From Pseudobacteriovorax antillogorgiicola (GTDB lineage: Bacteria > Bdellovibrionota_B > Oligoflexia > Oligoflexales > RGVZ01), in contig CAMBEK010000003.1 of NCBI GenBank assembly GCA_945865565.1, positions 248,001-312,000 of the forward strand: 64,000 nucleotides of DNA, in the 5' to 3' direction. The notes under the pieces are model-generated. The model ran no database searches and was not told the DNA's origin. It saw only the letters and a program-made list of their open reading frames with translations. The number at the start of each line of letters is the position of its first letter. The first letter of the stretch is position 1. Positions 1 through 64,000 of this stretch are shown one piece after another. The position numbers and the translations under genes were made by a program.

Positions 1-1225
1 CCATCGCCGTGAAAGCTTTAGTCGAGGCCACGCCAACTTCTGGTCCTGCTTCCATATACAGAACCGCATGGGATGCTCTGGGAATTGACGAAAAGCGCAC
101 ATTGCAGATGCTCATCACCTGACACCCACGCTCGACCGCATGCTTGACGCAGGCCAAGGTATCTGCCGTTTCACCCGACTGGGAAACTGCAATCACCAAG
201 GTCGAAGCATCAATGCAGGGATTGCGGTAACGAAATTCACTGGCCAGTTCAACGTTGGCAGGCAGGCGGGTAAACTCTTCGATCATGTAACGCCCGATCT
301 GTCCCGCATAGTGGGCTGTTCCACAGGCAACGATAGCAACATTCCTGATCCGCCCAAGGTCCAAGGCATCCATTCCCGTTTCCTTGGCGACGAAAGTATT
401 TTCCTTCAAGTCTACAAGGCGGCTCAAAATGCTGGACATCACGGCAGGCTGCTCGTGAATCTCTTTCAGCATGTAATGTTTGTAGCCTTGCTTGTCGGCA
501 CTTGAGGCCGACCAGTTAAGAACCGCGGGGTCGCGGCGGACCGGCTTGCCGGCGAAGTCCCAAACTTCAATGGAATTTGCCTTTAAACGCGCAAACTCGC
601 CGTCCATCAAGAAAACCGCACGATTCGTATGGGGCAAAAGCGCCAACGCATCACTGCCAAAAAAGTTTTCCCCGTCGCCCGCACCAAGGACCACTGGACT
701 GCCTTGCTTGACGACATACATCTGACCCGGCTCGCGGGCATACATGATGCCCAGCGCATAGGCCCCGCGCAGGTGCTTCACGGTTTCCATGATGGCAGCC
801 TTGAGATCTTTCGTACGCTCAAGTTCCGCGTGAAGTTGGTGCAAGACCACTTCTGTGTCGGTGTCGCTTTTAAATTCGACGCCAGACTTCATGAGCTGTT
901 CTTTGAGCTCACGGTAATTTTCAATGATCCCATTATGTATGATGACGAGGTCACCATGAAGGTGCGGGTGGGCATTACGAGCCGTCGGCGCACCGTGGGT
1001 TGCCCACCGGGTATGCCCCATGCCCATCGTTGCCTTTAACGGCAACTCTTCGAGGCGCGGTTCCAGATGAACCAACTTGCCCTCGGCTTTGACGAGTTCG
1101 ATTTTGCCATGATCCAAAACGGCGATGCCGGCTGAATCGTAGCCACGATATTCTAGGCGCTTCAACCCGTCAAAGATCAGGCGAGCGCAAGACTTTGAAC
1201 CAACGTATCCAATGACACCACACAT
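1..1225 (-). CDS. glmS: Glutamine--fructose-6-phosphate aminotransferase, C-terminus beyond window edge
   Basis: Makes glucosamine-6-phosphate from fructose-6-phosphate and glutamine, the first step toward UDP-GlcNAc for peptidoglycan and LPS. The complement starts MCGVIGYVG, so processing exposes the catalytic Cys of the class II glutamine amidotransferase domain. GHTRWATHG and HNGIIENY follow, and the SIS motif SQSGETADTL lies near the cut end. About 408 of the usual ~610 codons are visible and no stop occurs, so the gene runs past base 1. It lies 28 bases downstream of glmU on the same strand, and the two probably form an operon. Identity is certain; only the end is missing. Confidence 0.96.
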   Translation of the reverse strand, partial: MCGVIGYVGSKSCARLIFDGLKRLEYRGYDSAGIAVLDHGKIELVKAEGKLVHLEPRLEELPLKATMGMGHTRWATHGAPTARNAHPHLHGDLVIIHNGIIENYRELKEQLMKSGVEFKSDTDTEVVLHQLHAELERTKDLKAAIMETVKHLRGAYALGIMYAREPGQMYVVKQGSPVVLGAGDGENFFGSDALALLPHTNRAVFLMDGEFARLKANSIEVWDFAGKPVRRDPAVLNWSASSADKQGYKHYMLKEIHEQPAVMSSILSRLVDLKENTFVAKETGMDALDLGRIRNVAIVACGTAHYAGQIGRYMIEEFTRLPANVELASEFRYRNPCIDASTLVIAVSQSGETADTLACVKHAVERGCQVMSICNVRFSSIPRASHAVLYMEAGPEVGVASTKAFTAM

Positions 1226-1253
1226 CGGCGTGTTCCTGTCAGAAAAAATAGAG

Positions 1254-2357
1254 TTACTGGATCATGCTCAACGGCGGAATGTTCTCGCCGGGATTCACGA
1301 CATAATTTCGCACCACAGAACCGGCACCGATCACCGCACCATCACCCAACTCGACGTCATCTAGCGTGGCATTAGAACCAACTTTACAACCGCGTCCGAT
1401 AACCGTCCTGCCTTCCAGGCAAACCCCTGAACCAATCTCGCTATCCACTCCGACCTTGCAGTCAGCTTCGATGTGACAGCTTTCAGGGTTGTGAAAGGTG
1501 ACTCCGGATTTCATCAAGGAATCAATCATCCTTCGCACCAAAATCTTTTCCACGGCAGCCAGCTGGCTGCGATCGTTCACCCCCAAAAAGTCTTGCCAAT
1601 CGTCGCATTCGTGAGTGACGACCTTCAGGTTCTTCTGCACGGCGAGGCCAAGACAATCCGTCAGGTAATACTCGCCCTGGCTGTTATTGGGACGGAGCTC
1701 ATCCAACAACCCAAACAGCGAGGCGGCCTTCGCAAAGATCACGCCAGAATTACATCGGTTGATTTTTCTTTGATCAGGGGACGCATCCCGCTCTTCAACG
1801 ATCGCGGCGAAATTGCCGTCCGCACCCGTCAATATGCGCCCGTAGCCGGTTGGATCTGCCACCCGCATGGCCAGGACTCCGAGGTCTGCACCACTGGCGC
1901 GGCAAGTGGCCACAAACTTTGAAAGGGCCAGACCGGTGATGGCCGGGGTGTCGCCGGCGCAGATAATGACCTCATCCGGCTGCATGGCCTGTATTGGGTT
2001 TCCTTCATCCTCAAAAAGTTCGGCATTCGCAAAACCTGGCTTTTTGATCCCTGGAAGTGCCGGATAGGCTGATGCCACGGCGTCGCCGGTGCCCCGCGCT
2101 GTTTTCTGCACGCAAAAGACAGCAGACGGAAAGCGCCGCCAGGCCCCGTGCCCAGAGGCAGCCATGCTTGGGCTGATGATGACAATTTGTCGATCAATCC
2201 CGGCCGCCTGCAGGCTGCGCACAACCCAATCGAGCATTGGCAGGCCGGCCGCCTTGTGCAGCACCTTAGGCAGGTCGCTCTTCATGCGCGTGCCCTTGCC
2301 TGCTGCCAGGACGATACCGGCAATGACTGTATTTGATTTTGAAAGGCTCTCATTCAT
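1254..2357 (-). CDS. glmU: GlmU-type uridylyltransferase with a truncated acetyltransferase half
   Basis: The N-terminal half is a clear N-acetylglucosamine-1-phosphate uridylyltransferase, with the nucleotide loop LAAGKGTRM at residues 17-25, then ICAGDTP and the GYGRI region. A left-handed beta-helix begins near residue 283, but the protein stops at 367 residues against about 456 for bifunctional GlmU. The RPGAEL and GNFVEMKKA blocks, which carry the acetyl-CoA and glucosamine-1-phosphate site in E. coli GlmU, are absent. The open frame continues upstream to 3362, but that part is antisense to the HEAT gene; MNESLSKS at 2357 puts the nucleotide loop in its normal place. glmS follows on the same strand. 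The likely activity is uridylyl transfer only. Confidence 0.88.
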   Translation of the reverse strand: MNESLSKSNTVIAGIVLAAGKGTRMKSDLPKVLHKAAGLPMLDWVVRSLQAAGIDRQIVIISPSMAASGHGAWRRFPSAVFCVQKTARGTGDAVASAYPALPGIKKPGFANAELFEDEGNPIQAMQPDEVIICAGDTPAITGLALSKFVATCRASGADLGVLAMRVADPTGYGRILTGADGNFAAIVEERDASPDQRKINRCNSGVIFAKAASLFGLLDELRPNNSQGEYYLTDCLGLAVQKNLKVVTHECDDWQDFLGVNDRSQLAAVEKILVRRMIDSLMKSGVTFHNPESCHIEADCKVGVDSEIGSGVCLEGRTVIGRGCKVGSNATLDDVELGDGAVIGAGSVVRNYVVNPGENIPPLSMIQ

Positions 2358-2468
2358 ATCGGGAAAGTACCGCGCCCCGGACAGCCGGGCAACGCCGCAA
2401 TTTGACGGCAAGCGACGCATCTGGCAGAAAATTGACTGGGGTTTTTTAAATTGGCAAAGGGGATCTTC
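2358..2468. promoter_or_regulatory. Divergent intergenic region between glmU and the HEAT-repeat gene
   Basis: These 111 bases separate two divergent starts and must hold promoters for both. A TTGACG hexamer lies at 2402-2407, but no good -10 hexamer sits at a normal distance. A strong ribosome-binding sequence (AAAGGGG, 2456-2462) precedes the GTG at 2469 and decides that start over the TTG at 2451. No operator-like symmetry stands out. Confidence 0.4.
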
Positions 2469-3221
2469 GTGGGAATCGTGCAAAAGTTCAAAGCCTGGCG
2501 TCAAAGCCAGCACGAAGGAAAAGTCGCTCGCGCCGCTAAAACCGCGAAAAATCCCAAGGCCATCCGTGAAGATCGCTGGGCTGCGTTGGAATCCCTGTGC
2601 GCCATGGAGGAGCCCGAAGAGGCCATCCCACATCTCTTGCAACGCTTTGAATTTAGTCTGGAAAATGGGATTGGCGACGCCCGGGAGAAGGAACTGGCCA
2701 TGGGTGGAATCACCCGTTTTGGCGACCGGGCTGTACCGATGGTGATGGACCACCTGGCGACGACCACGCGGATTGCCTGGCCGATCAAGATCCTGAAAGC
2801 CTTGGGGGACGATAGTTTGGTGGTTGAAGGTTTGAAAAAGGCGCTGAATTTTGGCGAGACCACCTTTGATCAAGGCCAGACCGACAAAAACTACGATTTG
2901 CTGTGCCATTTGGTTGAACACAAGCTGGGCTCGTTTGCCCGTGAACTGCACCGCTTTCTGAAAGACCCTGACGAACGCGTCCGCTTTGCCGCCGCCGAAG
3001 TCCTGATCGAACAAAATGATGCCTCGATGATTCCCATGCTCGAAGGTTTTCTGACCGACCAGACTGTGGAAAACATCCGCATCCGGCAGGCTGTTCTGCG
3101 CGCCTTTGTAGAGCGCCAATGGATCCTGACCCAGCCCGAACGCATTCCAGGGGGAGAAGTGGTTCCCGGAGTCTACGTCACCCAAACGAGAACCTTGGCT
3201 GTGCGCGGACAGCATTCGTGA
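2469..3221 (+). CDS. HEAT-repeat protein
   Basis: A soluble, helix-rich 250-residue protein with no signal peptide. After a basic N-terminus (about residues 1-35) come repeated helical pairs typical of HEAT/PBS-lyase repeats, such as AALESLCAMEEPEEAIPHLL, VRFAAAEVLIEQNDASMIPML and IRQAVLRAFVERQ. Such proteins are usually scaffolds for protein contacts, and no enzymatic motif is visible. The GTG start is chosen for its AAAGGGG site six bases upstream. Its stop overlaps the next gene's start in GTGA, so the two are translationally coupled. Specific role unknown. Confidence 0.8.
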   Translation: MGIVQKFKAWRQSQHEGKVARAAKTAKNPKAIREDRWAALESLCAMEEPEEAIPHLLQRFEFSLENGIGDAREKELAMGGITRFGDRAVPMVMDHLATTTRIAWPIKILKALGDDSLVVEGLKKALNFGETTFDQGQTDKNYDLLCHLVEHKLGSFARELHRFLKDPDERVRFAAAEVLIEQNDASMIPMLEGFLTDQTVENIRIRQAVLRAFVERQWILTQPERIPGGEVVPGVYVTQTRTLAVRGQHS

Positions 3222-3622
3222 TTTCTCCGGCAGCCATCTGCCAGATTGAAATCCCGGTCTCGGATGTCGAGGCCTCTGTCCAGTTTTACGAGCATGTTTT
3301 TGGCTGGCGCCGCTCACCGGCTGAAATTCAGGAATACATCGTTCTTGAGACGCCCGATGCAACGTCCGACCGTCGCGCTTCAGTTGGAGTCAGCTTGATC
3401 CCAGGCGCAACACCGGCCGGGCGCAACGGGCACGCCCATACCGTCCTTTATTTCCAGGTCGACGACCCGGAAGAAATTGCGCGGCGGGCCGTGACGTTCG
3501 GCGGCACCAAACGATTTGGCCCCCGCAAGGTTCCGTCTTACGGCGAAATTTGGCGCATCACAGACCCCGACGGCAATCAGTTCGGCCTCTTTAAACCCGC
3601 CGTTCGCCACCAACAAGATTGA
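3218..3622 (+). CDS. VOC-family (glyoxalase-fold) protein
   Basis: A 134-residue member of the vicinal oxygen chelate superfamily, with paired beta-alpha-beta-beta-beta modules. QIEIPVSDVEASVQFYEHVF near the N-terminus and ITDPDGNQFGLFKP near the C-terminus are the family hallmarks. This subgroup includes metal-dependent lyases, dioxygenases and binding proteins, and the substrate cannot be told from sequence. The start GTG overlaps the HEAT gene stop. The stop abuts the stop of alr on the opposite strand with no spare base, so transcripts converge here. Confidence 0.87.
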   Translation: MISPAAICQIEIPVSDVEASVQFYEHVFGWRRSPAEIQEYIVLETPDATSDRRASVGVSLIPGATPAGRNGHAHTVLYFQVDDPEEIARRAVTFGGTKRFGPRKVPSYGEIWRITDPDGNQFGLFKPAVRHQQD

Positions 3623-4738
3623 TCAAATGATTGTGCGCTGAATTTCCGGATTCAGGCGGGCGAGAAGTTCGTAGTGGATCGTGTCGGCCCAGCCAGCGAC
3701 TTCTCCGGCAGAGAGAAACTCTGTCCCATCCTTGCCAATCAAAACAGCCCTGTCGCCGACTTTTGCCGTTGGAACTTCCGTGACGTCAATCATAATCATG
3801 TTCATGCACACGCGACCAACGACCTGACATCGGGCACCGTGAACAAGAACATAAGCAGAACTGCCACTGGCGGCACGGGGAAAGCCCTCATAATAGCCAA
3901 CAGGAATCACGGCGATCCGCATTTTGCGCGACGCCTTGAAAGTACATCCATAACCAACATATTGCCCCGCATCGATGTCGATGATGGAGGTCAGCGGCGC
4001 ATGCCAGGACAGAACGGGTTCCAGACCGTCAACGTCTCCGGATTCATTTAAAAAGCTGAGCCGGGTTGCCTGGGACGGCCATTGGCCGTAAAGGCTGACG
4101 CCGACGCGGTGCAGATCCATCACGCTTTCCGGCAAAATTAATGTCGAGGCGCTGGATGCGGTGTGAAAAAGGGGTTTTAGTCCGCGCGCAACAAAGGCCA
4201 TGCGCGCCTCTTCGAACTTTTCTAGTTGCTGCGTGGCGTAGTTGTGTTCCAGGACGTCTTCCACGTTTGCAAAGTGGGTGCAAACGCCTGCCACAACCTC
4301 GGGCCTCGGGGAAACCAGAGCGGCGATTTCTGCGGCCCTTGACGGTGCAAATCCCTGACGCGACATGCCAGTGTCGAATTCAAGGTGCATTCGGATTGGG
4401 ATTGGCGACGCAAGGACCGCCGTCAAGGCCTCTAGCGTGCCCACAAAGACGTCGGCTTCAGCCTGGATTGCTGCAGGTATTTGATCCGGCGTAAAGGGAC
4501 CGCAAACCAGAATGCGTCCTTTGAAACCGAGGGTCCGGAGTTCTTTGGCTTCTGCAAGGTAGTTGACACAAAGCCAGGCCGGATTAAGCGGCGCCAGAAC
4601 TTCGTATACTTGCTGCAATCCGTGGCCGTAGGCGTTTGACTTGACCACGGCGGCCAGACGCTCGCGTCCCACACGGCCTTCGAAAAAGCTGTAGTTGCGC
4701 CGCAGGGCTTCCGCTTTGATGATTATTTCACTCAGCAT
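3623..4738 (-). CDS. alr: Alanine racemase
   Basis: PLP-dependent interconversion of L- and D-alanine, supplying D-alanine for peptidoglycan. The PLP lysine is K33 in AVVKSNAYGHG, and the second catalytic base is Y263 in GQYVGYGCTF. MHLEFDTGMSRQGF and HRVGVSLYG are also typical. The 371-residue length is normal. The ATG at 4738 is chosen because it places the lysine where the family has it; the frame stays open farther upstream into the neighbouring gene. It lies 14 bases behind the secreted-protein gene on the same strand, so the two may be cotranscribed. Confidence 0.95.
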   Translation of the reverse strand: MLSEIIIKAEALRRNYSFFEGRVGRERLAAVVKSNAYGHGLQQVYEVLAPLNPAWLCVNYLAEAKELRTLGFKGRILVCGPFTPDQIPAAIQAEADVFVGTLEALTAVLASPIPIRMHLEFDTGMSRQGFAPSRAAEIAALVSPRPEVVAGVCTHFANVEDVLEHNYATQQLEKFEEARMAFVARGLKPLFHTASSASTLILPESVMDLHRVGVSLYGQWPSQATRLSFLNESGDVDGLEPVLSWHAPLTSIIDIDAGQYVGYGCTFKASRKMRIAVIPVGYYEGFPRAASGSSAYVLVHGARCQVVGRVCMNMIMIDVTEVPTAKVGDRAVLIGKDGTEFLSAGEVAGWADTIHYELLARLNPEIQRTII

Positions 4739-4752
4739 CGCCTGCCATCTTG

Positions 4753-5979
4753 TCACAGCGCTGAAGTGATCTGCAAGCGCAGGGGACGACTTCCTGATGC
4801 ATACCTTGCAGTCAATGATGATAATGATGCTTCGGCTTTGATGCCCGCGCGATGCAGGGCAAAGCGGCCACGGTTGGAAGCGCTGCGCACCACGAACGGA
4901 AACCAACCTCGCTTCAGGGTCGTCAAAACGACACCAGACGCATCCCCGCGGGTCCCTGGTGCAAGCAAGAGTTGGCCAAGCTGAAACTGTTTGATTTCGG
5001 CCGCAGTCAGAAGGCGGGAGGTGCGGAGTGTTGACTCAAGGGGCACGAAATCATTTTTCATCGGGGAATCAGAGACCGTGGCCTGACGCGCCAGGCACGG
5101 CGCGTTGATGTAGCTGGCCACAGCGACAGCCAGAGCCTGTCCGCCGCGACGCGGCACAACGGCAATCCCAACCGGGACCTCGTAACAGCGGTGTTTAAAA
5201 TGAACATGCCGGGCATTTAAATCCAAACGGTCTATTGCGCGCAGTTGAAGCACGCCGAGTTTACGCAGATCGGAAACCTTGCGCGGCATCACGCGGTAGT
5301 GCCCGCCATGGGCCAGCCCACCAATCCTCACCATGGCTTGAGTCGGGGCGGGGAGAGATTTGATATTTTCACGGCCAGAATTTCCACAGGCCTCTGCAAC
5401 CCGACGGGGCGGCAACCTGAAACCGATGGCGGCGAGTTGAAAATTCATCGGAGCGGTTGAATTTCCCGCAGAGCGTCCGCCATCTGGGTCTGGGGTGACC
5501 AACATCCCCGCCGCCATCACGCCGCAGGGAATTTCCACTTTGAGTTCAGGCCTGGAGCCGGACTCTGGGGAGCCGGACTGAACCGCAATCGCGTTAAGCT
5601 CCGTCACACGGATCCCGTCCAAATCACCTCGCATTGGTTCGATCAACTTGTATGCCGTTGAATCAATGAAAGGCATTTTAAAGTAGCGCCTTTCGGGCAA
5701 ACGAGCGCAACCAGCGAGAGGCCGGGCCACAACCGCTGCCACTTGAAGTTTTCGATCTGGTTTTTGATCGCGATCGACCAGTAGAGCCCCCAACGGGGTT
5801 GCACCGCAGGGCAAGTCGAAGGCAGCCGTGACGACATGCCCGGGACCGTTATCCGAGTAGAAAAGCTCGGTCAGGGGCAAAATCTGCCAACGCGTTCGGG
5901 GAAGTTCATCGGCGAATCCCAGTGCAGAAAACCAGAGGCATGGTCCGAGGAGGATCATTTGGGCAAAAAAACGCAGCAA
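4753..5979 (-). CDS. Secreted protein of unknown function with several cysteines
   Basis: A 408-residue protein with a hydrophobic signal sequence (about residues 5-23, cut probable after GFA). The mature part holds several scattered cysteines (in CGATP, GCARLP, CGVMA, EACGN, RCYEV and APCLA), which suggests disulfides in the periplasm. I recognise no domain. The start is a TTG; an ATG seven codons later is an alternative but lacks a ribosome site. alr follows after 14 bases. It is divergent from rpmH. Confidence 0.68.
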   Translation of the reverse strand: MLRFFAQMILLGPCLWFSALGFADELPRTRWQILPLTELFYSDNGPGHVVTAAFDLPCGATPLGALLVDRDQKPDRKLQVAAVVARPLAGCARLPERRYFKMPFIDSTAYKLIEPMRGDLDGIRVTELNAIAVQSGSPESGSRPELKVEIPCGVMAAGMLVTPDPDGGRSAGNSTAPMNFQLAAIGFRLPPRRVAEACGNSGRENIKSLPAPTQAMVRIGGLAHGGHYRVMPRKVSDLRKLGVLQLRAIDRLDLNARHVHFKHRCYEVPVGIAVVPRRGGQALAVAVASYINAPCLARQATVSDSPMKNDFVPLESTLRTSRLLTAAEIKQFQLGQLLLAPGTRGDASGVVLTTLKRGWFPFVVRSASNRGRFALHRAGIKAEASLSSLTARYASGSRPLRLQITSAL

Positions 5980-6197
5980 AAGAAGTACCCCGCCGGCTCA
6001 AAAAATTGATTAAAAAATCATCAATTGCGGGTGGTTTTTAATACTATTTTAATAAAAACACAACTTTTACATAAATCCTCATCTCAATTGGATGGTTGCG
6101 CATGTCCGATCAGTTTGATAACAACACAATACTTTTTCGAGGATCAGGAACCGGTAGACGGAACCTGCTGAATTCATAGTAGAAAATTGAGAGTTTC
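5980..6197. promoter_or_regulatory. AT-rich divergent region upstream of rpmH
   Basis: These 218 bases separate the leftward secreted-protein gene from rpmH. The left half is very AT-rich and holds a perfect inverted repeat, AATTGAT/ATCAATT (6004-6010, 6020-6026). Several TATAAT-like hexamers occur at 6035-6080, but none has a convincing -35 partner. The right half can fold into CAGG-AA-CCG/CGG-AA-CCTG (6145-6167) in the probable rpmH leader. I found no DnaA-box cluster, so this is not evidently an origin although rpmH often lies beside one. Confidence 0.45.
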
Positions 6198-6347
6198 ATG
6201 AAACGTACTTTTCAACCGCACAACACTCGTCGTCTCAGAACCCACGGCTTCCGCGCACGCATGGAATCCCCAGGTGGCCGTAATGTCCTTCGTTCCCGTC
6301 GCGCCAAAGGCCGCAAGCGGATCGCTGTGACGGCTTACAAGAAGTAA
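6198..6347 (+). CDS. rpmH: 50S ribosomal protein L34
   Basis: This 49-residue basic protein of the large ribosomal subunit starts [12 protein letters not shown] and ends RIAVTAYKK, matching the L34 family over its whole length, including GFRARM and [13 protein letters not shown]. The rnpA TTG start follows the stop codon with no gap, the classical rpmH-rnpA arrangement in which L34 and the RNase P protein are coexpressed. Confidence 0.98.
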
Positions 6348-6731
6348 TTGTTGTCGCCCCAGGCTAGTTCATTTCCCAAAACGCGGCGTCTGCTGAAAAA
6401 GACCGACTTTGATCGTACATTCGATCAAGGCTCAAAATTCGTGTCTTCAATGCTTGTCGTGATTGCTGCAAAAACGCCTGCGACTGATTCTGCCCCCGAT
6501 CTGGACCGCATTGGTCTGGTCGTCTCCAAAAAGGTGGGCAATTCTGTTGTGCGCAACCGGGTCAAAAGAGTTCTCCGCGAAGCCTTTCGCATTGCCGAAG
6601 GCCGCGGCCTCGATCTGGTGGTCATTGCAAGACCAGCTGCGGCGAATGCAGATTTTGCGGAGATGGAGAAAGATCTGGGGCTTGCCTTGAAGAAACTGCA
6701 TAGCAGGCACTTCCCGGGAGCCTCGAAGTGA
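6348..6731 (+). CDS. rnpA: Ribonuclease P protein component
   Basis: Protein subunit of RNase P, which helps the catalytic RNA mature tRNA 5' ends. The signature RNRVKRVLREAFR lies at residues 69-81, preceded by GLVVSKKVGNSVV, with an N-terminal FPKTRRLLKKTDF. The length of 127 residues is usual. The TTG start immediately after the rpmH stop is the only start that keeps the N-terminal block; it presumably relies on coupling. Its stop overlaps the start of yidD. Confidence 0.94.
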   Translation: MLSPQASSFPKTRRLLKKTDFDRTFDQGSKFVSSMLVVIAAKTPATDSAPDLDRIGLVVSKKVGNSVVRNRVKRVLREAFRIAEGRGLDLVVIARPAAANADFAEMEKDLGLALKKLHSRHFPGASK

Positions 6732-6949
6732 TGACGCAACCGATCAAGTTAGCCCTGAAGTCTTCTCTGAAAATCTACAAGCAGTTTGTGTCGCCAGTAC
6801 TTGGTCCACGCTGCCGTTTTTTTCCGTCCTGCTCTGAATACGCCAGTGAATGCCTCGAAAAATATCCGCTCCACGTTGCTGTTTCCAAAACATCCGGAAG
6901 AATGATGCGCTGCCATCCCTGGAACCCAGGGGGAGTTGACCTGCCATGA
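6731..6949 (+). CDS. yidD: Membrane protein insertion efficiency factor YidD
   Basis: A small (72-residue) membrane-associated protein that assists YidC-dependent insertion. The motifs IYKQFVSPVLGPRCRFFPSC, SEYA and HPWNPGGVDLP define the family, with its conserved Cys residues. The ATG is embedded in the rnpA stop (TGATG); a GTG one codon earlier is possible. It ends by overlapping yidC in ATGA, so rnpA, yidD and yidC are translationally coupled. Confidence 0.94.
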   Translation: MTQPIKLALKSSLKIYKQFVSPVLGPRCRFFPSCSEYASECLEKYPLHVAVSKTSGRMMRCHPWNPGGVDLP

Positions 6950-8670
6950 ACCAAATGTTGCCTGACGACCCAACAAAAGACACCGACCGCTCGCGTTCGA
7001 TCCTCGCGATCGTCGTATGTGTTGCGCTTTATGCCGGTTACACCGAGTACTTGAAGCGCAAGTACCCGGATTACATGAAGCCGCGTGAAACAGCGCAGGA
7101 AACCGTTGCGCCAGAGGCAGGCGCGGCTGCAACAGCTCCCGCAGCCCAACCCGGCGCGACAGCAACGACCGCACCTGGCCAAACCGCGCCTTCTGCAACC
7201 AGCCCTGCATTGCCAGCCATACCAGCCCTCGACCCCGTACAACTCGTGTTGGAATCCGATGACTTTGTGGTCCAATTGGACCAGACGCAATCTGCAATCA
7301 ATTCGGTTCGTATCAAAAAATTCAAGGACAGGATTGGCGAAGGCGCCCAACCGGTGGAAGTCCTCGACAGCCCCCTGATCGTCCAAGGTTTCGTCGGAGA
7401 TCAACCGCAATCGGCTGCTTCTGCAATCCAGACCGGTGTTTTCGCGGCCAAACGTAACGACAACACGGTAATCCTCAGCCGGCAGGAAGGCCCTTGGTTG
7501 ATCGAACAGTCCTTCGAGGCGAAAGCGGACAGCTACAACCTTGCCACAAACGTTCGCTTCACCAACACGTCCACCCAGCCGCAAGCCCTGCACGGCGGAA
7601 CCCTGCTGTCTCAGACCATCTCGACCGTTGTCGCAGGATCAAGCAGCATCCTTCCGGGCAGCCCGACTGAAAAACCACGCCTTGTTGCCAACGTGAAAGA
7701 TTCGGACCAGTTCATCTTCACCGAAAAATTCTGCGAAGACGACGGTGCAAAGGAGCTAAACGTAAACAACCAGGAGGTCCGTTTTGTTGGTTTTGACCGG
7801 CACTATTTCCTCGCTGCTTTCGTACCTGAAATCACCAAGACAAGCCTGAAGTCCTGGGTCGGAGGCACCCAAGCCGCATCAAAAACCCAATGCCCGGTCT
7901 CCATGCTGGTTCATCAGGATTTTGGCACGGTGAATGCCGGTGCCACAGTGACCATGAAGTTGGACACCTTTATCGGACCAAAAGTTTCCGAATTGCTGAA
8001 AAAGCGCAGCCTCTACCTTGTCGACACCCTCGACCGGGGCTGGTTCGACGTGCTGGCAGAGCCACTGCTGCTGGCCATCAAAGGCTTTGAAAGTGTTCTG
8101 AAAAACTTTGGCCTTGCAATCATCCTTTTGACCGTCTTGTTGAAAGTTTTGTTTTATCCGCTGACAAAAAAAGCCGCAACGTCGGCTCACAAAATGAAAA
8201 AATTTAATCCGGAAATGCAACGCCTCCGGGAACGCTATAAAGACGACCCGCGCACACAACAGCAGGAAGTCATGCGTTTCATGGCGGCCCACAAGCTGAA
8301 TCCCATGCAGGGTTGCTTGCCGATCCTGCCGCAGATTCCTGTGTTCCTTGCGTTCTACCGTGTGCTTTCTTCCGCCATTGAATTGCGTCATGCGCCATTC
8401 TTTGGTTGGATTCAAGATTTGTCTGTTGCCGATCCCTATTTCGTCACGCCTCTGCTTCTTGGCGTCGGAATGTTTCTGCAACAGAAGCTGACCCCGATGG
8501 CCGGTGTCGACAAGACTCAAGAAAAAGTCATGTTGGCGATGCCGCTCATCTTTACCGTAATGATGCTGACCCTTCCCGCAGGGATGGTCTTGTACATGCT
8601 GGCCAACACCGTCATGTCTATCGCGCAACAACAATGGCTTAATCGCAAACTGACGCGCGAAATGACGTGA
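6946..8670 (+). CDS. yidC: Membrane protein insertase YidC
   Basis: Inner-membrane insertase acting with and without SecYEG. The 574-residue protein has an N-terminal membrane anchor (about residues 18-32), an Ala/Pro/Thr-rich linker (about 45-95), the large periplasmic beta-sandwich of Gram-negative YidC, and the conserved C-terminal core. The core shows the LLTVLLKVLFYPLT helix, the MKKFNPEMQRLRERYKDD loop and the last helices ending in WLNRKLTREMT. It overlaps yidD by four bases. Confidence 0.97.
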   Translation: MNQMLPDDPTKDTDRSRSILAIVVCVALYAGYTEYLKRKYPDYMKPRETAQETVAPEAGAAATAPAAQPGATATTAPGQTAPSATSPALPAIPALDPVQLVLESDDFVVQLDQTQSAINSVRIKKFKDRIGEGAQPVEVLDSPLIVQGFVGDQPQSAASAIQTGVFAAKRNDNTVILSRQEGPWLIEQSFEAKADSYNLATNVRFTNTSTQPQALHGGTLLSQTISTVVAGSSSILPGSPTEKPRLVANVKDSDQFIFTEKFCEDDGAKELNVNNQEVRFVGFDRHYFLAAFVPEITKTSLKSWVGGTQAASKTQCPVSMLVHQDFGTVNAGATVTMKLDTFIGPKVSELLKKRSLYLVDTLDRGWFDVLAEPLLLAIKGFESVLKNFGLAIILLTVLLKVLFYPLTKKAATSAHKMKKFNPEMQRLRERYKDDPRTQQQEVMRFMAAHKLNPMQGCLPILPQIPVFLAFYRVLSSAIELRHAPFFGWIQDLSVADPYFVTPLLLGVGMFLQQKLTPMAGVDKTQEKVMLAMPLIFTVMMLTLPAGMVLYMLANTVMSIAQQQWLNRKLTREMT

Positions 8671-8677
8671 ACGGCAA

Positions 8678-8693
8678 GTGACCAGAAGGTCAC
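8678..8693 (+). other. Small perfect stem-loop between yidC and khpB
   Basis: GTGACC-AGAA-GGTCAC forms a six-base-pair perfect stem with a tetraloop, and outer AACG/CGTT can extend it across an internal bulge (8670-8697). No T run follows, so it is not a standard terminator. It could be an attenuator or RNA processing site that sets khpB level relative to yidC. Confidence 0.4.
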
Positions 8694-8733
8694 CGTTGGC
8701 TGGATCACACTCAACTGGAGGAATTGACAGGAA

Positions 8734-9759
8734 ATGAACTCGAACAAACAAAAGGTATCGACCTCGGGCAAAACCCTTGATCTTGCCATCGTCAAGGCAG
8801 CCGTGGCGCTTGGCGTCGACCAGAATCAAGTCGGCTACGAAGTGGTGAAAGAATCCAAAGGCGGCATTATGAAGCTGTTTGGATTCGGTCGGGTGGAAAT
8901 CTCGGCGTGGATCAAAAGCCACGGCGGTCGGGGAGACGGACGTCGTCACGGACGCAACGAAACTCAACGCGACGGCCGGCCCAGCAACCGTCCGGAAGAT
9001 CGCGACGGCGGACGAGGTCGTAATCGCGGCCGCGGCCGCGGTCGGGGCGCAGAAGGCAGCCCGCGCACCACGGAATCCGGAGACCGCGCAGGCGCCTCCT
9101 TTCAAGGCAGTGGCCGGGAAGCCTCTGGGCATCGCGACCGCGGAGAACACGGTGGCCGCGGCGAGCGTCACCAGCGTTCCGAGCCACGCGCGCCGCGCGA
9201 GCCACGCGAACCGGCAGTTCCACTGGAACCAGCTCAACTGGAAAGCGTGATTGAAGAACTTCGCCTGTTTTGCGCAGAGATTTGCTCGCGCATTGCCGGC
9301 AAAGACATTGAAGTCAAGGCCACCCTTCAGGGCGACCGCCTGCGTATGGACATCCAGGACGAAGAAATCGTTCAGATCATGTCTGAAAACACCAAGCTGG
9401 CTGAATCACTTGAGCATCTTCTGCGGAAGAAGCCCCGCCATCTAAAGCAGGAACTTCCGTTCCGCGTCTTTATCGATGCAGGCAACAGCCGTCGCGGTCG
9501 CGAAGAAGAATTGACCAACGTGGCGAAGGAAATGTGTGAAAAGGTGGTTGAATCACAACGCCCGATGGTTTTGAACTACCAGAGTTCCTACGATCGCAAA
9601 ATCATCCACACGACCCTTGAGGGCGATGAACGCGTCTTCACCAAGTCGATTGGTTCGGGGTCGAACCGCAAGCTGATGATTCTGCCGGCGCGCGACAAGC
9701 GCATGTCGGACAACGAAGCAATGTCCGCTGCAGAATCCGGCGACAACCTGGACCGGTAA
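8734..9759 (+). CDS. khpB: KhpB/Jag RNA-binding protein with an Arg-Gly-rich linker
   Basis: RNA-binding protein encoded after yidC in many bacteria. Domains in order: Jag_N (about 1-62, with VGYEVVKESKGGIMKLFGFG), a low-complexity Arg/Gly-rich stretch (about 63-165), a KH-like domain (about 170-255) and R3H (about 265-325, with RKIIH and a final KLMILP strand). The linker, rich in RGRGRGRG and RDR runs, is much longer than in most homologues and resembles an RGG box. A site reading GGAGGAATTGACAGGAA precedes the ATG. mnmE follows after 20 bases. Confidence 0.93.
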   Translation: MNSNKQKVSTSGKTLDLAIVKAAVALGVDQNQVGYEVVKESKGGIMKLFGFGRVEISAWIKSHGGRGDGRRHGRNETQRDGRPSNRPEDRDGGRGRNRGRGRGRGAEGSPRTTESGDRAGASFQGSGREASGHRDRGEHGGRGERHQRSEPRAPREPREPAVPLEPAQLESVIEELRLFCAEICSRIAGKDIEVKATLQGDRLRMDIQDEEIVQIMSENTKLAESLEHLLRKKPRHLKQELPFRVFIDAGNSRRGREEELTNVAKEMCEKVVESQRPMVLNYQSSYDRKIIHTTLEGDERVFTKSIGSGSNRKLMILPARDKRMSDNEAMSAAESGDNLDR

Positions 9760-9779
9760 GCATTGATCTTGGACAACCC

Positions 9780-11147
9780 ATGAGCACAAATACGGATTCC
9801 ATCGTTGCCCTGTCCACGCCAACTGGCGCGGGCGGGGTGGCGGTGATCCGGCTTTCGGGCACTGACGCCATTGTCAGAGCTGCTGCCATTATCTCCCGTA
9901 AATCTCCACCTCGTGACCGCCGCGCCTGTGTCGCCAACGTCAAAGACCCCTCAACCGGGGAAGTCATCGACCGTTGCCTGATCCTTGCCTTTCGTGCACC
10001 GAACTCGTTCACCGGCGAAAATGTTGTCGAAATCCAGTGCCACGGCGGACCCTACATCGTCCAACGCATCCTCAAGGCCTGCCTTTCTTGTGGCTTTCGG
10101 GCAGCAGAACCTGGTGAGTTCACACGGCGTGCTGTCTTAAATGGCAAAATGGATCTGACGGAAGCCGAGGGCCTGCGCGAACTTATCGAGGCTCAGACCG
10201 AGCAGGAGTGGCGCGCAGGAAAGCAATTGAGCGAAGGTCACCTGAAAAAAGCCACCATCGAACTCCGCAAAAAACTACTGGAGGCGTTGGCCTACCTCGA
10301 GGCCCGCATTGATTTTCCTGACGAAGGGGATACTGCGGGAGTTTCCCTGCACCACGTTACCACCAGGGTCGAGACGGCACGAAAGGCTCTTGCCCACCTG
10401 GCGTCAACTTATGCCAGTGGGCGGGTGAGCGCCGAGGGGCTTCGGGTTTGCCTGCTGGGTGCGCCCAACGCTGGAAAATCCTCTCTGATGAATGCCCTGT
10501 TGGGACATGATCGGGCGATCGTCTCCGAAATCCCCGGTACGACACGCGATTATCTCGATGAAAAATGCCTGGTGTCTGGCCGCCTCATCCGCCTGATCGA
10601 CATGGCAGGACTTCGTGAAACAACGGACCTTGTCGAACAGCTTGGCGTTGCCCGTGCAAAGGAATTGGCGCGCCAGGCCGACATTCTACTTCTTGTAACT
10701 CCCCTTGAAGACGTCACTCAAGACAAGGCGGCGATCCTTTCCTGGATCCGGTCTGAATCACTTCCAGACCCGCTTGTCATTGTGACCAAGATTGATCTCA
10801 AAGATACCCACGATATCCCGCAGGATTGCATTGGCGTTTCCAACCTCACCGGCGAGGGTCTTGATGAACTGCGAAAACGCCTTGCCGCAGAAGTGGATCA
10901 GCGATTGGGATCTCTAAGGAACGAGGCCGCTTGGCTGACCAATGCCCGTCACTTGGACTGTGTTGAAAGGGCAAAAGGCCGCCTTGATGCCATCATGGAG
11001 CGCATACAACCGTCGGGCGGAGACGAAGACGAGATCCTGGCTTTTGAGTTGCGTGAAGCCACGCAAGCCCTCGGACTTTTGATCGGCGAAGTCTACGCCG
11101 ACGACGTGCTCGACGTGGTATTCAGCTCGTTCTGCATCGGCAAATAA
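9780..11147 (+). CDS. mnmE: tRNA modification GTPase MnmE
   Basis: GTPase that, with MnmG, places the carboxymethylaminomethyl group on wobble U34 of tRNAs. The N-terminal tetrahydrofolate-binding domain (1-120) has STPTGAGGVAVIRLSG and PGEFTRRA. A helical domain holds an embedded G domain, with P-loop GAPNAGKS at 227-234, GTTRD, DMAGLRET and TKID. The catalytic C-terminus is FCIGK with Cys452. The length of 455 residues is normal. The last 55 bases overlap the tail of the opposite-strand gene. Confidence 0.97.
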   Translation: MSTNTDSIVALSTPTGAGGVAVIRLSGTDAIVRAAAIISRKSPPRDRRACVANVKDPSTGEVIDRCLILAFRAPNSFTGENVVEIQCHGGPYIVQRILKACLSCGFRAAEPGEFTRRAVLNGKMDLTEAEGLRELIEAQTEQEWRAGKQLSEGHLKKATIELRKKLLEALAYLEARIDFPDEGDTAGVSLHHVTTRVETARKALAHLASTYASGRVSAEGLRVCLLGAPNAGKSSLMNALLGHDRAIVSEIPGTTRDYLDEKCLVSGRLIRLIDMAGLRETTDLVEQLGVARAKELARQADILLLVTPLEDVTQDKAAILSWIRSESLPDPLVIVTKIDLKDTHDIPQDCIGVSNLTGEGLDELRKRLAAEVDQRLGSLRNEAAWLTNARHLDCVERAKGRLDAIMERIQPSGGDEDEILAFELREATQALGLLIGEVYADDVLDVVFSSFCIGK

Positions 11148-12085
11148 CCACCAAATTTTTGAATTGCACTTCCAGGCCCTTGCGGATCAAGGCAGTGAAT
11201 CAACCAATGATCATTCAGGGCGTGCTGCAAGTAGACAGCCGCAAGCGGCGGCACGACCGACAAAACGGCTGCCGTCACGGGCCTGGTCGATGTGTAGCCG
11301 TCTTGCTCCTCCATGGTTCGGATCAAGCAAGCAAAATCCCAAGTTGCTTTTATGTGAAGGCCGGGAATCCACACCATCCAGGGCTTGGAAACATGACGCC
11401 GAATGATCGTGTCGTGGTCCATGTGCCAGACAACCTCACGCATGGCGCCGAGCAACCATCCTATGTAGTAAATTCCACACGTGATCAAAGTCAAAAAGGC
11501 TGGGAACAGGGGATTACGCAAATCCCCAAGCCGCGACTTGCCGCGCTGCGACAGCCATGCCAATCGCGGCTCAAGTGGAACTGCCTTTTGCCCGGACTGG
11601 ACCGCTGACTCAATCCGGGGCGAAATCTCTGTTATTTTTTCAATGGATAGATCAAATGTGCCAACGGGTGATGCGAGGGCCGACGGATTGACCCCCGTCA
11701 TGGCCAAGGCTCGCATGATCTCGTCGTCAAAATCTGGTTCCTTGACGGCCAGCATCTCACAGGCCGCCATTGCCTGCGTGGCGATGGCTGAAAGTTTACC
11801 TGCCGCGTGAAACAGGCCAGAAAAATCCTCGGCATCGTACCACTGCGCAAAACCGCGGCGCGAGACAAAGCGGCGACCGCTCTCTGCCGCGGCCCTTTGG
11901 CTGCCGTCTTGAACTGGCAGGGCAAAAATCTCTTGAGCCGCCAGCGGACCATCCACTCCACCACCGCCATCGCACACATACCAATCGTGGGACCAGTCCT
12001 CTGGCCAACCCGTCGCGGCGATGTTTTGAAATGAGAGCAAGGGAATCTCAAAATGACATTTTTTTTTTGCGGATCGGGATGACAT
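11093..12085 (-). CDS. Membrane protein with GYF_2-like and DUF4234-like regions
   Basis: A 330-residue protein of unknown function. The N-terminal part has WYVCDGGGGVDGPLAAQEI, resembling GYF_2 (DUF4339) modules that pair with membrane proteins. The C-terminal part has FLTLITCGIYYIGWLLGAM and two further hydrophobic stretches, resembling DUF4234 membrane domains. The ATG at 12085 is preferred, but a GTG at 12100 is also in frame. Near the N-terminus is a run of ten A on the coding strand (12059-12068), prone to slippage, so the start region is uncertain. Its 3' end lies antisense to the last 55 bases of mnmE. Confidence 0.68.
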   Translation of the reverse strand: MSSRSAKKKCHFEIPLLSFQNIAATGWPEDWSHDWYVCDGGGGVDGPLAAQEIFALPVQDGSQRAAAESGRRFVSRRGFAQWYDAEDFSGLFHAAGKLSAIATQAMAACEMLAVKEPDFDDEIMRALAMTGVNPSALASPVGTFDLSIEKITEISPRIESAVQSGQKAVPLEPRLAWLSQRGKSRLGDLRNPLFPAFLTLITCGIYYIGWLLGAMREVVWHMDHDTIIRRHVSKPWMVWIPGLHIKATWDFACLIRTMEEQDGYTSTRPVTAAVLSVVPPLAAVYLQHALNDHWLIHCLDPQGPGSAIQKFGGYLPMQNELNTTSSTSSA

Positions 12086-12235
12086 GAAATCGCCCGTCAC
12101 CCGTTATGATTGTATCAGGGACTGAGGCCGATCCAGAGACCCGGCAGAGCTTGTGCTTGGATTGTCTTGACGAGGCACTTTTGCCACGCCTTTTGCATCA
12201 ATCAATCGACAGGGAAATAAGGGGATTTATTCATT

Positions 12236-13876
12236 ATGACCAATTCTCATTTGGGAAATCCCTCTGGATCAATCACGGGGAATTTTTCTGAAAACTTCAG
12301 AAAATGTCTTGTTGCGCGCCAATTTCCGCTGGAATGGCCAGGGCATTTTTTAGCCACGGGGTGGCACAAAAGCGGCAAGATTGAGGACACTGGCGAGCTT
12401 CGCCGTTCGCAAAATCCAGGCACGGGCGAAATACTGGTTTCCACCACCACCGAGCGCGAAGCGAAGTCGACTTTGGACACTGCCATCGATCTGGCTAATC
12501 ATGCGCGCCTGGCCATGCGCACGATTCCGCTGAATATCCGGATGGAAGAGTTACGCACCATCCGCAGGGCGCTGGGCGATCATTCCAAGGAGGCCATGAT
12601 GGCCTTGCGCTTTGAAGCAGGACTGACACCTGCTGAGGCCGACATGGATCTCTCTGCCGCGCTCCGCCACTTAGATCACGTGCTTGACCATCCCGGTGAA
12701 ATTGAACAAGCCCTGTTGGCCCCCGCCCGGCTTGGAATTGAAGGCGTGGGTTCCCACTACGATTTCGCAATGCTGCCGGTCGGAACGGCTTTGGGTTACT
12801 TGCCATTTTCAACACCGCTCGCCACCTTTGCCTCTCAAGTGACCGGAGCTTTCCTGGCAGGATGCCCCTTGATTGCCATGCCAAGCCCTCATAGTTCCCT
12901 GATCGGAATTTTACTCGGCTCGATTGTTTCTGGACTTAATTTGACCCGCGGCTCACTGCAGATTGTCTTTGGTAATTTTGAGGTTCTACGCCACGGCTTG
13001 CTCAACAAACAAGTGGCCGCCGTTCTTTACAATGGCTCGCGCGAGCATTGCGAGAGGATCCGTGCTGAAAGCCGCGCGGTCGCCGAAAGGCAACTCGTCC
13101 TGCAAAGCGGTGGAAAAAATGCTTTGATCCTGCACGAGTCTGGCGACGTCGATGCGGCGATCAAATCGACTTTGGCGGGCGCTCTACGTGCCGCCGGACA
13201 GATGTGCACGTCGACCAGTCGTGTTTTTGTTCACCGATCTCTCGTGGCAAAATATTGTGAGGAAATTCAAAAGTCCGTCGAACGCTTGAAAATAGGACGA
13301 ACCGATTTACCGTCACAGGATGACCTGACCGGCGCCGACGTGCTCCCGGGTAATGGGTCTCCCCATATGGGCCCCTTATATGCAGGTAAGGCCGTCGATA
13401 AATTCTTGCGATTTCAAACGATGGCTCGTCGAGAAGCAAAAAAAAGCATCGTAACCGGAAAGAAAATACCTGAATTTCGTCATGGTCACTTTGTGATGCC
13501 CGGCATCCATCTCATGAAACAATTTGATGCGGCGAGTTCTTACCAGTCCAACGTGATTTTCTCGCCGGACATTGCCATCCATGAATTCGATCAGCTCAAT
13601 GACGCCATCGAGGCGGTCAATGCAACTGATGCGGCTTTTGCCATGTCTTTTTTTGGAGATCCAGCCCTCATTCATGAGTGGCGGCATCATGTCCTCGCGC
13701 CAAATATCATCTTGAACGGTCCAACCACAGAGTTTGAAGCGCAGTTGCCCTTGGCCGGACGTCTGCAAAGCGGACATCACCGCTTTCACGGAACGGCCCT
13801 TGCCCTCTATCTCAGTTATCCCCAGGCCATCTTCCGGCAGGCTGCAGTCCTCGATCTGTTTACCAGATCCTATTGA
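12236..13876 (+). CDS. Aldehyde-dehydrogenase-fold protein with altered active site
   Basis: A full-length ALDH superfamily member of 546 residues, nearest in feel to AstD-type semialdehyde dehydrogenases (NPGTGEIL, GHFLATG). The nucleophile is retained as C324 in AAGQMCTSTSR. The general-base Glu is Gln (Q290 in VLQSGGKN, exactly 34 residues before C324). The catalytic Asn of PWNFP is Ser in PFSTP, and the cofactor Lys of KPSE is Met in AMPSP. It may be a non-oxidising or structural homologue. ATG 12236 has an AAGGGG site upstream. The phosphohexomutase gene follows. Confidence 0.82.
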   Translation: MTNSHLGNPSGSITGNFSENFRKCLVARQFPLEWPGHFLATGWHKSGKIEDTGELRRSQNPGTGEILVSTTTEREAKSTLDTAIDLANHARLAMRTIPLNIRMEELRTIRRALGDHSKEAMMALRFEAGLTPAEADMDLSAALRHLDHVLDHPGEIEQALLAPARLGIEGVGSHYDFAMLPVGTALGYLPFSTPLATFASQVTGAFLAGCPLIAMPSPHSSLIGILLGSIVSGLNLTRGSLQIVFGNFEVLRHGLLNKQVAAVLYNGSREHCERIRAESRAVAERQLVLQSGGKNALILHESGDVDAAIKSTLAGALRAAGQMCTSTSRVFVHRSLVAKYCEEIQKSVERLKIGRTDLPSQDDLTGADVLPGNGSPHMGPLYAGKAVDKFLRFQTMARREAKKSIVTGKKIPEFRHGHFVMPGIHLMKQFDAASSYQSNVIFSPDIAIHEFDQLNDAIEAVNATDAAFAMSFFGDPALIHEWRHHVLAPNIILNGPTTEFEAQLPLAGRLQSGHHRFHGTALALYLSYPQAIFRQAAVLDLFTRSY

Positions 13877-13950
13877 GCCCTTGGCCCACGACGCGACAAC
13901 CGGTAAAACCTTCATGTAAATGTTCACAGGAACGACATGGGGGTTTTGCC

Positions 13951-15807
13951 GTGACCAGTCACCTATCTGATTCACTTGTTGCCGGGACTGTTGCGAATTT
14001 AGCATTGGAACGCGCACGCTACTGGGCCACGTCAGAGGTATTTGATCCTGCCACCAGGCAAGAGATCCAGGGACTCCTCGACTCGGGCAATGAGCCGGAA
14101 ATCATCAACCGGTTTTACCGTGAGTTGGAATTCGGGACGGGCGGGCTGCGCGGGATTCTTGGCGCGGGAAGTTGCCGAATGAACATCTATACCGTGCGCA
14201 AGGCGACAACGGCACTAGCTCAGTATTTGCGAGATTTTCATAGTCGTGGAAATGACAAGGGCAGTGCCACCAATCTGTCCGTTGCAATTGCTTACGATTC
14301 CCGTCACCGCAGTCAGGAATTTGCCCGGGCGGCGGCAGAGGTTTTGGCGGCAAACGGCATTCGTGCATTGATCACAAAAGAGCTGCGTCCAGTTCCCATG
14401 CTCTCTTTTATGACGCGGCATTTTGGTTGTGCGGCAGGGATTTGCATTACGGCCAGTCATAATCCCCCGGAATACAACGGCTACAAGGTCTACTGGCAGA
14501 CGGGGGCTCAGCTGGTCCCACCGCACGATCGCGAAATCATCCGTCGATACGGGGAAATATCCGGGTTTGAAGGTCTAAAACGCGTCGATTATGCCGAGGC
14601 GAAAAACAAGGAAATGATCCGCGAGGTTGGCGGTGATTTGGACGAAGTCTATTTTACCAAAATCAGAAGTCTGATGCTGCACGAACACGACCTGAGCCTT
14701 GCCGATCGCGGAAAATTCAAAATCGTCTACACACCCCTTCATGGAACCGGGCTCTTTCCGGTGACGGAATGCCTTAAGCGTTTTGGTTTCACCAATGTGA
14801 TCATTCCCCCCGAACAGCGCGAACCAGACGGGCGCTTTCCAACAGTGAAATATCCGAACCCGGAAGAACCTGAGGCCTTGGCCATGGCCATCAAATTGGC
14901 CAAGGACACAGACGCTGATTTGGTCTTGGGCACAGACCCGGATACGGACCGCATTGGAATTGTTGTTCGCGAGGGCAATGACTATGTGATTTTCAATGGC
15001 AATCAAATCGGTTGCCTGTTGACCGAATTCGTTCTCGAGGGCATGACCCAGGCAAACAGAATGCCGCCAAATCCACTGGTCATTAAAACCGTCGTCACGA
15101 CGGATCTGCAAGCCGACATTGCAAAGCATTATGGGGCTACCTGCGAAGAAACCTTGACCGGATTCAAGTGGATTTGTGAACGGATCGAAGCCTACGAAAG
15201 CGGCGCCCTGAAACCAAAAAAATCTTACGTCTGCGGAGGCGAGGAAAGTTACGGTTTCCTGATGGACCACTTTGTTCGCGACAAGGACGCCGTCGCGGCG
15301 TGTTGCATCGCTGCTGAAATGGTTGCCTGGTACAAGAGTCAGGGACTCTCCATGTCCCAAGTTCTCGACCACCTGTTCATCCGGCACGGACTTTATCAAG
15401 AAAGCCTGCACACGATCACCCTGCCAGGTCAGACCGGCGAGGCCAGGATCAAAGCCATGATGGCTGGGCTGCGCCAGGATCCTCCGTTGAAACTGGCTGG
15501 GTGCAATGTCAAAATCATTCGAGATTACGAGGAAAGCCGGGAACTTGCAGTCACCGGTTCCAGTCTGATGCAAACCGCGAAACTCACCCTGCCAAAGTCT
15601 GACGTGCTACAATTTGAGCTGGACGATGGATCTAAAGTCAGTGTCCGTCCGTCTGGAACTGAACCAAAAATCAAGTTTTACGTTTCAGTGCGGGATGCGC
15701 GGGCCAAGGGATGCGCGGCAAGCGAGTTGCCAGCAATAAAAAAAGCAGCTCAGGACAGGGTCAACGACATTCAGAAGACTTTTGTGGATCTCGCCAACAG
15801 CCAATAG
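13951..15807 (+). CDS. Phosphoglucomutase/phosphomannomutase family protein
   Basis: Alpha-D-phosphohexomutase of 618 residues, the length of PgcA-type phosphoglucomutases. The phosphoserine is S169 in CITASHNPPEYNGYK. The metal loop is DPDTDRIGI (about 331-339), the sugar loop GGEESYGF and the phosphate site RPSGTEPKIKFYV. It interconverts hexose 1- and 6-phosphates, linking glycolysis and sugar-nucleotide synthesis; which hexose it prefers is not certain. The GTG start has a GGGGG run eight bases upstream, and the earlier open frame overlaps the ALDH gene. The outer-membrane barrel gene follows after 46 bases. Confidence 0.93.
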   Translation: MTSHLSDSLVAGTVANLALERARYWATSEVFDPATRQEIQGLLDSGNEPEIINRFYRELEFGTGGLRGILGAGSCRMNIYTVRKATTALAQYLRDFHSRGNDKGSATNLSVAIAYDSRHRSQEFARAAAEVLAANGIRALITKELRPVPMLSFMTRHFGCAAGICITASHNPPEYNGYKVYWQTGAQLVPPHDREIIRRYGEISGFEGLKRVDYAEAKNKEMIREVGGDLDEVYFTKIRSLMLHEHDLSLADRGKFKIVYTPLHGTGLFPVTECLKRFGFTNVIIPPEQREPDGRFPTVKYPNPEEPEALAMAIKLAKDTDADLVLGTDPDTDRIGIVVREGNDYVIFNGNQIGCLLTEFVLEGMTQANRMPPNPLVIKTVVTTDLQADIAKHYGATCEETLTGFKWICERIEAYESGALKPKKSYVCGGEESYGFLMDHFVRDKDAVAACCIAAEMVAWYKSQGLSMSQVLDHLFIRHGLYQESLHTITLPGQTGEARIKAMMAGLRQDPPLKLAGCNVKIIRDYEESRELAVTGSSLMQTAKLTLPKSDVLQFELDDGSKVSVRPSGTEPKIKFYVSVRDARAKGCAASELPAIKKAAQDRVNDIQKTFVDLANSQ

Positions 15808-15853
15808 AAAAGCAGTGTGGCCTGAAAACCAGCTGGGATAAGGGTGGTCAAAG

Positions 15854-16705
15854 ATGATCAAACGCGGCGTAAAGGGCATTGCACTCACTGCTCTGTTTCT
15901 GGCTGGGGTCACCCCTGTGTTCGCAGCAACTAGCGGAGAATACCAACGCGCAGGAGACGGAACGGAAGTCGTTCTGCGCAAGACTTATCCAAAAAAATCC
16001 CGCATTGAAATTGAAGGAACCGGGGGATTGGTCTTGAACCAGTCTTACACAAACACCATGTTGTTTGGTGCCGGCGTCAATTATTTCTGGTCGGAAGAGT
16101 GGGGCGTGGGCGTTGAGGCCATGATGGCTTCAAACACAGACAAGTCTGAACGCGAGTGCCTTGAAAATTTTTACAACGACCCTGAAAACGTCGTCTCTGC
16201 CGAATGTGGAGACGGCAGCGATCTGACTGGACGCGCCAACTTCGGCCCAGCTTACGTTCCGGTCCGGCAAACCAACACACTGCTCGGCGCCCATGCCATC
16301 TGGAATCCAGTCTATGGCAAACAGATCATACTTCTCAGGGCTGTGACCCATTTCGATTTATATATCCTCGCAGGCGGTGGGCTGGCGATGTCGACATTTT
16401 GGAAACAGCAAACCCAGCTGAGGGGCACCAGCCGCTCCAACCGCGGTACGTTCAATGCTGATACAACGGTGGCCACAGGAAATCCCGGAGCCGCTGTATC
16501 GGAAAACGGACTGTACGGCAAAGAGGGACGTCCAGATCCAGAGTCGTTGACGAGCATTCAAGGCACCTTTGCAGTGGGTCAGAAATACCATTTCACCAAG
16601 AACCTGCACGCACGCATTGAATTGCGCGACTACCTGCTACTTGGCACGGCCTCTGGCTTTGATAATTTCTTTGCGCTGACCGGAGGCCTCGGATTCCGCT
16701 TTTGA
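15854..16705 (+). CDS. Outer-membrane beta-barrel domain protein
   Basis: A 283-residue protein with signal peptide (residues 1-24, cut after VFA), alternating amphipathic strands rich in aromatic residues, and a C-terminal phenylalanine (GGLGFRF) as outer-membrane barrels have. ILLRAVTHFDLYILAGGG and RIELRDYLLL resemble the barrel family TIGR04565 found in myxobacteria and Bdellovibrio-like bacteria. Its function is unknown, perhaps structural or gliding/adhesion related. The stop overlaps an in-frame TTG of the next gene. Confidence 0.84.
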   Translation: MIKRGVKGIALTALFLAGVTPVFAATSGEYQRAGDGTEVVLRKTYPKKSRIEIEGTGGLVLNQSYTNTMLFGAGVNYFWSEEWGVGVEAMMASNTDKSERECLENFYNDPENVVSAECGDGSDLTGRANFGPAYVPVRQTNTLLGAHAIWNPVYGKQIILLRAVTHFDLYILAGGGLAMSTFWKQQTQLRGTSRSNRGTFNADTTVATGNPGAAVSENGLYGKEGRPDPESLTSIQGTFAVGQKYHFTKNLHARIELRDYLLLGTASGFDNFFALTGGLGFRF

Positions 16706-16713
16706 AGTTTAAA

Positions 16714-17241
16714 ATGACTGGCCCCAGAATTTCTCTGCGCCCCCTTGTGGCTTCTGACTTTGAAGCCCTCTATGCCGCGGGATGCGACCCGGAAATTTGG
16801 CGGCAGCATTCGGAAATCGGACGTTGGCAGCGCGATAATTTTAAGATTTTTTTTGACAAGGCCCTCGGTTCAGGGGGCGCCCATGCCATCGTTGAAAACG
16901 ATTCGGAAGACATAATCGGTAGCAGCCGCTACTACGATTTTGACGCGATCAATAAACAAATATTCATCGGCTACACATTTCTCGCGCGACGTTTTTGGGG
17001 CGGCAAATGCAATTTAGAATTGAAAAAATTAATGATCGGTCACGCATTCACCTTTGCTGACCGGGTTTTGTTTCACACGAGCGAGCAAAATCTGCGCTCT
17101 CAACGGGCTCTTGAAAAGCTGGGTGCTGTTCGCCGGAAGGATCTTGTCACTCCACCCGATTTGGACGGCGCGACACGGGTCGAATATTCGCTGACGAAGG
17201 AGCAATGGAATCAACGTCATCCTGCGGACGCGTCATCCTGA
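16714..17241 (+). CDS. GNAT-family N-acetyltransferase
   Basis: A 175-residue acetyl-CoA-dependent acetyltransferase of the RimJ/RimL-like branch: ISLRPLVASDFEALYAA at the N-terminus, IGSSRYYDFD, FIGYTFLARRFWGGKCNLEL and ENP-like NLRSQRALEKLGAVRR at the acetyl-CoA site. The substrate is unknown. The last eight codons and stop fall inside the CGTCATCC repeat array, so the original C-terminus was probably replaced when the repeat arrived. ATG 16714 is preferred to the TTG at 16702 that overlaps the previous stop. Confidence 0.87.
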   Translation: MTGPRISLRPLVASDFEALYAAGCDPEIWRQHSEIGRWQRDNFKIFFDKALGSGGAHAIVENDSEDIIGSSRYYDFDAINKQIFIGYTFLARRFWGGKCNLELKKLMIGHAFTFADRVLFHTSEQNLRSQRALEKLGAVRRKDLVTPPDLDGATRVEYSLTKEQWNQRHPADASS

Positions 17242-17301
17242 GCCGCTCCGTCATCCTGAGCCGCTCCGTCATCCTGAGCGTTAGCGAAGGATCCTTTCTT
17301 C
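17215..17301 (+). repeat. Tandem CGTCATCCTGAG-type repeats
   Basis: Three copies of an 18-base unit, CGTCATCCTGAGCCGCTC, start at 17231, 17249 and 17267, after a partial copy at 17215. The third runs on into AGCGTTAGCGAAGGATCC, the widespread intergenic form of this repeat. The GNAT stop codon lies in the first full unit. The unit resembles short repeats scattered in many genomes near genes and insertion sequences. Confidence 0.85.
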
Positions 17302-17305
17302 AACC

Positions 17306-17388
17306 CGTCATTCTGAGGCCGTAGGCCGAAGAATCCTTTCTTCTCCGCCGCGGGACAGGATTTTTCGGCTTCGTCTCAGTAGGAATGA
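17306..17388. repeat. Inverted pair of CGTCATTCTGAGG-type repeats
   Basis: A direct copy, CGTCATTCTGAGGCCGTAGG plus CCGAAGAATCC (17306-17336), faces a decayed inverted copy, GGATTTTTCGGCTTCG plus TCTCAGTAGGAATGAT (17358-17388). Together they can fold into a long imperfect hairpin that could act as a terminator for the GNAT gene. Confidence 0.75.
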
Positions 17389-17393
17389 TTCTC

Positions 17394-17411
17394 GACTTTC
17401 CGCGGAAAGTC
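17394..17411. repeat. Perfect 18-base palindrome
   Basis: GACTTTCCGCGGAAAGTC reads the same on both strands and lies between the inverted repeat pair and the transposase remnant. It may be part of an insertion-sequence end or its target, or a hairpin. Confidence 0.7.
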
Positions 17412-17494
17412 CCATTGTCTGGCCTAGTTAATCTGTAGACTAAAATTGATTCACTTACATTTTCGCACAGGCATCACACTTCATCAGCGACGTC

Positions 17495-17925
17495 ATGGAG
17501 AAACTGGATCTTACCGAAGACACTCGTTCTTCGCGAAAACTTGAAAAAGCCACTTACGAAGACGTCGCCTTCAAATTGCCAGGAGGCGGGTTTGGTTAAA
17601 ATGGGACATGTAAGCCTTGATGGTACCAAGGTCAAAAGAAGGAGGATCAATCAGGCGGCCATATTCAGGGCTAAAATTGTCAGGCTGCGGTCGATGCTGA
17701 TTCGCAGGTCATTGTCGCCGCCTCACCGTTACTGCGTTTATGCGAGAAAAGCTAAATTCGAAAACCGGGGGAGATATTTATCGAAAGTGAAAGACGAATA
17801 CCGAACCGGTCTTCGGCCAATTAAAAGAAGCCCGCAGATTTCGAACCTTTCTGCTGATGGGCACTGAAAAAGTGCGCGAAGAATGGCAATTGATGGCGAT
17901 TTGTCACAATTTAAGGATCCTTCCC
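17495..17925 (+). pseudogene. Decayed IS1182-like transposase
   Basis: Fragments of one DDE transposase appear in order but in different frames. ATG 17495 opens a frame with SSRKLEKATYEDVAFK; a second has CQEAGLVKMGHVSLDGTKVK (about 17575-17635); a third has NCQAAVDADSQVIVAA (about 17677-17725); a last has EPVFGQLKEARRF and EEWQLMAICHNLRIL (about 17800-17917). These blocks match IS1182-family transposases, with large internal deletions between them and the C-terminal end replaced by a repeat copy. It cannot make an active transposase. The assignment rests on remembered family motifs. Confidence 0.8.
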
Positions 17926-17953
17926 CTTCGCTTCGCTCAGGGTCAGGATGACG
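17915..17953 (-). repeat. Inverted copy of the CGTCATCCTGAG repeat
   Basis: GGATCCTTCCCCTTCG followed by CTTCGCTCAGGGTCAGGATGACG is the reverse complement of the 17267 copy with small differences. The decayed transposase therefore lies between opposed repeat copies, about 650 bases apart. Confidence 0.8.
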
Positions 17954-17982
17954 AATTTAGTCAGAATAAAGGATTTATTCCC

Positions 17983-18017
17983 CGACAGGCTGGAGCGTCA
18001 GCGAAGAATCTTTTCTT
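17983..18017 (+). repeat. Decayed third repeat copy
   Basis: CTGGAGCGTCAGCGAAGAATC followed by TTTTCTT resembles CTGAGCGTTAGCGAAGGATC plus CTTTCTT at 17275-17301. With the other copies it ends the repeat island just before the gene at 18038. Confidence 0.5.
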
Positions 18018-18037
18018 AATTGCCGCAGGCAAACCCT

Positions 18038-18373
18038 TTAAGGGCCGATCCGCTGCTTGATGATGGAGAACACCTTCTCAAGGTCTTTTGGTGTGATGCC
18101 AAACTTCATCAACCCACCCACATCAATAACGATGGCCTCTTTTTTAAGGGGTCGCGCGAAATCCAGGTGATACCAGATCCTGCGAAGATCCGTGCCCCAA
18201 ATGCGCCATTTACCGGATAGAGCCCGCAGAGGAGACCGGCGGGCAGAACGAATTTCCGTCCAAGCGATTTTGCGAGACCGCCTGGACGGAAAATAAAAAT
18301 TACGAATCAAAATACCATCAGAGCTACACGCGATGAGGGTATCATCGTAAAGCGATTTCGACTTGGGCTTCAA
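18038..18373 (-). CDS. Small conserved hypothetical protein, possibly PH-like
   Basis: A 111-residue soluble protein of unrecognised family. The strand-rich order (DGILIRNFYFPSRRSRKIAW, RIWYHLDFARPLKKEAIVID) and the C-terminal helix KDLEKVFSIIKQRIG resemble small bacterial PH-like domains, but this is a guess. It starts at a TTG that overlaps the ssb stop (TTGA), so it is translationally coupled to ssb. Confidence 0.6.
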   Translation of the reverse strand: MKPKSKSLYDDTLIACSSDGILIRNFYFPSRRSRKIAWTEIRSARRSPLRALSGKWRIWGTDLRRIWYHLDFARPLKKEAIVIDVGGLMKFGITPKDLEKVFSIIKQRIGP

Positions 18374-18861
18374 AATGGGATGTCATCAAGGGTCGGATCA
18401 TAAGTGCCGCCGGCACCTGGCTGGCTGCCGCTGACTGCCGAGGAACCTTGGTTGCCAGAGGCATTTTGGCTGTTCTGGGAATCCGATGGCGCCACGCCCA
18501 TTTCGCCGCGCTCACGCGACTGGGATCCGCCGGCACCGCCCAGAAATTGCACGTTCTGCGCTACGATCTCTGTCGTGTAACGCTTCTGGCCCGTCTTGTC
18601 TTCCCAAGACCTGGTCTGGAGTTTGCCTTCAACAAATACTGTCCGGCCCTTGGCCAGGTATTTGGCGCAATTTTCAGCCTGCTTGTTCCAAACAATAACG
18701 CGGTGCCACTCGGTCACCTCTTGGCGCTGGCCATCTGCGCCTGGACGAGACTCGGTCGTTGCAACGTTGAGGGTCGCAACGGCTACCTGGTTAGGTGTGT
18801 AGCGAAGCTCGGGATCTTGACCGAGGTTGCCGATGATCAAAACACGGTTTAGGGATGCCAT
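18370..18861 (-). CDS. ssb: Single-stranded DNA-binding protein
   Basis: Binds single-stranded DNA in replication, repair and recombination. The OB fold covers residues 1-110 (MASLNRVLIIGNLGQDPELR, WHRVIVWNKQAENCAKYLAKG, RSWEDKTGQKRYTTEI), followed by a Gly/Ser/Gln-rich tail and the acidic tip DDIPF that recruits partner proteins. The length is 163 residues. An AGGAG site lies about ten bases before the ATG at 18861; the longer open frame upstream has no support. A small gene of unknown function follows, overlapping by four bases. Confidence 0.96.
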   Translation of the reverse strand: MASLNRVLIIGNLGQDPELRYTPNQVAVATLNVATTESRPGADGQRQEVTEWHRVIVWNKQAENCAKYLAKGRTVFVEGKLQTRSWEDKTGQKRYTTEIVAQNVQFLGGAGGSQSRERGEMGVAPSDSQNSQNASGNQGSSAVSGSQPGAGGTYDPTLDDIPF

Positions 18862-18987
18862 TTTTTTAACTCCTGCAGAAACAAGTGGCACAAGGCTTTC
18901 GCACATTTGGGATACCCGTAAATCTTTACTGCCGTCAAAACTAATTTATGATTTGCCGAAAATGCCATGCCATGACATCCTCTGGTC

Positions 18988-20496
18988 ATGTCAAAAACCA
19001 GTAAAATCAGCCTGTTTTCCACCGATATTGTCCAGATTTTTCTGCTACTTACCCTCGGCACCCTCGTGCCATCCAGTTGCAAGAGGGCAGAAACATTCCC
19101 GGCCCTGGGCGAACAGGTGGCAAGTCCGGTGGACGTCGCCGTAGCTCCTGGCGAGGGTTATTTTTACGCATTGAATGCGGATTTTGACCGGACTTTTAAT
19201 GCCGGATCGCTCCTCGTGATCGATACCGAAGGCAACAAAAAATCGGCCATTTCAGTTCCACGCCTTGGTCGTAACATTGCCATCGCCGGAAACGACATGC
19301 TGGTTACATTTGATGCCGACGGAACCAGCCGCAGTGCCGAAGCCATCCTTTACGATGTTTCAACGCCAGAGGCTCCGCGGGAAGTTACCCGGCTCGACCT
19401 TGGTTGCAGTCCGCTGAACACCGTCATGCGCGATGGTTATAAACACTTCGCCATTGCCTGCGAAAATGCCGGGGATGCGGGGGGAATATTGATCGGGACT
19501 CTTGCAGACGACCGCACGCAGACCACCGTCAAACTGGTACGGACCTACGGCACCGCTCGCCGGGCAATGCATCTGGATCCCGTAAACGAACTTTTATTCG
19601 CATTTCCGACGGACTACGGGATGCAAACATGGATGGATCTAGATCTGGATGATTCATCAACCTTCGCAGCAGATGGAACCCAAACCAGCGTCCCCAATGA
19701 GATCCCGGACGATTATGAGAGGACGCGCCGCGCCCGCTCAAACTTGTCCCAGCGCAATATCTATCAGTTTATTGTTTATGATCTGGCGACAGAACGTGCT
19801 GCCACCCCAGAACCCTTTCCCTTCCGTGACGCAAAATCCACCGAGGTCGACAAGGAATTACGTTGGATCTATTTCAATCCAGAGGGATTCGGCGGAGTGC
19901 CCGATTCTGACGCAGGGCTCACCTCAACCACAGCGACCCGCCGCTACTACCGGACCAACTTCTTTGCCGCGGCGCATGATCCCGACGATGTGGCAGCCTT
20001 TTACCTGAGCCATCGGGGACACGTTGATTCAGTCACGGGCCTCGGTTCATCCCAGGCTAACGATGTCCTTCGCGTCGCTTTGACTGGTGACCCCAGGGTG
20101 AAAGCCGACGGGACGGTCCCCCTGACCAGCGACTACCTTCAATTCACTCGCGTCTACGGGCGTGGAGTCGAGGACAATGAGAAGGGTTTGCACTACCCGG
20201 GTGACATTGACGTCAAGCACGTTCAAGGCGAAAAAATGCTTTTCGTTAACCATTTCAGGGATTTAGTTAACTGGACCCGTTCCCAAGTCTATTTTGGGAT
20301 CGCAGCCAAGTCCCTCGGGCGGGACTATTGGAGCAGCGAAATCGGCAATTCTGAACCTGACGCGCAGAATTCCTATTATCAGGTTGCCGTGACCTCCACC
20401 GGTCGTGCCGCGGCATGCTCCTTCTATGGGAATAAGGTTATTTTATTTGATGTTGTGCCCGGTGCTGCTATAAAAGAGCACTTAATCGTCCAATAA
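18988..20496 (+). CDS. Predicted lipoprotein, beta-rich, unknown function
   Basis: A 502-residue exported protein with signal sequence and lipobox LVPSSC (Cys about residue 31). The mature part alternates strands and turns (VASPVDVAVAPGEGYFYALN, GSLLVIDTEGN, YQVAVTSTGRAAACSFYGNK), which suggests a beta-propeller, though no repeat family is clear. It probably sits in the outer or inner membrane. smc starts 18 bases after its stop, so the two may share a transcript, although their roles have no obvious link. Confidence 0.75.
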   Translation: MSKTSKISLFSTDIVQIFLLLTLGTLVPSSCKRAETFPALGEQVASPVDVAVAPGEGYFYALNADFDRTFNAGSLLVIDTEGNKKSAISVPRLGRNIAIAGNDMLVTFDADGTSRSAEAILYDVSTPEAPREVTRLDLGCSPLNTVMRDGYKHFAIACENAGDAGGILIGTLADDRTQTTVKLVRTYGTARRAMHLDPVNELLFAFPTDYGMQTWMDLDLDDSSTFAADGTQTSVPNEIPDDYERTRRARSNLSQRNIYQFIVYDLATERAATPEPFPFRDAKSTEVDKELRWIYFNPEGFGGVPDSDAGLTSTTATRRYYRTNFFAAAHDPDDVAAFYLSHRGHVDSVTGLGSSQANDVLRVALTGDPRVKADGTVPLTSDYLQFTRVYGRGVEDNEKGLHYPGDIDVKHVQGEKMLFVNHFRDLVNWTRSQVYFGIAAKSLGRDYWSSEIGNSEPDAQNSYYQVAVTSTGRAAACSFYGNKVILFDVVPGAAIKEHLIVQ

Positions 20497-20514
20497 ACGT
20501 TGTGGCAGTAACCA

Positions 20515-23500
20515 ATGCACCTAAAACGAATCACCGTTCAGGGCTTTAAGTCCTTTGCTGATAAAATCAGCCTGACCTTTGACCGCGGTATCACCGGGGT
20601 TGTGGGGCCGAACGGCTCTGGCAAAAGTAACATCATCGATGCCGTCCGCTGGGTCATGGGCGAACAAAACGCAAAGAACTTGCGCGGCGAAAAGGCGACC
20701 GACATTATTTTTGCGGGTTCCGAGCGCCGCAAAACCATGTCCATGGCTGAAGTTTCAGTTATTTTTGACAACACGGAAGGCGACAGCATCTGTCCGCCGG
20801 AATACCGGCACGAGCCAGAGATAACCCTCACGCGCCGCCTTTATGCTGACGGCCAGCGCGAGTACCTGATCAACCGCAAACCTTGCCGCTTAAAAGACAT
20901 CGTTGGCTTCTTCACCATGACCGGTTTAGGTGGCCGCAGTTATTCCATGATCCAACAGGGTCAAGTCGACCGTATCCTCAATGCCAAACCCGAAGACGTG
21001 CGGGAAATCCTGGAAGAGGCCGCCGGCACCCTGCTCTACAAGCAGCGAAAACTCGAGGCCCAAAAACGCCTTGAGGGCACAGACCTTAACCTGTCTCGCG
21101 TGACGGATATCCTGACCGAGATCGAGCGCCAGAAGACGACCCTCGAAGAACAAGTCGAAAAAGCGCAAAAATGGCAGGAGATGAGCACCAGACTGCGCGA
21201 TGAAGAACTCCTGCTGCTCGCGCAAAATTTCACTCTGTTCAAGAACAAGTTGGACGAGGCCCAGGCTGCCCTTGCGGAGCAAACCACGAAAGAGGCCGAA
21301 TTCCTCGCCGCTGTCAGCCAGTACGAAGCGCGCTACGAAGAACTTCAACAGCAACTAGCCGAGGCTGACCCGGACCTTGCTGCCGTCGTAGAACAGATTT
21401 CATCGATCCGCGAAGAAATCGCCCGAGCCGAATCGGCGGTCGGAAACGCACAGACACGGATGGACACCGGTTCAAACCGCCTGCGTGATATTCAGCGCGA
21501 AATCGAAGAAGACGCCTCGAACTTGAAGGTGATTGAAGCCCAAGTTGACGGAGCCACTGCGGAACTTTCTGCGGCAGAAAAATCGGCGACGCTGCTGCGC
21601 AGCCAGCTGGAAGACTTCCAAAATGAAGTTGATTCCGTTGACGAAACCACACGGGTCTTCCGCAGCAAAATAGAAGAAGGCGAAGACGAGCAGCGGAATC
21701 TCACGCGCTTGATTGACAGCAACAAGGTCCGCTCCGAAGGCGCCCAACGTGAGATTTCACGCGTCGAGAAACTCCTCGACGGCGAGAGAACGCGGCGCCA
21801 AAGCCTGCAAACTGATGTTGCACAAGCGCTTGAAGCCTTTGAGGGGGCGCGGGGAAAAGCGGCTGGACAACAAGACGGCCTGGACGTTGAAATCCGGGAA
21901 AAACACTCCCGTGAAGCCGCCGTCGCGGCGCGTTATGGCCAAATCAAAGACGCAAACACGACGCGCGACTCGCTGCGCGAAAAATACCATGAATCAAGGG
22001 CACGACTGGCCTCACTGCAAGAGCTTGACGAACAGGGCGCAACCGATGCGGCATCATCCCTGCAAAAGCTTTACGAGACCGGGTCCGTTGACCGTAGCCA
22101 CGTCCCAGGGCTGTTTGCCGAACAAATCGCCTGGACTGCAAATGCGCAAGAGCTGCCAAAGCCGGCGACACAGGCGTTCGAGCGTTGGTCGGAAAGGGTT
22201 GTCATCATCGGTGTTGATGGCCTGAATCAGGTTGTTCGCGCGGCTTCCAAGGCAGAAGTAACTCCGCTGCCAGTGACCCTGCTTGGCAGGTCCATTGCCC
22301 TCAAATCTGACGGATCTTTTGGCGCGCGCGTAAAAACGTGGGCGGATGATTTTGATGCCGTTGCCATGGGCGAATTTCTGCGCATTGACTCAAAGCAGAG
22401 TCTTGAATCAGCAACCAGGTCCGGACTCGAAGCCCTTTTGTCGCGTCTCTATTTCGTTCCTGCCTTGGCAATGGACGATGGATCACTAAAAGATTTACCC
22501 GCAGGCGTGATTGCTTTCACGGCTCAGGGACTTTGCATTGCTGGCGAAGACGATTTTCTGGTCAGTGGCCGGGGAGGCACGAGCGTCCTTAGCCGCAAGG
22601 CAGAGCAGGAAAATCTTGGCAAGATAATGAAGCAAACCGAAGGCGACCTTGCACGGGCCCAATCGCATATCGATGAACTCGAAGTGCGCATGAATGAAGA
22701 CCGTGCCATCGTCATTGAAATCGACGGCCGCTTGCAGCAACAAAACGCGGCGGTACTTGCCATCATGGCGGAACTGCAATCAGCACAACAGGTTGCCACC
22801 CACAAGCAAGAACTGCTCGCTGCTCAAGAACAAACGATGGCCGACCTGGAGCGCCAGGATTCCCAGTTCCGCGATGAACTCACAAAACTTGAGGCATCGC
22901 GCAGCTCTCTTGAAGTAGAACTCCGCAATGCCGAAGCGGAGCTGGTGAGCATCCGCGAGGAGGCTGCAGGACTGGAAGAACGCCGTGAGGAAGTTTTCCG
23001 TCAAAATCAGAATCGCTCGGTTGATCTGGCAAAATCGGAATCCCGCGCTACAGCTCTCCGTGAGAGCTTTACCCATGCCCGCGCACAGCAAGAGCTGCTA
23101 CAGAACAAGCTCAGCCGTCGCTACGAAGAACAAAGTGCGATTCAAAATGACATTGAATCTGCCAAGAATCTGCTTGAGCATTCTCAGTCCCGCATTGAAG
23201 GTTTGATCGACCGCCGTGCGGAACTCGATGAAAAAGTCGCTGAAAAGCGCGAGGCCCAGGCCGGAATTCACGAAGAATTGCGCGTCATTGATTCGCGCCT
23301 CAAAGAATGTCGTGAACATCAGGCCAAAGTTCAAAAAAGCCTGTCGGACAAAAACGTTCAGATTGAACGCGCCACCATGGCCATCACCAGTGTGAATGGT
23401 CAGGCGCAAGAAAAATATCAGCTGGATATTGCGACCTACACATTCACCTACGATCCAGAATTTGAAGCCGACAAGGCTGCCCGCAGCGTTGGTACCTTGC

Positions 23501-24264
23501 GCGGACGGATCGAATCCCTTGGTCCGATCAACATGATGGCCCTGCGTGAGTTTGAAGACCTGACGACACGAGAGACCTTCATCCGCGCGCAACAAGACGA
23601 AATCAATGCCAGCATCGCCCTTCTTAACGAGGCGATTAACGAAATTGAAGTCTCGTCAAAGGACAAGTTTCTTGCTGTTTTCACTGTGATCAACCGCGAA
23701 TTCGGCCAACTCTTCCCGATCCTCTTCCCGAACGGCGAAGGCCATCTGGAACTGACCAATCCGGAAGATCCACTGAACGGTGGAGTCGAGATCATGGTTC
23801 GCTTGCCCGGCAAAAAGCCGCAAAACATGAACCTGTTCTCCGGCGGAGAGAAAGCCCTTACGGCGATTTCCTTGATCTTTGCTTTGCTAAAAACGAAGCC
23901 AACTCCATTCTGTTTCCTTGACGAAGTGGACGCACCACTCGATGAGGCTAACGTTGGCCGTTACAACCGCGTTTTAGATGCGCTTTCAGATCAGTTCCAG
24001 TTCATCATCATTACCCACAACCGCCGCACGATGGAGGTGCTCGACACCCTCTACGGCGTTACGATGCAGGAACCTGGTGTTTCAAGCATCGTCGGGGTGG
24101 ATATGAAAAAAGATCTGCCAAACCACCTGAGGAAAGCCTTCAAGGACGAGCCTAAAAAGACTACCTCTGCTGCAGCCATTGATGACGGCTTCGACCCTGA
24201 AGGTCCGGTTCCCGTTCTCCCTGTTGGGGACGGCCGGACTCTCGAAGGCGCCAGCTCACGATAG
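20515..24264 (+). CDS. smc: Chromosome segregation ATPase SMC
   Basis: Condensin-like ATPase that organises and helps segregate the chromosome, normally with ScpAB (not in this window). The 1249-residue protein has N-terminal Walker A GPNGSGKSN near residue 35, a Q-loop with GLGGRSYSMIQQGQ, two long coiled coils (about 170-510 and 690-1010), a hinge at about 515-665, and the C-terminal signature LFSGGEKAL (about 1107-1115), Walker B FLDEVDA and D-loop. An extra acidic, Pro-rich tail ends the protein. The hinge lacks the glycine motifs I expect (see findings). Confidence 0.96.
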   Translation: MHLKRITVQGFKSFADKISLTFDRGITGVVGPNGSGKSNIIDAVRWVMGEQNAKNLRGEKATDIIFAGSERRKTMSMAEVSVIFDNTEGDSICPPEYRHEPEITLTRRLYADGQREYLINRKPCRLKDIVGFFTMTGLGGRSYSMIQQGQVDRILNAKPEDVREILEEAAGTLLYKQRKLEAQKRLEGTDLNLSRVTDILTEIERQKTTLEEQVEKAQKWQEMSTRLRDEELLLLAQNFTLFKNKLDEAQAALAEQTTKEAEFLAAVSQYEARYEELQQQLAEADPDLAAVVEQISSIREEIARAESAVGNAQTRMDTGSNRLRDIQREIEEDASNLKVIEAQVDGATAELSAAEKSATLLRSQLEDFQNEVDSVDETTRVFRSKIEEGEDEQRNLTRLIDSNKVRSEGAQREISRVEKLLDGERTRRQSLQTDVAQALEAFEGARGKAAGQQDGLDVEIREKHSREAAVAARYGQIKDANTTRDSLREKYHESRARLASLQELDEQGATDAASSLQKLYETGSVDRSHVPGLFAEQIAWTANAQELPKPATQAFERWSERVVIIGVDGLNQVVRAASKAEVTPLPVTLLGRSIALKSDGSFGARVKTWADDFDAVAMGEFLRIDSKQSLESATRSGLEALLSRLYFVPALAMDDGSLKDLPAGVIAFTAQGLCIAGEDDFLVSGRGGTSVLSRKAEQENLGKIMKQTEGDLARAQSHIDELEVRMNEDRAIVIEIDGRLQQQNAAVLAIMAELQSAQQVATHKQELLAAQEQTMADLERQDSQFRDELTKLEASRSSLEVELRNAEAELVSIREEAAGLEERREEVFRQNQNRSVDLAKSESRATALRESFTHARAQQELLQNKLSRRYEEQSAIQNDIESAKNLLEHSQSRIEGLIDRRAELDEKVAEKREAQAGIHEELRVIDSRLKECREHQAKVQKSLSDKNVQIERATMAITSVNGQAQEKYQLDIATYTFTYDPEFEADKAARSVGTLRGRIESLGPINMMALREFEDLTTRETFIRAQQDEINASIALLNEAINEIEVSSKDKFLAVFTVINREFGQLFPILFPNGEGHLELTNPEDPLNGGVEIMVRLPGKKPQNMNLFSGGEKALTAISLIFALLKTKPTPFCFLDEVDAPLDEANVGRYNRVLDALSDQFQFIIITHNRRTMEVLDTLYGVTMQEPGVSSIVGVDMKKDLPNHLRKAFKDEPKKTTSAAAIDDGFDPEGPVPVLPVGDGRTLEGASSR

Positions 24265-24322
24265 CCATGACTAAGTTCAACCTGCTGGGGGAGGGGATCC
24301 TTTTACGATGCCCCCCTGATTC

Positions 24323-26917
24323 CTACGAACCAGCAATCGTAATTATATCGCCGGCTTGATATTGGCGACCAAGGTAGACGGCCGACTGTTCCAAAGTAAG
24401 TTCAAGCCTTGAAACCCTGGCCCCCCAAACCTCGAGTCCGTTTTTCACTACGAAGACTTCCCCAGAAGATAAGACGGCGTAATTATCAAGATCACTTGTC
24501 GTCAGCACAGTCACTGCAATTTCACCAACGCGGGTTGTCTTGACCCAGGCAAAACTGCCCATTTTTATGCTAAATGGCTGGCCACCCGGTAAAACCAGCC
24601 CGACAACGGGTTCGTCTAACCAGATACCGGCGCTGAGCGTGCCCTCACTATTGACGTCCATAAAATTAATCTCAGATGAAATCCTCCGCATCCCAAGTGG
24701 CATTCCGAGGTCGATTTTTCCTTCAAACACACAACTTTCAGGATTGCGATCTCTATCAAAGACAATGACCTGTCCCGTACTGCAAGTCCGTCCCCTTAAG
24801 GAGACGTCTGCCCCAAGTGGGGAACTCTTTAGTGCGCCATTTTCATGCCACTCTGTTTTTTTGCCGAATTGAAAACGAAACGTCCCGAAAGAAATGTCAT
24901 ATTGGGGACTCCCAGTCTTGATCATTCCGTTTGGCCAAAACTCCAGCGCAGACCCTCCGCCTGCTAATCCGCTGTATCGGTTTCCCCGGTAGCTAACGAC
25001 CTGTGATTTGTCGAAGGGTAAAATCCGAAGCTGGCATGATGGAAAATAGAAGAGCAAATTCTCGCGATCCCCTTCCAGCTTCAAGCTACCCATCGCAAGG
25101 CATTCATTGCGGGCATACTCGATGAATTCTTCCACCGTTTTGAATTCCGAGTAACGCAGTGCAACGAGGGACGACAGCGCTTTGAGCTTTAGGTCATCCG
25201 ATGTTCTGGAGTCCCCCAAAAACGACTGCAAGCGCCTTCGCATTTCGTCGCCGCCGCTGCCAAAGGCGGCGCCTTTTGATGTGGCGATCGTTGCGCCTGG
25301 GCTAAACTCATTGTTCTCTTCCCCGGAAACCATGTACGAGCCCGAACCTCCGTCGGCTGTCATTGCAGCGTGAATCGCCTTGACCCAACCGAGCCATGAA
25401 AGCTCATCTTTGTCCGCCTGAGTCCAAGCGGATTCCGGCGCATCAGAAAGAACTGCAGCACGAATCAAGCTTTCAAGGATCACATCCTTCTGTCGCCAGC
25501 CACTTACGTAATCAAATGATGAAATGAGGTCGATATTCATGGCCTGATTGTCAAAGTCGGCTAGAGCTTTTGCCGCTAGAACTTCCGCCATCCCATACAC
25601 ATAGGTCTGACAGCCGTCTAACGCTATGATTTGGTACTTGCCTTTGGGATAGGACGACGGTTCCTTCAACGCACCTTCGATATTGGCCCCAGCGCCAGCG
25701 TGGCCACCAAAATAAACGACATCGGCCGAACCGATGGCACTGCGGAATGCCTCCCTAGCCCTATCATTATGATGTTCAGAGGCAATCGTCAGCCGGATCG
25801 TCACCGACCTGCCGCCGTGGGTTTGAATAGATTTCGTGAAGACGACAAGGCCAGACAAGTCCGGCTGCCCTGAAATCGTAAAACCCAATGCTTTCATTCT
25901 CGGAAGGATCTCCTTATAGAACTCAGCCTCCACGGAACTCTTTTCGTAGATTCCAAAAAAATAAAAAATATCCAACGGGCCTTCACCAGCAAAAAGCCGG
26001 TGATATTCAGGGAATTTTCCCGAATCCATTTTCTTTGACTCAGCTTTTTCCACCACAAGATCCACGACACCCGGCGAGGAACAGCCCTGATTGCGTGCAT
26101 CAAAATAGTAAAATAGATAAAATGGATTAAGGACCGAACCATCTCCGAACGTATAACATTTGACCGTTTCCGTGCGGCCTTGGGTATTGAATAGCCAACG
26201 CTGACTCAAGGCTCCCATATCACCCATCACCCCGTCGTAGGCTGCGGGATCCAGCGACGCCAGATTAAATCCAAATGTGTCCCACCCACGTTGCAGGTAT
26301 TCAGAAAATTCATTATGAAAAAAACGTACCGGGTCCAATGGAACCTGCACTTTCTCACCGGTTTCGAGCATCTGTTGATGGGCTATTTGTGAAGGATTCA
26401 CATGTGCATTCACCTGGCCAACTGCACGGTATATTGCGCGGAAACTGATCTTCACCGTGTCTGGCCTTGGCCTCTCTACGACCAGACCTTCATCAAGAAC
26501 CTGATCAAGGGTCAGTGCGATCCCACGCCCCGCAAGAACACGCTTTGAATATTTAGCTTGCGCCGCAATCCAATAACGCAGCGCGGTTACATCCAGTTTT
26601 CCATTGCCATCGATAACGGGATGCCCAGCCTTTGGATCGTCGGCAAACTGCTGGTTCAGTGCCTGATAGGAATTATAAGAAGCTGGCTTTGTTGCCGTTG
26701 CCGGTGCCTCAACATGCCACCCAACAAGGTTCATCAAATGATTGGTCACATAGACTTCGCGGTCGGTCGGCAATTCAATCGTGCCGCGCACGGTTAGTAT
26801 GCTTTCCTGCAAACGATCGGACGTTGTTCGCAGCGATGACGCCTTAAACCTTGTCTTACAGGAGGAAAAACAAATCAAAACAGCGACAGTGAAAAAAACA
26901 CGAGATGAAGGACGCAT
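24323..26917 (-). CDS. Large lipoprotein with caspase-like His/Cys pair
   Basis: An 864-residue exported lipoprotein, with signal MRPSSRVFFTVAVLICFSSC and lipid Cys20. Residues about 395-475 look like a clan CD (caspase/gingipain-type) core: strand VVYFGGHAGAG with His406, then strand QIIALDGCQTYVYG with Cys436, followed by helix and strand. Residues about 660-745 contain MORN-like EFWPNGMIKTGSP and WHENGALKSSPLG units. ATG 26917 is chosen over an upstream start for the GGGAG site and signal sequence. It follows the Omp85 gene by 62 bases. A processing or degradation role is inference only. Confidence 0.72.
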   Translation of the reverse strand: MRPSSRVFFTVAVLICFSSCKTRFKASSLRTTSDRLQESILTVRGTIELPTDREVYVTNHLMNLVGWHVEAPATATKPASYNSYQALNQQFADDPKAGHPVIDGNGKLDVTALRYWIAAQAKYSKRVLAGRGIALTLDQVLDEGLVVERPRPDTVKISFRAIYRAVGQVNAHVNPSQIAHQQMLETGEKVQVPLDPVRFFHNEFSEYLQRGWDTFGFNLASLDPAAYDGVMGDMGALSQRWLFNTQGRTETVKCYTFGDGSVLNPFYLFYYFDARNQGCSSPGVVDLVVEKAESKKMDSGKFPEYHRLFAGEGPLDIFYFFGIYEKSSVEAEFYKEILPRMKALGFTISGQPDLSGLVVFTKSIQTHGGRSVTIRLTIASEHHNDRAREAFRSAIGSADVVYFGGHAGAGANIEGALKEPSSYPKGKYQIIALDGCQTYVYGMAEVLAAKALADFDNQAMNIDLISSFDYVSGWRQKDVILESLIRAAVLSDAPESAWTQADKDELSWLGWVKAIHAAMTADGGSGSYMVSGEENNEFSPGATIATSKGAAFGSGGDEMRRRLQSFLGDSRTSDDLKLKALSSLVALRYSEFKTVEEFIEYARNECLAMGSLKLEGDRENLLFYFPSCQLRILPFDKSQVVSYRGNRYSGLAGGGSALEFWPNGMIKTGSPQYDISFGTFRFQFGKKTEWHENGALKSSPLGADVSLRGRTCSTGQVIVFDRDRNPESCVFEGKIDLGMPLGMRRISSEINFMDVNSEGTLSAGIWLDEPVVGLVLPGGQPFSIKMGSFAWVKTTRVGEIAVTVLTTSDLDNYAVLSSGEVFVVKNGLEVWGARVSRLELTLEQSAVYLGRQYQAGDIITIAGS

Positions 26918-26979
26918 GCTGACAACTCCCTGTCCAAACCACCGTGAATTGAGATCACGACCTGGACAAGTCAATTGTA

Positions 26980-28311
26980 CTACAAGGGTTTATAAGGTTG
27001 AAAAAACTGGTTCAGACCTAGGGATATTCCCGAGGTTGATATGTCATTGCTTCTCCCCAAAGCATAATCCAGTCGAAAAACGAGGCGGTGAACCTTCGGG
27101 ATGGAAAGGCGTACCCCGGCACCAGCAGATCGAAACAAATCCTCACTGGCGTCTTTGAAGTCCTTGCCCGCAACCCCTGCATCAACAAAAGCAACGGTAG
27201 CCACCTTTAACCACTTTGAGGTCCACGCCTCACGGCGAACCTCAAGATTCGAATAGGCAGCAAAGGCCCCGTAGCGAATGCCGTCTGGAAAGCCTCGAAC
27301 GGAGTCAAACCCGCCAAGATGGAATGCATTTGAAATCGTCGGACTACCTGCTGCCTGCAGGTAACCGTGGAGGGCGATGTTGACGTCGGGACTTGGGCGA
27401 TGAAATGAGAAGACTTCCACTTCAGAATAATTTGAAAGACCCGGAGTCACCACACCTTCGCTCTTTGACAGCCCGCTCTTGAACATCAGACGGCGTCCCT
27501 CAAGCTGCTGGTCCTCTACCGACATGTTGTCAAAGACAAAACTGGCCAAAACTCGATGCTCCCAGGCATTTCGCTGTTCAGGCAGGTTTAGATTAGCTGC
27601 GGAGTTTTTCTCGACCACAGGCTTTCGGTCACGACGCGAAAGTAGTTCTACTCCTGCCTGAAGAATCTCGGGGGCAAGAGGGTCAGCCTCTGGAAAAAGT
27701 GGAACCAAGTGATAGAGGCGGACGTATGCACTGTCGAAACCAAGTTTGCCCGTCATCTCTCCGGCCGAGTCATAGTAATTGCGCCGACGAAAATCACGCC
27801 AGATCTCGATTCCACTGGACCCTTTGCCCTTTGCTGAACGAGGGAGTTTTGCCCAGAGGGTAAAACCCGGAGGGGCGGAACCGTATTTTTTTGTTTCGAC
27901 GCCGAGAGTCAGGAGCCGCCCGTACGCGTGCATGTCATAAACGCCGGCAACGAGGAGGGGAGTCCCGCCGCCGTATGCACCGCGGATGACGGGAATGGTG
28001 GTCCATTTTTCGTCGAGATCGACAATCAGCTCTGAAGTTGAATCGTCGACGCGGACTTGTACATCAACAAAAACATCTGTCGTGATCAACTTATGGCGAA
28101 TGCGTTGAATATCAATATCGGAAAGATAAGCAGGGAATTCGAACCCGATATAATCCTTCAACCACTTGATGTCAGTGCGCACCGCGCCATTAACTCGAAG
28201 TCCACTGACCTGATGTTGATTGACATTGACTGCGAAGGCCAACGTTTCAGATAAAAAAAATCCCGCTAGTACCAACAAATAGGCTGAAATTTGGCGCCGC
28301 AGGATTTTCAT
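26980..28311 (-). CDS. Omp85-family outer-membrane protein (POTRA plus barrel)
   Basis: A 443-residue BamA/TamA-superfamily protein: signal peptide (1-27, cut after AFA), one POTRA-like region (about 33-100, with IQRIRHKLITTDVFVDVQV) and a C-terminal barrel whose L6 loop carries GGFDSVRGFPDG, the Omp85 RGF motif. It is much shorter than BamA (one POTRA, not five), so a specialised surface-protein or lipid export role is likelier than general assembly. The ATG lies two bases past the hldD stop; a TTG overlaps it. The caspase-like lipoprotein follows. Confidence 0.85.
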   Translation of the reverse strand: MKILRRQISAYLLVLAGFFLSETLAFAVNVNQHQVSGLRVNGAVRTDIKWLKDYIGFEFPAYLSDIDIQRIRHKLITTDVFVDVQVRVDDSTSELIVDLDEKWTTIPVIRGAYGGGTPLLVAGVYDMHAYGRLLTLGVETKKYGSAPPGFTLWAKLPRSAKGKGSSGIEIWRDFRRRNYYDSAGEMTGKLGFDSAYVRLYHLVPLFPEADPLAPEILQAGVELLSRRDRKPVVEKNSAANLNLPEQRNAWEHRVLASFVFDNMSVEDQQLEGRRLMFKSGLSKSEGVVTPGLSNYSEVEVFSFHRPSPDVNIALHGYLQAAGSPTISNAFHLGGFDSVRGFPDGIRYGAFAAYSNLEVRREAWTSKWLKVATVAFVDAGVAGKDFKDASEDLFRSAGAGVRLSIPKVHRLVFRLDYALGRSNDISTSGISLGLNQFFQPYKPL

Positions 28312-28313
28312 AA

Positions 28314-29300
28314 TCAAAGAAAAGGATCTTGGCTGCTGAGGTAACGGGTTACGTATTCCTTCACACCATCTTCAAGAGGCGTAAAGGCTTTCGTGTAACC
28401 ACCCTGTTCGCGCAACAGGGAAAGATTGGCTTCGGTGAAATACTGGTATTGATTTTTGAGGTCGTCGGGCATTTCAATCCAGTCAAACTTGGCCTCGCGC
28501 TTTCCCATTGAAGAGAAAACTGCTCGACCGAGATCCGCAAACGAGCGGGCTTCTCCACTCCCTACATTGTAGATACCCGATTTGGCATTTTGGGGCGCAC
28601 GCATGAAGTGCAGGATCACATCGACCACGTCCTTGATCCAAACGAAATCGCGGCGCTGGTCGCCGTGGGCGATACCTTCCTTATAGGACTTGAACAGTTT
28701 CAGGTTCCCCCGGTCCCGCACCTGAGGAAAGGCATGAAACACGACGCTGGCCTGGCCCCCCTTGTGGTACTCTTGCGGGCCGTAGACGTTAAAAAATTTG
28801 AGGCCCGCCCAAAATGGCGGTTTCTCCCGCTGATTCAAGACCCACTGATCAAAAACATGCTTGCTGTAGCCATATGGATTGATCGGTCGGAGCTTGTGGA
28901 TAAGTTGGGGATCGTCACTATAGCCATGTTCCCCCATGCCATAGGTGGCCGCAGAGGAGGCATAAATGAAGGGAATTTTCTCGTGGGCCGCAAACTGAAA
29001 TAACTCAGCGGAATAGTTGAAGTTATTTTTAATGAGGTAGTCCACATCCTTCTCAGTCGTGGCAGAACAGGCCCCCATGTGGATGATCGCATCGATGGCG
29101 GCGGGGCGGGATTTCGTACTTAACCAGTCAAGCAACTGGTCCTTATGCAGGGCGTAGCCAATCCGGCGCTTGGCCAGGTTGCGCCATTTGTTGCCGGTAC
29201 CAAACTCATCCGCCACCAGGATGTCGTGCAGTCCCTCCGCGTTGAGTTTCCACAAAAAGGCACTGCCAATAAATCCTGCACCACCAGTAACGACGATCAT
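28314..29300 (-). CDS. hldD: ADP-L-glycero-D-manno-heptose-6-epimerase
   Basis: NAD(P)-dependent epimerase making ADP-L-glycero-D-manno-heptose, the heptose of LPS inner core. It has the SDR Rossmann motif TGGAGFIGS (residues 5-13), SSAATYGMGE, the active-site NPYGYSKHVFDQW (YxxxK) and GDQRRDFVWIKDV, over 328 residues. A GGGAGGAACTCT site precedes the ATG. It is the first gene of the minus-strand envelope operon with Omp85 and the large lipoprotein. Confidence 0.94.
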   Translation of the reverse strand: MIVVTGGAGFIGSAFLWKLNAEGLHDILVADEFGTGNKWRNLAKRRIGYALHKDQLLDWLSTKSRPAAIDAIIHMGACSATTEKDVDYLIKNNFNYSAELFQFAAHEKIPFIYASSAATYGMGEHGYSDDPQLIHKLRPINPYGYSKHVFDQWVLNQREKPPFWAGLKFFNVYGPQEYHKGGQASVVFHAFPQVRDRGNLKLFKSYKEGIAHGDQRRDFVWIKDVVDVILHFMRAPQNAKSGIYNVGSGEARSFADLGRAVFSSMGKREAKFDWIEMPDDLKNQYQYFTEANLSLLREQGGYTKAFTPLEDGVKEYVTRYLSSQDPFL

Positions 29301-29365
29301 AGAGTTCCTCCCGGGGCCCGAATCCCATTTATCAATTCATACAATTCTACTAGAGTCGCCGCCAT

Positions 29366-29740
29366 ATGTTTGGACTTGGAATATCTGAAATAATTGTGAT
29401 CGTTGTTGCGGCCCTGATCTTTGTCGGGCCAAAGCAATTACCGGAGTTTATCAAATCGGCGGGAAAACTTTTTGTTCAAATCCGCCGCGCTGCCAATGAA
29501 GTCAAGTCTACCGTTGATGGCGTGATCCGCGAAGCGGAAGAAGAAGTCCGCAAAGAAGCCAAGTCCATCTCCGATTCGATAGACCAAAAAGCAATTTCAA
29601 AGAACCTCTCTGAGATCCCAGCCGCTTTGGACATACCAGGAGCCTTGGACGTTTCCATGAAGGGCGTTCGCGCCAACTTCGCCACCGGCGGGCTTGAGCT
29701 CCCTGATGCCCTTGAGCAAACTGGGAATAAACCCAAGTGA
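29366..29740 (+). CDS. tatB: Sec-independent translocase subunit TatB
   Basis: Component of the twin-arginine translocase, exporting folded proteins. It begins MFGLGISEIIVIVVAALIFV, with the Glu after GLG, then GPKQLPEF, an amphipathic helix and an acidic/charged tail; 124 residues. The length and the MFGLG-type N-terminus favour TatB over TatA. tatC and tatA are not nearby. Its stop overlaps the lysA GTG. Confidence 0.9.
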   Translation: MFGLGISEIIVIVVAALIFVGPKQLPEFIKSAGKLFVQIRRAANEVKSTVDGVIREAEEEVRKEAKSISDSIDQKAISKNLSEIPAALDIPGALDVSMKGVRANFATGGLELPDALEQTGNKPK

Positions 29741-30993
29741 CACCGGAACACCTCGGATTTCACCATCGGCATGACGGACTTTGGTGCGATGACGTTCGCC
29801 TTGCTGATGTTGCCAGGGCGTTTGAAACTCCTTGCTATGTCTATTCGATGGCGCGGCTCAATTTTCAGTTGGACCGCTTTGGCAGAGCCTTCAAAAATAT
29901 GAACGTTCTGCCTTGTTATGCGGCCAAGGCTAATAACAATCCTGCGATCCTTAGCCACATTGCTGCCTGTTCAAGTTTGCCGTGGGGCATGGACGCCGTC
30001 TCTGCCGGTGAACTAAAGGCCGGACTGGCTGCCGGTTTTTCGCCTGGGCGCATGATTTTTTCTGGTGTTGGAAAAAAAGATGCCGAAATTGAATTTGCCG
30101 TTGAGCATGACATTGTCTTGAATGTTGAAAGTCTGTTTGAACTGGAAGGCATCATTGCCATCGCAAAATCCCGCCGCAAGCGGGCAAGAATTGGCTTGCG
30201 GGTCAACCCGGATGTTGATGCACACACTCATCCCAAGATCACCACCGGCAAGAAAAAAAACAAATTTGGACTCTCCGGCTCGATGATTGAATTGGCCTTG
30301 AAAAGAATTTTGGAAACCGGTGAGTTCATTCGGCTGTGCGGAGTTTCGGCTCACATCGGAAGCCAAATCACCGATGTTTCGGCCTGGCGGATTGCTGCTG
30401 GGCATCTCGTCCAGCTGACCGACTCGATCTCTGAGAGCGGACACGAAGGCCTGGAATTTATCGACTTTGGTGGTGGATTTCCTGTGCGTTACGAGGGCGA
30501 AACTGAACCCCCAGGAATCGAAGCCTTTGCCAATGCCATCAGGGACGCTCAGGCCTGTGCGCGCCTGGCTTCCACAAAAAATTTAAGAATTATAGTTGAA
30601 CCGGGAAGATGGGTGGTCGCGGAATCTGGTGGTTTGTTGACGAGCGTGATTGGCGTCAAAGAACATTTTGTTGTCGTCGACGCCTCAATGACAGAACTAA
30701 TACGTCCAGCCCTCTATGAGGCGCGCCATGAAATCGTTTTTGAAGGCCATCATGAACTGGCAGCCCAAGGTGACTGCTTTGATATCGTCGGGCCGGTTTG
30801 TGAATCAAGCGACGTCCTGGCGCAGGATATCCGCCTCAATTCTTTTCCTAAAAAAAATCAGCTTGCAGTGATTCTGCAAGCTGGCGCTTATGGATTCACC
30901 ATGGCTTCGCACTATAACTTGAGGCCACTGCCGCCAGAAATCGTGGTCAAGCAAGACCTCATGGCGCTCACGCGCCACAGGCAGAACCTCTAA
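29737..30993 (+). CDS. lysA: Diaminopimelate decarboxylase
   Basis: Final step of lysine synthesis, decarboxylating meso-diaminopimelate. PLP-dependent fold III enzyme, 418 residues: the PLP lysine is K64 in CYAAKANNNP. Further motifs are RVNPDVDAHTHPKITTGKK, SAHIGSQI, DFGGGFPVRY, EPGRWVVAESG and near the end GAYGFTMASHYN. The GTG start overlaps the tatB stop (GTGA). A lipoprotein cytochrome ends one base away on the other strand. Confidence 0.95.
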   Translation: MTPEHLGFHHRHDGLWCDDVRLADVARAFETPCYVYSMARLNFQLDRFGRAFKNMNVLPCYAAKANNNPAILSHIAACSSLPWGMDAVSAGELKAGLAAGFSPGRMIFSGVGKKDAEIEFAVEHDIVLNVESLFELEGIIAIAKSRRKRARIGLRVNPDVDAHTHPKITTGKKKNKFGLSGSMIELALKRILETGEFIRLCGVSAHIGSQITDVSAWRIAAGHLVQLTDSISESGHEGLEFIDFGGGFPVRYEGETEPPGIEAFANAIRDAQACARLASTKNLRIIVEPGRWVVAESGGLLTSVIGVKEHFVVVDASMTELIRPALYEARHEIVFEGHHELAAQGDCFDIVGPVCESSDVLAQDIRLNSFPKKNQLAVILQAGAYGFTMASHYNLRPLPPEIVVKQDLMALTRHRQNL

Positions 30994-30994
30994 G

Positions 30995-31465
30995 TTATTT
31001 CTTGCCCCATAACCGGATCTTTTTCACCAGACCCTCGATTTCTTCCTGCGACAACACCGCGCCCCAAGGCGGCATGCTTCCACTTAATCCGTATGGTGTG
31101 CCACCCTTGGAAATGACGCCGGCAATGTGAGCATCATCGACTTTGGCTTGCCAGGCTGTATCGTGAAAGTTACGCGGTTTTGGCACCAGGCCGCCAGATG
31201 CTGCGCCATTTCCCTTACCGTCTTCACCATGGCAACTTGCGCACATGGTCGCATATTTTGCGAACACTGGATCCACTTCAGCCACTGCGGCTTCCATTGG
31301 CGGAATTTCACCTTTTGCAGTTAGCTTCTGCAAGGGACGGTGTGCCAATTCCCGCTCATCTTTGGTCTGCTTCCAGAACCTGCGTGGATCGTATTGCTCC
31401 ATGCAGCCAACAGTCAGGATTAGTAGACCAGACATCAGGGCTACCGCTGTAATTCTTGAGCGCAT
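30995..31465 (-). CDS. Lipoprotein c-type cytochrome (monohaem)
   Basis: A 156-residue periplasmic electron carrier held by lipid. Signal and lipobox ILTVGC (Cys21), haem-binding CASCHG (C75, C78, H79) and a probable distal Met in GSMPPWG. The class I cytochrome c fold continues to LSQEEIEGLVKKIRLWGK. The partner oxidase or reductase is unknown. The ATG at 31465 is chosen because the upstream open frame is in AT-rich sequence and lacks a signal peptide. Confidence 0.9.
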   Translation of the reverse strand: MRSRITAVALMSGLLILTVGCMEQYDPRRFWKQTKDERELAHRPLQKLTAKGEIPPMEAAVAEVDPVFAKYATMCASCHGEDGKGNGAASGGLVPKPRNFHDTAWQAKVDDAHIAGVISKGGTPYGLSGSMPPWGAVLSQEEIEGLVKKIRLWGKK

Positions 31466-31689
31466 CGACGGATTCCTCGCAATAGAGGGCAAAAGCAGGT
31501 TTTTTCCATGGGGAATGCCCCAATCGGCGATAAAGATTAACCCATCAAAACGCCTCATCCAAACAGATTGTTTGTTCTGATTAAAAAATAAGCAAAGCTG
31601 CAAGCCCTTACCCCAACAGAGAGTCCCCAAAAAAGGGCGCCAAGGTTCCGCCGCACCGCCATTTTTTTGGCGCAAAACGTTAGCGGGAC

Positions 31690-31707
31690 TTTGACGCCAC
31701 CGTCAAA
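31690..31707. promoter_or_regulatory. Inverted repeat, possible enhancer site for a sigma-54 activator
   Basis: TTTGACG-CCAC-CGTCAAA, two perfect seven-base arms around four bases. It lies about 83 bases upstream of the -24 element, a normal enhancer distance for sigma-54 activators. The TTGAC/GTCAA half-sites resemble those of flagellar regulators of the FleQ type, though no match was tested. Confidence 0.5.
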
Positions 31708-31786
31708 AACTTGGGACCACCCACACGGGGTCACGCCAGACAAGGCTCCGGCTCGGGCCCTGCCTGTCAAACGGATGACCGGGGAA

Positions 31787-31805
31787 CTTGGCACGGGAAT
31801 TGTAT
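31787..31805 (+). promoter_or_regulatory. Sigma-54 promoter for the flagellar operon
   Basis: CTTGGCACGGGAATTGTAT agrees with the YTGGCACG-N4-TTGCW consensus except for T at the usual C of -12. The GG (31790-31791) and GT (31802-31803) are separated by exactly ten bases. Start of transcription would be near 31815, giving a leader of about 78 bases before fliL. Flagellar class II operons are commonly sigma-54 dependent. Confidence 0.68.
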
Positions 31806-31842
31806 GGGTAGGCAGAGAACTCCCAGATTCACGTGACCAGGA

Positions 31843-31854
31843 CGCCAATTGGCG
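31843..31854. promoter_or_regulatory. Perfect 12-base palindrome in the fliL leader
   Basis: CGCCAATTGGCG lies about 28 bases into the predicted transcript, with an extra CGCCAAT at 31876-31882. The ATTGGCG of the palindrome can pair with that later copy to make a hairpin close to the fliL start. It could be an operator or a translation control element. Confidence 0.4.
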
Positions 31855-31892
31855 GACAAATTTTGCGCAGCACTGCGCCAATGGAATGAACC

Positions 31893-32609
31893 ATGTCTGA
31901 AAAAAAAGAAGAAAAGAAGGCCCCAGAAAAGGGCAAGGAGGCTGCTGCACCAGCGACTCCTGAAGACGAAGCCAAAAAGAAGAAGAAGAAACTTCTGATC
32001 ATGGCTATCGGCGGGGTGGTTGGAGTTGCAGCCATTGGCGGCGGCGCAGCCATGTTCCTCGGGAAGAAAAAGGCGGAACCGGTGGCCACGGAGGCCGGTG
32101 CCCACGGGCCGGAAAAGAAAGCGGACGAACACGCAGCTGAAAATAAACCAGACGAACATGGCGCCGAGAAAAAACCCGAAGAACATAGCGCCGAGAAAAA
32201 AGCTGACGGTAAGGGTGACGGGCATGCGCCTGACGCGAAGGGCGGACAAGTCAAGGAGCCTGAAAAGGGAACCGAAGGATCCGGCGGATCTGATTCTGCG
32301 CCGGATTTCGGCCAGACCTATTCCTTTGCTGCCTTCAACATCAACCTCGGCAATCCCATGGACAATCACTACGCACGCATGGAAGTGACGGTCGAGTTTT
32401 TTGGGGGATCTGAACAAGAGGGGGAAATCAAAAAACGCCTTCCCCAGCTGCGTGATGCAATTGTCTCCGTTGCCAGCAAAAAATCCCGTGAGTTCCTGCT
32501 GGGGCCTGATGGAAAAGACCAACTTCGCCTCGAAATAAAAAACCGGTTGAACCAGTACATGACCCGCAAGATCGAGAACGTTTACATCACCGATATCTTG
32601 ATTGAGTAG
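31893..32609 (+). CDS. fliL: Flagellar basal body-associated protein FliL
   Basis: Inner-membrane protein near the stator that supports motor torque. The 238-residue protein has a Lys-rich cytoplasmic N-terminus (1-33), one membrane helix (about 34-57), a long charged linker with Glu/His/Lys repeats (about 60-135) and the FliL C-terminal domain (about 140-238), with FNINLGNPMDNHYARMEVTV and ending ENVYITDILIE. The linker is longer than usual. It is the first gene behind the sigma-54 promoter, and fliM follows after nine bases. Confidence 0.93.
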   Translation: MSEKKEEKKAPEKGKEAAAPATPEDEAKKKKKKLLIMAIGGVVGVAAIGGGAAMFLGKKKAEPVATEAGAHGPEKKADEHAAENKPDEHGAEKKPEEHSAEKKADGKGDGHAPDAKGGQVKEPEKGTEGSGGSDSAPDFGQTYSFAAFNINLGNPMDNHYARMEVTVEFFGGSEQEGEIKKRLPQLRDAIVSVASKKSREFLLGPDGKDQLRLEIKNRLNQYMTRKIENVYITDILIE

Positions 32610-32618
32610 GACGGCCGA

Positions 32619-33599
32619 ATGAACCAGGTACTTTCCCAAAGTGAAGTTGACGCGCTCCTTTCCGCCGTATCGGACAATCGTCCCGGCGGCAACGAAACGG
32701 GTGGCGGTGAACCAAAGTCGGGCGTGATGGGCTACGATCTTGCCAATCAGGACAGGATCATCCGCGGCCGCATGCCGACGCTTGACATCATCCACGACAG
32801 ATTCATTCGACTTTTTCGTGTCACCCTGTCTAACTCGCTGCGCAAGATGGCCAATCTGAGTGTTAACTCAACTGGTCCGCTGAAGTTTTCTGAGTTTATG
32901 AACTCGCTCCCGCTGCCATCCTGCCTTAATATTTTGCGTCTAGAACCGCTGCGTGGCGCAGCCGTCATGGTCATTGAGTCAAAACTGCTCTACGCCTTGG
33001 TCGACAGCCTTTTTGGTGGCAATGATGTTCCCTACACAAAAATTGAAGGCAAAGACTTCACCCCGATCGAAATCAAGATCGCCAGACGCATCGTCATGGC
33101 TGCCATCGATGACCTGGAAAAGGCATGGGAACCAGTTTACCCACTGAAAATTGGTTACAGCCGTACGGAAATCAACCCGCAATTCGTAGCCGTTGTCCCG
33201 CCCTCTGATGTTGTCATCGCGACAACATTCGATATCGAACTTGAAAAGGTCTCGGGCACGATCAAAATCGTGATCCCGTATTCCACCCTTGAACCAATCA
33301 AATCAAAACTGTCTGTCGGTTTTCAAAGCGAACAACTCGAAGTCGACTTTATCTGGATCAACCGGATCAAGGAAAAAATCATGGGAACTTCCGCCAACGT
33401 CATCGTGCGACTCGGCGACGCTGACATCAGCGTAAAGGATCTCATGCAGCTCGAGCCGGGAGACATCATCCAGCTGAACAACGACGCAACCATGCCGCTC
33501 GATGTATTGATCGAAGGCCAACCGAAATTCCGCGGGGTCCCGGGTCTCCTTAAGGGAAGCCGCGCCATAAAAATCACTGAATCACTGATTGAAATGTAA
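32619..33599 (+). CDS. fliM: Flagellar motor switch protein FliM
   Basis: C-ring protein that binds phosphorylated CheY and sets rotation sense. The N-terminal CheY-binding peptide is LSQSEVDALLSAV, then IIRGRMPTLDIIHDRFIRLF, GGNDVPYTKIEGKDFTPIE and a C-terminal FliN-like domain (about 240-320, with LEPGDIIQLNNDATMPLDVL). Length 326 residues, as usual. CheY is encoded farther down the same operon. Confidence 0.97.
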   Translation: MNQVLSQSEVDALLSAVSDNRPGGNETGGGEPKSGVMGYDLANQDRIIRGRMPTLDIIHDRFIRLFRVTLSNSLRKMANLSVNSTGPLKFSEFMNSLPLPSCLNILRLEPLRGAAVMVIESKLLYALVDSLFGGNDVPYTKIEGKDFTPIEIKIARRIVMAAIDDLEKAWEPVYPLKIGYSRTEINPQFVAVVPPSDVVIATTFDIELEKVSGTIKIVIPYSTLEPIKSKLSVGFQSEQLEVDFIWINRIKEKIMGTSANVIVRLGDADISVKDLMQLEPGDIIQLNNDATMPLDVLIEGQPKFRGVPGLLKGSRAIKITESLIEM

Positions 33600-33626
33600 C
33601 AAAACCGGGCACCAAGGAGGGTCATC

Positions 33627-34019
33627 ATGGCAGACACAAGTGCAGCAGAAGGCGCGACGAGCGCAGAGTTTGACGAAGCGCTGAAGGACCCAAACGAAGG
33701 GCCAGACCTTGGCGACGGACATGCCGGACGCTTGGCTCGAACTGATTTTTCAAAACTTAAAATGATTTTGGATGTACCGCTCAAGGTTTCCGTGGAGCTT
33801 GGTCGCACGAAAATGCTGATCAATGATCTGCTCCAACTAGGGCAGGGGTCGGTGATCGAGCTGGATAAAATCGCCGGTGAACCAATGGAAATCCTGATCA
33901 ACGACAAGCTCGTCGCAATGGGCGAAGTCGTTGTGGTCAACGAAAAGTTTGGCGTCCGGTTGACGGATGTGGTGTCGCAGTTCGGGTTAAATGACCTGCA
34001 GCCTGCAAAAGAGGGCTAA
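33627..34019 (+). CDS. fliN: Flagellar motor switch protein FliN
   Basis: C-ring component working with FliM and FliG and in export cargo binding. It has an acidic N-terminal extension (about 1-45) and the SpoA domain (about 50-125), with [34 protein letters not shown] and [12 protein letters not shown]. 130 residues. A strong AAGGAGGG site precedes the ATG. fliO starts three bases after its stop. Confidence 0.96.
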
Positions 34020-34022
34020 TCC

Positions 34023-35363
34023 ATGAAAATCTGGACTGACAGAAGGATATTAATGGGCAGGAAGTTATTAGGCCGTGGCATCCTTTCGCTTGCCTCGGCC
34101 CTTTTGACGACAGTGTCCTTGGCTGCAGCAAACGGGACCTCAATTGTCCGGATCGAAGGCGAATCTGACAAAGCCGTATCGATCGTCACCGTTGCACTTG
34201 CAGGGAAGCCTGACTGGTCTAGTCCGTCTGTAGAAGATCACGGCACCTTCGTTCAGATTCTCCTGCCCTCGACAATCGTTCCGTCACCGGGAACTTTTCT
34301 TGACGCAAATAGCCCCTACATCACAAAAATCGCTGCGTTTCAGGTTCCAAATGCGACGACTGGGCAATCCACGGATGCCGCTGTCCGCCTCTTTGTAAAC
34401 CGGGATGCTGCTGCGGTTAAGCAGGCCATCGTCAGTGAAATACTGACAGACCGGATTGTTGTGACATTGGATCACAAGAAACTCGATGCGGCGCTTGCAT
34501 CTACCGGTGAGATTGCAAATCCATCCGCGTCTGAAACCAAAATAGAATCCGGAAACGCACCGACACCAGCCGAACTTGTCCAAAATGAACCGGAACAAAA
34601 AACGGACCTCGCTCCTGCAACTGGATCTTCCTGGTCCAGCGTCGGGGTCAAGGTGCCAGACTTGTCGAAAAAGCTGGCGATCGCCAGTGGGTTTTCACTA
34701 TTCATGCTGGCCCTCCTTGGACTTGTCTACAAATGGAGGCGTCTCAATCCATTTTCACAAAGGGCCCGCGAATCTGCGACTGGGTCAAGCCGCTTTAAAA
34801 ACACCATCAAACATCGAGTGCAAGAGAGCGAGGATGGGGATGACTTCGCGCGCGATACGGTCAAGATGACAATGAAAACGATTTCGACCATGTCTGTTGC
34901 CCCCGGTCAAAAACTGTCGCTTGTCCAAGTTGGCAACGAGACCGTTCTTTTGTCCATCTCCGCAGCCGGTGTCCAGTTCCTGACCAACGTTTCAAATGGG
35001 TCACAGCGTGTGCCTTCATATGAAATGCCTCAGGTTCAGGGATCCCGCCAAATGGCACGTTTAACTGAGCCGGCAAGAAGGTCCTTCGAGGAACGAATCG
35101 ACCGCGATGATCTGGAGGAAGTAGCTGCCCCACGCGCCACTGCTTCGACGGAGGTTGAAAAGCCTCTGCCCGCGAAAAATGCGTTAAAGGTTTCAGCGCG
35201 CCAGGGAGCCACATTCACCAAGAAGGTTCGCGTTGCCGTGACCGACGAAGGCATAACAAATCTTGATTCAAGCGAACCGTCATCATCATCGGCCGCCACC
35301 AAACCATCTGATGACATAACGAGGCTCATCCGTGAAAAACTGCGGAACCTTCCGGTCATCTGA
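34023..35363 (+). CDS. fliO: FliO-like flagellar export protein with AMIN-like periplasmic domain
   Basis: Helps assemble FliP in the export gate. The 446-residue protein is long for FliO: signal-like segment (about 11-36), an AMIN-like beta domain (about 40-155), one membrane helix (about 220-242), the FliO core (about 290-325, KLSLVQVGNETVLLSISAAG) and a long polar tail. The position between fliN and fliP supports the name. An ATG at 34053 with its own GAAGGA site is an equal alternative start. The 3' end overlaps fliP by 32 bases. Confidence 0.82.
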   Translation: MKIWTDRRILMGRKLLGRGILSLASALLTTVSLAAANGTSIVRIEGESDKAVSIVTVALAGKPDWSSPSVEDHGTFVQILLPSTIVPSPGTFLDANSPYITKIAAFQVPNATTGQSTDAAVRLFVNRDAAAVKQAIVSEILTDRIVVTLDHKKLDAALASTGEIANPSASETKIESGNAPTPAELVQNEPEQKTDLAPATGSSWSSVGVKVPDLSKKLAIASGFSLFMLALLGLVYKWRRLNPFSQRARESATGSSRFKNTIKHRVQESEDGDDFARDTVKMTMKTISTMSVAPGQKLSLVQVGNETVLLSISAAGVQFLTNVSNGSQRVPSYEMPQVQGSRQMARLTEPARRSFEERIDRDDLEEVAAPRATASTEVEKPLPAKNALKVSARQGATFTKKVRVAVTDEGITNLDSSEPSSSSAATKPSDDITRLIREKLRNLPVI

Positions 35364-36144
35364 CCGAAATAAAAAGTGGCTTGCCATAGCCGGCGGGATC
35401 GCTTTGCTGATCCTCGCGGGTATATGCATAGGGGCCGAAGTCGCAAGAGCAGCTGATGCCTCATTGCCGTCTTTAAATATCAATCTGGCTCAAAAGGACG
35501 ACCCAGACGGAGTCGTCCCGGCGATCAAGATCGTCGCACTGATGACGGTCCTTTCGGTAGCACCGGCAATCCTTTTAATGATGACGTCATTCACTCGAAT
35601 CCTGATTGTGTTGAGTTTCGTCAGGCAGGCACTCGGCACAATGACGATGCCACCCAATCAGGTCCTCGTTGGCTTGTCCTTGTTTCTGACAGCATTCACC
35701 ATGTCCCCGGTGATTGATATCCTGAGCGAACGGGCAGTCACGCCATACCTTGCAAAAGCAATCACCCAAGAGCAGGCATTGGGTGAGGCATCAGGTCCAA
35801 TCAGGAAATTCATGCTCGCCGAAACAAGGGAGAGTGACATTGGACTTTTTTACGCGATATCAAAAAAAGAACAACCAAAGTCCGCGAAGGATGTTCCCTT
35901 CACGGTGCTCATTCCAGCCTTCATGATCAGCGAACTGAAGACTGCATTTCAGATTGGTTTTCTGATCTACATCCCATTTTTGGTAATCGACATGGTGATA
36001 TCGGCAATCCTCATGGCACTTGGAATGATGATGCTCCCGCCGACTATTGTTTCTCTCCCATTCAAACTTGTCCTTTTCGTTCTTGTTGATGGATGGGCGT
36101 TGATTGTTGGGTCGATCGTCAAGAGTTTTCACACGTATGGTTGA
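35332..36144 (+). CDS. fliP: Flagellar export gate protein FliP
   Basis: Pore subunit of the flagellar type III export gate. After a cleavable-type signal (about 16-41) comes the family sequence: VLSVAPAILLMMTSFTRI, ILSFVRQALGT-type VLSFVRQALGTMTMPPNQVL, FLTAFTMSPV, and ending LVDGWALIVGSIVKSF. 270 residues. The GTG has GAGG upstream and lies inside the fliO end, so it is coupled. Confidence 0.96.
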   Translation: MKNCGTFRSSDRNKKWLAIAGGIALLILAGICIGAEVARAADASLPSLNINLAQKDDPDGVVPAIKIVALMTVLSVAPAILLMMTSFTRILIVLSFVRQALGTMTMPPNQVLVGLSLFLTAFTMSPVIDILSERAVTPYLAKAITQEQALGEASGPIRKFMLAETRESDIGLFYAISKKEQPKSAKDVPFTVLIPAFMISELKTAFQIGFLIYIPFLVIDMVISAILMALGMMMLPPTIVSLPFKLVLFVLVDGWALIVGSIVKSFHTYG

Positions 36145-36168
36145 TCGTGACGAATTTGGGAGAAAAAA

Positions 36169-36438
36169 ATGACAGAGCAAACCGTCATTGATATCGCTGG
36201 AAAAGCCATCATGGTTTCCATGAAAATTGCATCACCCGCCCTACTTTCCACGTTGCTGGTCGGCTTGATCGTTTCCATCATTCAGGCCGCAACCCAAATC
36301 AACGAACAAACTCTGACGTTTATCCCGAAAATAATAATCTTAAGTCTGACCTTAGCGCTTGCCGGCCCTTGGATTCTTCAGACCATGATGAATTTTACGA
36401 TCGAAATAATGAACACTATACCGACGGTGACCCGCTGA
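36169..36438 (+). CDS. fliQ: Flagellar export gate protein FliQ
   Basis: Small gate subunit of 89 residues with two membrane helices, ALLSTLLVGLIVSIIQAATQ and KIIILSLTLALAGPWILQTM. The motif TQINEQTLTFIPK between them is diagnostic. The stop overlaps the fliR start as TGATG. It lies between fliP and fliR as in nearly all flagellar operons. Confidence 0.97.
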   Translation: MTEQTVIDIAGKAIMVSMKIASPALLSTLLVGLIVSIIQAATQINEQTLTFIPKIIILSLTLALAGPWILQTMMNFTIEIMNTIPTVTR

Positions 36439-37226
36439 TGATTGATTTCCGCGACGTCGACACCATCATCAACCACGGACTCGCTTTTCTAAGAGTCGGT
36501 GGAATGGTGTTTTCGTTGCCAATTCTGGGCGACCAGCCAACGCCAGTTCCGGCCCGTGTACTTTTAGCAGCAGCATTAACTGCATCCATTGCGCACATGA
36601 TTCCAGCCGCTCCGGTGATCAGCCAAAACGCGGAAATTTTGCTGCTTGCGGCAATGGTCATTAAGGAGCTGGTGATTGGCATCGCCATTGGATACCTAGC
36701 GCGCGTTACCTTTGACGGGCTCCTGATGGCGGCTTCCATCACTGGTTATCAGATGGGGTTCGGAACAGCGTCACTGTTCCTTCCTGATGCCGGCCAACAA
36801 ATGGATACGTTCACATCTTTTCACCGTGTCATTATGATGACAATCTTTCTCATGCTTAACTTGCATCATCTTTATATTGATGCACTAATCACGACGTTCA
36901 AAATCATCCCCCTGGGCAAAGTATCGATTTCCCTGGCCCCCCTGACCAGTACGATTTTTCAAGTGAGTGGCAGTGTATTCAAAGTGGCACTTCAACTCGG
37001 TGCTCCTGTCCTGATTGCGCTTATGTTCACACAGGCGGCTCTTGGTCTTGTGGCGCGCGCCGTCCCTCAGCTCAATATCTTTATTATCAGCTTTCCCATT
37101 AGTTTTGCAGTTGGACTCTTTGTCTATATCGCGACGCTCCCGTTTTTTCCGGAGTGGATGAATTCCCACTACATGGACACGAGAGATCTGTTTATGAATG
37201 CAATCAAGTCAATGAAACACACTTGA
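36438..37226 (+). CDS. fliR: Flagellar export gate protein FliR
   Basis: Gate subunit of 262 residues with six or so membrane helices: GLAFLRVGGMVFSLPILG, ARVLLAAALTASIAHMIP, KELVIGIAIGYLARVTFDGL, TVFLMLNLHHLYID-type FLMLNLHHLYIDALI and VARAVPQLNIFIISFPISFA. The start ATG is in the fliQ stop; the longer frame upstream reads over fliQ. flhB follows after 26 bases. Confidence 0.96.
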   Translation: MIDFRDVDTIINHGLAFLRVGGMVFSLPILGDQPTPVPARVLLAAALTASIAHMIPAAPVISQNAEILLLAAMVIKELVIGIAIGYLARVTFDGLLMAASITGYQMGFGTASLFLPDAGQQMDTFTSFHRVIMMTIFLMLNLHHLYIDALITTFKIIPLGKVSISLAPLTSTIFQVSGSVFKVALQLGAPVLIALMFTQAALGLVARAVPQLNIFIISFPISFAVGLFVYIATLPFFPEWMNSHYMDTRDLFMNAIKSMKHT

Positions 37227-37252
37227 TAACCACAAACTAATGGGGTGTCTGT

Positions 37253-38338
37253 TTGGCTGGACCCGAAGATAGTGGTGATGATCGCACAGAAGAAGCATCC
37301 CAGGAGCGCCGCGAGGACTTCCAGGAGCGCGGTCAGGTCGCTGTCTCGCGTGAAATTACCGCCGTCTTTGTTCTCATCGCTGGAACGGCAGTGCTTTATT
37401 ATGGTGCTGGTCCCGGCACGACGACCATTGAACGCATGATGATGGACTCCTTCCAGCGTGCCTCTTCATTTCGGGTGAACGAAGTTAACATAATGTCGTA
37501 CATGAGCGCGATGTGGATAACCGGGCTTTCGATTGCCCTGCCCGTTTGTCTTGCAGCAGCTGTCATGTCAGCTTCCGCAACATTGCTTCAGACTCAGATG
37601 AACTGGTCATGGAAAAAAATGAGTCCTGATTTTCAAAAAATGAATCCGCTCACCGGAATCATGAAAATGGTCAGCATGGATTCGGCAGCTGAATTAGTAA
37701 AGTCCATCACCAAGACGGCAGCCATCGCAACCGTCGCAGTGAGCGTTATCAAAACTGAGCTTCAAAACGCTCCAAGTCTTATGATGACTCCAATCACGAG
37801 CACATGGGCTCACTGGGGCAAAATCACGTCCCAGCTTGTCTGGGCTGTAGCCGGAATCATGGCTTTCATCGCTGCGGCCGATTTTTTCTACAACTGGATC
37901 CGCCTTGAGAAGCAGATGAAGATGACCAAACAGGAGCTCAAGGAGGAGATCAAGCGGCGCGAAACAGATCCTCTTTTGAAGGGCCGCCAAAAAAGAATGC
38001 AGAGGGAAATTGCGACACGCAAGGTGGTCGAGAAGACAAAGCAAGCGACGGTCCTGATCACCAACCCGACCCATTACTCAATCGCCATCAAATACGAAAT
38101 GGGAATGGGTGCTCCCGTGGTTCTTGCTAAAGGCATCGACCATTTGGCTCTGAAAATGCGGGAGATTGCCAAGGAGTCCGACATACCCATTGTTGAGAAC
38201 CGGCCTTTGGCGCGCGCCATTTATGCTGACGTTGACGAAGACCAGGAGATTCCAGACACGATGTTCAAGGCTGTGTCAGAAATCATCCGTTACGTCTTTA
38301 AATTAAAGGGCATCAAGATCGGTAAGAAGACTGCCTGA
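37253..38338 (+). CDS. flhB: Flagellar export switch protein FlhB
   Basis: Controls the change from rod/hook to filament export. Four membrane helices lie in about 33-215, with a cytoplasmic domain behind. The self-cleavage site is NPTH at 271-274, and EDRTEEAS-type DRTEEASQERREDFQERGQV begins the protein. 361 residues. The start is a TTG after GGGG. The downstream end NRPLARAIYADVDEDQEIP is standard. Confidence 0.97.
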   Translation: MAGPEDSGDDRTEEASQERREDFQERGQVAVSREITAVFVLIAGTAVLYYGAGPGTTTIERMMMDSFQRASSFRVNEVNIMSYMSAMWITGLSIALPVCLAAAVMSASATLLQTQMNWSWKKMSPDFQKMNPLTGIMKMVSMDSAAELVKSITKTAAIATVAVSVIKTELQNAPSLMMTPITSTWAHWGKITSQLVWAVAGIMAFIAAADFFYNWIRLEKQMKMTKQELKEEIKRRETDPLLKGRQKRMQREIATRKVVEKTKQATVLITNPTHYSIAIKYEMGMGAPVVLAKGIDHLALKMREIAKESDIPIVENRPLARAIYADVDEDQEIPDTMFKAVSEIIRYVFKLKGIKIGKKTA

Positions 38339-38361
38339 AGCAAGGGCAATTGGAGTCATTC

Positions 38362-40494
38362 ATGGCATCTGCAACGGCGACTATCAAGAGCAAGCCCGGC
38401 GCGGTAACCAACGCGAATTCCGATAATGGAATCCTTGCGCTTTTACGAAGTTCCGACATACAGTTTGCGGTTGGACTTCTTGCGATCGTATTCATGATGA
38501 TCATCCCCCTGCCGGCAGTGCTCCTTGACATGCTACTTGCGGTGTCAATCACGATGTCGATTCTCATTTTATTGATCTCTGTTTACATCAAACATCCTCT
38601 CGATTTTTCGACTTTTCCGACAGTCTTGCTCGTGACGACATTATTTCGCCTCGCTTTGAACGTCGCCACAACGAGGGCGATTCTACTCAAAGCTCAAAAT
38701 GGGGATGTTTCTGATGTGGTCGAGGCATTCGGTCACTTCGTTGTCGGCGGTAATTACTTTGTCGGCTTTACCATCTTCCTGATCCTCGTTGTCATCAACT
38801 TCATTGTAATCACAAAGGGTGCCGGGCGCGTCGCAGAAGTTGGGGCCCGATTCACGTTGGATGCAATGCCTGGCAAGCAGATGGCCATCGATGCAGAGAT
38901 GAATGCCGGATTGATTGACCGGGATGAAGCAAAAAAACGACGTTCGAAGGTGGAGCAAGAGGCCGACTTTTATGGATCCATGGACGGAGCCTCCAAGTTT
39001 GTCCGCGGAGACGCGATTGCAGGAATCATCATCACCATTATCAATATTATTGTTGGATTATTGGTTGGTGTTTTTCAGCACGGGATGTCTTTTCAAAACG
39101 CTGCTGAACTTTACACACTCCTTACAATTGGTGACGGCCTTGTTTCCCAAATCCCAGCCCTGATCATCTCTACAGCAGCCGGTATCATCGTCACTCGCGC
39201 ATCTGCTGGCGGCGGTCTCTCACAAGATTTGTCAGATCAGATTGCTGTTCATCCCAAGGCTTTATTTGCATGTTCTGGCTTGCTGTTACTGATGGCAGTC
39301 ATCCCGGGCCTTCCCCTGATCCCATTCCTATTGTTGTCGGCCGGGTTCTTTTACCTTGGGCGCCTGGCAGCAAGTGCAATGACGTTGAAGGCCGAGGAAG
39401 AGGCAAAAATTTCTGGTCAAAACATGGATCGCAAGGAGGGCGGCTCTGACTCGATAGAAGCACTCCTTCACGTCGACACCATGGCCCTAGAAGTTGGTGT
39501 GGGAATGATTCCTTTGGTTGATACGGCGCAGGACGGTGAAATCCTTGAGCGCATCATTTCTGCACGCAAACAATTTGCCCAGGATCTGGGAATCGTCGTG
39601 CCCATGGTCATGGTCAGGGACAACATTCAATTACAACCTGGCGAGTACCAGATCCTCCTGAAAGGAAATGTGATCGGCCGAGGCAGCCTCATGATTGACT
39701 ACTACCTGGCGATGGATCCAGGCGATATCTCTGAGCCGATCCACGGGATTAAAACGGTTGAACCAGCCTATGGGCTTGAGGCCCTCTGGATAAAACCTAA
39801 CCAGCGAGATGAAGCAACGTTCCGTGGCTACACAGCAGTTAATTGTGCGACGGTTGTGGTGACACACCTCACTAAACTTATTTCGGAACATGCTTATGAA
39901 TTACTCGGAAGGCAGGAGACGCAGAACCTGATCGAAGGCATCAAGCGTGACCATCCAAAGGTGATTGAAGAGGTCATAGCAAGTGACCGTCTGACCCTTG
40001 GGGATGTTGTTAAGGTGCTCCAAAATCTGCTCTCTGAGTCTGTAAGTATCCGAGATACGTTAACAATTTTTGAGACTCTTGCGGACCACTCCAAAACAAT
40101 CAAATCCCCAGAGATTCTGACCCGATATGTTCGCAAGTCTTTAGGCCGTGGTATCATAAAAAAGTACCTGACAAGTGACAACCAACTCATGATCGCAAGC
40201 CTTGATCGGGCTGTCGAAGACACGATTGTCATGAGCCAGCAGATTAATGATGACGGGTCAACATCCCTGAATCTTGATCCAGAACTGGCCCAGAGGCTTT
40301 TGAACAGTATCGCCAGCACTATGCGTGGGTTTGAGCCACACGGTGCGATCCCCATCCTCCTTTGCGGTTCCCGCATTCGATGGGACTTGAAGAAGCTCGT
40401 TACCCGGTTCATTCCCGGTTTGATCATTCTTGCGTTTGATGAACTCCCGGCAGAAGCGAAAACAAAGTCGATTGGAACGGTACGGCTGCAATAA
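38362..40494 (+). CDS. flhA: Flagellar export apparatus protein FlhA
   Basis: Export gate protein with about eight membrane helices (about 25-330) and a large cytoplasmic ring domain to residue 710. Markers are PLDFSTFPTVLLVTTLFRLA, NVATTRAILL, VITKGAGRVAEVGARFTLDA, MPGKQMAIDAEMNAGLID and YGSMDGASKFVRGD. The ATG at 38362 with GGAG six bases upstream is favoured over the TTG at 38350. It follows flhB by 23 bases. Confidence 0.97.
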   Translation: MASATATIKSKPGAVTNANSDNGILALLRSSDIQFAVGLLAIVFMMIIPLPAVLLDMLLAVSITMSILILLISVYIKHPLDFSTFPTVLLVTTLFRLALNVATTRAILLKAQNGDVSDVVEAFGHFVVGGNYFVGFTIFLILVVINFIVITKGAGRVAEVGARFTLDAMPGKQMAIDAEMNAGLIDRDEAKKRRSKVEQEADFYGSMDGASKFVRGDAIAGIIITIINIIVGLLVGVFQHGMSFQNAAELYTLLTIGDGLVSQIPALIISTAAGIIVTRASAGGGLSQDLSDQIAVHPKALFACSGLLLLMAVIPGLPLIPFLLLSAGFFYLGRLAASAMTLKAEEEAKISGQNMDRKEGGSDSIEALLHVDTMALEVGVGMIPLVDTAQDGEILERIISARKQFAQDLGIVVPMVMVRDNIQLQPGEYQILLKGNVIGRGSLMIDYYLAMDPGDISEPIHGIKTVEPAYGLEALWIKPNQRDEATFRGYTAVNCATVVVTHLTKLISEHAYELLGRQETQNLIEGIKRDHPKVIEEVIASDRLTLGDVVKVLQNLLSESVSIRDTLTIFETLADHSKTIKSPEILTRYVRKSLGRGIIKKYLTSDNQLMIASLDRAVEDTIVMSQQINDDGSTSLNLDPELAQRLLNSIASTMRGFEPHGAIPILLCGSRIRWDLKKLVTRFIPGLIILAFDELPAEAKTKSIGTVRLQ

Positions 40495-40505
40495 GGACGC
40501 CCGCA

Positions 40506-41696
40506 ATGCAGATTAAAACCTTTGAAGCAGTTTCATTCAAGGATGCCGTAAAGGCCGTCAAGCAGGAATTTGGCAACGATGCCGTAATCCTGTCGACGCG
40601 CGAACGCACCGTTGAAGGAAGGCCCAACGTCAAGACCGTTGAAGTCACGGCCGGTGCCGCCAATGCGGTCCGCAATCTGACCGGCGCCTCAGCTTCGGCA
40701 AAGGGCGGCGCGATTGATGGGCATTCCCAAGGCAGAATGGACGCTGCCTTTGAACGGATGGAAAAAAAGATCGCGGGGCTCGAGGCAAGGCTTCCCTCCT
40801 CACGAAGGATTGAAAACCTCGAGGGTTCTGTCCACGATCTGAAACTGCTACTGCTAGAGGTTTTAAGAAAAAATAATTCTGGATCTGAGCAGTCGCTGCC
40901 CCCAGAGGCCGCAGAAGTCATCCGTATGCTACGCCACAGCAACATTGAAGAGACCCTTCTCTCAAAGTTGGCATCCAACCTCGGCAAGGCGCCTGCACCG
41001 GAAAAGGGAACCGCCGTCAGCCCAGAAAATCATTACCGCGACCACTCGATCAGATGGATGCTTAAGCAAATTTCAATCTCTCCACGATGGGAGACACTGA
41101 CTGGCGGGCAGTCGATCCACTGCTTAGTCGGCCCCCCAGGCGCAGGAAAATCCACGCTTCTCTGCAAGCTGGCGGCGCAGTTTTCTGTGAGAGAGAAACA
41201 CAAAGTCCTAATTGTTTCGTATGACGCAGTTCGACTTGCGGCCTCTGAACAGCTGCGTGTCTATGCCAAGGTGCTCGACATCCGTTTTGCAGCAATCCAG
41301 GAACCAGGAGACCTGCCTGATGTTCTTCAGAAAAATCAGGACTGCGGATTGGTTCTCCTCGACACGACCGGGCGGCCCGTAAAGCAAGGAAAAATCCTTG
41401 AAGACCTGCAAACACTAAAGTCAAAGATTCCTGCGATCGAGTTCCATCTCGTGCTTTCTGCAGCTGAAAAAGCGAGCGTCCTGGATTCTGCGGTTCGCAT
41501 GTATTCGAACCTGGGAATCCGCAGCCTTGCCTTCAATAAATTGGATGAGAGTTGGCAGTTTGCGGATGCGTTCAATATCGCTGCAAAGTGGGCTGTACCA
41601 CTGAGCTTTTTTGGGACTGGACCGGAAATCCCAGATGATGTTGAACGTGCGAGCCGTGAGCGGGTTGTCGAGCAGATCTTTGGCCTCTCGAAGTAA
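40506..41696 (+). CDS. flhF: Flagellar GTPase FlhF
   Basis: SRP-family GTPase that helps set where polar flagella form. N-terminal MQIKTFEAVSFKDAVKAVK, a variable linker with a coiled segment (about 80-125), then the NG domain with P-loop GPPGAGKST (209-217), DAVRLAASEQL and LLDTTGRP. 396 residues. Together with the next gene, flhG, this pair usually fixes flagellar number and place, so polar flagellation is likely. Confidence 0.94.
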   Translation: MQIKTFEAVSFKDAVKAVKQEFGNDAVILSTRERTVEGRPNVKTVEVTAGAANAVRNLTGASASAKGGAIDGHSQGRMDAAFERMEKKIAGLEARLPSSRRIENLEGSVHDLKLLLLEVLRKNNSGSEQSLPPEAAEVIRMLRHSNIEETLLSKLASNLGKAPAPEKGTAVSPENHYRDHSIRWMLKQISISPRWETLTGGQSIHCLVGPPGAGKSTLLCKLAAQFSVREKHKVLIVSYDAVRLAASEQLRVYAKVLDIRFAAIQEPGDLPDVLQKNQDCGLVLLDTTGRPVKQGKILEDLQTLKSKIPAIEFHLVLSAAEKASVLDSAVRMYSNLGIRSLAFNKLDESWQFADAFNIAAKWAVPLSFFGTGPEIPDDVERASRERVVEQIFGLSK

Positions 41697-41711
41697 AAAA
41701 GGAATCCGGTA

Positions 41712-42533
41712 ATGCATGCCATTCCAGTGAAACGTACCATCGCAGTTTCGAGCGGCAAAGGCGGGGTCGGAAAAACCCTCACGTCGGTCCACCTTGCTGC
41801 GGCTGCAGCACGACGTGGTGACCGAACCTTGATCATCGATGGTGATCTTGGTCTGGCTAATGTTGACGTTTTGCTCGGTGTTAAAGCGGAGCATAGTATT
41901 TTTGACGTAATCACCGGAAGTCTAAGAATTGAGGATGTGCTCATCAAGGGACCCATGGGTATCACCGTGATGCCCGCTGGGTCCGGCATTGCAGCACTCC
42001 AAAACCTGGACGCTGATCTTCGCGATCGACTTGTTTCTGGAATCAGGTCCGTTGCTTCACGTTTCGACACAGTGATCATAGACACCGGCGCCGGCATTTC
42101 CGAGACCGTGCTTCAGTTGAATCGCCTTGCGCGCATCAATCTTGTGGTGACGACACCTGAGCCACATGCGGTGACCGACGCCTATGCGCTGATCAAGGTT
42201 CTTTCTGAATGCGAAGACATCCCGACCATTGCCGTTGCAGTCAATCAGGCTAGATCCGACGAAGAGGGTCGCAGGGTTTTCGAACGCCTGGCAGAAGTGG
42301 CCGCCAGATTCGTCACAGCGCGCCTTGTTTTCGCGGGAACTATTCCTGTCGATCCTGCTGTACAGCGGAGCGTCATGGCGAGAAGGGCCGTTCAGGAGAA
42401 TTCAAATTTTTCGATAGCCGGTCAAGCATGGACGCAGTGTTTCCACCGCCTGGCGAATTTGGCAGATGATTGGCGGCAGGAAAGCGTTCGAATGGTCAAC
42501 GAATTTGCCCTCGCGGAAGGAACGCAATCATGA
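41712..42533 (+). CDS. flhG: Flagellar number regulator FlhG (MinD-like ATPase)
   Basis: MinD-family ATPase limiting flagella number and opposing FlhF. Deviant Walker A SSGKGGVGKT (13-22), DGDLGLANVDVLLG, IIDTGAGISE and TPEPHAVTDAYALIK. 273 residues. The C-terminal amphipathic helix is not clear. The stop overlaps the fliA start as ATGA. Also named FleN or YlxH in other genera. Confidence 0.94.
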   Translation: MHAIPVKRTIAVSSGKGGVGKTLTSVHLAAAAARRGDRTLIIDGDLGLANVDVLLGVKAEHSIFDVITGSLRIEDVLIKGPMGITVMPAGSGIAALQNLDADLRDRLVSGIRSVASRFDTVIIDTGAGISETVLQLNRLARINLVVTTPEPHAVTDAYALIKVLSECEDIPTIAVAVNQARSDEEGRRVFERLAEVAARFVTARLVFAGTIPVDPAVQRSVMARRAVQENSNFSIAGQAWTQCFHRLANLADDWRQESVRMVNEFALAEGTQS

Positions 42534-43288
42534 AGGGCCTTGTAAAACGCTACAAACAGGAAACCCAAGGCGTCGACGGGAAACTCCGCGACCAACTCAT
42601 CATGGATTATGCTCCGCTAATTCGATTTGTCTCGCAAAGGATCGCGGCCCGTCTGCCGTCCAACATCGAGATTGACGACCTGATAAGTGCAGGCGTGATC
42701 GGTCTGATGGACGCCATCGAGAAGTATGATCCCAGCCGCGACAACAAGTTCAAGACGTATGCCGAATTCCGAATCCGGGGTGCAATCCTTGATGAGTTGC
42801 GCAGCCAGGATTGGGTTCCCCGTTCCGTGCGTGACAAAGCCAAAAAGATTGAGAGAACCTACGCTGAGCTAGAGCAGAAATACGGCCGTACGATCACCGA
42901 TGCTGAGTTGTCTGATGCGCTGGGAATGGACCTCGAAGCCTATCACGAACTGGTTTCGAAGGTTAAGTCCGTAACGCTCCTCTCCATCGATGAGCTAAGT
43001 GGACCAAGCCAAAGCGACAGAAAGAGCCTTCTTGAGTCTCTTGAAAATCCAAATTCGAAGAATCCTTTTCAACACTTGAAGAACCAGGGAGTACGCCAAC
43101 TCCTCATTAATCACATTCAGGATCTCCCTGAAAAACAGAAACTCGTTCTCTCGCTTTATTATTACGAAGATCTCAATCTTAAAGAAATCGGGAAAATTCT
43201 TGAGGTGACAGAGTCTCGCGTTAGCCAGCTTCACACCCAGGCAGTGACTCGGCTTCGCGTCAAACTAAAACACATTCTGAGCGAATGA
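42530..43288 (+). CDS. fliA: RNA polymerase sigma-28 factor FliA
   Basis: Sigma factor for late flagellar and chemotaxis genes. Region 2 has [40 protein letters not shown] and [15 protein letters not shown]; region 4 has [22 protein letters not shown] and [12 protein letters not shown]. 252 residues. The anti-sigma factor FlgM is not in the window. Being inside the sigma-54 operon, it would be produced only after the basal-body genes are switched on. Confidence 0.96.
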
Positions 43289-43307
43289 TCACAAGGGAGG
43301 CGTAACC

Positions 43308-43718
43308 ATGGCACTCGGCAAACAAGAAATGAAAGTTCTCGTCGTTGACGACTTCGTAACGATGCGTCGCATCACCAAAACACTCATGAAACAGCTTGGT
43401 TATACAAATATGGTCGAGGCCGAAGACGGCAAGCAAGCCCTTGATATGTTGCAGAAAGATTCATCCATCGAATTTGTCATTTCTGACTGGAATATGCCGA
43501 ACATGACAGGACTTGAGCTTCTTCAGGCCGTGCGTGCAGATGAAAAATTAAAAAAACTTCCTTTTCTGATGGTGACCGCTGAAGCGGAGCAGGAAAACAT
43601 CATGGCTGCCGTAAAAAGTGGCGTTTCAAATTATGTCATCAAACCTTTTACGGCACTTACTTTACAAGACAAGTTAGCGAAAGTATTCGCAACTCACGCG
43701 GTCAAATCAGCTAGCTAA
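43308..43718 (+). CDS. cheY: Chemotaxis response regulator CheY
   Basis: Single-domain receiver that binds FliM when phosphorylated. Acidic pair in [11 protein letters not shown], phosphoacceptor D60 ([10 protein letters not shown]), T90 in MVTAEA and K112 in YVIKPF align with E. coli CheY D57, T87 and K109 at a constant offset. 136 residues. A GGGAGG site precedes the ATG. The kinase CheA is not in this window. Confidence 0.96.
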
Positions 43719-43730
43719 GGGGAATACACT

Positions 43731-44204
43731 GTGTCCGAACTCATAAATTCAGACAACATGAACGATGCGGATGAGGCATCAAGAATTCCTGCCAAAAGCG
43801 ATGCGGAATTGTTTAGCGAAAGGCAGATCCGGAGCTTCCCAAGGTCCAACAAGAAGGTTCCGATTTCAGTCAGTCCATTCAGCCTTAAGTCCGATCCGGG
43901 ACTATCTCATGACATCCAGTCACTTTTTATCAGTCCACACGGCATCGAGTTTCAGGTACCCGCAGACTTCAAAGATGGTGCACTGCTTAAAATCGAAGTG
44001 ACACTGCCAGATTTTTGGACCAGGAAGCAGAGGGTTGTTGAGTATCGCAGGATCGATACGCCGGACACATTTAGGATTCTCGCAAAAGTGATCCGGGTGG
44101 AAGATATTGGCAAGCGCGGAAGAAAGAAGCACATCATAGCTCAGACCGTAAATCTTGACCCCTCTGATGAGCTGGTTCTACGCAAGTATCTGGAAGAGGG
44201 TTGA
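43731..44204 (+). CDS. PilZ-like domain protein
   Basis: A 157-residue cytoplasmic protein. The segment about 35-150 has the strand order of PilZ domains: RSNKKVPISVSPF in place of the RxxxR region, SLFISPHGIEFQVP in place of D/NxSxxG, then EVTLPDFWTRKQRVVEYRRI. Key Arg and Asp residues of c-di-GMP binding are changed, so binding may be lost. The start is a GTG behind AAGGGG. Its place after cheY suggests motor tuning by second messenger. Confidence 0.66.
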   Translation: MSELINSDNMNDADEASRIPAKSDAELFSERQIRSFPRSNKKVPISVSPFSLKSDPGLSHDIQSLFISPHGIEFQVPADFKDGALLKIEVTLPDFWTRKQRVVEYRRIDTPDTFRILAKVIRVEDIGKRGRKKHIIAQTVNLDPSDELVLRKYLEEG

Positions 44205-44249
44205 GGAATAAAGTTTTAGTGATGGTGCATCTGGCGTGGAGGATTTGTG

Positions 44250-44864
44250 ATGTTGCAAACTGGCCTAATCATAATTTTACTGCTTGTTGACGCGGGCTTG
44301 ATCTATGCGTTCTGGCAATTCATCCGCAGGCGCACCATTGAGGCCGACATTGTTTCTGAACTGGCCGAGGAACGCCGGATGCTTGAAGACCTGCGCAGGG
44401 CTGCACGCACCGAGATTGCTGAGGGTCAGACTCGCGTTCGTGAGGCAAGTGATCGAGTGAGCCGCATGGCACTTGAGGCGGAGCAGGAGGTCATGGGCAG
44501 TGGTGGAGTGATCCGCGGTGAAGTCGAGAAGGTGCTTGCCGGATTTGGCGGCACCTTGGATGCACCCTTGGCTGAATTGTCTGCCCGGCAGGATCAAGTT
44601 CAAGCTCTCTTGCGAAAAGTTGAGTCGGAAAAGAACGTGCTACGGAAACTTCTCGCAAGAGCAGAGATGATGTGCAAGGCACTGGATGAAAAAGCACCGT
44701 TCGAAGAAGTTCTGAGCGAGATGCGTGAGAAGAAGTATACCGACGCGCGCAGTCTTCTCACGAGGGGGCTCAGCGTTGCCATGGTTGCTGCTGAAGTCGA
44801 ATTGAGTGAGGCCGAGGTTAGATTGTTGGCTGGTGTTACTGCGACGCCAACGAAATCATTTTAA
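44250..44864 (+). CDS. Membrane-anchored coiled-coil protein, SwrB/DUF6115-like
   Basis: A 204-residue protein: N-terminal membrane helix (TGLIIILLLVDAGLIYAFW), charged coiled coil (about 25-165), and a C-terminal helix-turn-helix-like end YTDARSLLTRGLSVAMVAAE plus VELSEAEVRLLAG. This layout is that of DUF6115/SwrB proteins, which lie just after the sigma-D gene in Bacillus flagellar operons and help assembly. Here it lies three genes after fliA. ATG 44250 has GGAGGA at the right distance. It is the last gene of the operon and converges on a hydrolase three bases away. Confidence 0.62.
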   Translation: MLQTGLIIILLLVDAGLIYAFWQFIRRRTIEADIVSELAEERRMLEDLRRAARTEIAEGQTRVREASDRVSRMALEAEQEVMGSGGVIRGEVEKVLAGFGGTLDAPLAELSARQDQVQALLRKVESEKNVLRKLLARAEMMCKALDEKAPFEEVLSEMREKKYTDARSLLTRGLSVAMVAAEVELSEAEVRLLAGVTATPTKSF

Positions 44865-44866
44865 AA

Positions 44867-45667
44867 TTATTCGCCCTTGCAGAACTTTGCTATGACTTCA
44901 TAGAGCTCCTTCGGGCGCTCCGCCAAAAGCAAGTGACCGGCACCAGGAAAAATTTTAACAATCGCTCCTCGAATCGCGTCGGCCAATAATTGTGCGGCCG
45001 CAGGCGGAACTATGGCGTCTTCTGACCCATGAATCACGAGAGTTTTAGCGTTGATACCCTCCAGGGTTGGAGTGGCATCGAAGCCCCTCATGGCTGCCAT
45101 TTGTCGCCTTGAATCCTCGAGAAAAGCGCCTTCGCGTGCCGCTTTAGCCATTTGTTTGGCCATAGCCACTACGAGCAAGCGGTTTGCAGAAAGAAATCCA
45201 CTCGAGAAATATCCCGAGATTTTTTGCTCCACCTGCTGTTCGTCATCTGACCAGACGTAGCTTCCATGGTCTTGAATCCAATCGCGGTTGGGGCACGTGG
45301 AAACAAGAACGAGAGACCTCAGGCGACTTCCATGATGCCCGGCAATCCACTGAGCGATCATTCCACCCATTGAAATTCCAAGAAGATGACTTTGACCGAT
45401 ACCAAGGTGGTCCCATATCGAAATCACATCTGCCGCCATGTCATCAAGATCAAAATCTGATTCTACGATGCTGCGCCCCGCACCACGATTATCGAGTGTC
45501 AGGACCCTGAATCCGTTTTCCACCAAATGCCTGGCCATCATCTTGAAATCAGAAGATGTCCTCATGTGGCCGTTGATCAGGGTAATCACGGGGACGTCTT
45601 CAGACGCACCTGCGGGATCGGTCCATTCGAAATAGATCTTTGCCCCAGGACGATCAAGGAACGGCAT
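44867..45667 (-). CDS. Alpha/beta hydrolase
   Basis: A 266-residue hydrolase-fold protein. Nucleophile S99 in LLGISMGG, acid in HGSEDAIVPPAAA and His in FPGAGHLLLAE make a complete triad; the oxyanion strand is TLINGHM. No signal peptide, so cytoplasmic. The substrate is unknown; esterases and C-C hydrolases share this pattern. The ATG at 45667 lies inside the upstream gene's last codons (14-base overlap), which couples the two. Confidence 0.9.
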   Translation of the reverse strand: MPFLDRPGAKIYFEWTDPAGASEDVPVITLINGHMRTSSDFKMMARHLVENGFRVLTLDNRGAGRSIVESDFDLDDMAADVISIWDHLGIGQSHLLGISMGGMIAQWIAGHHGSRLRSLVLVSTCPNRDWIQDHGSYVWSDDEQQVEQKISGYFSSGFLSANRLLVVAMAKQMAKAAREGAFLEDSRRQMAAMRGFDATPTLEGINAKTLVIHGSEDAIVPPAAAQLLADAIRGAIVKIFPGAGHLLLAERPKELYEVIAKFCKGE

Positions 45668-46676
45668 GACGTAGCTCTTCTTCAGCAAGGGGAATTGATT
45701 CCCCTTTTTTTCTCATCAGCAAGTAGGGAATGATCCCGGTTAAGTTCAAAGCGAGTTGTCCAAGGGCAATCACATTAAAAACATTGGCCCCACCGCTGAG
45801 CCCAATCAAAGAAAAAAGCTTGTCGAATGCCACATGTCCGACACCAAGCCCCCCAGGGGCAATTGGTAAGACCGTTGCAATCATTCCAAATGGCAAGACG
45901 ATGATGAACTCAGGAAAAGGCGGAACCTGACCCGTCAATTGAACGGTTGTATACCAATGATAAGCAATTCCAACCCCCTGTATCACGACCGAAACTCCCC
46001 ATGCGGCAAGAAGCTCCCTTGGGTGCTCACGGTATGACCGCAAGGCCCTGTAAACCTTCAGCACCGCGGCAAACAAGTGATGTAAAAGCCAAGGTTTTTT
46101 GCTCAGGATCCGCTCAAAGGGATCCCGGCCGGACTTGTGCGGAAAAAAAACAACTCCTAGAAACCCAACCATCCCAAGGCCACACAGAAAAACGAGATAG
46201 GCCATGGGTAGTAAAACTGGATTTGTACTCAAGTTCCGTAAAAAAATGATGCTCGCGACTCCGGCTATTGTGAAGAGTCCCATCAACCCAACAACACGAT
46301 CCAAAATGATTGCAATCGCGGCGGCAGTTTTTCTATTACCACTTTGATCCCGGACCACATAGACGGCCTTCACAAGGTCACCGCTCACAGCGCCGGGCAT
46401 TGCAGTATTGAAAAAAAGACCAACGAGTTGCAACTGAAGGGAGCGAAGGTAAGACACACGAACTTTGGCCCCGCGCAGCAGCATGAACCAGCGAAACGAA
46501 CCCAGACCGACCGGAATCAAGAACCAAAAAAGTATAGAAACAACAAGGAACGATCTGTTTTCAAAAAATATGGACAGGGTCGATGTGTTCAATCGCCCAC
46601 TGCGGATCATCCACCAAATCAAGAGGGCAACGAGTCCAAATTTCAGAAACGACTTAAGAAGATTTTTCAAATTCAT
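45654..46676 (-). CDS. Lysylphosphatidylglycerol synthase-type membrane protein (UPF0104/YbhN)
   Basis: A 340-residue polytopic membrane protein with about eight helices. NTAMPGAVSGDLVKAVYV and PIAPGGLGVGHVAFDKLF are the family's conserved loops. Relatives flip or modify lipids (MprF flippase half, YbhN), but this lacks the catalytic synthase domain. It overlaps a hydrolase that may act on a related lipid; that is inference. Confidence 0.85.
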   Translation of the reverse strand: MNLKNLLKSFLKFGLVALLIWWMIRSGRLNTSTLSIFFENRSFLVVSILFWFLIPVGLGSFRWFMLLRGAKVRVSYLRSLQLQLVGLFFNTAMPGAVSGDLVKAVYVVRDQSGNRKTAAAIAIILDRVVGLMGLFTIAGVASIIFLRNLSTNPVLLPMAYLVFLCGLGMVGFLGVVFFPHKSGRDPFERILSKKPWLLHHLFAAVLKVYRALRSYREHPRELLAAWGVSVVIQGVGIAYHWYTTVQLTGQVPPFPEFIIVLPFGMIATVLPIAPGGLGVGHVAFDKLFSLIGLSGGANVFNVIALGQLALNLTGIIPYLLMRKKGESIPLAEEELRHAVP

Positions 46677-46747
46677 TGGACTCTACCCATCCGGGATCTG
46701 TTTAAGTCCGGATGATACTTCCGCATCCCCTCAATGGCGAGTATTTT

Positions 46748-48931
46748 TCAACGTTTACTGCGTTTAACTCCTGCTCCTGAAATGGTTCCGTCGTCTTTTG
46801 CCAAAGCAACTACGGCTGGCCCGAGGGTTAATTTCCCGGCAGCGAGCTGATAATCCTGCGTCTCAATTCCATCGACCTTCACCACGACCGTCTGCAGACG
46901 AATCTGGCTGTCATCGACTCCGGTCTCCGCCGAAACATCAAAGGTTGCGTGCCGCCCGGTGATCGTCTTGTACTCAATATGCAAGGTGGCCTCGTCCCCC
47001 GGGGCACAGCGGAAATGAAGGGTCTTTCCTTCAACGCGCACGTCGCTTGTGCATGCCCCAACGGGATCGGCCACCATACTAAACGTTCCCTCCTCAGGCA
47101 GGGATGCTAATTCCCATATTTGATTCTGATTGGCTTCCCCGTAGTCATAGGTGACACGAACAACCCTGCCAGGCTGCACATCTGCAGAATTAAACTGTAC
47201 CGATGTGCCACGAAACACGATCGTCACGACTTCACCGGTGGCAACGTCTACTGCTGTCACGGCAAGGACTTTGTCTGCCTGGGAGACGGCCACTGGGTAA
47301 ACCGTCGTATAGTCCGAGGCAACACGGTAGGCGACGGCGATGGTTGCTCCCTCTGGCGGTGGACTAACAAACACAACCGTCCCCGTCTGGACATCAAAAC
47401 TCCACCCGCCCGCTGCCATCCCGGCCACTAAAACGGAGACCGTTGCGGGAACCACATCCGCCCGGCCCAGACTGAAATGATCGCGCCAAACCGGCTTTTC
47501 CTTGTAGGTCACCGAAATCGAGGCCTTCTCAGCAGGCTGGGTCACAAACTGTAAAACGCGCGTTGCAGGATTGATTGTCCACGCGGTGGGATCCAACACA
47601 GCGCCATCGATGGTCACGGCAATAGTCCCGTCGTCTGGCACTTTCGTCAGCGTTACCGAGTCAAACTTGGGCACACCACCGGACGAATAAGTAACGACAA
47701 GCATGGCCTTTCCCTCTGAAGAGGCGGGATCCAAGACCACTTTATTTCCGGTCACGGTATATCCCGACCCCAGAGTCTGACCATCAACGGAAACCTCTAC
47801 GACGCGCATGTCCGGGTTGTCAGAAAGGACAAATTCTTTGACCACAGATTTCCTGACGTTCTGTGAAATCTGCTGCAGGGTATTGGTGTAGTCGTCATCG
47901 CAGATCGATCCGGCATAGCCACCAGACATCGTGATGCCTTCTTGATATTTCCAAGCTTCACCAAGTGCCGTGTTGCAGGTGCGATCATTAGGGATCCAAT
48001 GAATTCCGTATAATTTGCTTTTGTCTGGGGTGCGGATCTGGCGCAGAAAGTCGCTCATCTCAGTGGCATTCTTCCCGTAATCACGCGCACAGGAATTGCT
48101 GCCGTTGTTACTACCGCAGTTATCCTCGTCGCTAACGATAAGGACCGCTACAGTTGAGCCTTCACGAATCCAAGGATTGTAGCGACCGTTGCACTCCCCC
48201 TTGAGCGCACGGATTGCCATCGGATATCCCTTCTCGATGACGTTATTGTTCATTCCTACATTGGCCGCCTGCAAAAATGCCGTTGTGCGATCAGAGTCGT
48301 TGCGCTTGATGACGCGACCAAGGCGCAGGCAAGGACTAGACATATTGATCACACCGATCTGCCAGTTGGTGTCATCAACGGCACTGGTCAATGCATCAAG
48401 TTTCTGGGCAAGATTTTGTTGCTCTTCTTCCATCGAGGTTGAGTTGTCTACCACCACAAGAATATCGAGTAGGCCAGCCCGGCTCACAGGAAAGGTCTCC
48501 GTACGAACGACACCGTCGTGACCCTGGCGAAATGCATTTGACACGTTGTTACGAACGACCTGGCGAAATTCTGTGCGAGACTCAGCCCGTACCTTCATTG
48601 AAACATTTTCGTCAATTGTCCCAAACGCCGGACGGATCTCTGCTGACACATTCTGGCGATCGACAATTTGCAGGGTTTCTGTGAAGGCAAGTGGTTCCCA
48701 GGAGCCGCCAGCAAGATCATCAATCTGCGACTGGGTCTGGCCCCCGAAGTCCTCCGCCTGACCCGGCAACGCGTCCGCTGTGGCATCAGCCCCGTTTGCG
48801 GCAAGGCGATTTCCATTTGCAAATTTTGCTTCATTTGAACATCCACTGGCCCAGGCGAAAACCGCGATCGCCAACAGGCTTACGGATTGACCAGGACGAA
48901 GGGACGTACCAAAACGCTGTTTAAAATTCAT
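46748..48931 (-). CDS. VWA-domain lipoprotein with beta-rich repeats
   Basis: A 727-residue surface or periplasmic protein with signal and lipobox FAWASGC (Cys31). A von Willebrand A domain starts near 155 with a metal site VVVDNSTSM (D162, S164, S166), and has paired cysteines (SSPCLRLG, GECNGRY, DEDNCGSN). From about residue 380 come five or six degenerate strand-rich repeats of 45-70 residues, each ending in an I-x-V-x-Y pattern (LVVTYSS, ISVTYKEK, IAVAYRVA, VRVTYDYG, LHIEYKTI). VWA proteins bind ligands or other envelope proteins. It lies 150 bases behind the small lipoprotein on the same strand. Confidence 0.85.
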   Translation of the reverse strand: MNFKQRFGTSLRPGQSVSLLAIAVFAWASGCSNEAKFANGNRLAANGADATADALPGQAEDFGGQTQSQIDDLAGGSWEPLAFTETLQIVDRQNVSAEIRPAFGTIDENVSMKVRAESRTEFRQVVRNNVSNAFRQGHDGVVRTETFPVSRAGLLDILVVVDNSTSMEEEQQNLAQKLDALTSAVDDTNWQIGVINMSSPCLRLGRVIKRNDSDRTTAFLQAANVGMNNNVIEKGYPMAIRALKGECNGRYNPWIREGSTVAVLIVSDEDNCGSNNGSNSCARDYGKNATEMSDFLRQIRTPDKSKLYGIHWIPNDRTCNTALGEAWKYQEGITMSGGYAGSICDDDYTNTLQQISQNVRKSVVKEFVLSDNPDMRVVEVSVDGQTLGSGYTVTGNKVVLDPASSEGKAMLVVTYSSGGVPKFDSVTLTKVPDDGTIAVTIDGAVLDPTAWTINPATRVLQFVTQPAEKASISVTYKEKPVWRDHFSLGRADVVPATVSVLVAGMAAGGWSFDVQTGTVVFVSPPPEGATIAVAYRVASDYTTVYPVAVSQADKVLAVTAVDVATGEVVTIVFRGTSVQFNSADVQPGRVVRVTYDYGEANQNQIWELASLPEEGTFSMVADPVGACTSDVRVEGKTLHFRCAPGDEATLHIEYKTITGRHATFDVSAETGVDDSQIRLQTVVVKVDGIETQDYQLAAGKLTLGPAVVALAKDDGTISGAGVKRSKR

Positions 48932-49081
48932 GGCTCTTGTTCCTCTATTACGGCGGCGGAACTGTAGGCCCCTGCCTGAAGCAGCCGCTGCGTGAGAGTC
49001 GTCGGTGGAGCCGTGGTGAGGCTTTAAGAAAAATTAACGTGATGGATTTAAAGTCAGTAAAAACGGACATTTATAATTATT

Positions 49082-49717
49082 TTAAGGATGCCCCGCGAGG
49101 ACCGCAAAATCCGCCTCCATCGCATCACGGGCCGGACCGTTGGTATTTGAGAAAAATCCGTAACCGGATTTGTGCACCACAAACCATGGCACCGCCTTGG
49201 GCTCAACTTTTGAAGCAAGGGTCCCCAGCAACGCGCCCTGGGGATCCGACGCGTACAGCAGGGGCAGCCCCACTTCTGGCGTATTGCGTTGGATTTCCAC
49301 CGCACATGGTGCGCAACTTTCCTGACCGGCGGGGGGGCGGATCCGGAAGAATGCAATTTCAATATTTTCAGCTGCCATCAAGGCACAGACCGAAAGACTT
49401 TTTTCACGGTATGTGACACGCCACTCTGCGGCGGGGAGTTTTGCCAAGCGATTGACCATCGAAAGGCCGCGGGCCCTCGCGATAAATACTTCGACATCCG
49501 GACTATTGCCACACGGGGCGTTGATGAGGGTGACCCGGGGATCACCTCCAAGGGTTTGAGGTCTACCCGACTGGGGGAGACCCTGACTCACCGTGGCGTC
49601 ACCCTGATCCATGGCGTCACGGCTGCCTTTTTGAGCAATCCGACAGGCGCCGACCCAAAGAAGAATGGCACTTCCGAAAAGGATCCCTGTGAGATTATTT
49701 TTAGTTAATAAATCCAA
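49082..49717 (-). CDS. Small predicted lipoprotein, unknown function
   Basis: A 211-residue protein with a signal sequence and lipobox ILLWVGAC (Cys25). The mature part has cysteines in NAPCGNS, SVCALM and ESCAPCAVE, the last a CxxC. No known domain was recognised. The TTG start is the only reasonable one. The VWA lipoprotein gene follows on the same strand. Confidence 0.62.
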   Translation of the reverse strand: MDLLTKNNLTGILFGSAILLWVGACRIAQKGSRDAMDQGDATVSQGLPQSGRPQTLGGDPRVTLINAPCGNSPDVEVFIARARGLSMVNRLAKLPAAEWRVTYREKSLSVCALMAAENIEIAFFRIRPPAGQESCAPCAVEIQRNTPEVGLPLLYASDPQGALLGTLASKVEPKAVPWFVVHKSGYGFFSNTNGPARDAMEADFAVLAGHP

Positions 49718-49913
49718 TATGTTAATCGCTATTTTGTTTGATGTTCTGCCGGGGCCTGTCGCAATTTTTAAAATAAACCAAAAGCACCAAGTTCATCGGC
49801 TCGAAAGGTGCAACGCTTGAGGGTTGCAGACCCAATGCCTCGGCTTGCCATTTTGAAGCCACAGGCATAAAACCAAACCTTCCGGAATCAATCAGAGAAA
49901 AGGGCTTTTCTTC

Positions 49914-51677
49914 ATGATGACCAACACAAAAAACAGGGAACTCCAGGCTTGGGTTGACCAGGTCGTAAAGCTGACCAAACCGGACAAGGTCCATTGGTGC
50001 GACGGCAGCCAAAGTGAATTTGAAACTTTGGTCCAAGAAATGCTCGCTGCGGGCACCTTGGTTGAACTGAATGAAAAGTCACATCCACGATGTTACCTGC
50101 ATCGCTCAAACCCGACCGATGTTGCGCGCACCGAGCACCTGACGTTTATTTGTACCAAGAATCAAGAAGACGTCGGGCCGAACAACAACTGGATGGCGAT
50201 TGAAGATGGGCACAAAAAGGTCGACGCCCTGTTCGAAGGCTGTATGCGTGGGCGCACCATGTACGTTGTGCCTTACTGCATGGGCCCAATAGATTCTCCA
50301 CTCTCACGCTGCGGCGTCGAGATCACTGACAGCGCATACGTTGTCGCCAACATGCGCATTATGACCCGCATGGGTCGTCAGGCACTTGACCGGATTGAGA
50401 AAGATGGCAGCTTTGTTCGCGGCCTGCACTCTACCGGCGACTTGAGTCCAGATCGCCGCTTCATCATGCATTTTCCAGAAGACCTGATGATCAAAAGCAT
50501 TGGCTCTGGTTACGGTGGCAACGCGCTTCTTGGGAAAAAATGCCATGCCTTGCGCCTTGGCAGCTGGCAGGCCCGCAAGGAAGGCTGGCTCGCCGAGCAC
50601 ATGCTGATCGTTGGCGTTGAAAACCCTCAAGGTGAAGTTCACTACATCGCCGCTGCATTTCCTTCCGCCTGTGGAAAAACAAATCTCGCGATGATGATCC
50701 CGCCAGAATCACACAAGGGGTGGAAAATCTGGACGGTTGGTGACGACATCGCCTGGATTCATCCTGGCGAAGATGGCCGACTCTATGCGATCAATCCAGA
50801 AGCAGGTTTTTTTGGAGTGGCACCAGGAACAGGAAAGAACACCAATCCAAACGCCCTTGCCATGCTCAATCACGATACAATTTTCACCAACGTTGCCGTG
50901 ACGAAAGACGGAACGCCATGGTGGGAAGGACTCAGCAAGCCTGCACCGGAAGGAATGACGGACTGGCAGGGCAAGCCGTACCATGCGGGAAGCGGACCTG
51001 CCGCCCATCCGAACTCACGCTTCACCGTCAGTGCCAAGCAATGCGCGAGCTATACAACCAAAGCCGAAGAGCCCAAAGGGGTTCCGCTGACAGCGATTGT
51101 TTTCGGTGGCCGCCGCCGTGAATTGGCTCCACTTGTCTTTCAATCCCTCGACTGGAAACACGGCGTATTTGCTGGGGCATCGGTGGCTTCTGAAACGACA
51201 GCTGCCGCAACGGGCAAGGTCGGAGTCGTCCGCCGCGACCCCATGGCCATGCAGCCATTTTGCGGTTATAACTTTGCTGACTACTGGAGCCACTGGCTCA
51301 GTTTTGGCGACAAATACAAAAACCTTCCCAAAATTTTTCACGTCAACTGGTTCCGCCAAGACAAAGACGGAGCGTTCCTGTGGCCAGGATTTGGCGACAA
51401 CTTGCGCGTGATCCGCTGGGTCATTGACCGGTGCAAAGACAATGACAAGAATAATGCGACGCGCACGGCTATCGGTTATTTACCAACAGAAGATGCCATC
51501 GACACCAAAGGTTTATCCTTGGCAACTGGGGCCATGCACGAGCTTCTCCACGTCGACAAGGATGCGTGGAAGCATGAAGTTGGCGCGATCCGCGATTACT
51601 TTGCGCACTACGGTTCGCACATGCCAAAAGAATTGATTGGCGAACTCGACAGGATCGAAAAAGAACTTCAAGGCTAG
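49914..51677 (+). CDS. pckG: Phosphoenolpyruvate carboxykinase (GTP)
   Basis: Converts oxaloacetate and GTP to PEP, the first step of gluconeogenesis, so the cell can grow on amino or organic acids. 587 residues; the PEP/oxaloacetate site has GSGYGGNALLGKKCHALR, the mobile Cys loop is FPSACGKTN (P-loop and reactive Cys), followed by TVGDDIAWIHPGEDG and NPEAGFFGVAPGTG. A hairpin spans the stop codon. It converges on the FAD-oxidase gene. Confidence 0.97.
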   Translation: MMTNTKNRELQAWVDQVVKLTKPDKVHWCDGSQSEFETLVQEMLAAGTLVELNEKSHPRCYLHRSNPTDVARTEHLTFICTKNQEDVGPNNNWMAIEDGHKKVDALFEGCMRGRTMYVVPYCMGPIDSPLSRCGVEITDSAYVVANMRIMTRMGRQALDRIEKDGSFVRGLHSTGDLSPDRRFIMHFPEDLMIKSIGSGYGGNALLGKKCHALRLGSWQARKEGWLAEHMLIVGVENPQGEVHYIAAAFPSACGKTNLAMMIPPESHKGWKIWTVGDDIAWIHPGEDGRLYAINPEAGFFGVAPGTGKNTNPNALAMLNHDTIFTNVAVTKDGTPWWEGLSKPAPEGMTDWQGKPYHAGSGPAAHPNSRFTVSAKQCASYTTKAEEPKGVPLTAIVFGGRRRELAPLVFQSLDWKHGVFAGASVASETTAAATGKVGVVRRDPMAMQPFCGYNFADYWSHWLSFGDKYKNLPKIFHVNWFRQDKDGAFLWPGFGDNLRVIRWVIDRCKDNDKNNATRTAIGYLPTEDAIDTKGLSLATGAMHELLHVDKDAWKHEVGAIRDYFAHYGSHMPKELIGELDRIEKELQG

Positions 51678-51697
51678 CGCAAACTGCGTTTAGCCTT
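51670..51697. terminator. Hairpin across the pckG stop codon
   Basis: AAGGCTAGCGC-AAACT-GCGTTTAGCCTT forms an 11-pair stem with one bulged T and a G-T pair, with loop AAACT. It lies between convergent genes. No long T run follows on either side, so it may need Rho or act bidirectionally. Confidence 0.5.
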
Positions 51698-51718
51698 TGG
51701 CCTCAATCAAAGTCCTGT

Positions 51719-53125
51719 TTAATCGAAGATCTTGCCGGGGTTCATGATCCCGGCAGGATCGACGATTTTCTTTAGGCCTCGCATCAGATTGATCTCGGCT
51801 TCGGACCTCGAAAATTTCAGATCTTTTTTCTTCAACAGTCCAATCCCGTGCTCGGCACTGATGCTGCCCTTGTATTTTGGCAGCAGGGAAAAAATACGCT
51901 CTTCGACCTTTCGCGCCGCCTCTTGAAATTGTTTTTTATCACCAGATTTCGGGCCCACATAATTGATGTGCAGGTTGCCATCACCAATGTGTCCAAACAA
52001 AACAACCTCGATATCTTTTGGCGCCTTTGCCACTTCATCCACCAGTTCGCGGATAAAGGGATCCAACATATCAACCGGCAAAGAGATGTCATTTTTTCGA
52101 ACGTGACCGTGGGCGCTGAGCGACTCCGTGATGTTTTCGCGAAGGCTCCACAGCTCTTTGAATTGAGCTGAATTTTGCGCAATTACGGCATCAATGCAGA
52201 CGTCATTTTCATACAGTTTCTCAAGAAGGGGCTCCATGACACTCGCTCCGCCAACGGCATCCTCCACTTCCAGAATGACGTAAAACGGCGCACGTTGCTG
52301 AAACGGTGTCCTGGCTCCCTGCGCGTGCTGCAATACGATTCCATGGGCGACGTCCGTAAAAAACTCAAATGCAGTAATGGTGGCACCTTCCATGCTGGCA
52401 ATGGTGAGGATCTTGGTGATGTCAGAAAAGTTTCGGACGGCAATACAGGCCAGCTGAACATTTCTTGGCTTCGCCATCAGGCGCAGGGTGGCACGGGTGA
52501 CGATTCCAAGCGTACCCTCAGATCCAATAAACAGGTGCTTCAAGTCATAACCGGTGTTGTTTTTACGCAGACGCGAATTCATGTCCAGAATGCTGCCATC
52601 GGGCAATACCACTTCAATGCCGAGAACCTGTTCTCGCATGCCGCCGTAACGAATTAATTTCAGACCCCCGGCGTTGGTCGCAATGTTGCCGCCGATGTGT
52701 GAACTACCTTTTGCCGCCAAATCGAGCGCAAAAAATAGTCCTGCTGCCGACGCTGCCTCCTGAACCGCCTGGGTTGTGGCCCCTGCCTCACATTGAATGG
52801 TAAGTCCCACGCGGTCCACGGGATCAATCCTGGTCATCCTTTTCAGGGAGATGACGATCTCCTTGTTTCCCGCAACGGCACCACCTGCAAGGCCAGTCCG
52901 GCCTCCGCTTGGAACGATGCCTAATCCATGCTCCTTGCAGAATTTAACCACGTCAGCCACTTCCCCAGTTGATGCTGGAAAAACAGCCGCCAGCGGATCA
53001 ACGAAAAATATTTTCGTCCAATCGCAACCAAGAACCTGCAGTTCGGCGGGATCAGTCACGACGTGACGCTCGCCAACGATCTTGCGCAATGCAGTCATGA
53101 TTTCTGACGTTTCATGATTGGTCAT
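51719..53125 (-). CDS. FAD-linked oxidase, GlcD/D-lactate dehydrogenase family
   Basis: A 468-residue flavoenzyme oxidising 2-hydroxy acids such as glycolate or D-lactate. FAD-binding VAO fold: PSGGRTGLAGGAV, SSHIGGNIATNAGGLKLIRY, GSEGTLGIVT, and the C-terminal GHIGDGNLHINY and SAEHGIGLLKK. The product could feed pyruvate to nearby pckG. The ATG at 53125 is chosen over the one at 53131 because GGAG sits six bases before it. The substrate is not decidable here. Confidence 0.9.
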   Translation of the reverse strand: MTNHETSEIMTALRKIVGERHVVTDPAELQVLGCDWTKIFFVDPLAAVFPASTGEVADVVKFCKEHGLGIVPSGGRTGLAGGAVAGNKEIVISLKRMTRIDPVDRVGLTIQCEAGATTQAVQEAASAAGLFFALDLAAKGSSHIGGNIATNAGGLKLIRYGGMREQVLGIEVVLPDGSILDMNSRLRKNNTGYDLKHLFIGSEGTLGIVTRATLRLMAKPRNVQLACIAVRNFSDITKILTIASMEGATITAFEFFTDVAHGIVLQHAQGARTPFQQRAPFYVILEVEDAVGGASVMEPLLEKLYENDVCIDAVIAQNSAQFKELWSLRENITESLSAHGHVRKNDISLPVDMLDPFIRELVDEVAKAPKDIEVVLFGHIGDGNLHINYVGPKSGDKKQFQEAARKVEERIFSLLPKYKGSISAEHGIGLLKKKDLKFSRSEAEINLMRGLKKIVDPAGIMNPGKIFD

Positions 53126-53348
53126 ATTCATCTCCTGAAATCCCTTGCAGAAATAATTGCCGCTACTTGACGAAGTATAAAGTCTCGGCAAAAAGCACTG
53201 TGCTTTTGGCGTGTTGAGCATTTTTACTCAACCATTGTTACCCAAGTCCGACCAATCCTCAACTTGCCGGGCGCCGCCGTGACTTCGGTTTATGGGCGGT
53301 GGAGTCGGCAAAAGCGCATGGGATCTAACTTTTAGAGGAGATTAAAGT
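53126..53348. promoter_or_regulatory. Divergent region with two inverted repeats
   Basis: This 223-base space lies between the leftward oxidase and rightward metzincin lipoprotein. It holds AAAAGCA-CTG-TGCTTTT (53191-53207) and GTTGAG-N8-CTCAAC (53213-53232) in tandem. Either could be an operator, for example for a 2-hydroxy-acid responsive regulator of the oxidase. The oxidase frame is open into this region, but the repeats argue against its being coding. Confidence 0.45.
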
Positions 53349-54800
53349 ATGAGAACTTCACGTTTATTTCCAGCTGGAGCGGCCGGTTTAACGCTGCTAC
53401 TGGCGGCCTGTGGGGTCAACCCAGGGGACTTCAAGGGGCGCGACAGCGAAGGCTGCCACGACAAGGTCATCCCGCCAAAGGGATACTACGATGCGTTGAT
53501 GGCCGAGAAGGTCAACAAGCTTGGGCTGGCGGCGGCGTCCGCGCCAAAAACGCTCTACATCAATTTTGATGGCGGAATGATTGAAAAGGGATTCAAGCGG
53601 GGACAAAGCTTCATCGCTTGCTCTGCCCTCTCCAACCTTCCCGAATCCGGCCTGTCTCCGGCAGACCGCGATGAGATCGTCTCACGCGTCTCCATTCACT
53701 TTGAGACCGCTGGTGTTGAATTGTCTGTAACGGCAACAGCGCCCGTTTCTGGTGACTACACGACCATGTACGTCGGTGGTTCCTACGGTTCCCTTGGCTG
53801 CACCGATACCCAATCAACCCTTGGAATCGCCCCCTTTGATGACGGCAACCAAAACTTGAACGACATTGGTTTTGCATTCACAAAGTATGAAACCAATATT
53901 GGAGTCATCGCAGACACTGTGGCTCATGAGGCCGGCCATACCTTCGGTTTGGATCACACGGTCAACGTCAAGGACCTGATGCATCCGTCTGCGCAAGGCA
54001 ATGACCTTGAGTTTGCCATCAGCCAAGTGGTCAATGGCACAGACATGCAAGACGGTCCTGCGATGCTCCGCCGAAACGTCGGGACAAAGCCTGGCTTTGC
54101 AGATCCATCCGGCTCCAACAACGCAACGGTTCCCGGTAGTGTGAACAACGGATCCAGCTCGGGCAGCGGATCAATTTCCGGCGGGGGTCTCTTTAGTGGA
54201 ATATCGACCCTTGGCGGACTTCTTGGTCAAATCCAGCCAAATCAGGTCATGAACATCATGACTCTGCTTCCTGGGTTTGCGTCGATGATCCCTGGGATGA
54301 GCAACGGCACTACCACTGCTTTTCCGGGCGGCAATTACATGGCAGTCCTTGGGGCACTTCCTGGTATCGACAAGATCAATTCCATGGTGAGCATGGCAGC
54401 GCCGGGATTTGCCGGGGCCGCTGGTGTTGCCGGATTTAATCCAGCAAGCATCGCCTCGATGGCGGCCCTTGCCGCGTTCGGCGGCTATGCCAGCATCCCG
54501 GCGGCAATGACGGGGGCTCAAAGCTCTCTGGCACCATTGATGGCGATGATCATGCAGATGTTGGGTATGAATCTGTCGGGCCAGGGCGCTCTTCCAGACC
54601 CATCCCAGATTGCCACCCAATTGCCGTCGTACGTGAATGCTTACAACCTTGGTTCGATCACTACGGCACCAGCCTTGTTAAACGCCATGGGACAGCAATC
54701 TTCGTTCATCACAACGAATTATACCGGCGCCAACCAAGCAGCCCTCCTGTCCGGCCTCAAGGTCGCGTCAGCCCAGGCTTACGTTCTTATGAATCAATAG
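53349..54800 (+). CDS. Metzincin-type metalloprotease lipoprotein
   Basis: A 483-residue exported protein with lipobox LLLAAC (Cys21). The zinc motif HEAGHTFGLDH has H193, E194, H197 and H203, and the Met-turn is DLMHPS (M211), as in metzincins. Residues about 240-483 form a Gly/Ala/Met-rich low-complexity tail (GGLLGQIQ, SMAALAAFGGY). It likely cuts proteins at or beyond the outer membrane. An AGAGGAG site precedes the ATG. It faces three lipoproteins across a strong hairpin. Confidence 0.88.
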   Translation: MRTSRLFPAGAAGLTLLLAACGVNPGDFKGRDSEGCHDKVIPPKGYYDALMAEKVNKLGLAAASAPKTLYINFDGGMIEKGFKRGQSFIACSALSNLPESGLSPADRDEIVSRVSIHFETAGVELSVTATAPVSGDYTTMYVGGSYGSLGCTDTQSTLGIAPFDDGNQNLNDIGFAFTKYETNIGVIADTVAHEAGHTFGLDHTVNVKDLMHPSAQGNDLEFAISQVVNGTDMQDGPAMLRRNVGTKPGFADPSGSNNATVPGSVNNGSSSGSGSISGGGLFSGISTLGGLLGQIQPNQVMNIMTLLPGFASMIPGMSNGTTTAFPGGNYMAVLGALPGIDKINSMVSMAAPGFAGAAGVAGFNPASIASMAALAAFGGYASIPAAMTGAQSSLAPLMAMIMQMLGMNLSGQGALPDPSQIATQLPSYVNAYNLGSITTAPALLNAMGQQSSFITTNYTGANQAALLSGLKVASAQAYVLMNQ

Positions 54801-54820
54801 AGGAAACTGAAAATGGTTCA

Positions 54821-54855
54821 CGCCGGGTCAGCGGGAAACTCCCGTTGATCCGGCG
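54821..54855. terminator. Long hairpin between convergent lipoprotein genes
   Basis: A 15-pair stem (two of them G-T) with loop AAACT: CGCCGGGTCAGCGGG at 54821-54835 and CCCGTTGATCCGGCG at 54841-54855. It includes the stop codon and last codons of the leftward lipoprotein and lies 20 bases beyond the metzincin stop. Likely a shared terminator; no T run is present. Confidence 0.65.
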
Positions 54856-55844
54856 CCTTCTCCCGCCGCTGGTTGTTGTGGCAACAAGCCTTGGATAATA
54901 GACGCAATCATGTCAGCAGGAAGTGCCGTAATAAATTCTTGAGGAAGCATTTGCTCTCCGCCATCGGAGAACAGGAACGGCAAGAGAAAGCCATACGGCT
55001 TCAATTCCGGGACCTGGACAAAAATTGCTGCCGACAGAGAAGCGAGATCATTTGGACTGATGGAATCCGATTTCGCGGCAATCGTCGATAAATCACCAAA
55101 TAATTTTAGTGCCGTCTGACGCACGACACCCTTCTGAGGGTCGGTCAGCGCAAGACCGTTGTTGGTCAGTCTCCGAAGTGCATCCGCCTTTGCCACCAGG
55201 AAATCTGCCGCTGGATCAAACCCTTGCCCTAGAAGCACTGGCTTTGCATGGTTCATCGCAAAATCAATGGCTGATGATGCCACAAGACGGTGCTTGGATC
55301 CCGACGCAAGTTTCGGAATGACTTGAGTTTGAACAAGCAAGGCAAAAACGGGCAAATTAGAAATGACTTGCTCAAGTCGATTTGGTTTCAAATCGAAACG
55401 AACTTCTTTCGTTTCATTTTTAGCCTGGCTACTTTTGCAAACGACACTGAGTTCGATACCTTGCGCGCGAGCCTCGGATTCATTGTTCCTACAAACCGCC
55501 TCCAGCGGACCAACGTCCACATCGAAACACTTGGTGCGCTTCAATTCGCGCGGTTGACACTGAAGGCAAACTTTACGCTGGGACTGGTTGGCATCGAGCA
55601 AGCTTTTTTGCACGATAGCAATGATGCCGCTGATGCCGTCCGTGCTAATCGACTGATCCTGAACTTCATGACAAACGGAAGGAATTCCGGCACCGAGGTT
55701 AAATGCAGCAGCATTGCCGCTGCCGACTTGTCCTGATTGGCGTTCCACCTGCACAGACTTGCCACAAGACAAGATAAAAACGCATAACGTGATTGCAAGG
55801 TAAGCCACTCGCGGACGGTTGCCACCGGATCGCTTCGTAATCAT
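54828..55844 (-). CDS. Predicted lipoprotein with cysteine-rich N-terminal half
   Basis: A 338-residue protein with lipobox VFILSC (Cys27). Mature part: cysteines in PSVCHE, KVCLQCQP, KRTKCFD, EAVCRNN and SVVCKSS (about 58-140), then a helix-rich C-terminal half (about 150-320). No known family recognised. Third gene of a same-strand group of three lipoproteins. Its end is inside the shared hairpin. Confidence 0.68.
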   Translation of the reverse strand: MITKRSGGNRPRVAYLAITLCVFILSCGKSVQVERQSGQVGSGNAAAFNLGAGIPSVCHEVQDQSISTDGISGIIAIVQKSLLDANQSQRKVCLQCQPRELKRTKCFDVDVGPLEAVCRNNESEARAQGIELSVVCKSSQAKNETKEVRFDLKPNRLEQVISNLPVFALLVQTQVIPKLASGSKHRLVASSAIDFAMNHAKPVLLGQGFDPAADFLVAKADALRRLTNNGLALTDPQKGVVRQTALKLFGDLSTIAAKSDSISPNDLASLSAAIFVQVPELKPYGFLLPFLFSDGGEQMLPQEFITALPADMIASIIQGLLPQQPAAGEGAGSTGVSR

Positions 55845-55896
55845 AAAACCTCGGTATAGTTACCGGGCCTATCGGAATTTCAGGGGGAAAAACTGA

Positions 55897-56817
55897 CTAG
55901 AGGCCCTCAAAACGCGTGGCTTCAAACTCGATACGAACGCGACCAGCCCAAAGATCTCTAATAATCCCGAAGACTTGACCGCCGCCAGAGCCTCCACCAC
56001 CAAAAATTCCGCCGGCACCTCCGAGGCTGCTTTGGGATGAATCCTGAGAAATGAAACTGCTGACGTTGCCTTGAATCACAAATTTAGGAATGACCAACGG
56101 GCGGGCATTCCAAAGCATCTCAATCCGGTCGAAAATCATCGCATCACTTTTTGGAATTCCATCATAACCAGATGAGGTCATTTCCCAGTGCAGGATTCGG
56201 TCAAAGCGTTTACCGAGAAAAGACGAGTCGTACCGTTCATTGACGCCGATCACGCGCACGACAGTTGTTCCAGTTGAGTTGACCGTTTTACCTGTCTCTG
56301 GATTTTTCCAGGTTGCCTGATGCTGGCTCGTCTGGTTCAAGCCAATAAATGGTGCTGTATCTTGCACCATTGGCCCAAGAATAAGCGGCTTGGGAGGATT
56401 AAAAGCAACTCCACTGATGGTCCTGACACGGATCATCAAACCATCCGCCAAGACATCAATTTCGGGGGCAGAGTTTCCTGAAAGCCCGCGGAGCATCCGA
56501 CCAAAGTCGATCTTCTGGCCGACACAAATCATCCCACCATTGGCAGGACCAAATCCCAGATTACTCATAAGTTCCAAATCAACGGCACCGGAACAAAGCT
56601 CCGCGCCAGACTGGCCGAACACCCTTACCCGGTAGGTCGCGGTTGCAATTGAAACAGGAACATAAGGCGCAGGTCGCGCCGATTCTGTGTTGTTGTGAGC
56701 CCGAATACTACGTGCTGAAGGATCCAGGAAAACATCGTCATCCTTATTATGGCAGCCACTTCCAACCAGTAGCAGTACTGCCAATAAAATCCTTGATGTG
56801 ACATTCATAAAATTCAT
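55897..56817 (-). CDS. Predicted lipoprotein, beta-rich
   Basis: A 306-residue protein with lipobox LVGSGC (Cys22), strand-rich sequence and two probable disulfide cysteines (ELCSGAV, GMICVGQ), ending in a Gly-rich loop (GIFGGGGSGGG) and final strands RVRIEFEATRFEG. Role unknown; no recognised domain. Starts three bases after the upstream gene's stop, so it is in the same transcript. Confidence 0.68.
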   Translation of the reverse strand: MNFMNVTSRILLAVLLLVGSGCHNKDDDVFLDPSARSIRAHNNTESARPAPYVPVSIATATYRVRVFGQSGAELCSGAVDLELMSNLGFGPANGGMICVGQKIDFGRMLRGLSGNSAPEIDVLADGLMIRVRTISGVAFNPPKPLILGPMVQDTAPFIGLNQTSQHQATWKNPETGKTVNSTGTTVVRVIGVNERYDSSFLGKRFDRILHWEMTSSGYDGIPKSDAMIFDRIEMLWNARPLVIPKFVIQGNVSSFISQDSSQSSLGGAGGIFGGGGSGGGQVFGIIRDLWAGRVRIEFEATRFEGL

Positions 56818-56820
56818 GGT

Positions 56821-57690
56821 TCAGTCCAATTTGATCAGTGCATCGAGTCCAGCTTTAATTCCCACTGCAAGCGCATAGGTGACCTGCTCTGCCACCAACC
56901 GGTCAGCACCGAAGGAGTTGATATGCAGATCAACCACCATGTCCACGTATACGTCTTCGCCAAAAGGAATGATCAGAACGACAGCATTCATCCGTTTCAA
57001 CAGAGACTTTTCGAAAGGACTATCTTCGCGTGTGTTGACCTCAAGGGCGATGGAATCATTAAATATTCTTCCCTCCGTCACAAACACGTTCTGGATTGTG
57101 ACTGCTCCGCTGCCGTTGAGTTCAATTGCAGAATTCAGCCTGGTTCCAGACTCATCAATGGTCGTCTTTTTTATCTCAGTAAATCCCAGGCGAAGGATGT
57201 CGCTTTCTGCCGCCGATGCATTCATGTGGGGCAGGATGGCGCTCGTTCCGTTGACCTCAGCATTTCGGATTGCGCGGATCAGTTTCTGGGTGAGGCCCAA
57301 CATTGAATGATTTAGCCAAACTTGCCCGCGCGTCTGGACGTACAACACTGGATTGGAATCATTCGACTGTTCCGACACCAGTTTTTTTTGATCTATCTTT
57401 ACGAACTCAAGCTCTTTTGATTGGGATAACTCTTGGGGTTTTTCATCGACTGCCATGCACTGGGCCAAAGTCAATTTAACCGAACGCAAAGAAGGAGCCT
57501 CTGTCGCATCCGCAAGCTGCTCACAAAGGCCAGAGGCCACCTCACGAAGTTTTTGAGGCTCCCGCTGAAACATGCCTACAACATCCGATGCTTTTTTAGT
57601 CGGTGCACCGCAGCCAAAGGGAATCGCCGCCGCAAGAAGCAGGGCAAACCCAAAATTTTTCAAAACCTGGTGCCTCACGGCAACCCCCAT
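56821..57690 (-). CDS. Predicted lipoprotein, first of a three-gene group
   Basis: A 289-residue protein with signal (about 10-26) and lipobox IPFGC (Cys27). The C-terminal part has long amphipathic strands (VVLIIPFGEDVYVDMVVDLH). No family recognised. Three lipoprotein genes follow one another here on the minus strand, which suggests a complex at the outer membrane; that is inference. Confidence 0.66.
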   Translation of the reverse strand: MGVAVRHQVLKNFGFALLLAAAIPFGCGAPTKKASDVVGMFQREPQKLREVASGLCEQLADATEAPSLRSVKLTLAQCMAVDEKPQELSQSKELEFVKIDQKKLVSEQSNDSNPVLYVQTRGQVWLNHSMLGLTQKLIRAIRNAEVNGTSAILPHMNASAAESDILRLGFTEIKKTTIDESGTRLNSAIELNGSGAVTIQNVFVTEGRIFNDSIALEVNTREDSPFEKSLLKRMNAVVLIIPFGEDVYVDMVVDLHINSFGADRLVAEQVTYALAVGIKAGLDALIKLD

Positions 57691-57834
57691 TCAAGTCCAA
57701 CGTAGGCCTTGATCAAGGGGTGTTATGCAAGAAGCGGGCGCAGTAGTACGCGTCGTATACACTAATTTAGTTAATAGTTATGGGGATTTGAATTTAGACA
57801 AAAAAGGTCGTGTGGAAAACTGTCAACTTTTTGG

Positions 57835-59289
57835 TCAGTCCCTGGGCATTTTCAGCAATGCCGCCAATGCCGCATCCTGCTGGCCGCGCAAAAATGACAC
57901 GGACGGTTGGGCCTTCCCTGAAATTCCGTTTTCGAGCACGGCAAAAGCCACCAGCCCATGTTTGGGGTGCTTTAAAAAACCAGCGAGGCAAGACACGGTG
58001 ATTGGCTCACTCAACGTTCCGGACTTTGCCCGGATCATGCCGCCAACCTGTTCGCGATCCGATCCCTTCATGCGTTTTTTCAGGGAACCTTCCCACCCAT
58101 AAGACGGCAGGCTTGCAAGAAAATCCGGAAAGATCGCCATATCTTTTTCAACGTGCAGCAAAAGGCGGACAATGTCGTCTGCGCTCAAACGATTTTCAAT
58201 GGAAAGGCCCGAGCCATTTTCAATCGCAAACCCGCCACTGAGTCCGACCTCTTGCGTCAAATATTCACGCAACACTTTCGCTCCGCGATCCAACGATCCC
58301 GGCTGAGACCCACCAGCAGCAAAACGCTTGGTCAGCATGTCGCCAATAAAATTGTTGGAATACGTATTCAGGCCACTGACAATGCGGCGCATGTCATAGG
58401 AGGGAACGGTGAGCAGCGTGCGCTCATCCCCGGAAGCTTTGCCGGTCCTGACGCGCCCAGTTGTGGTAATGCCCGCGTCTTTCAGGAAAGCTCGCAAATA
58501 TTCTCCGGCCAAGCGACCTGGATTTACCATGGAGCGATATATTTTCTTTGGTTCACTGTCTGCTGCGATATTGCCCGATACGCGCAAAACTGGTGTCTGC
58601 CCCTCTGATCCGATCCGTGCCGCCGCCAGTTTGGAATCACTCCCCGGTGGCGTCGTCTTTGCCGAACTCTCGATCTTCAGGCCGTCTAAATCAACAGGGT
58701 CTGTGTGAACCAGGGCTGCGGAGCCAGATTTTTCTGCAGGGCTGATGGTAATGGCGACCGTATTGAAATTGACGGCAAAAGCACTGACTGGCGAGTCGTA
58801 GGCGTTGGAAGAGGATCTGGCACCTTCCTCGCGACTTTCATCTCTTGTTTCCGCGTCAAAAAGCGAATTGTCGATGACGATGTCGCCGTCGATTTGATTG
58901 ATTCCCATGGCCCGTAAATCAGCAGCCACCTGCCACATCTTTTCCGAGATCAGTAGCGGATCACCATCACCCACAGCAAATAAATTCCCAGATATCACGG
59001 CTCCCTTGCGCTGCCCCGAATGGAGAAACCTCGTTGTAAACGTGTGGGCCGGGCCAAATTTACTAAGAGCGGCTGCCGCAGTGACGAGCTTGGTTACCGA
59101 AGCCGGGGAAAGTCGCAGTTGAGGTTCATATTGATAAATCACCGATCCATCAGAGACACGAACAAACTTGACACTCTGTCGCACCGCATTGTTTTTAGGT
59201 TCAAAGTGCTTTGCCAAAGGCGCAGGTTTAGCCGCAGCAACTTGCATCAGGCCCAGGAATAGCAGGGTCGAGAAGGATGTCGCACGCAC
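57835..59289 (-). CDS. dacB: D-alanyl-D-alanine carboxypeptidase/endopeptidase (PBP4 family)
   Basis: S13-family penicillin-binding protein trimming peptidoglycan stems and cross-links. After the signal (about 1-20), SxxK is S64-K67 in SPASVTKLVT, SxN is in TYSNNFIGDM and KSG in RAKSGTL. 484 residues. The GTG start is taken five bases after the upstream gene's stop; the frame farther upstream runs through that gene. It pairs with the S11 peptidase gene upstream. Confidence 0.9.
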   Translation of the reverse strand: MRATSFSTLLFLGLMQVAAAKPAPLAKHFEPKNNAVRQSVKFVRVSDGSVIYQYEPQLRLSPASVTKLVTAAAALSKFGPAHTFTTRFLHSGQRKGAVISGNLFAVGDGDPLLISEKMWQVAADLRAMGINQIDGDIVIDNSLFDAETRDESREEGARSSSNAYDSPVSAFAVNFNTVAITISPAEKSGSAALVHTDPVDLDGLKIESSAKTTPPGSDSKLAAARIGSEGQTPVLRVSGNIAADSEPKKIYRSMVNPGRLAGEYLRAFLKDAGITTTGRVRTGKASGDERTLLTVPSYDMRRIVSGLNTYSNNFIGDMLTKRFAAGGSQPGSLDRGAKVLREYLTQEVGLSGGFAIENGSGLSIENRLSADDIVRLLLHVEKDMAIFPDFLASLPSYGWEGSLKKRMKGSDREQVGGMIRAKSGTLSEPITVSCLAGFLKHPKHGLVAFAVLENGISGKAQPSVSFLRGQQDAALAALLKMPRD

Positions 59290-59294
59290 CAGCG

Positions 59295-60248
59295 TCAGAG
59301 GGACGCGTCCTTGAGGGGCGCATCGCTGTTGCGGGACTGGTTTGGCTGCTTGATCCCGTTGAGCGCGGCCACAGTATTGTTTTTCTTGAGCCATTGATAA
59401 ATCCGTCGTACGTCAGCAAAACGTGTCAGTTTACCCTCTGCCCCCATCAGCACCATGCCCAGGTCTCCGTGCTCAACGGTCCGCAGAGCAACAGCAAGGC
59501 AGTACCGCGCCAGATTGGTGAAACCCGTCTTCCCGCCGATCACACTGAAATCCTTGCTTTGCAGCAAACGGTCGGTGTTACGAATTTCATAACGCTGGAT
59601 TCTTTTTCCGCCCGGCAGGTGGGCTGTCATCCAATAGGAACGCTTGGCCATGATAGCCTGCAAACGCGGTCTTTTGGTAACTTCCTGGAGCATCAGGGCA
59701 ACTTCGTGGGCCGTGGAAACATTATTGGGAGACAAGCCCGTCGGTTCCGCGAAGACGGTCTTCGCCAGACCTAATTCGCGGGCACGCGAGGTCATGCGTT
59801 CGCCAAGTTGAAGAGGAGTCATGCCACAGGCTTCGGCCAGGGCGGGAAACGCCCGGTTGTCACTGCGCATGAGGGCCGCGTGCATCAGATCCTCGACCGA
59901 GAATTTCCAGCCGGTCTTGAGCTTCGAGGAATCCCCGCCACGGGCGGCCTCGCGGTTTTCTGGCGACATCTCATGGAGAGAATTCCAGTCAATTTTGCAT
60001 TCGTCGTCGATCACAAAGCTGGCAAACATCTTGGACAGGCTGGCGATGGGACGAACTTCGTCGGCATTGCGTTCGTACAAGATCTTGCCTTGATCCCAAG
60101 ACAAAACGACCACGCTGGGACTCTTGACGTCGGGGCGAGAGGCACCAAAAGCCGGCGAAAACGGCAAAGCCACAGCCGACGCCAAACCCACGAGCAGCGC
60201 GGGTATCGTCAGCGAATGCAATGCCGCTGCAAAAAATTTGCACAACAT
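59295..60248 (-). CDS. D-Ala-D-Ala endopeptidase/carboxypeptidase (S11 family)
   Basis: A 317-residue serine peptidase of the PBP7/DacA family: signal (about 5-36), SxxK in ASLSKM (S70, K73), SDN in MRSDNRAFPAL and KTG in IGGKTGFTN. The ATG at 60248 has AAGGGG upstream. Acts in the periplasm on peptidoglycan. Followed by dacB after five bases, so two wall-trimming enzymes are coexpressed. Could be called pbpG, but assignment within S11 is not certain. Confidence 0.89.
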   Translation of the reverse strand: MLCKFFAAALHSLTIPALLVGLASAVALPFSPAFGASRPDVKSPSVVVLSWDQGKILYERNADEVRPIASLSKMFASFVIDDECKIDWNSLHEMSPENREAARGGDSSKLKTGWKFSVEDLMHAALMRSDNRAFPALAEACGMTPLQLGERMTSRARELGLAKTVFAEPTGLSPNNVSTAHEVALMLQEVTKRPRLQAIMAKRSYWMTAHLPGGKRIQRYEIRNTDRLLQSKDFSVIGGKTGFTNLARYCLAVALRTVEHGDLGMVLMGAEGKLTRFADVRRIYQWLKKNNTVAALNGIKQPNQSRNSDAPLKDASL

Positions 60249-60437
60249 GTCAGGCCCCTTTGGTCTTTCCAACCATCCTATATTGATATCGGCCAGTCAG
60301 CCAACCAGATTAAGACCTGACTATTTTTTGAACAGAACCTTCGGAACATGCTGAAAGTCCTTATCAATCGCCACTCATTTCTCTATCCTCCAAAAAGAAT
60401 TTCAGGCAAAAACGCCGGGAAATAGGGGTACGAATAA
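60249..60437. promoter_or_regulatory. Divergent region between S11 peptidase and trxB
   Basis: These 189 bases hold the starts of two divergent transcripts. No convincing -35/-10 pair or palindrome was seen. Confidence 0.3.
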
Positions 60438-61358
60438 ATGTCTACCAACGAAGTCACCATCATCGGTACCGGCCCGGCCGGACTTACCGCGGCTATATAT
60501 GCGGCGCGTGCTGCCTTGAACCCAGTTGTTTATGCCGGTGTACAGCACGGCGGGCAATTGACCACGACCACCGAGGTGGAAAATTGGCCGGGTTTCGAGC
60601 ATGGCATTCTCGGCCCAAAACTCATGACAGATATGACGGCCCAGGCAGAACGCTTCGGCACAAAGATCAACTACGAGGAAATCACGAAAGTCGACTTTTC
60701 TTCCCAGCCGCTTAAACTTTGGGCCGGCGATCATCTGATCGAGTCCAAGACCGTGATCATTGCCACGGGGGCAACAGCGAAAACCCTTGGGCTCAAGAGT
60801 GAATCAAAATTAATGGGCCGCGGTCTTTCGACTTGCGCCACCTGTGATGGGTTTTTCTATCGCAACAAGCGCGTCGTTGTGGCCGGCGGCGGTGACTCTG
60901 CAATGGAAGAAGCTAATTACCTTTCGAAAATTTGCTCTGAAGTGATCCTGATTCACCGTCGCAACGACTTCCGAGCCTCAAAAATCATGGCGGAACGGGC
61001 GCGGGCCAACCCAAAAATAAAAATCATGACCCCGTGGATTGTTGAAGACACCATCTCCGACGAGACTGGGCTCACCGGCCTTAGGTTGAAGCACGCAGAA
61101 ACGGGCGAAACCAAAGACCTTGAAACAACTTCCTTGTTCATGGCGATCGGTCACAAGCCCAATTCAGACTTGTTCAAACCGTGGGTCGACACCGATTCCC
61201 ACGGCTACATCAAAACGACAAATCACACAGCGACGAAGACACCAGGTGTTTTCGCGGCCGGCGACATTGCAGATCCTCTGTTCAAGCAAGCGATCACCGC
61301 CGCGGGCCTTGGATGCCAAGCTGCAATTCAGGCCTCTAAATTTCTGGAAGGGCACTGA
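60438..61358 (+). CDS. trxB: Thioredoxin reductase
   Basis: FAD enzyme using NADPH to reduce thioredoxin. FAD motif GTGPAGLTAAIYAARA, redox-active CATC (C133, C136), NADPH motif VVAGGGDSAMEEA and C-terminal GVFAAGDIADPLFKQAITAA. 306 residues, typical. mrp follows two bases after its stop. Confidence 0.96.
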   Translation: MSTNEVTIIGTGPAGLTAAIYAARAALNPVVYAGVQHGGQLTTTTEVENWPGFEHGILGPKLMTDMTAQAERFGTKINYEEITKVDFSSQPLKLWAGDHLIESKTVIIATGATAKTLGLKSESKLMGRGLSTCATCDGFFYRNKRVVVAGGGDSAMEEANYLSKICSEVILIHRRNDFRASKIMAERARANPKIKIMTPWIVEDTISDETGLTGLRLKHAETGETKDLETTSLFMAIGHKPNSDLFKPWVDTDSHGYIKTTNHTATKTPGVFAAGDIADPLFKQAITAAGLGCQAAIQASKFLEGH

Positions 61359-61360
61359 TC

Positions 61361-62545
61361 ATGGGAATCATGGACCGTATTACCGAACGTTTTACTTCCA
61401 AGGGCGCTCCGAAGCAGTCCGTGACTCTCGATGAAGCAGCTGTGCTAAATGCGCTGCGTGTGGTCCAGGATCCGGACTTGCACAAAGACATCGTCACGCT
61501 GGGCTTTGTACGCAATGTGAAAATCAGCGTCGTCGCAGGTGGCCTTGAAGGCCAACATGAAGTGAGCCTTGAGGTGAATCTGACGACTCCCGCCTGCCCG
61601 GTTAAGGAACAACTGAAAACCCAATGCGAGGAAGCCCTGATGGCTTTGCCTGGCGTCGGCAGCACCAAAGTCACGATGACGGCTTCCACCCGGGGCGCAC
61701 TTCCACTGAACACGGGTTCGCCCGTCGCGGCTTCCCTTGGCCAGGTAAAAAACATCATTGCCGTTGCCAGCGGCAAGGGCGGCGTCGGTAAGTCAACGAC
61801 GGCCGTGAATCTTGCGTGGTCCCTTGCAAAGTCAGGCTCCAAGGTTGGCCTGCTTGATGCCGACATTTACGGACCTTCGATCCCTCTGATGACACACCTC
61901 AAGGACAGCGCGACCGCTGCCGGTACGTTGGTTGATCCTCCTCAGGTGGACGGCGTGAAAATCATGTCGGTTGGTATGTTTGGCCAAGGCGGAAAGGCCA
62001 CCATCATGCGTGGGCCAATGGCGGCTGCCGTCATCAAGCAGTTCCTGTCGCAAGTTGCTTGGGGCGAACTCGATTATCTGGTCATTGATTACCCGCCAGG
62101 CACGGGCGACATCCAGTTGACGATCTCGCAGACGGCGCCCGTAACGGGGGCGGTGATTGTCACGACACCGCAGGAAGTTGCGCTGATTGACGTACGCAAA
62201 GCGATCTCAATGTTTGAAACGTTAAAGGTGCCGGTTCTTGGCGTCGTGGAAACGATGAGTCACTTCATCTGTGACGGGTGTGACAAAAAGCACTTCATCT
62301 TCCGCGAGGGTGGGGGAGCCCGCGTTGCCAGCGAGCATGGTGTGGCCTTCTTGGGTGAGATTCCGATGGATCAAGGCCTCGTTCAGGCCTCAGATGAAGG
62401 AAAACCCTATGTCTCCAGTCATCCAAAATCACCCGTTGCCAGGGCATTTGCCAGTGTGGCAGGTGCTGTTGCTTCGCAGGTTTCAATACTTCACGCCGAA
62501 AATAAAAATGTGCTCCAGCACTTCAGTCTTGATTGGGTCCATTAA
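61361..62545 (+). CDS. mrp: Iron-sulfur cluster carrier protein Mrp/ApbC
   Basis: P-loop ATPase that holds and transfers Fe-S clusters. N-terminal MIP18 (DUF59) domain (about 20-105, DPDLHKDIVTLGFV), then deviant Walker A ASGKGGVGKS (136-145), DADIYGPSIP and the cluster-binding CDGC near the C-terminus. 394 residues. It sits between trxB and a DUF971 gene that often accompanies it. Confidence 0.95.
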   Translation: MGIMDRITERFTSKGAPKQSVTLDEAAVLNALRVVQDPDLHKDIVTLGFVRNVKISVVAGGLEGQHEVSLEVNLTTPACPVKEQLKTQCEEALMALPGVGSTKVTMTASTRGALPLNTGSPVAASLGQVKNIIAVASGKGGVGKSTTAVNLAWSLAKSGSKVGLLDADIYGPSIPLMTHLKDSATAAGTLVDPPQVDGVKIMSVGMFGQGGKATIMRGPMAAAVIKQFLSQVAWGELDYLVIDYPPGTGDIQLTISQTAPVTGAVIVTTPQEVALIDVRKAISMFETLKVPVLGVVETMSHFICDGCDKKHFIFREGGGARVASEHGVAFLGEIPMDQGLVQASDEGKPYVSSHPKSPVARAFASVAGAVASQVSILHAENKNVLQHFSLDWVH

Positions 62546-62851
62546 ATGGAAAACATCCGCGTCCAAGACATCACCCAGTTGGATCCAAAGACCCTTGGCA
62601 TCCTGTGGACTGACGGCAAAAAATCGGCCCTTGATGTGGTCTTGCTGCGGCGCAAATGCCCGTGTGCGGCCTGCATTGACGAATGGTCGCACGAACCGCG
62701 CCTGAAGCCAGAAGATGTGAAGGACACCGTTCGCCCCGTTAAGATCGAATCTGTTGGCCTCTATGCGCTGACCATCCATTTTAACGACGGCCATCGGACT
62801 GGCATCTACACCTTCAAATACCTTCGCGAGCTGGCACCACTTCTGAATTGA
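62546..62851 (+). CDS. DUF971 domain protein
   Basis: A 101-residue protein of the DUF971 family, related to the N-terminal domain of gamma-butyrobetaine hydroxylase. LGILWTDGKKSALDVVLLRR, CPCAACIDEW and HFNDGHRTGIYTFKYLREL are the family blocks. The Cys cluster suggests metal or Fe-S binding, in keeping with its position directly after mrp (starts on the base after the mrp stop). Confidence 0.9.
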   Translation: MENIRVQDITQLDPKTLGILWTDGKKSALDVVLLRRKCPCAACIDEWSHEPRLKPEDVKDTVRPVKIESVGLYALTIHFNDGHRTGIYTFKYLRELAPLLN

Positions 62852-62952
62852 TGGAAACTCGCAATTTCACCTTCGCGCCCGCCCAGGACGGGGGGCCCTT
62901 GCGGCTTGTTGATTTGTACCATAACTACACTTCCGCCAGAGAAATCAGCTGA
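62851..62952 (+). CDS. Possible short ORF, perhaps the first half of a frameshifted gene
   Basis: A 33-codon frame begins at an ATG overlapping the DUF971 stop (TGATG) and reads METRNFTFAPAQ onward to a TGA at 62950. Skipping one base at AGCTGAC opens a second charged frame (EVIHISPDSDDLHLR) to about 63075. It may be a small real gene, a broken gene or chance. Confidence 0.3.
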   Translation: METRNFTFAPAQDGGPLRLVDLYHNYTSAREIS

Positions 62953-63042
62953 CTCCAGCCAGGACTTTCCCGAAGTCATTCACATTTCCCCTGATTCTGA
63001 CGATCTTCATCTGCGGATCATCAAGAAAGGGGGCGGCAGGGC

Positions 63043-64000
63043 GTGGAAGTCAGGTGGTTCAACTCTATTAGTTTAAAAATTTTCGCTCTAATGAGCGTCG
63101 GTATTCTGCTGACCGTTTCTGGCATTGTTCTTCAAAATACAAATACATTTGAAGACTTCCTCAATCGTCAAATCGAGGACTCGACCGTTTCTCGCGCCCG
63201 GGAAATTAGCAGGGACATCGAACGGCAGTTCGATCATTGGCGAAGCTTGGGATTGTTGGCCGCCCAGAGCCTGACAACCGGAACGGTCTCTGCGAAAGGC
63301 AATCCATTCCTGTCTCAAATTCTTGCTCTTTCTCCAGAAATTGTCTCGATTCAGATTCTGGAGGGGCTGCCACCAAAAAACCTCGCCATCAAAGTCACAC
63401 CCCGAATCACTTCAAGCAAACCACGCTTTGGCAGTGACCTTGCTGACACAACCGAGGAATGGCTAGCCGCCCTCCCCGAAGACCGATTACGGAGAAAGTT
63501 AAATTCGGGTGTCATCAAGCTAAAAGAAGGCACCCGTGTATTCGCGATGGCTCTGCGCCTCAAGGTGGTAGGAAGACTCGACTCCTACTGGACCGTGATT
63601 CACGTTCCACTGGACCGCCTGAAATCTGCAATGCCTTCGGATCACTTGCAGTCTGCCTGGGTTGTTGACGACTCGGCGGTCAAAACCCTCGCCTCTAATC
63701 TGGATCGTGAGAGCGCAGCTGGCATCACGGCACAAACCCTAGTCGACCTTAATAAATCAAAGGTTCCTTATGGATTCCGACTGTTCGAGTCCGTCCGGGG
63801 AAACTTGATGCTCGGTGCCTTTTCAGAAATTCCTGGCTACGGAATGTCCGTCTATGTTGCACAAGACGCAGCAGGGGCGGGCATTGCAATCATGAGAAAT
63901 ATCTTCCGCACCGTACTTTGGGCGTGGATTTTCTTTCTTGCGGCAATACTGATGAGTTTTATTGTGTCCGACCGGTTGACCACTAACCTCAGGGCTGTCA
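63043..64000 (+). CDS. Membrane sensor protein with periplasmic domain, cut by window end
   Basis: The frame stays open to the window edge, with 319 codons visible. It has a membrane helix at about 10-30 (KIFALMSVGILLTVSGIVL), a periplasmic sensing region at about 31-285 of Cache/CHASE type (YGFRLFESVRGNLMLGAFSE), a second helix at about 295-317, then SDRLTTNLRAV, the start of a HAMP domain. The output domain lies beyond the edge: it may be adenylate cyclase, kinase, GGDEF or chemoreceptor. The GTG is the first in-frame start after a stop at 62998. Confidence 0.75.
   Translation, partial: MEVRWFNSISLKIFALMSVGILLTVSGIVLQNTNTFEDFLNRQIEDSTVSRAREISRDIERQFDHWRSLGLLAAQSLTTGTVSAKGNPFLSQILALSPEIVSIQILEGLPPKNLAIKVTPRITSSKPRFGSDLADTTEEWLAALPEDRLRRKLNSGVIKLKEGTRVFAMALRLKVVGRLDSYWTVIHVPLDRLKSAMPSDHLQSAWVVDDSAVKTLASNLDRESAAGITAQTLVDLNKSKVPYGFRLFESVRGNLMLGAFSEIPGYGMSVYVAQDAAGAGIAIMRNIFRTVLWAWIFFLAAILMSFIVSDRLTTNLRAV

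Follow-up and report, generated by a model that had tools for sequence, protein, structure and literature searches.

The protein of 864 amino acids encoded at 24323-26917 in the 64,000-nucleotide stretch of DNA analysed here (the window) is likely to be a lipid-anchored envelope protein with a divergent cysteine peptidase domain of clan CD, caspase- or gingipain-like, at residues 302-540. Searches against Pfam, NCBIfam and PADLOC gave no match for the protein. It is one of a family of mostly predicted lipoproteins in which one histidine and one cysteine, candidates for a catalytic dyad, are present in every member that covers them, and the profile of this family aligns with two known clan CD families with both residues in register. 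On these grounds the protein is probably an envelope protease.

The window is part of a 2.5-Mb draft genome. The reading frame lies on the minus strand, with its ATG at 26917 and its stop at 24323. The nearest named relative is an Oligoflexales MAG, in which the gene order is unchanged. The parts of the protein are as follows.

24323..26917, minus strand: coding sequence of the putative caspase-like lipoprotein, 864 aa, with an 86% identical orthologue in L003/G001
26858..26917, minus strand: predicted signal peptide with the lipobox-like FSSC20
26015..26857, minus strand: N-terminal domain, residues 21-301, without known family (12-member alignment; no Pfam match)
25298..26014, minus strand: predicted caspase/gingipain-like core, residues 302-540 (family alignment; hhalign to C25 and C14)
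25700..25702, minus strand: His406, candidate catalytic histidine, in (Y/F)xGH(S/A)GxG
25610..25612, minus strand: Cys436, candidate nucleophile, in (F/L/I)(N/D)(G/S)Cx(T/S)(Y/F)
25529..25531, minus strand: Asp463, in the strand after the Cys helix, invariant in the first core alignment
25310..25324, minus strand: GE(E/D)xN motif (GEENN, residues 532-536), directly beyond which most relatives end
24326..25297, minus strand: C-terminal extension, residues 541-864, without counterpart in most relatives and partly common to L005

A first-pass annotation had reported this reading frame and its coordinates, with His406 in GGHAGAG and Cys436 in ALDGCQT, and all of these were correct when checked against the sequence. 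Its description of the two residues as 30 apart and each following a hydrophobic strand was also confirmed, and the pair is kept wherever a family segment covers both sites (22 of 22). In these segments Gly405 directly precedes the histidine without exception, Gly410 is nearly always kept, and aromatic or hydrophobic residues precede both the His and the Cys, which lie 29-42 residues apart. Asp463 and the GE(E/D)xN motif are likewise kept in all of these segments. The first core alignment comprises 11 sequences and 237 positions of the window protein, and core identity of the homologues to the window protein is about 20% except for one close relative at 92%. Only 10 of the 237 residues are invariant in it, His406 and Cys436 included. 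With ten invariant positions placed randomly, the chance that a previously named pair of residues would fall entirely among them is about 0.002, a rough figure since the homologue search favours conserved stretches.

For comparison with clan CD, C25, C14, C11 and CHAT domains were gathered from the same phylum with Pfam models; the unrelated controls were domains of response regulators and alpha/beta hydrolases. In hhalign, the family profile matched C25 with a score of 30.2 (E 0.0016) and C14 with a score of 29.3 (E 0.0013), and each alignment pairs the His and Cys of the family with the catalytic His and Cys, respectively. Column-shuffled decoys, 143 of which were usable, scored no higher than 17.6 and 19.6, reversed alignments no higher than 15.2, and the two control alpha/beta families 12.5 and 11.9. 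On the same scale, the accepted clan relatives C25 and C14 score 38-40 against each other, and CHAT and C11 score 22-23 against C25. The HHalign probability to C25 and C14 was just 16-19%, across 71-104 columns. When a C25 HMM from the same phylum was used, family members occupied ranks 1-15, ahead of all other window ORFs. The best family member matched the Pfam model Peptidase_C25 (PF01364) with E 0.0022 in the core, short of the curated cut-off, and the window protein itself had no match to PF01364. PF00656 matched neither the window protein nor any member of the first core alignment. The clan CD layout that had been read from the letters of the window protein is thus supported by the conservation of the His and Cys and by the in-register alignment with C25 and C14.

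The family resembles the gingipains (C25) in the register of the dyad, the invariant GH, the predicted extracytoplasmic setting and the His-Cys spacing, which is 29-35 in C25 and mostly within that range in the family. It differs from them in having Ser or Ala after the His and Tyr or Phe three residues after the Cys, where most C14 and C25 domains have Gly after the His and both families have Gly three after the Cys, and also in the predicted lipid anchor, the N-terminal domain and the GE(E/D)xN motif. With the caspases, metacaspases and orthocaspases (C14, PF00656) it shares the GH after a hydrophobic strand, an hDxCxS-like Cys motif and the register of the dyad; C14 has a longer spacing of 37-63 and Gly three after the Cys, and a match at the sequence level is absent. 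The family spacing overlaps C25 more than C14. CHAT (PF12770) and C11 clostripain (PF03415) are clan CD families of the same phylum, and the family profile matched them at background level only (E 0.15 and 0.51, respectively). A glycine adjacent to the catalytic His is a feature of clan CD (PMC4357240). Because of the profile match, the overlap in spacing and the altered neighbours of the dyad, the resemblance to C25 and C14 is judged to be real but remote.

The altered neighbours, H-(S/A) for H-G and C-x-(T/S)-(Y/F) for C-x-x-G, could also mean that the protein has the clan CD fold and the dyad but is not proteolytic, and instead binds a ligand or peptide or acts as an acyl- or thioester-forming envelope enzyme. 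Pseudo-orthocaspases in which the HC dyad has been lost are known from the literature (PMC6426788). However, Ser or Ala follows the His in 6 of 19 C25 and 4 of 19 C14 domains of the same phylum as well, and the presence of both His and Cys in every family segment is typical of catalysis. We therefore regard a non-proteolytic role as unlikely.

The predicted structures bear on a further alternative, that the core is another Rossmann-like alpha/beta domain in which a conserved GH and Cys (structural, metal-binding or of a different hydrolase) arose by convergence, unrelated to clan CD. The caspase/haemoglobinase fold of clan CD has a six-stranded sheet, with the dyad where strands 3 and 4 end. 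AlphaFold was given an input of two rows only, the window protein and L003, and both models had pLDDT of 58.7-58.9 and pTM of 0.64, with low confidence around the His and Cys. In these low-confidence models the order of elements is strand-helix-strand-hairpin-helix-strand-His-helix-strand-Cys-helix-strand-helix, which is compatible with the clan CD order of strand-His-helix-strand-Cys-helix-strand (PMC4357240). Foldseek and VIA-align searches with these models, whose pLDDT of about 59 is too low for the matches to be read as fold assignments, listed GTPases, Mur ligases and peptidyl-tRNA hydrolases at a Z of at most 6.1, and there are no clan CD chains among the listed fold matches of these low-confidence two-sequence models. 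A PDB sequence search with the single sequence and with the family profile gave chance-level matches only and no clan CD chain. These other alpha/beta folds, the lack of a clan CD sequence match in PDB and the modest HHalign probability speak for convergence. Against it, the dyad aligns with the catalytic residues of two different clan CD families at scores well beyond those of the decoys and the alpha/beta controls, and convergence seems improbable. We infer a clan CD fold and proteolytic activity for the core.

The lipid anchor proposed in the first-pass annotation is supported by a signal peptide and a lipobox-like Cys in nearly all members. The lipobox takes forms such as LPSC, LSGC and LTTC in nearly all relatives and is FSSC20 in the window protein, in which the Phe at -3 is atypical. 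By inspection, 11 of 12 full-length relatives have a Cys where the signal peptide ends. The position-20 Cys is aligned in all 12, and that of L009 is a misalignment because this family member has an ordinary signal peptide. Lipidation and a periplasmic location are predicted for the window protein from these features. Cys254 and Cys279 are invariant in the 12 full-length members and flank an aromatic (F/W)YY-P motif; this suggests that they are a candidate periplasmic disulfide in an exported domain.

The following mechanism may be proposed. His406 would follow a hydrophobic strand and Cys436 the strand after it; the histidine would activate the cysteine, and the two would most likely cleave peptide bonds. 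The N-terminal domain, which a C254-C279 disulfide probably holds together, may serve as a pro- or support domain. The window member has in addition the C-terminal extension, which is missing in most relatives. More broadly, we lean towards the view that these proteins are an undescribed, lipid-anchored clan CD family with which Oligoflexales-type bacteria process proteins of the envelope or outside the cell. Its proposed marks are Y-x-G-H-(S/A)-G-x-G, (N/D)-G-C-x-(T/S)-(Y/F), the periplasmic cysteine pair and the C-terminal GE(E/D)xN. A literature search found reviews on orthocaspases and clan CD and nothing on such lipoproteins. If confirmed, the family would extend the caspase/gingipain clan by a lipid-anchored branch from a phylum that has been little studied, fill a gap for annotation in Pfam and NCBIfam, and provide a tractable system for studying the roles of caspase-like enzymes in the bacterial envelope. 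The novelty would lie in a new family of an established fold class and not in a new type of system.

Relatives were found in 10 of 56 genomes by a whole-genome search with the full protein as query and in 17 of 58 genomes of the phylum by a search with the core profile, and nearly all of them are predicted lipoproteins. Most members have 430-470 residues and end directly after GE(E/D)xN. The extension beyond this motif is at least 300 residues long in the window protein and in L005, which is truncated at its 5' end, and about 250 in L013. Two scans of viral contigs gave no relatives, and a plasmid search with the core of a relative gave no match. A role as an anti-phage defence protein was considered and rejected, as PADLOC gives no match. 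The same genome as the window encodes a paralogue of 459 residues (L002, 1276-2652, minus strand) that ends with GEEDN and lies beside a kinase-like gene. At 5161-8571 of L137 (G013:C500), two divergent family members of 324 and 756 aa are encoded head to head, which suggests a local duplication. Genome G013 carries an unusual load of clan CD proteins, with 12 matches of C25 gingipain type, 7 of C14 caspase type and three family members.

The genes around the window copy are as follows.

26980..28317, minus strand: Omp85/TamA-like barrel gene, upstream, conserved in the order
28314..29300, minus strand: NAD-dependent sugar epimerase gene (HldD type from sequence), first of the gene group
20515..24264, plus strand: smc gene, convergent neighbour

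The Omp85/TamA-like protein, with 445 aa, has no room for several POTRA domains and is without a clear NCBIfam equivalog. Its gene lies beside the epimerase gene in the loci examined and is an order-wide conserved envelope gene. In G003 and G002, of the same genus, and in G032, of another family in the same order, the Omp85 gene and smc have no gene between them; the gaps, measured between the ends of the protein matches, are 33, 51 and 18 bases, respectively. The site of the window copy is thus empty in two of the three other genomes of the genus in the analysis. Beyond chance pairs, no gene family recurs next to the gene in 16 other family loci, none of which has an Omp85 neighbour. The Omp85-smc loci without the caspase-like gene, together with the unrelated neighbours elsewhere, mark it as a solitary gene that arrived or was lost in particular lineages.

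The barrel had been put forward as a functional partner. The caspase-like gene starts 62 bases after the end of the Omp85 gene and shares its strand, and the order is kept in the 86% identical relative, as might be expected if the protein were a protease or sorting enzyme dedicated to the barrel. But Omp85 relatives were found in 43 of the 56 genomes, the three loci above lack the caspase-like gene and the other members have unrelated neighbours, so that a general partnership is rejected and a dedicated one is very improbable; nothing in the analysis pointed to a sorting enzyme. The Omp85 neighbour says nothing about the substrate of the caspase-like protein.

Residues 541-864 have no Pfam match. 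The tail had been described as MORN-like; MORN_2 is absent from the window tail and from that of the close orthologue, and the sole MORN_2 (PF07661) match, in the L005 tail with E 0.029, is below the cut-off. Two F/W-x-x-N-G-x-(I/L)-K stretches in the window tail are at most suggestive of MORN, and a MORN tail was rejected since Pfam finds nothing.

Two other reading frames of the window were noted. Upstream of smc, 18988-20496 encodes a putative lipoprotein of 502 residues without a Pfam match, which adjoins smc in G002, G003 and G032 as well. At 29366-29737, divergent from the epimerase gene, there is a small ORF with a TatA/TatB-like start (MFGLGISEIIVIVVAALIFVGPKQLPEF).
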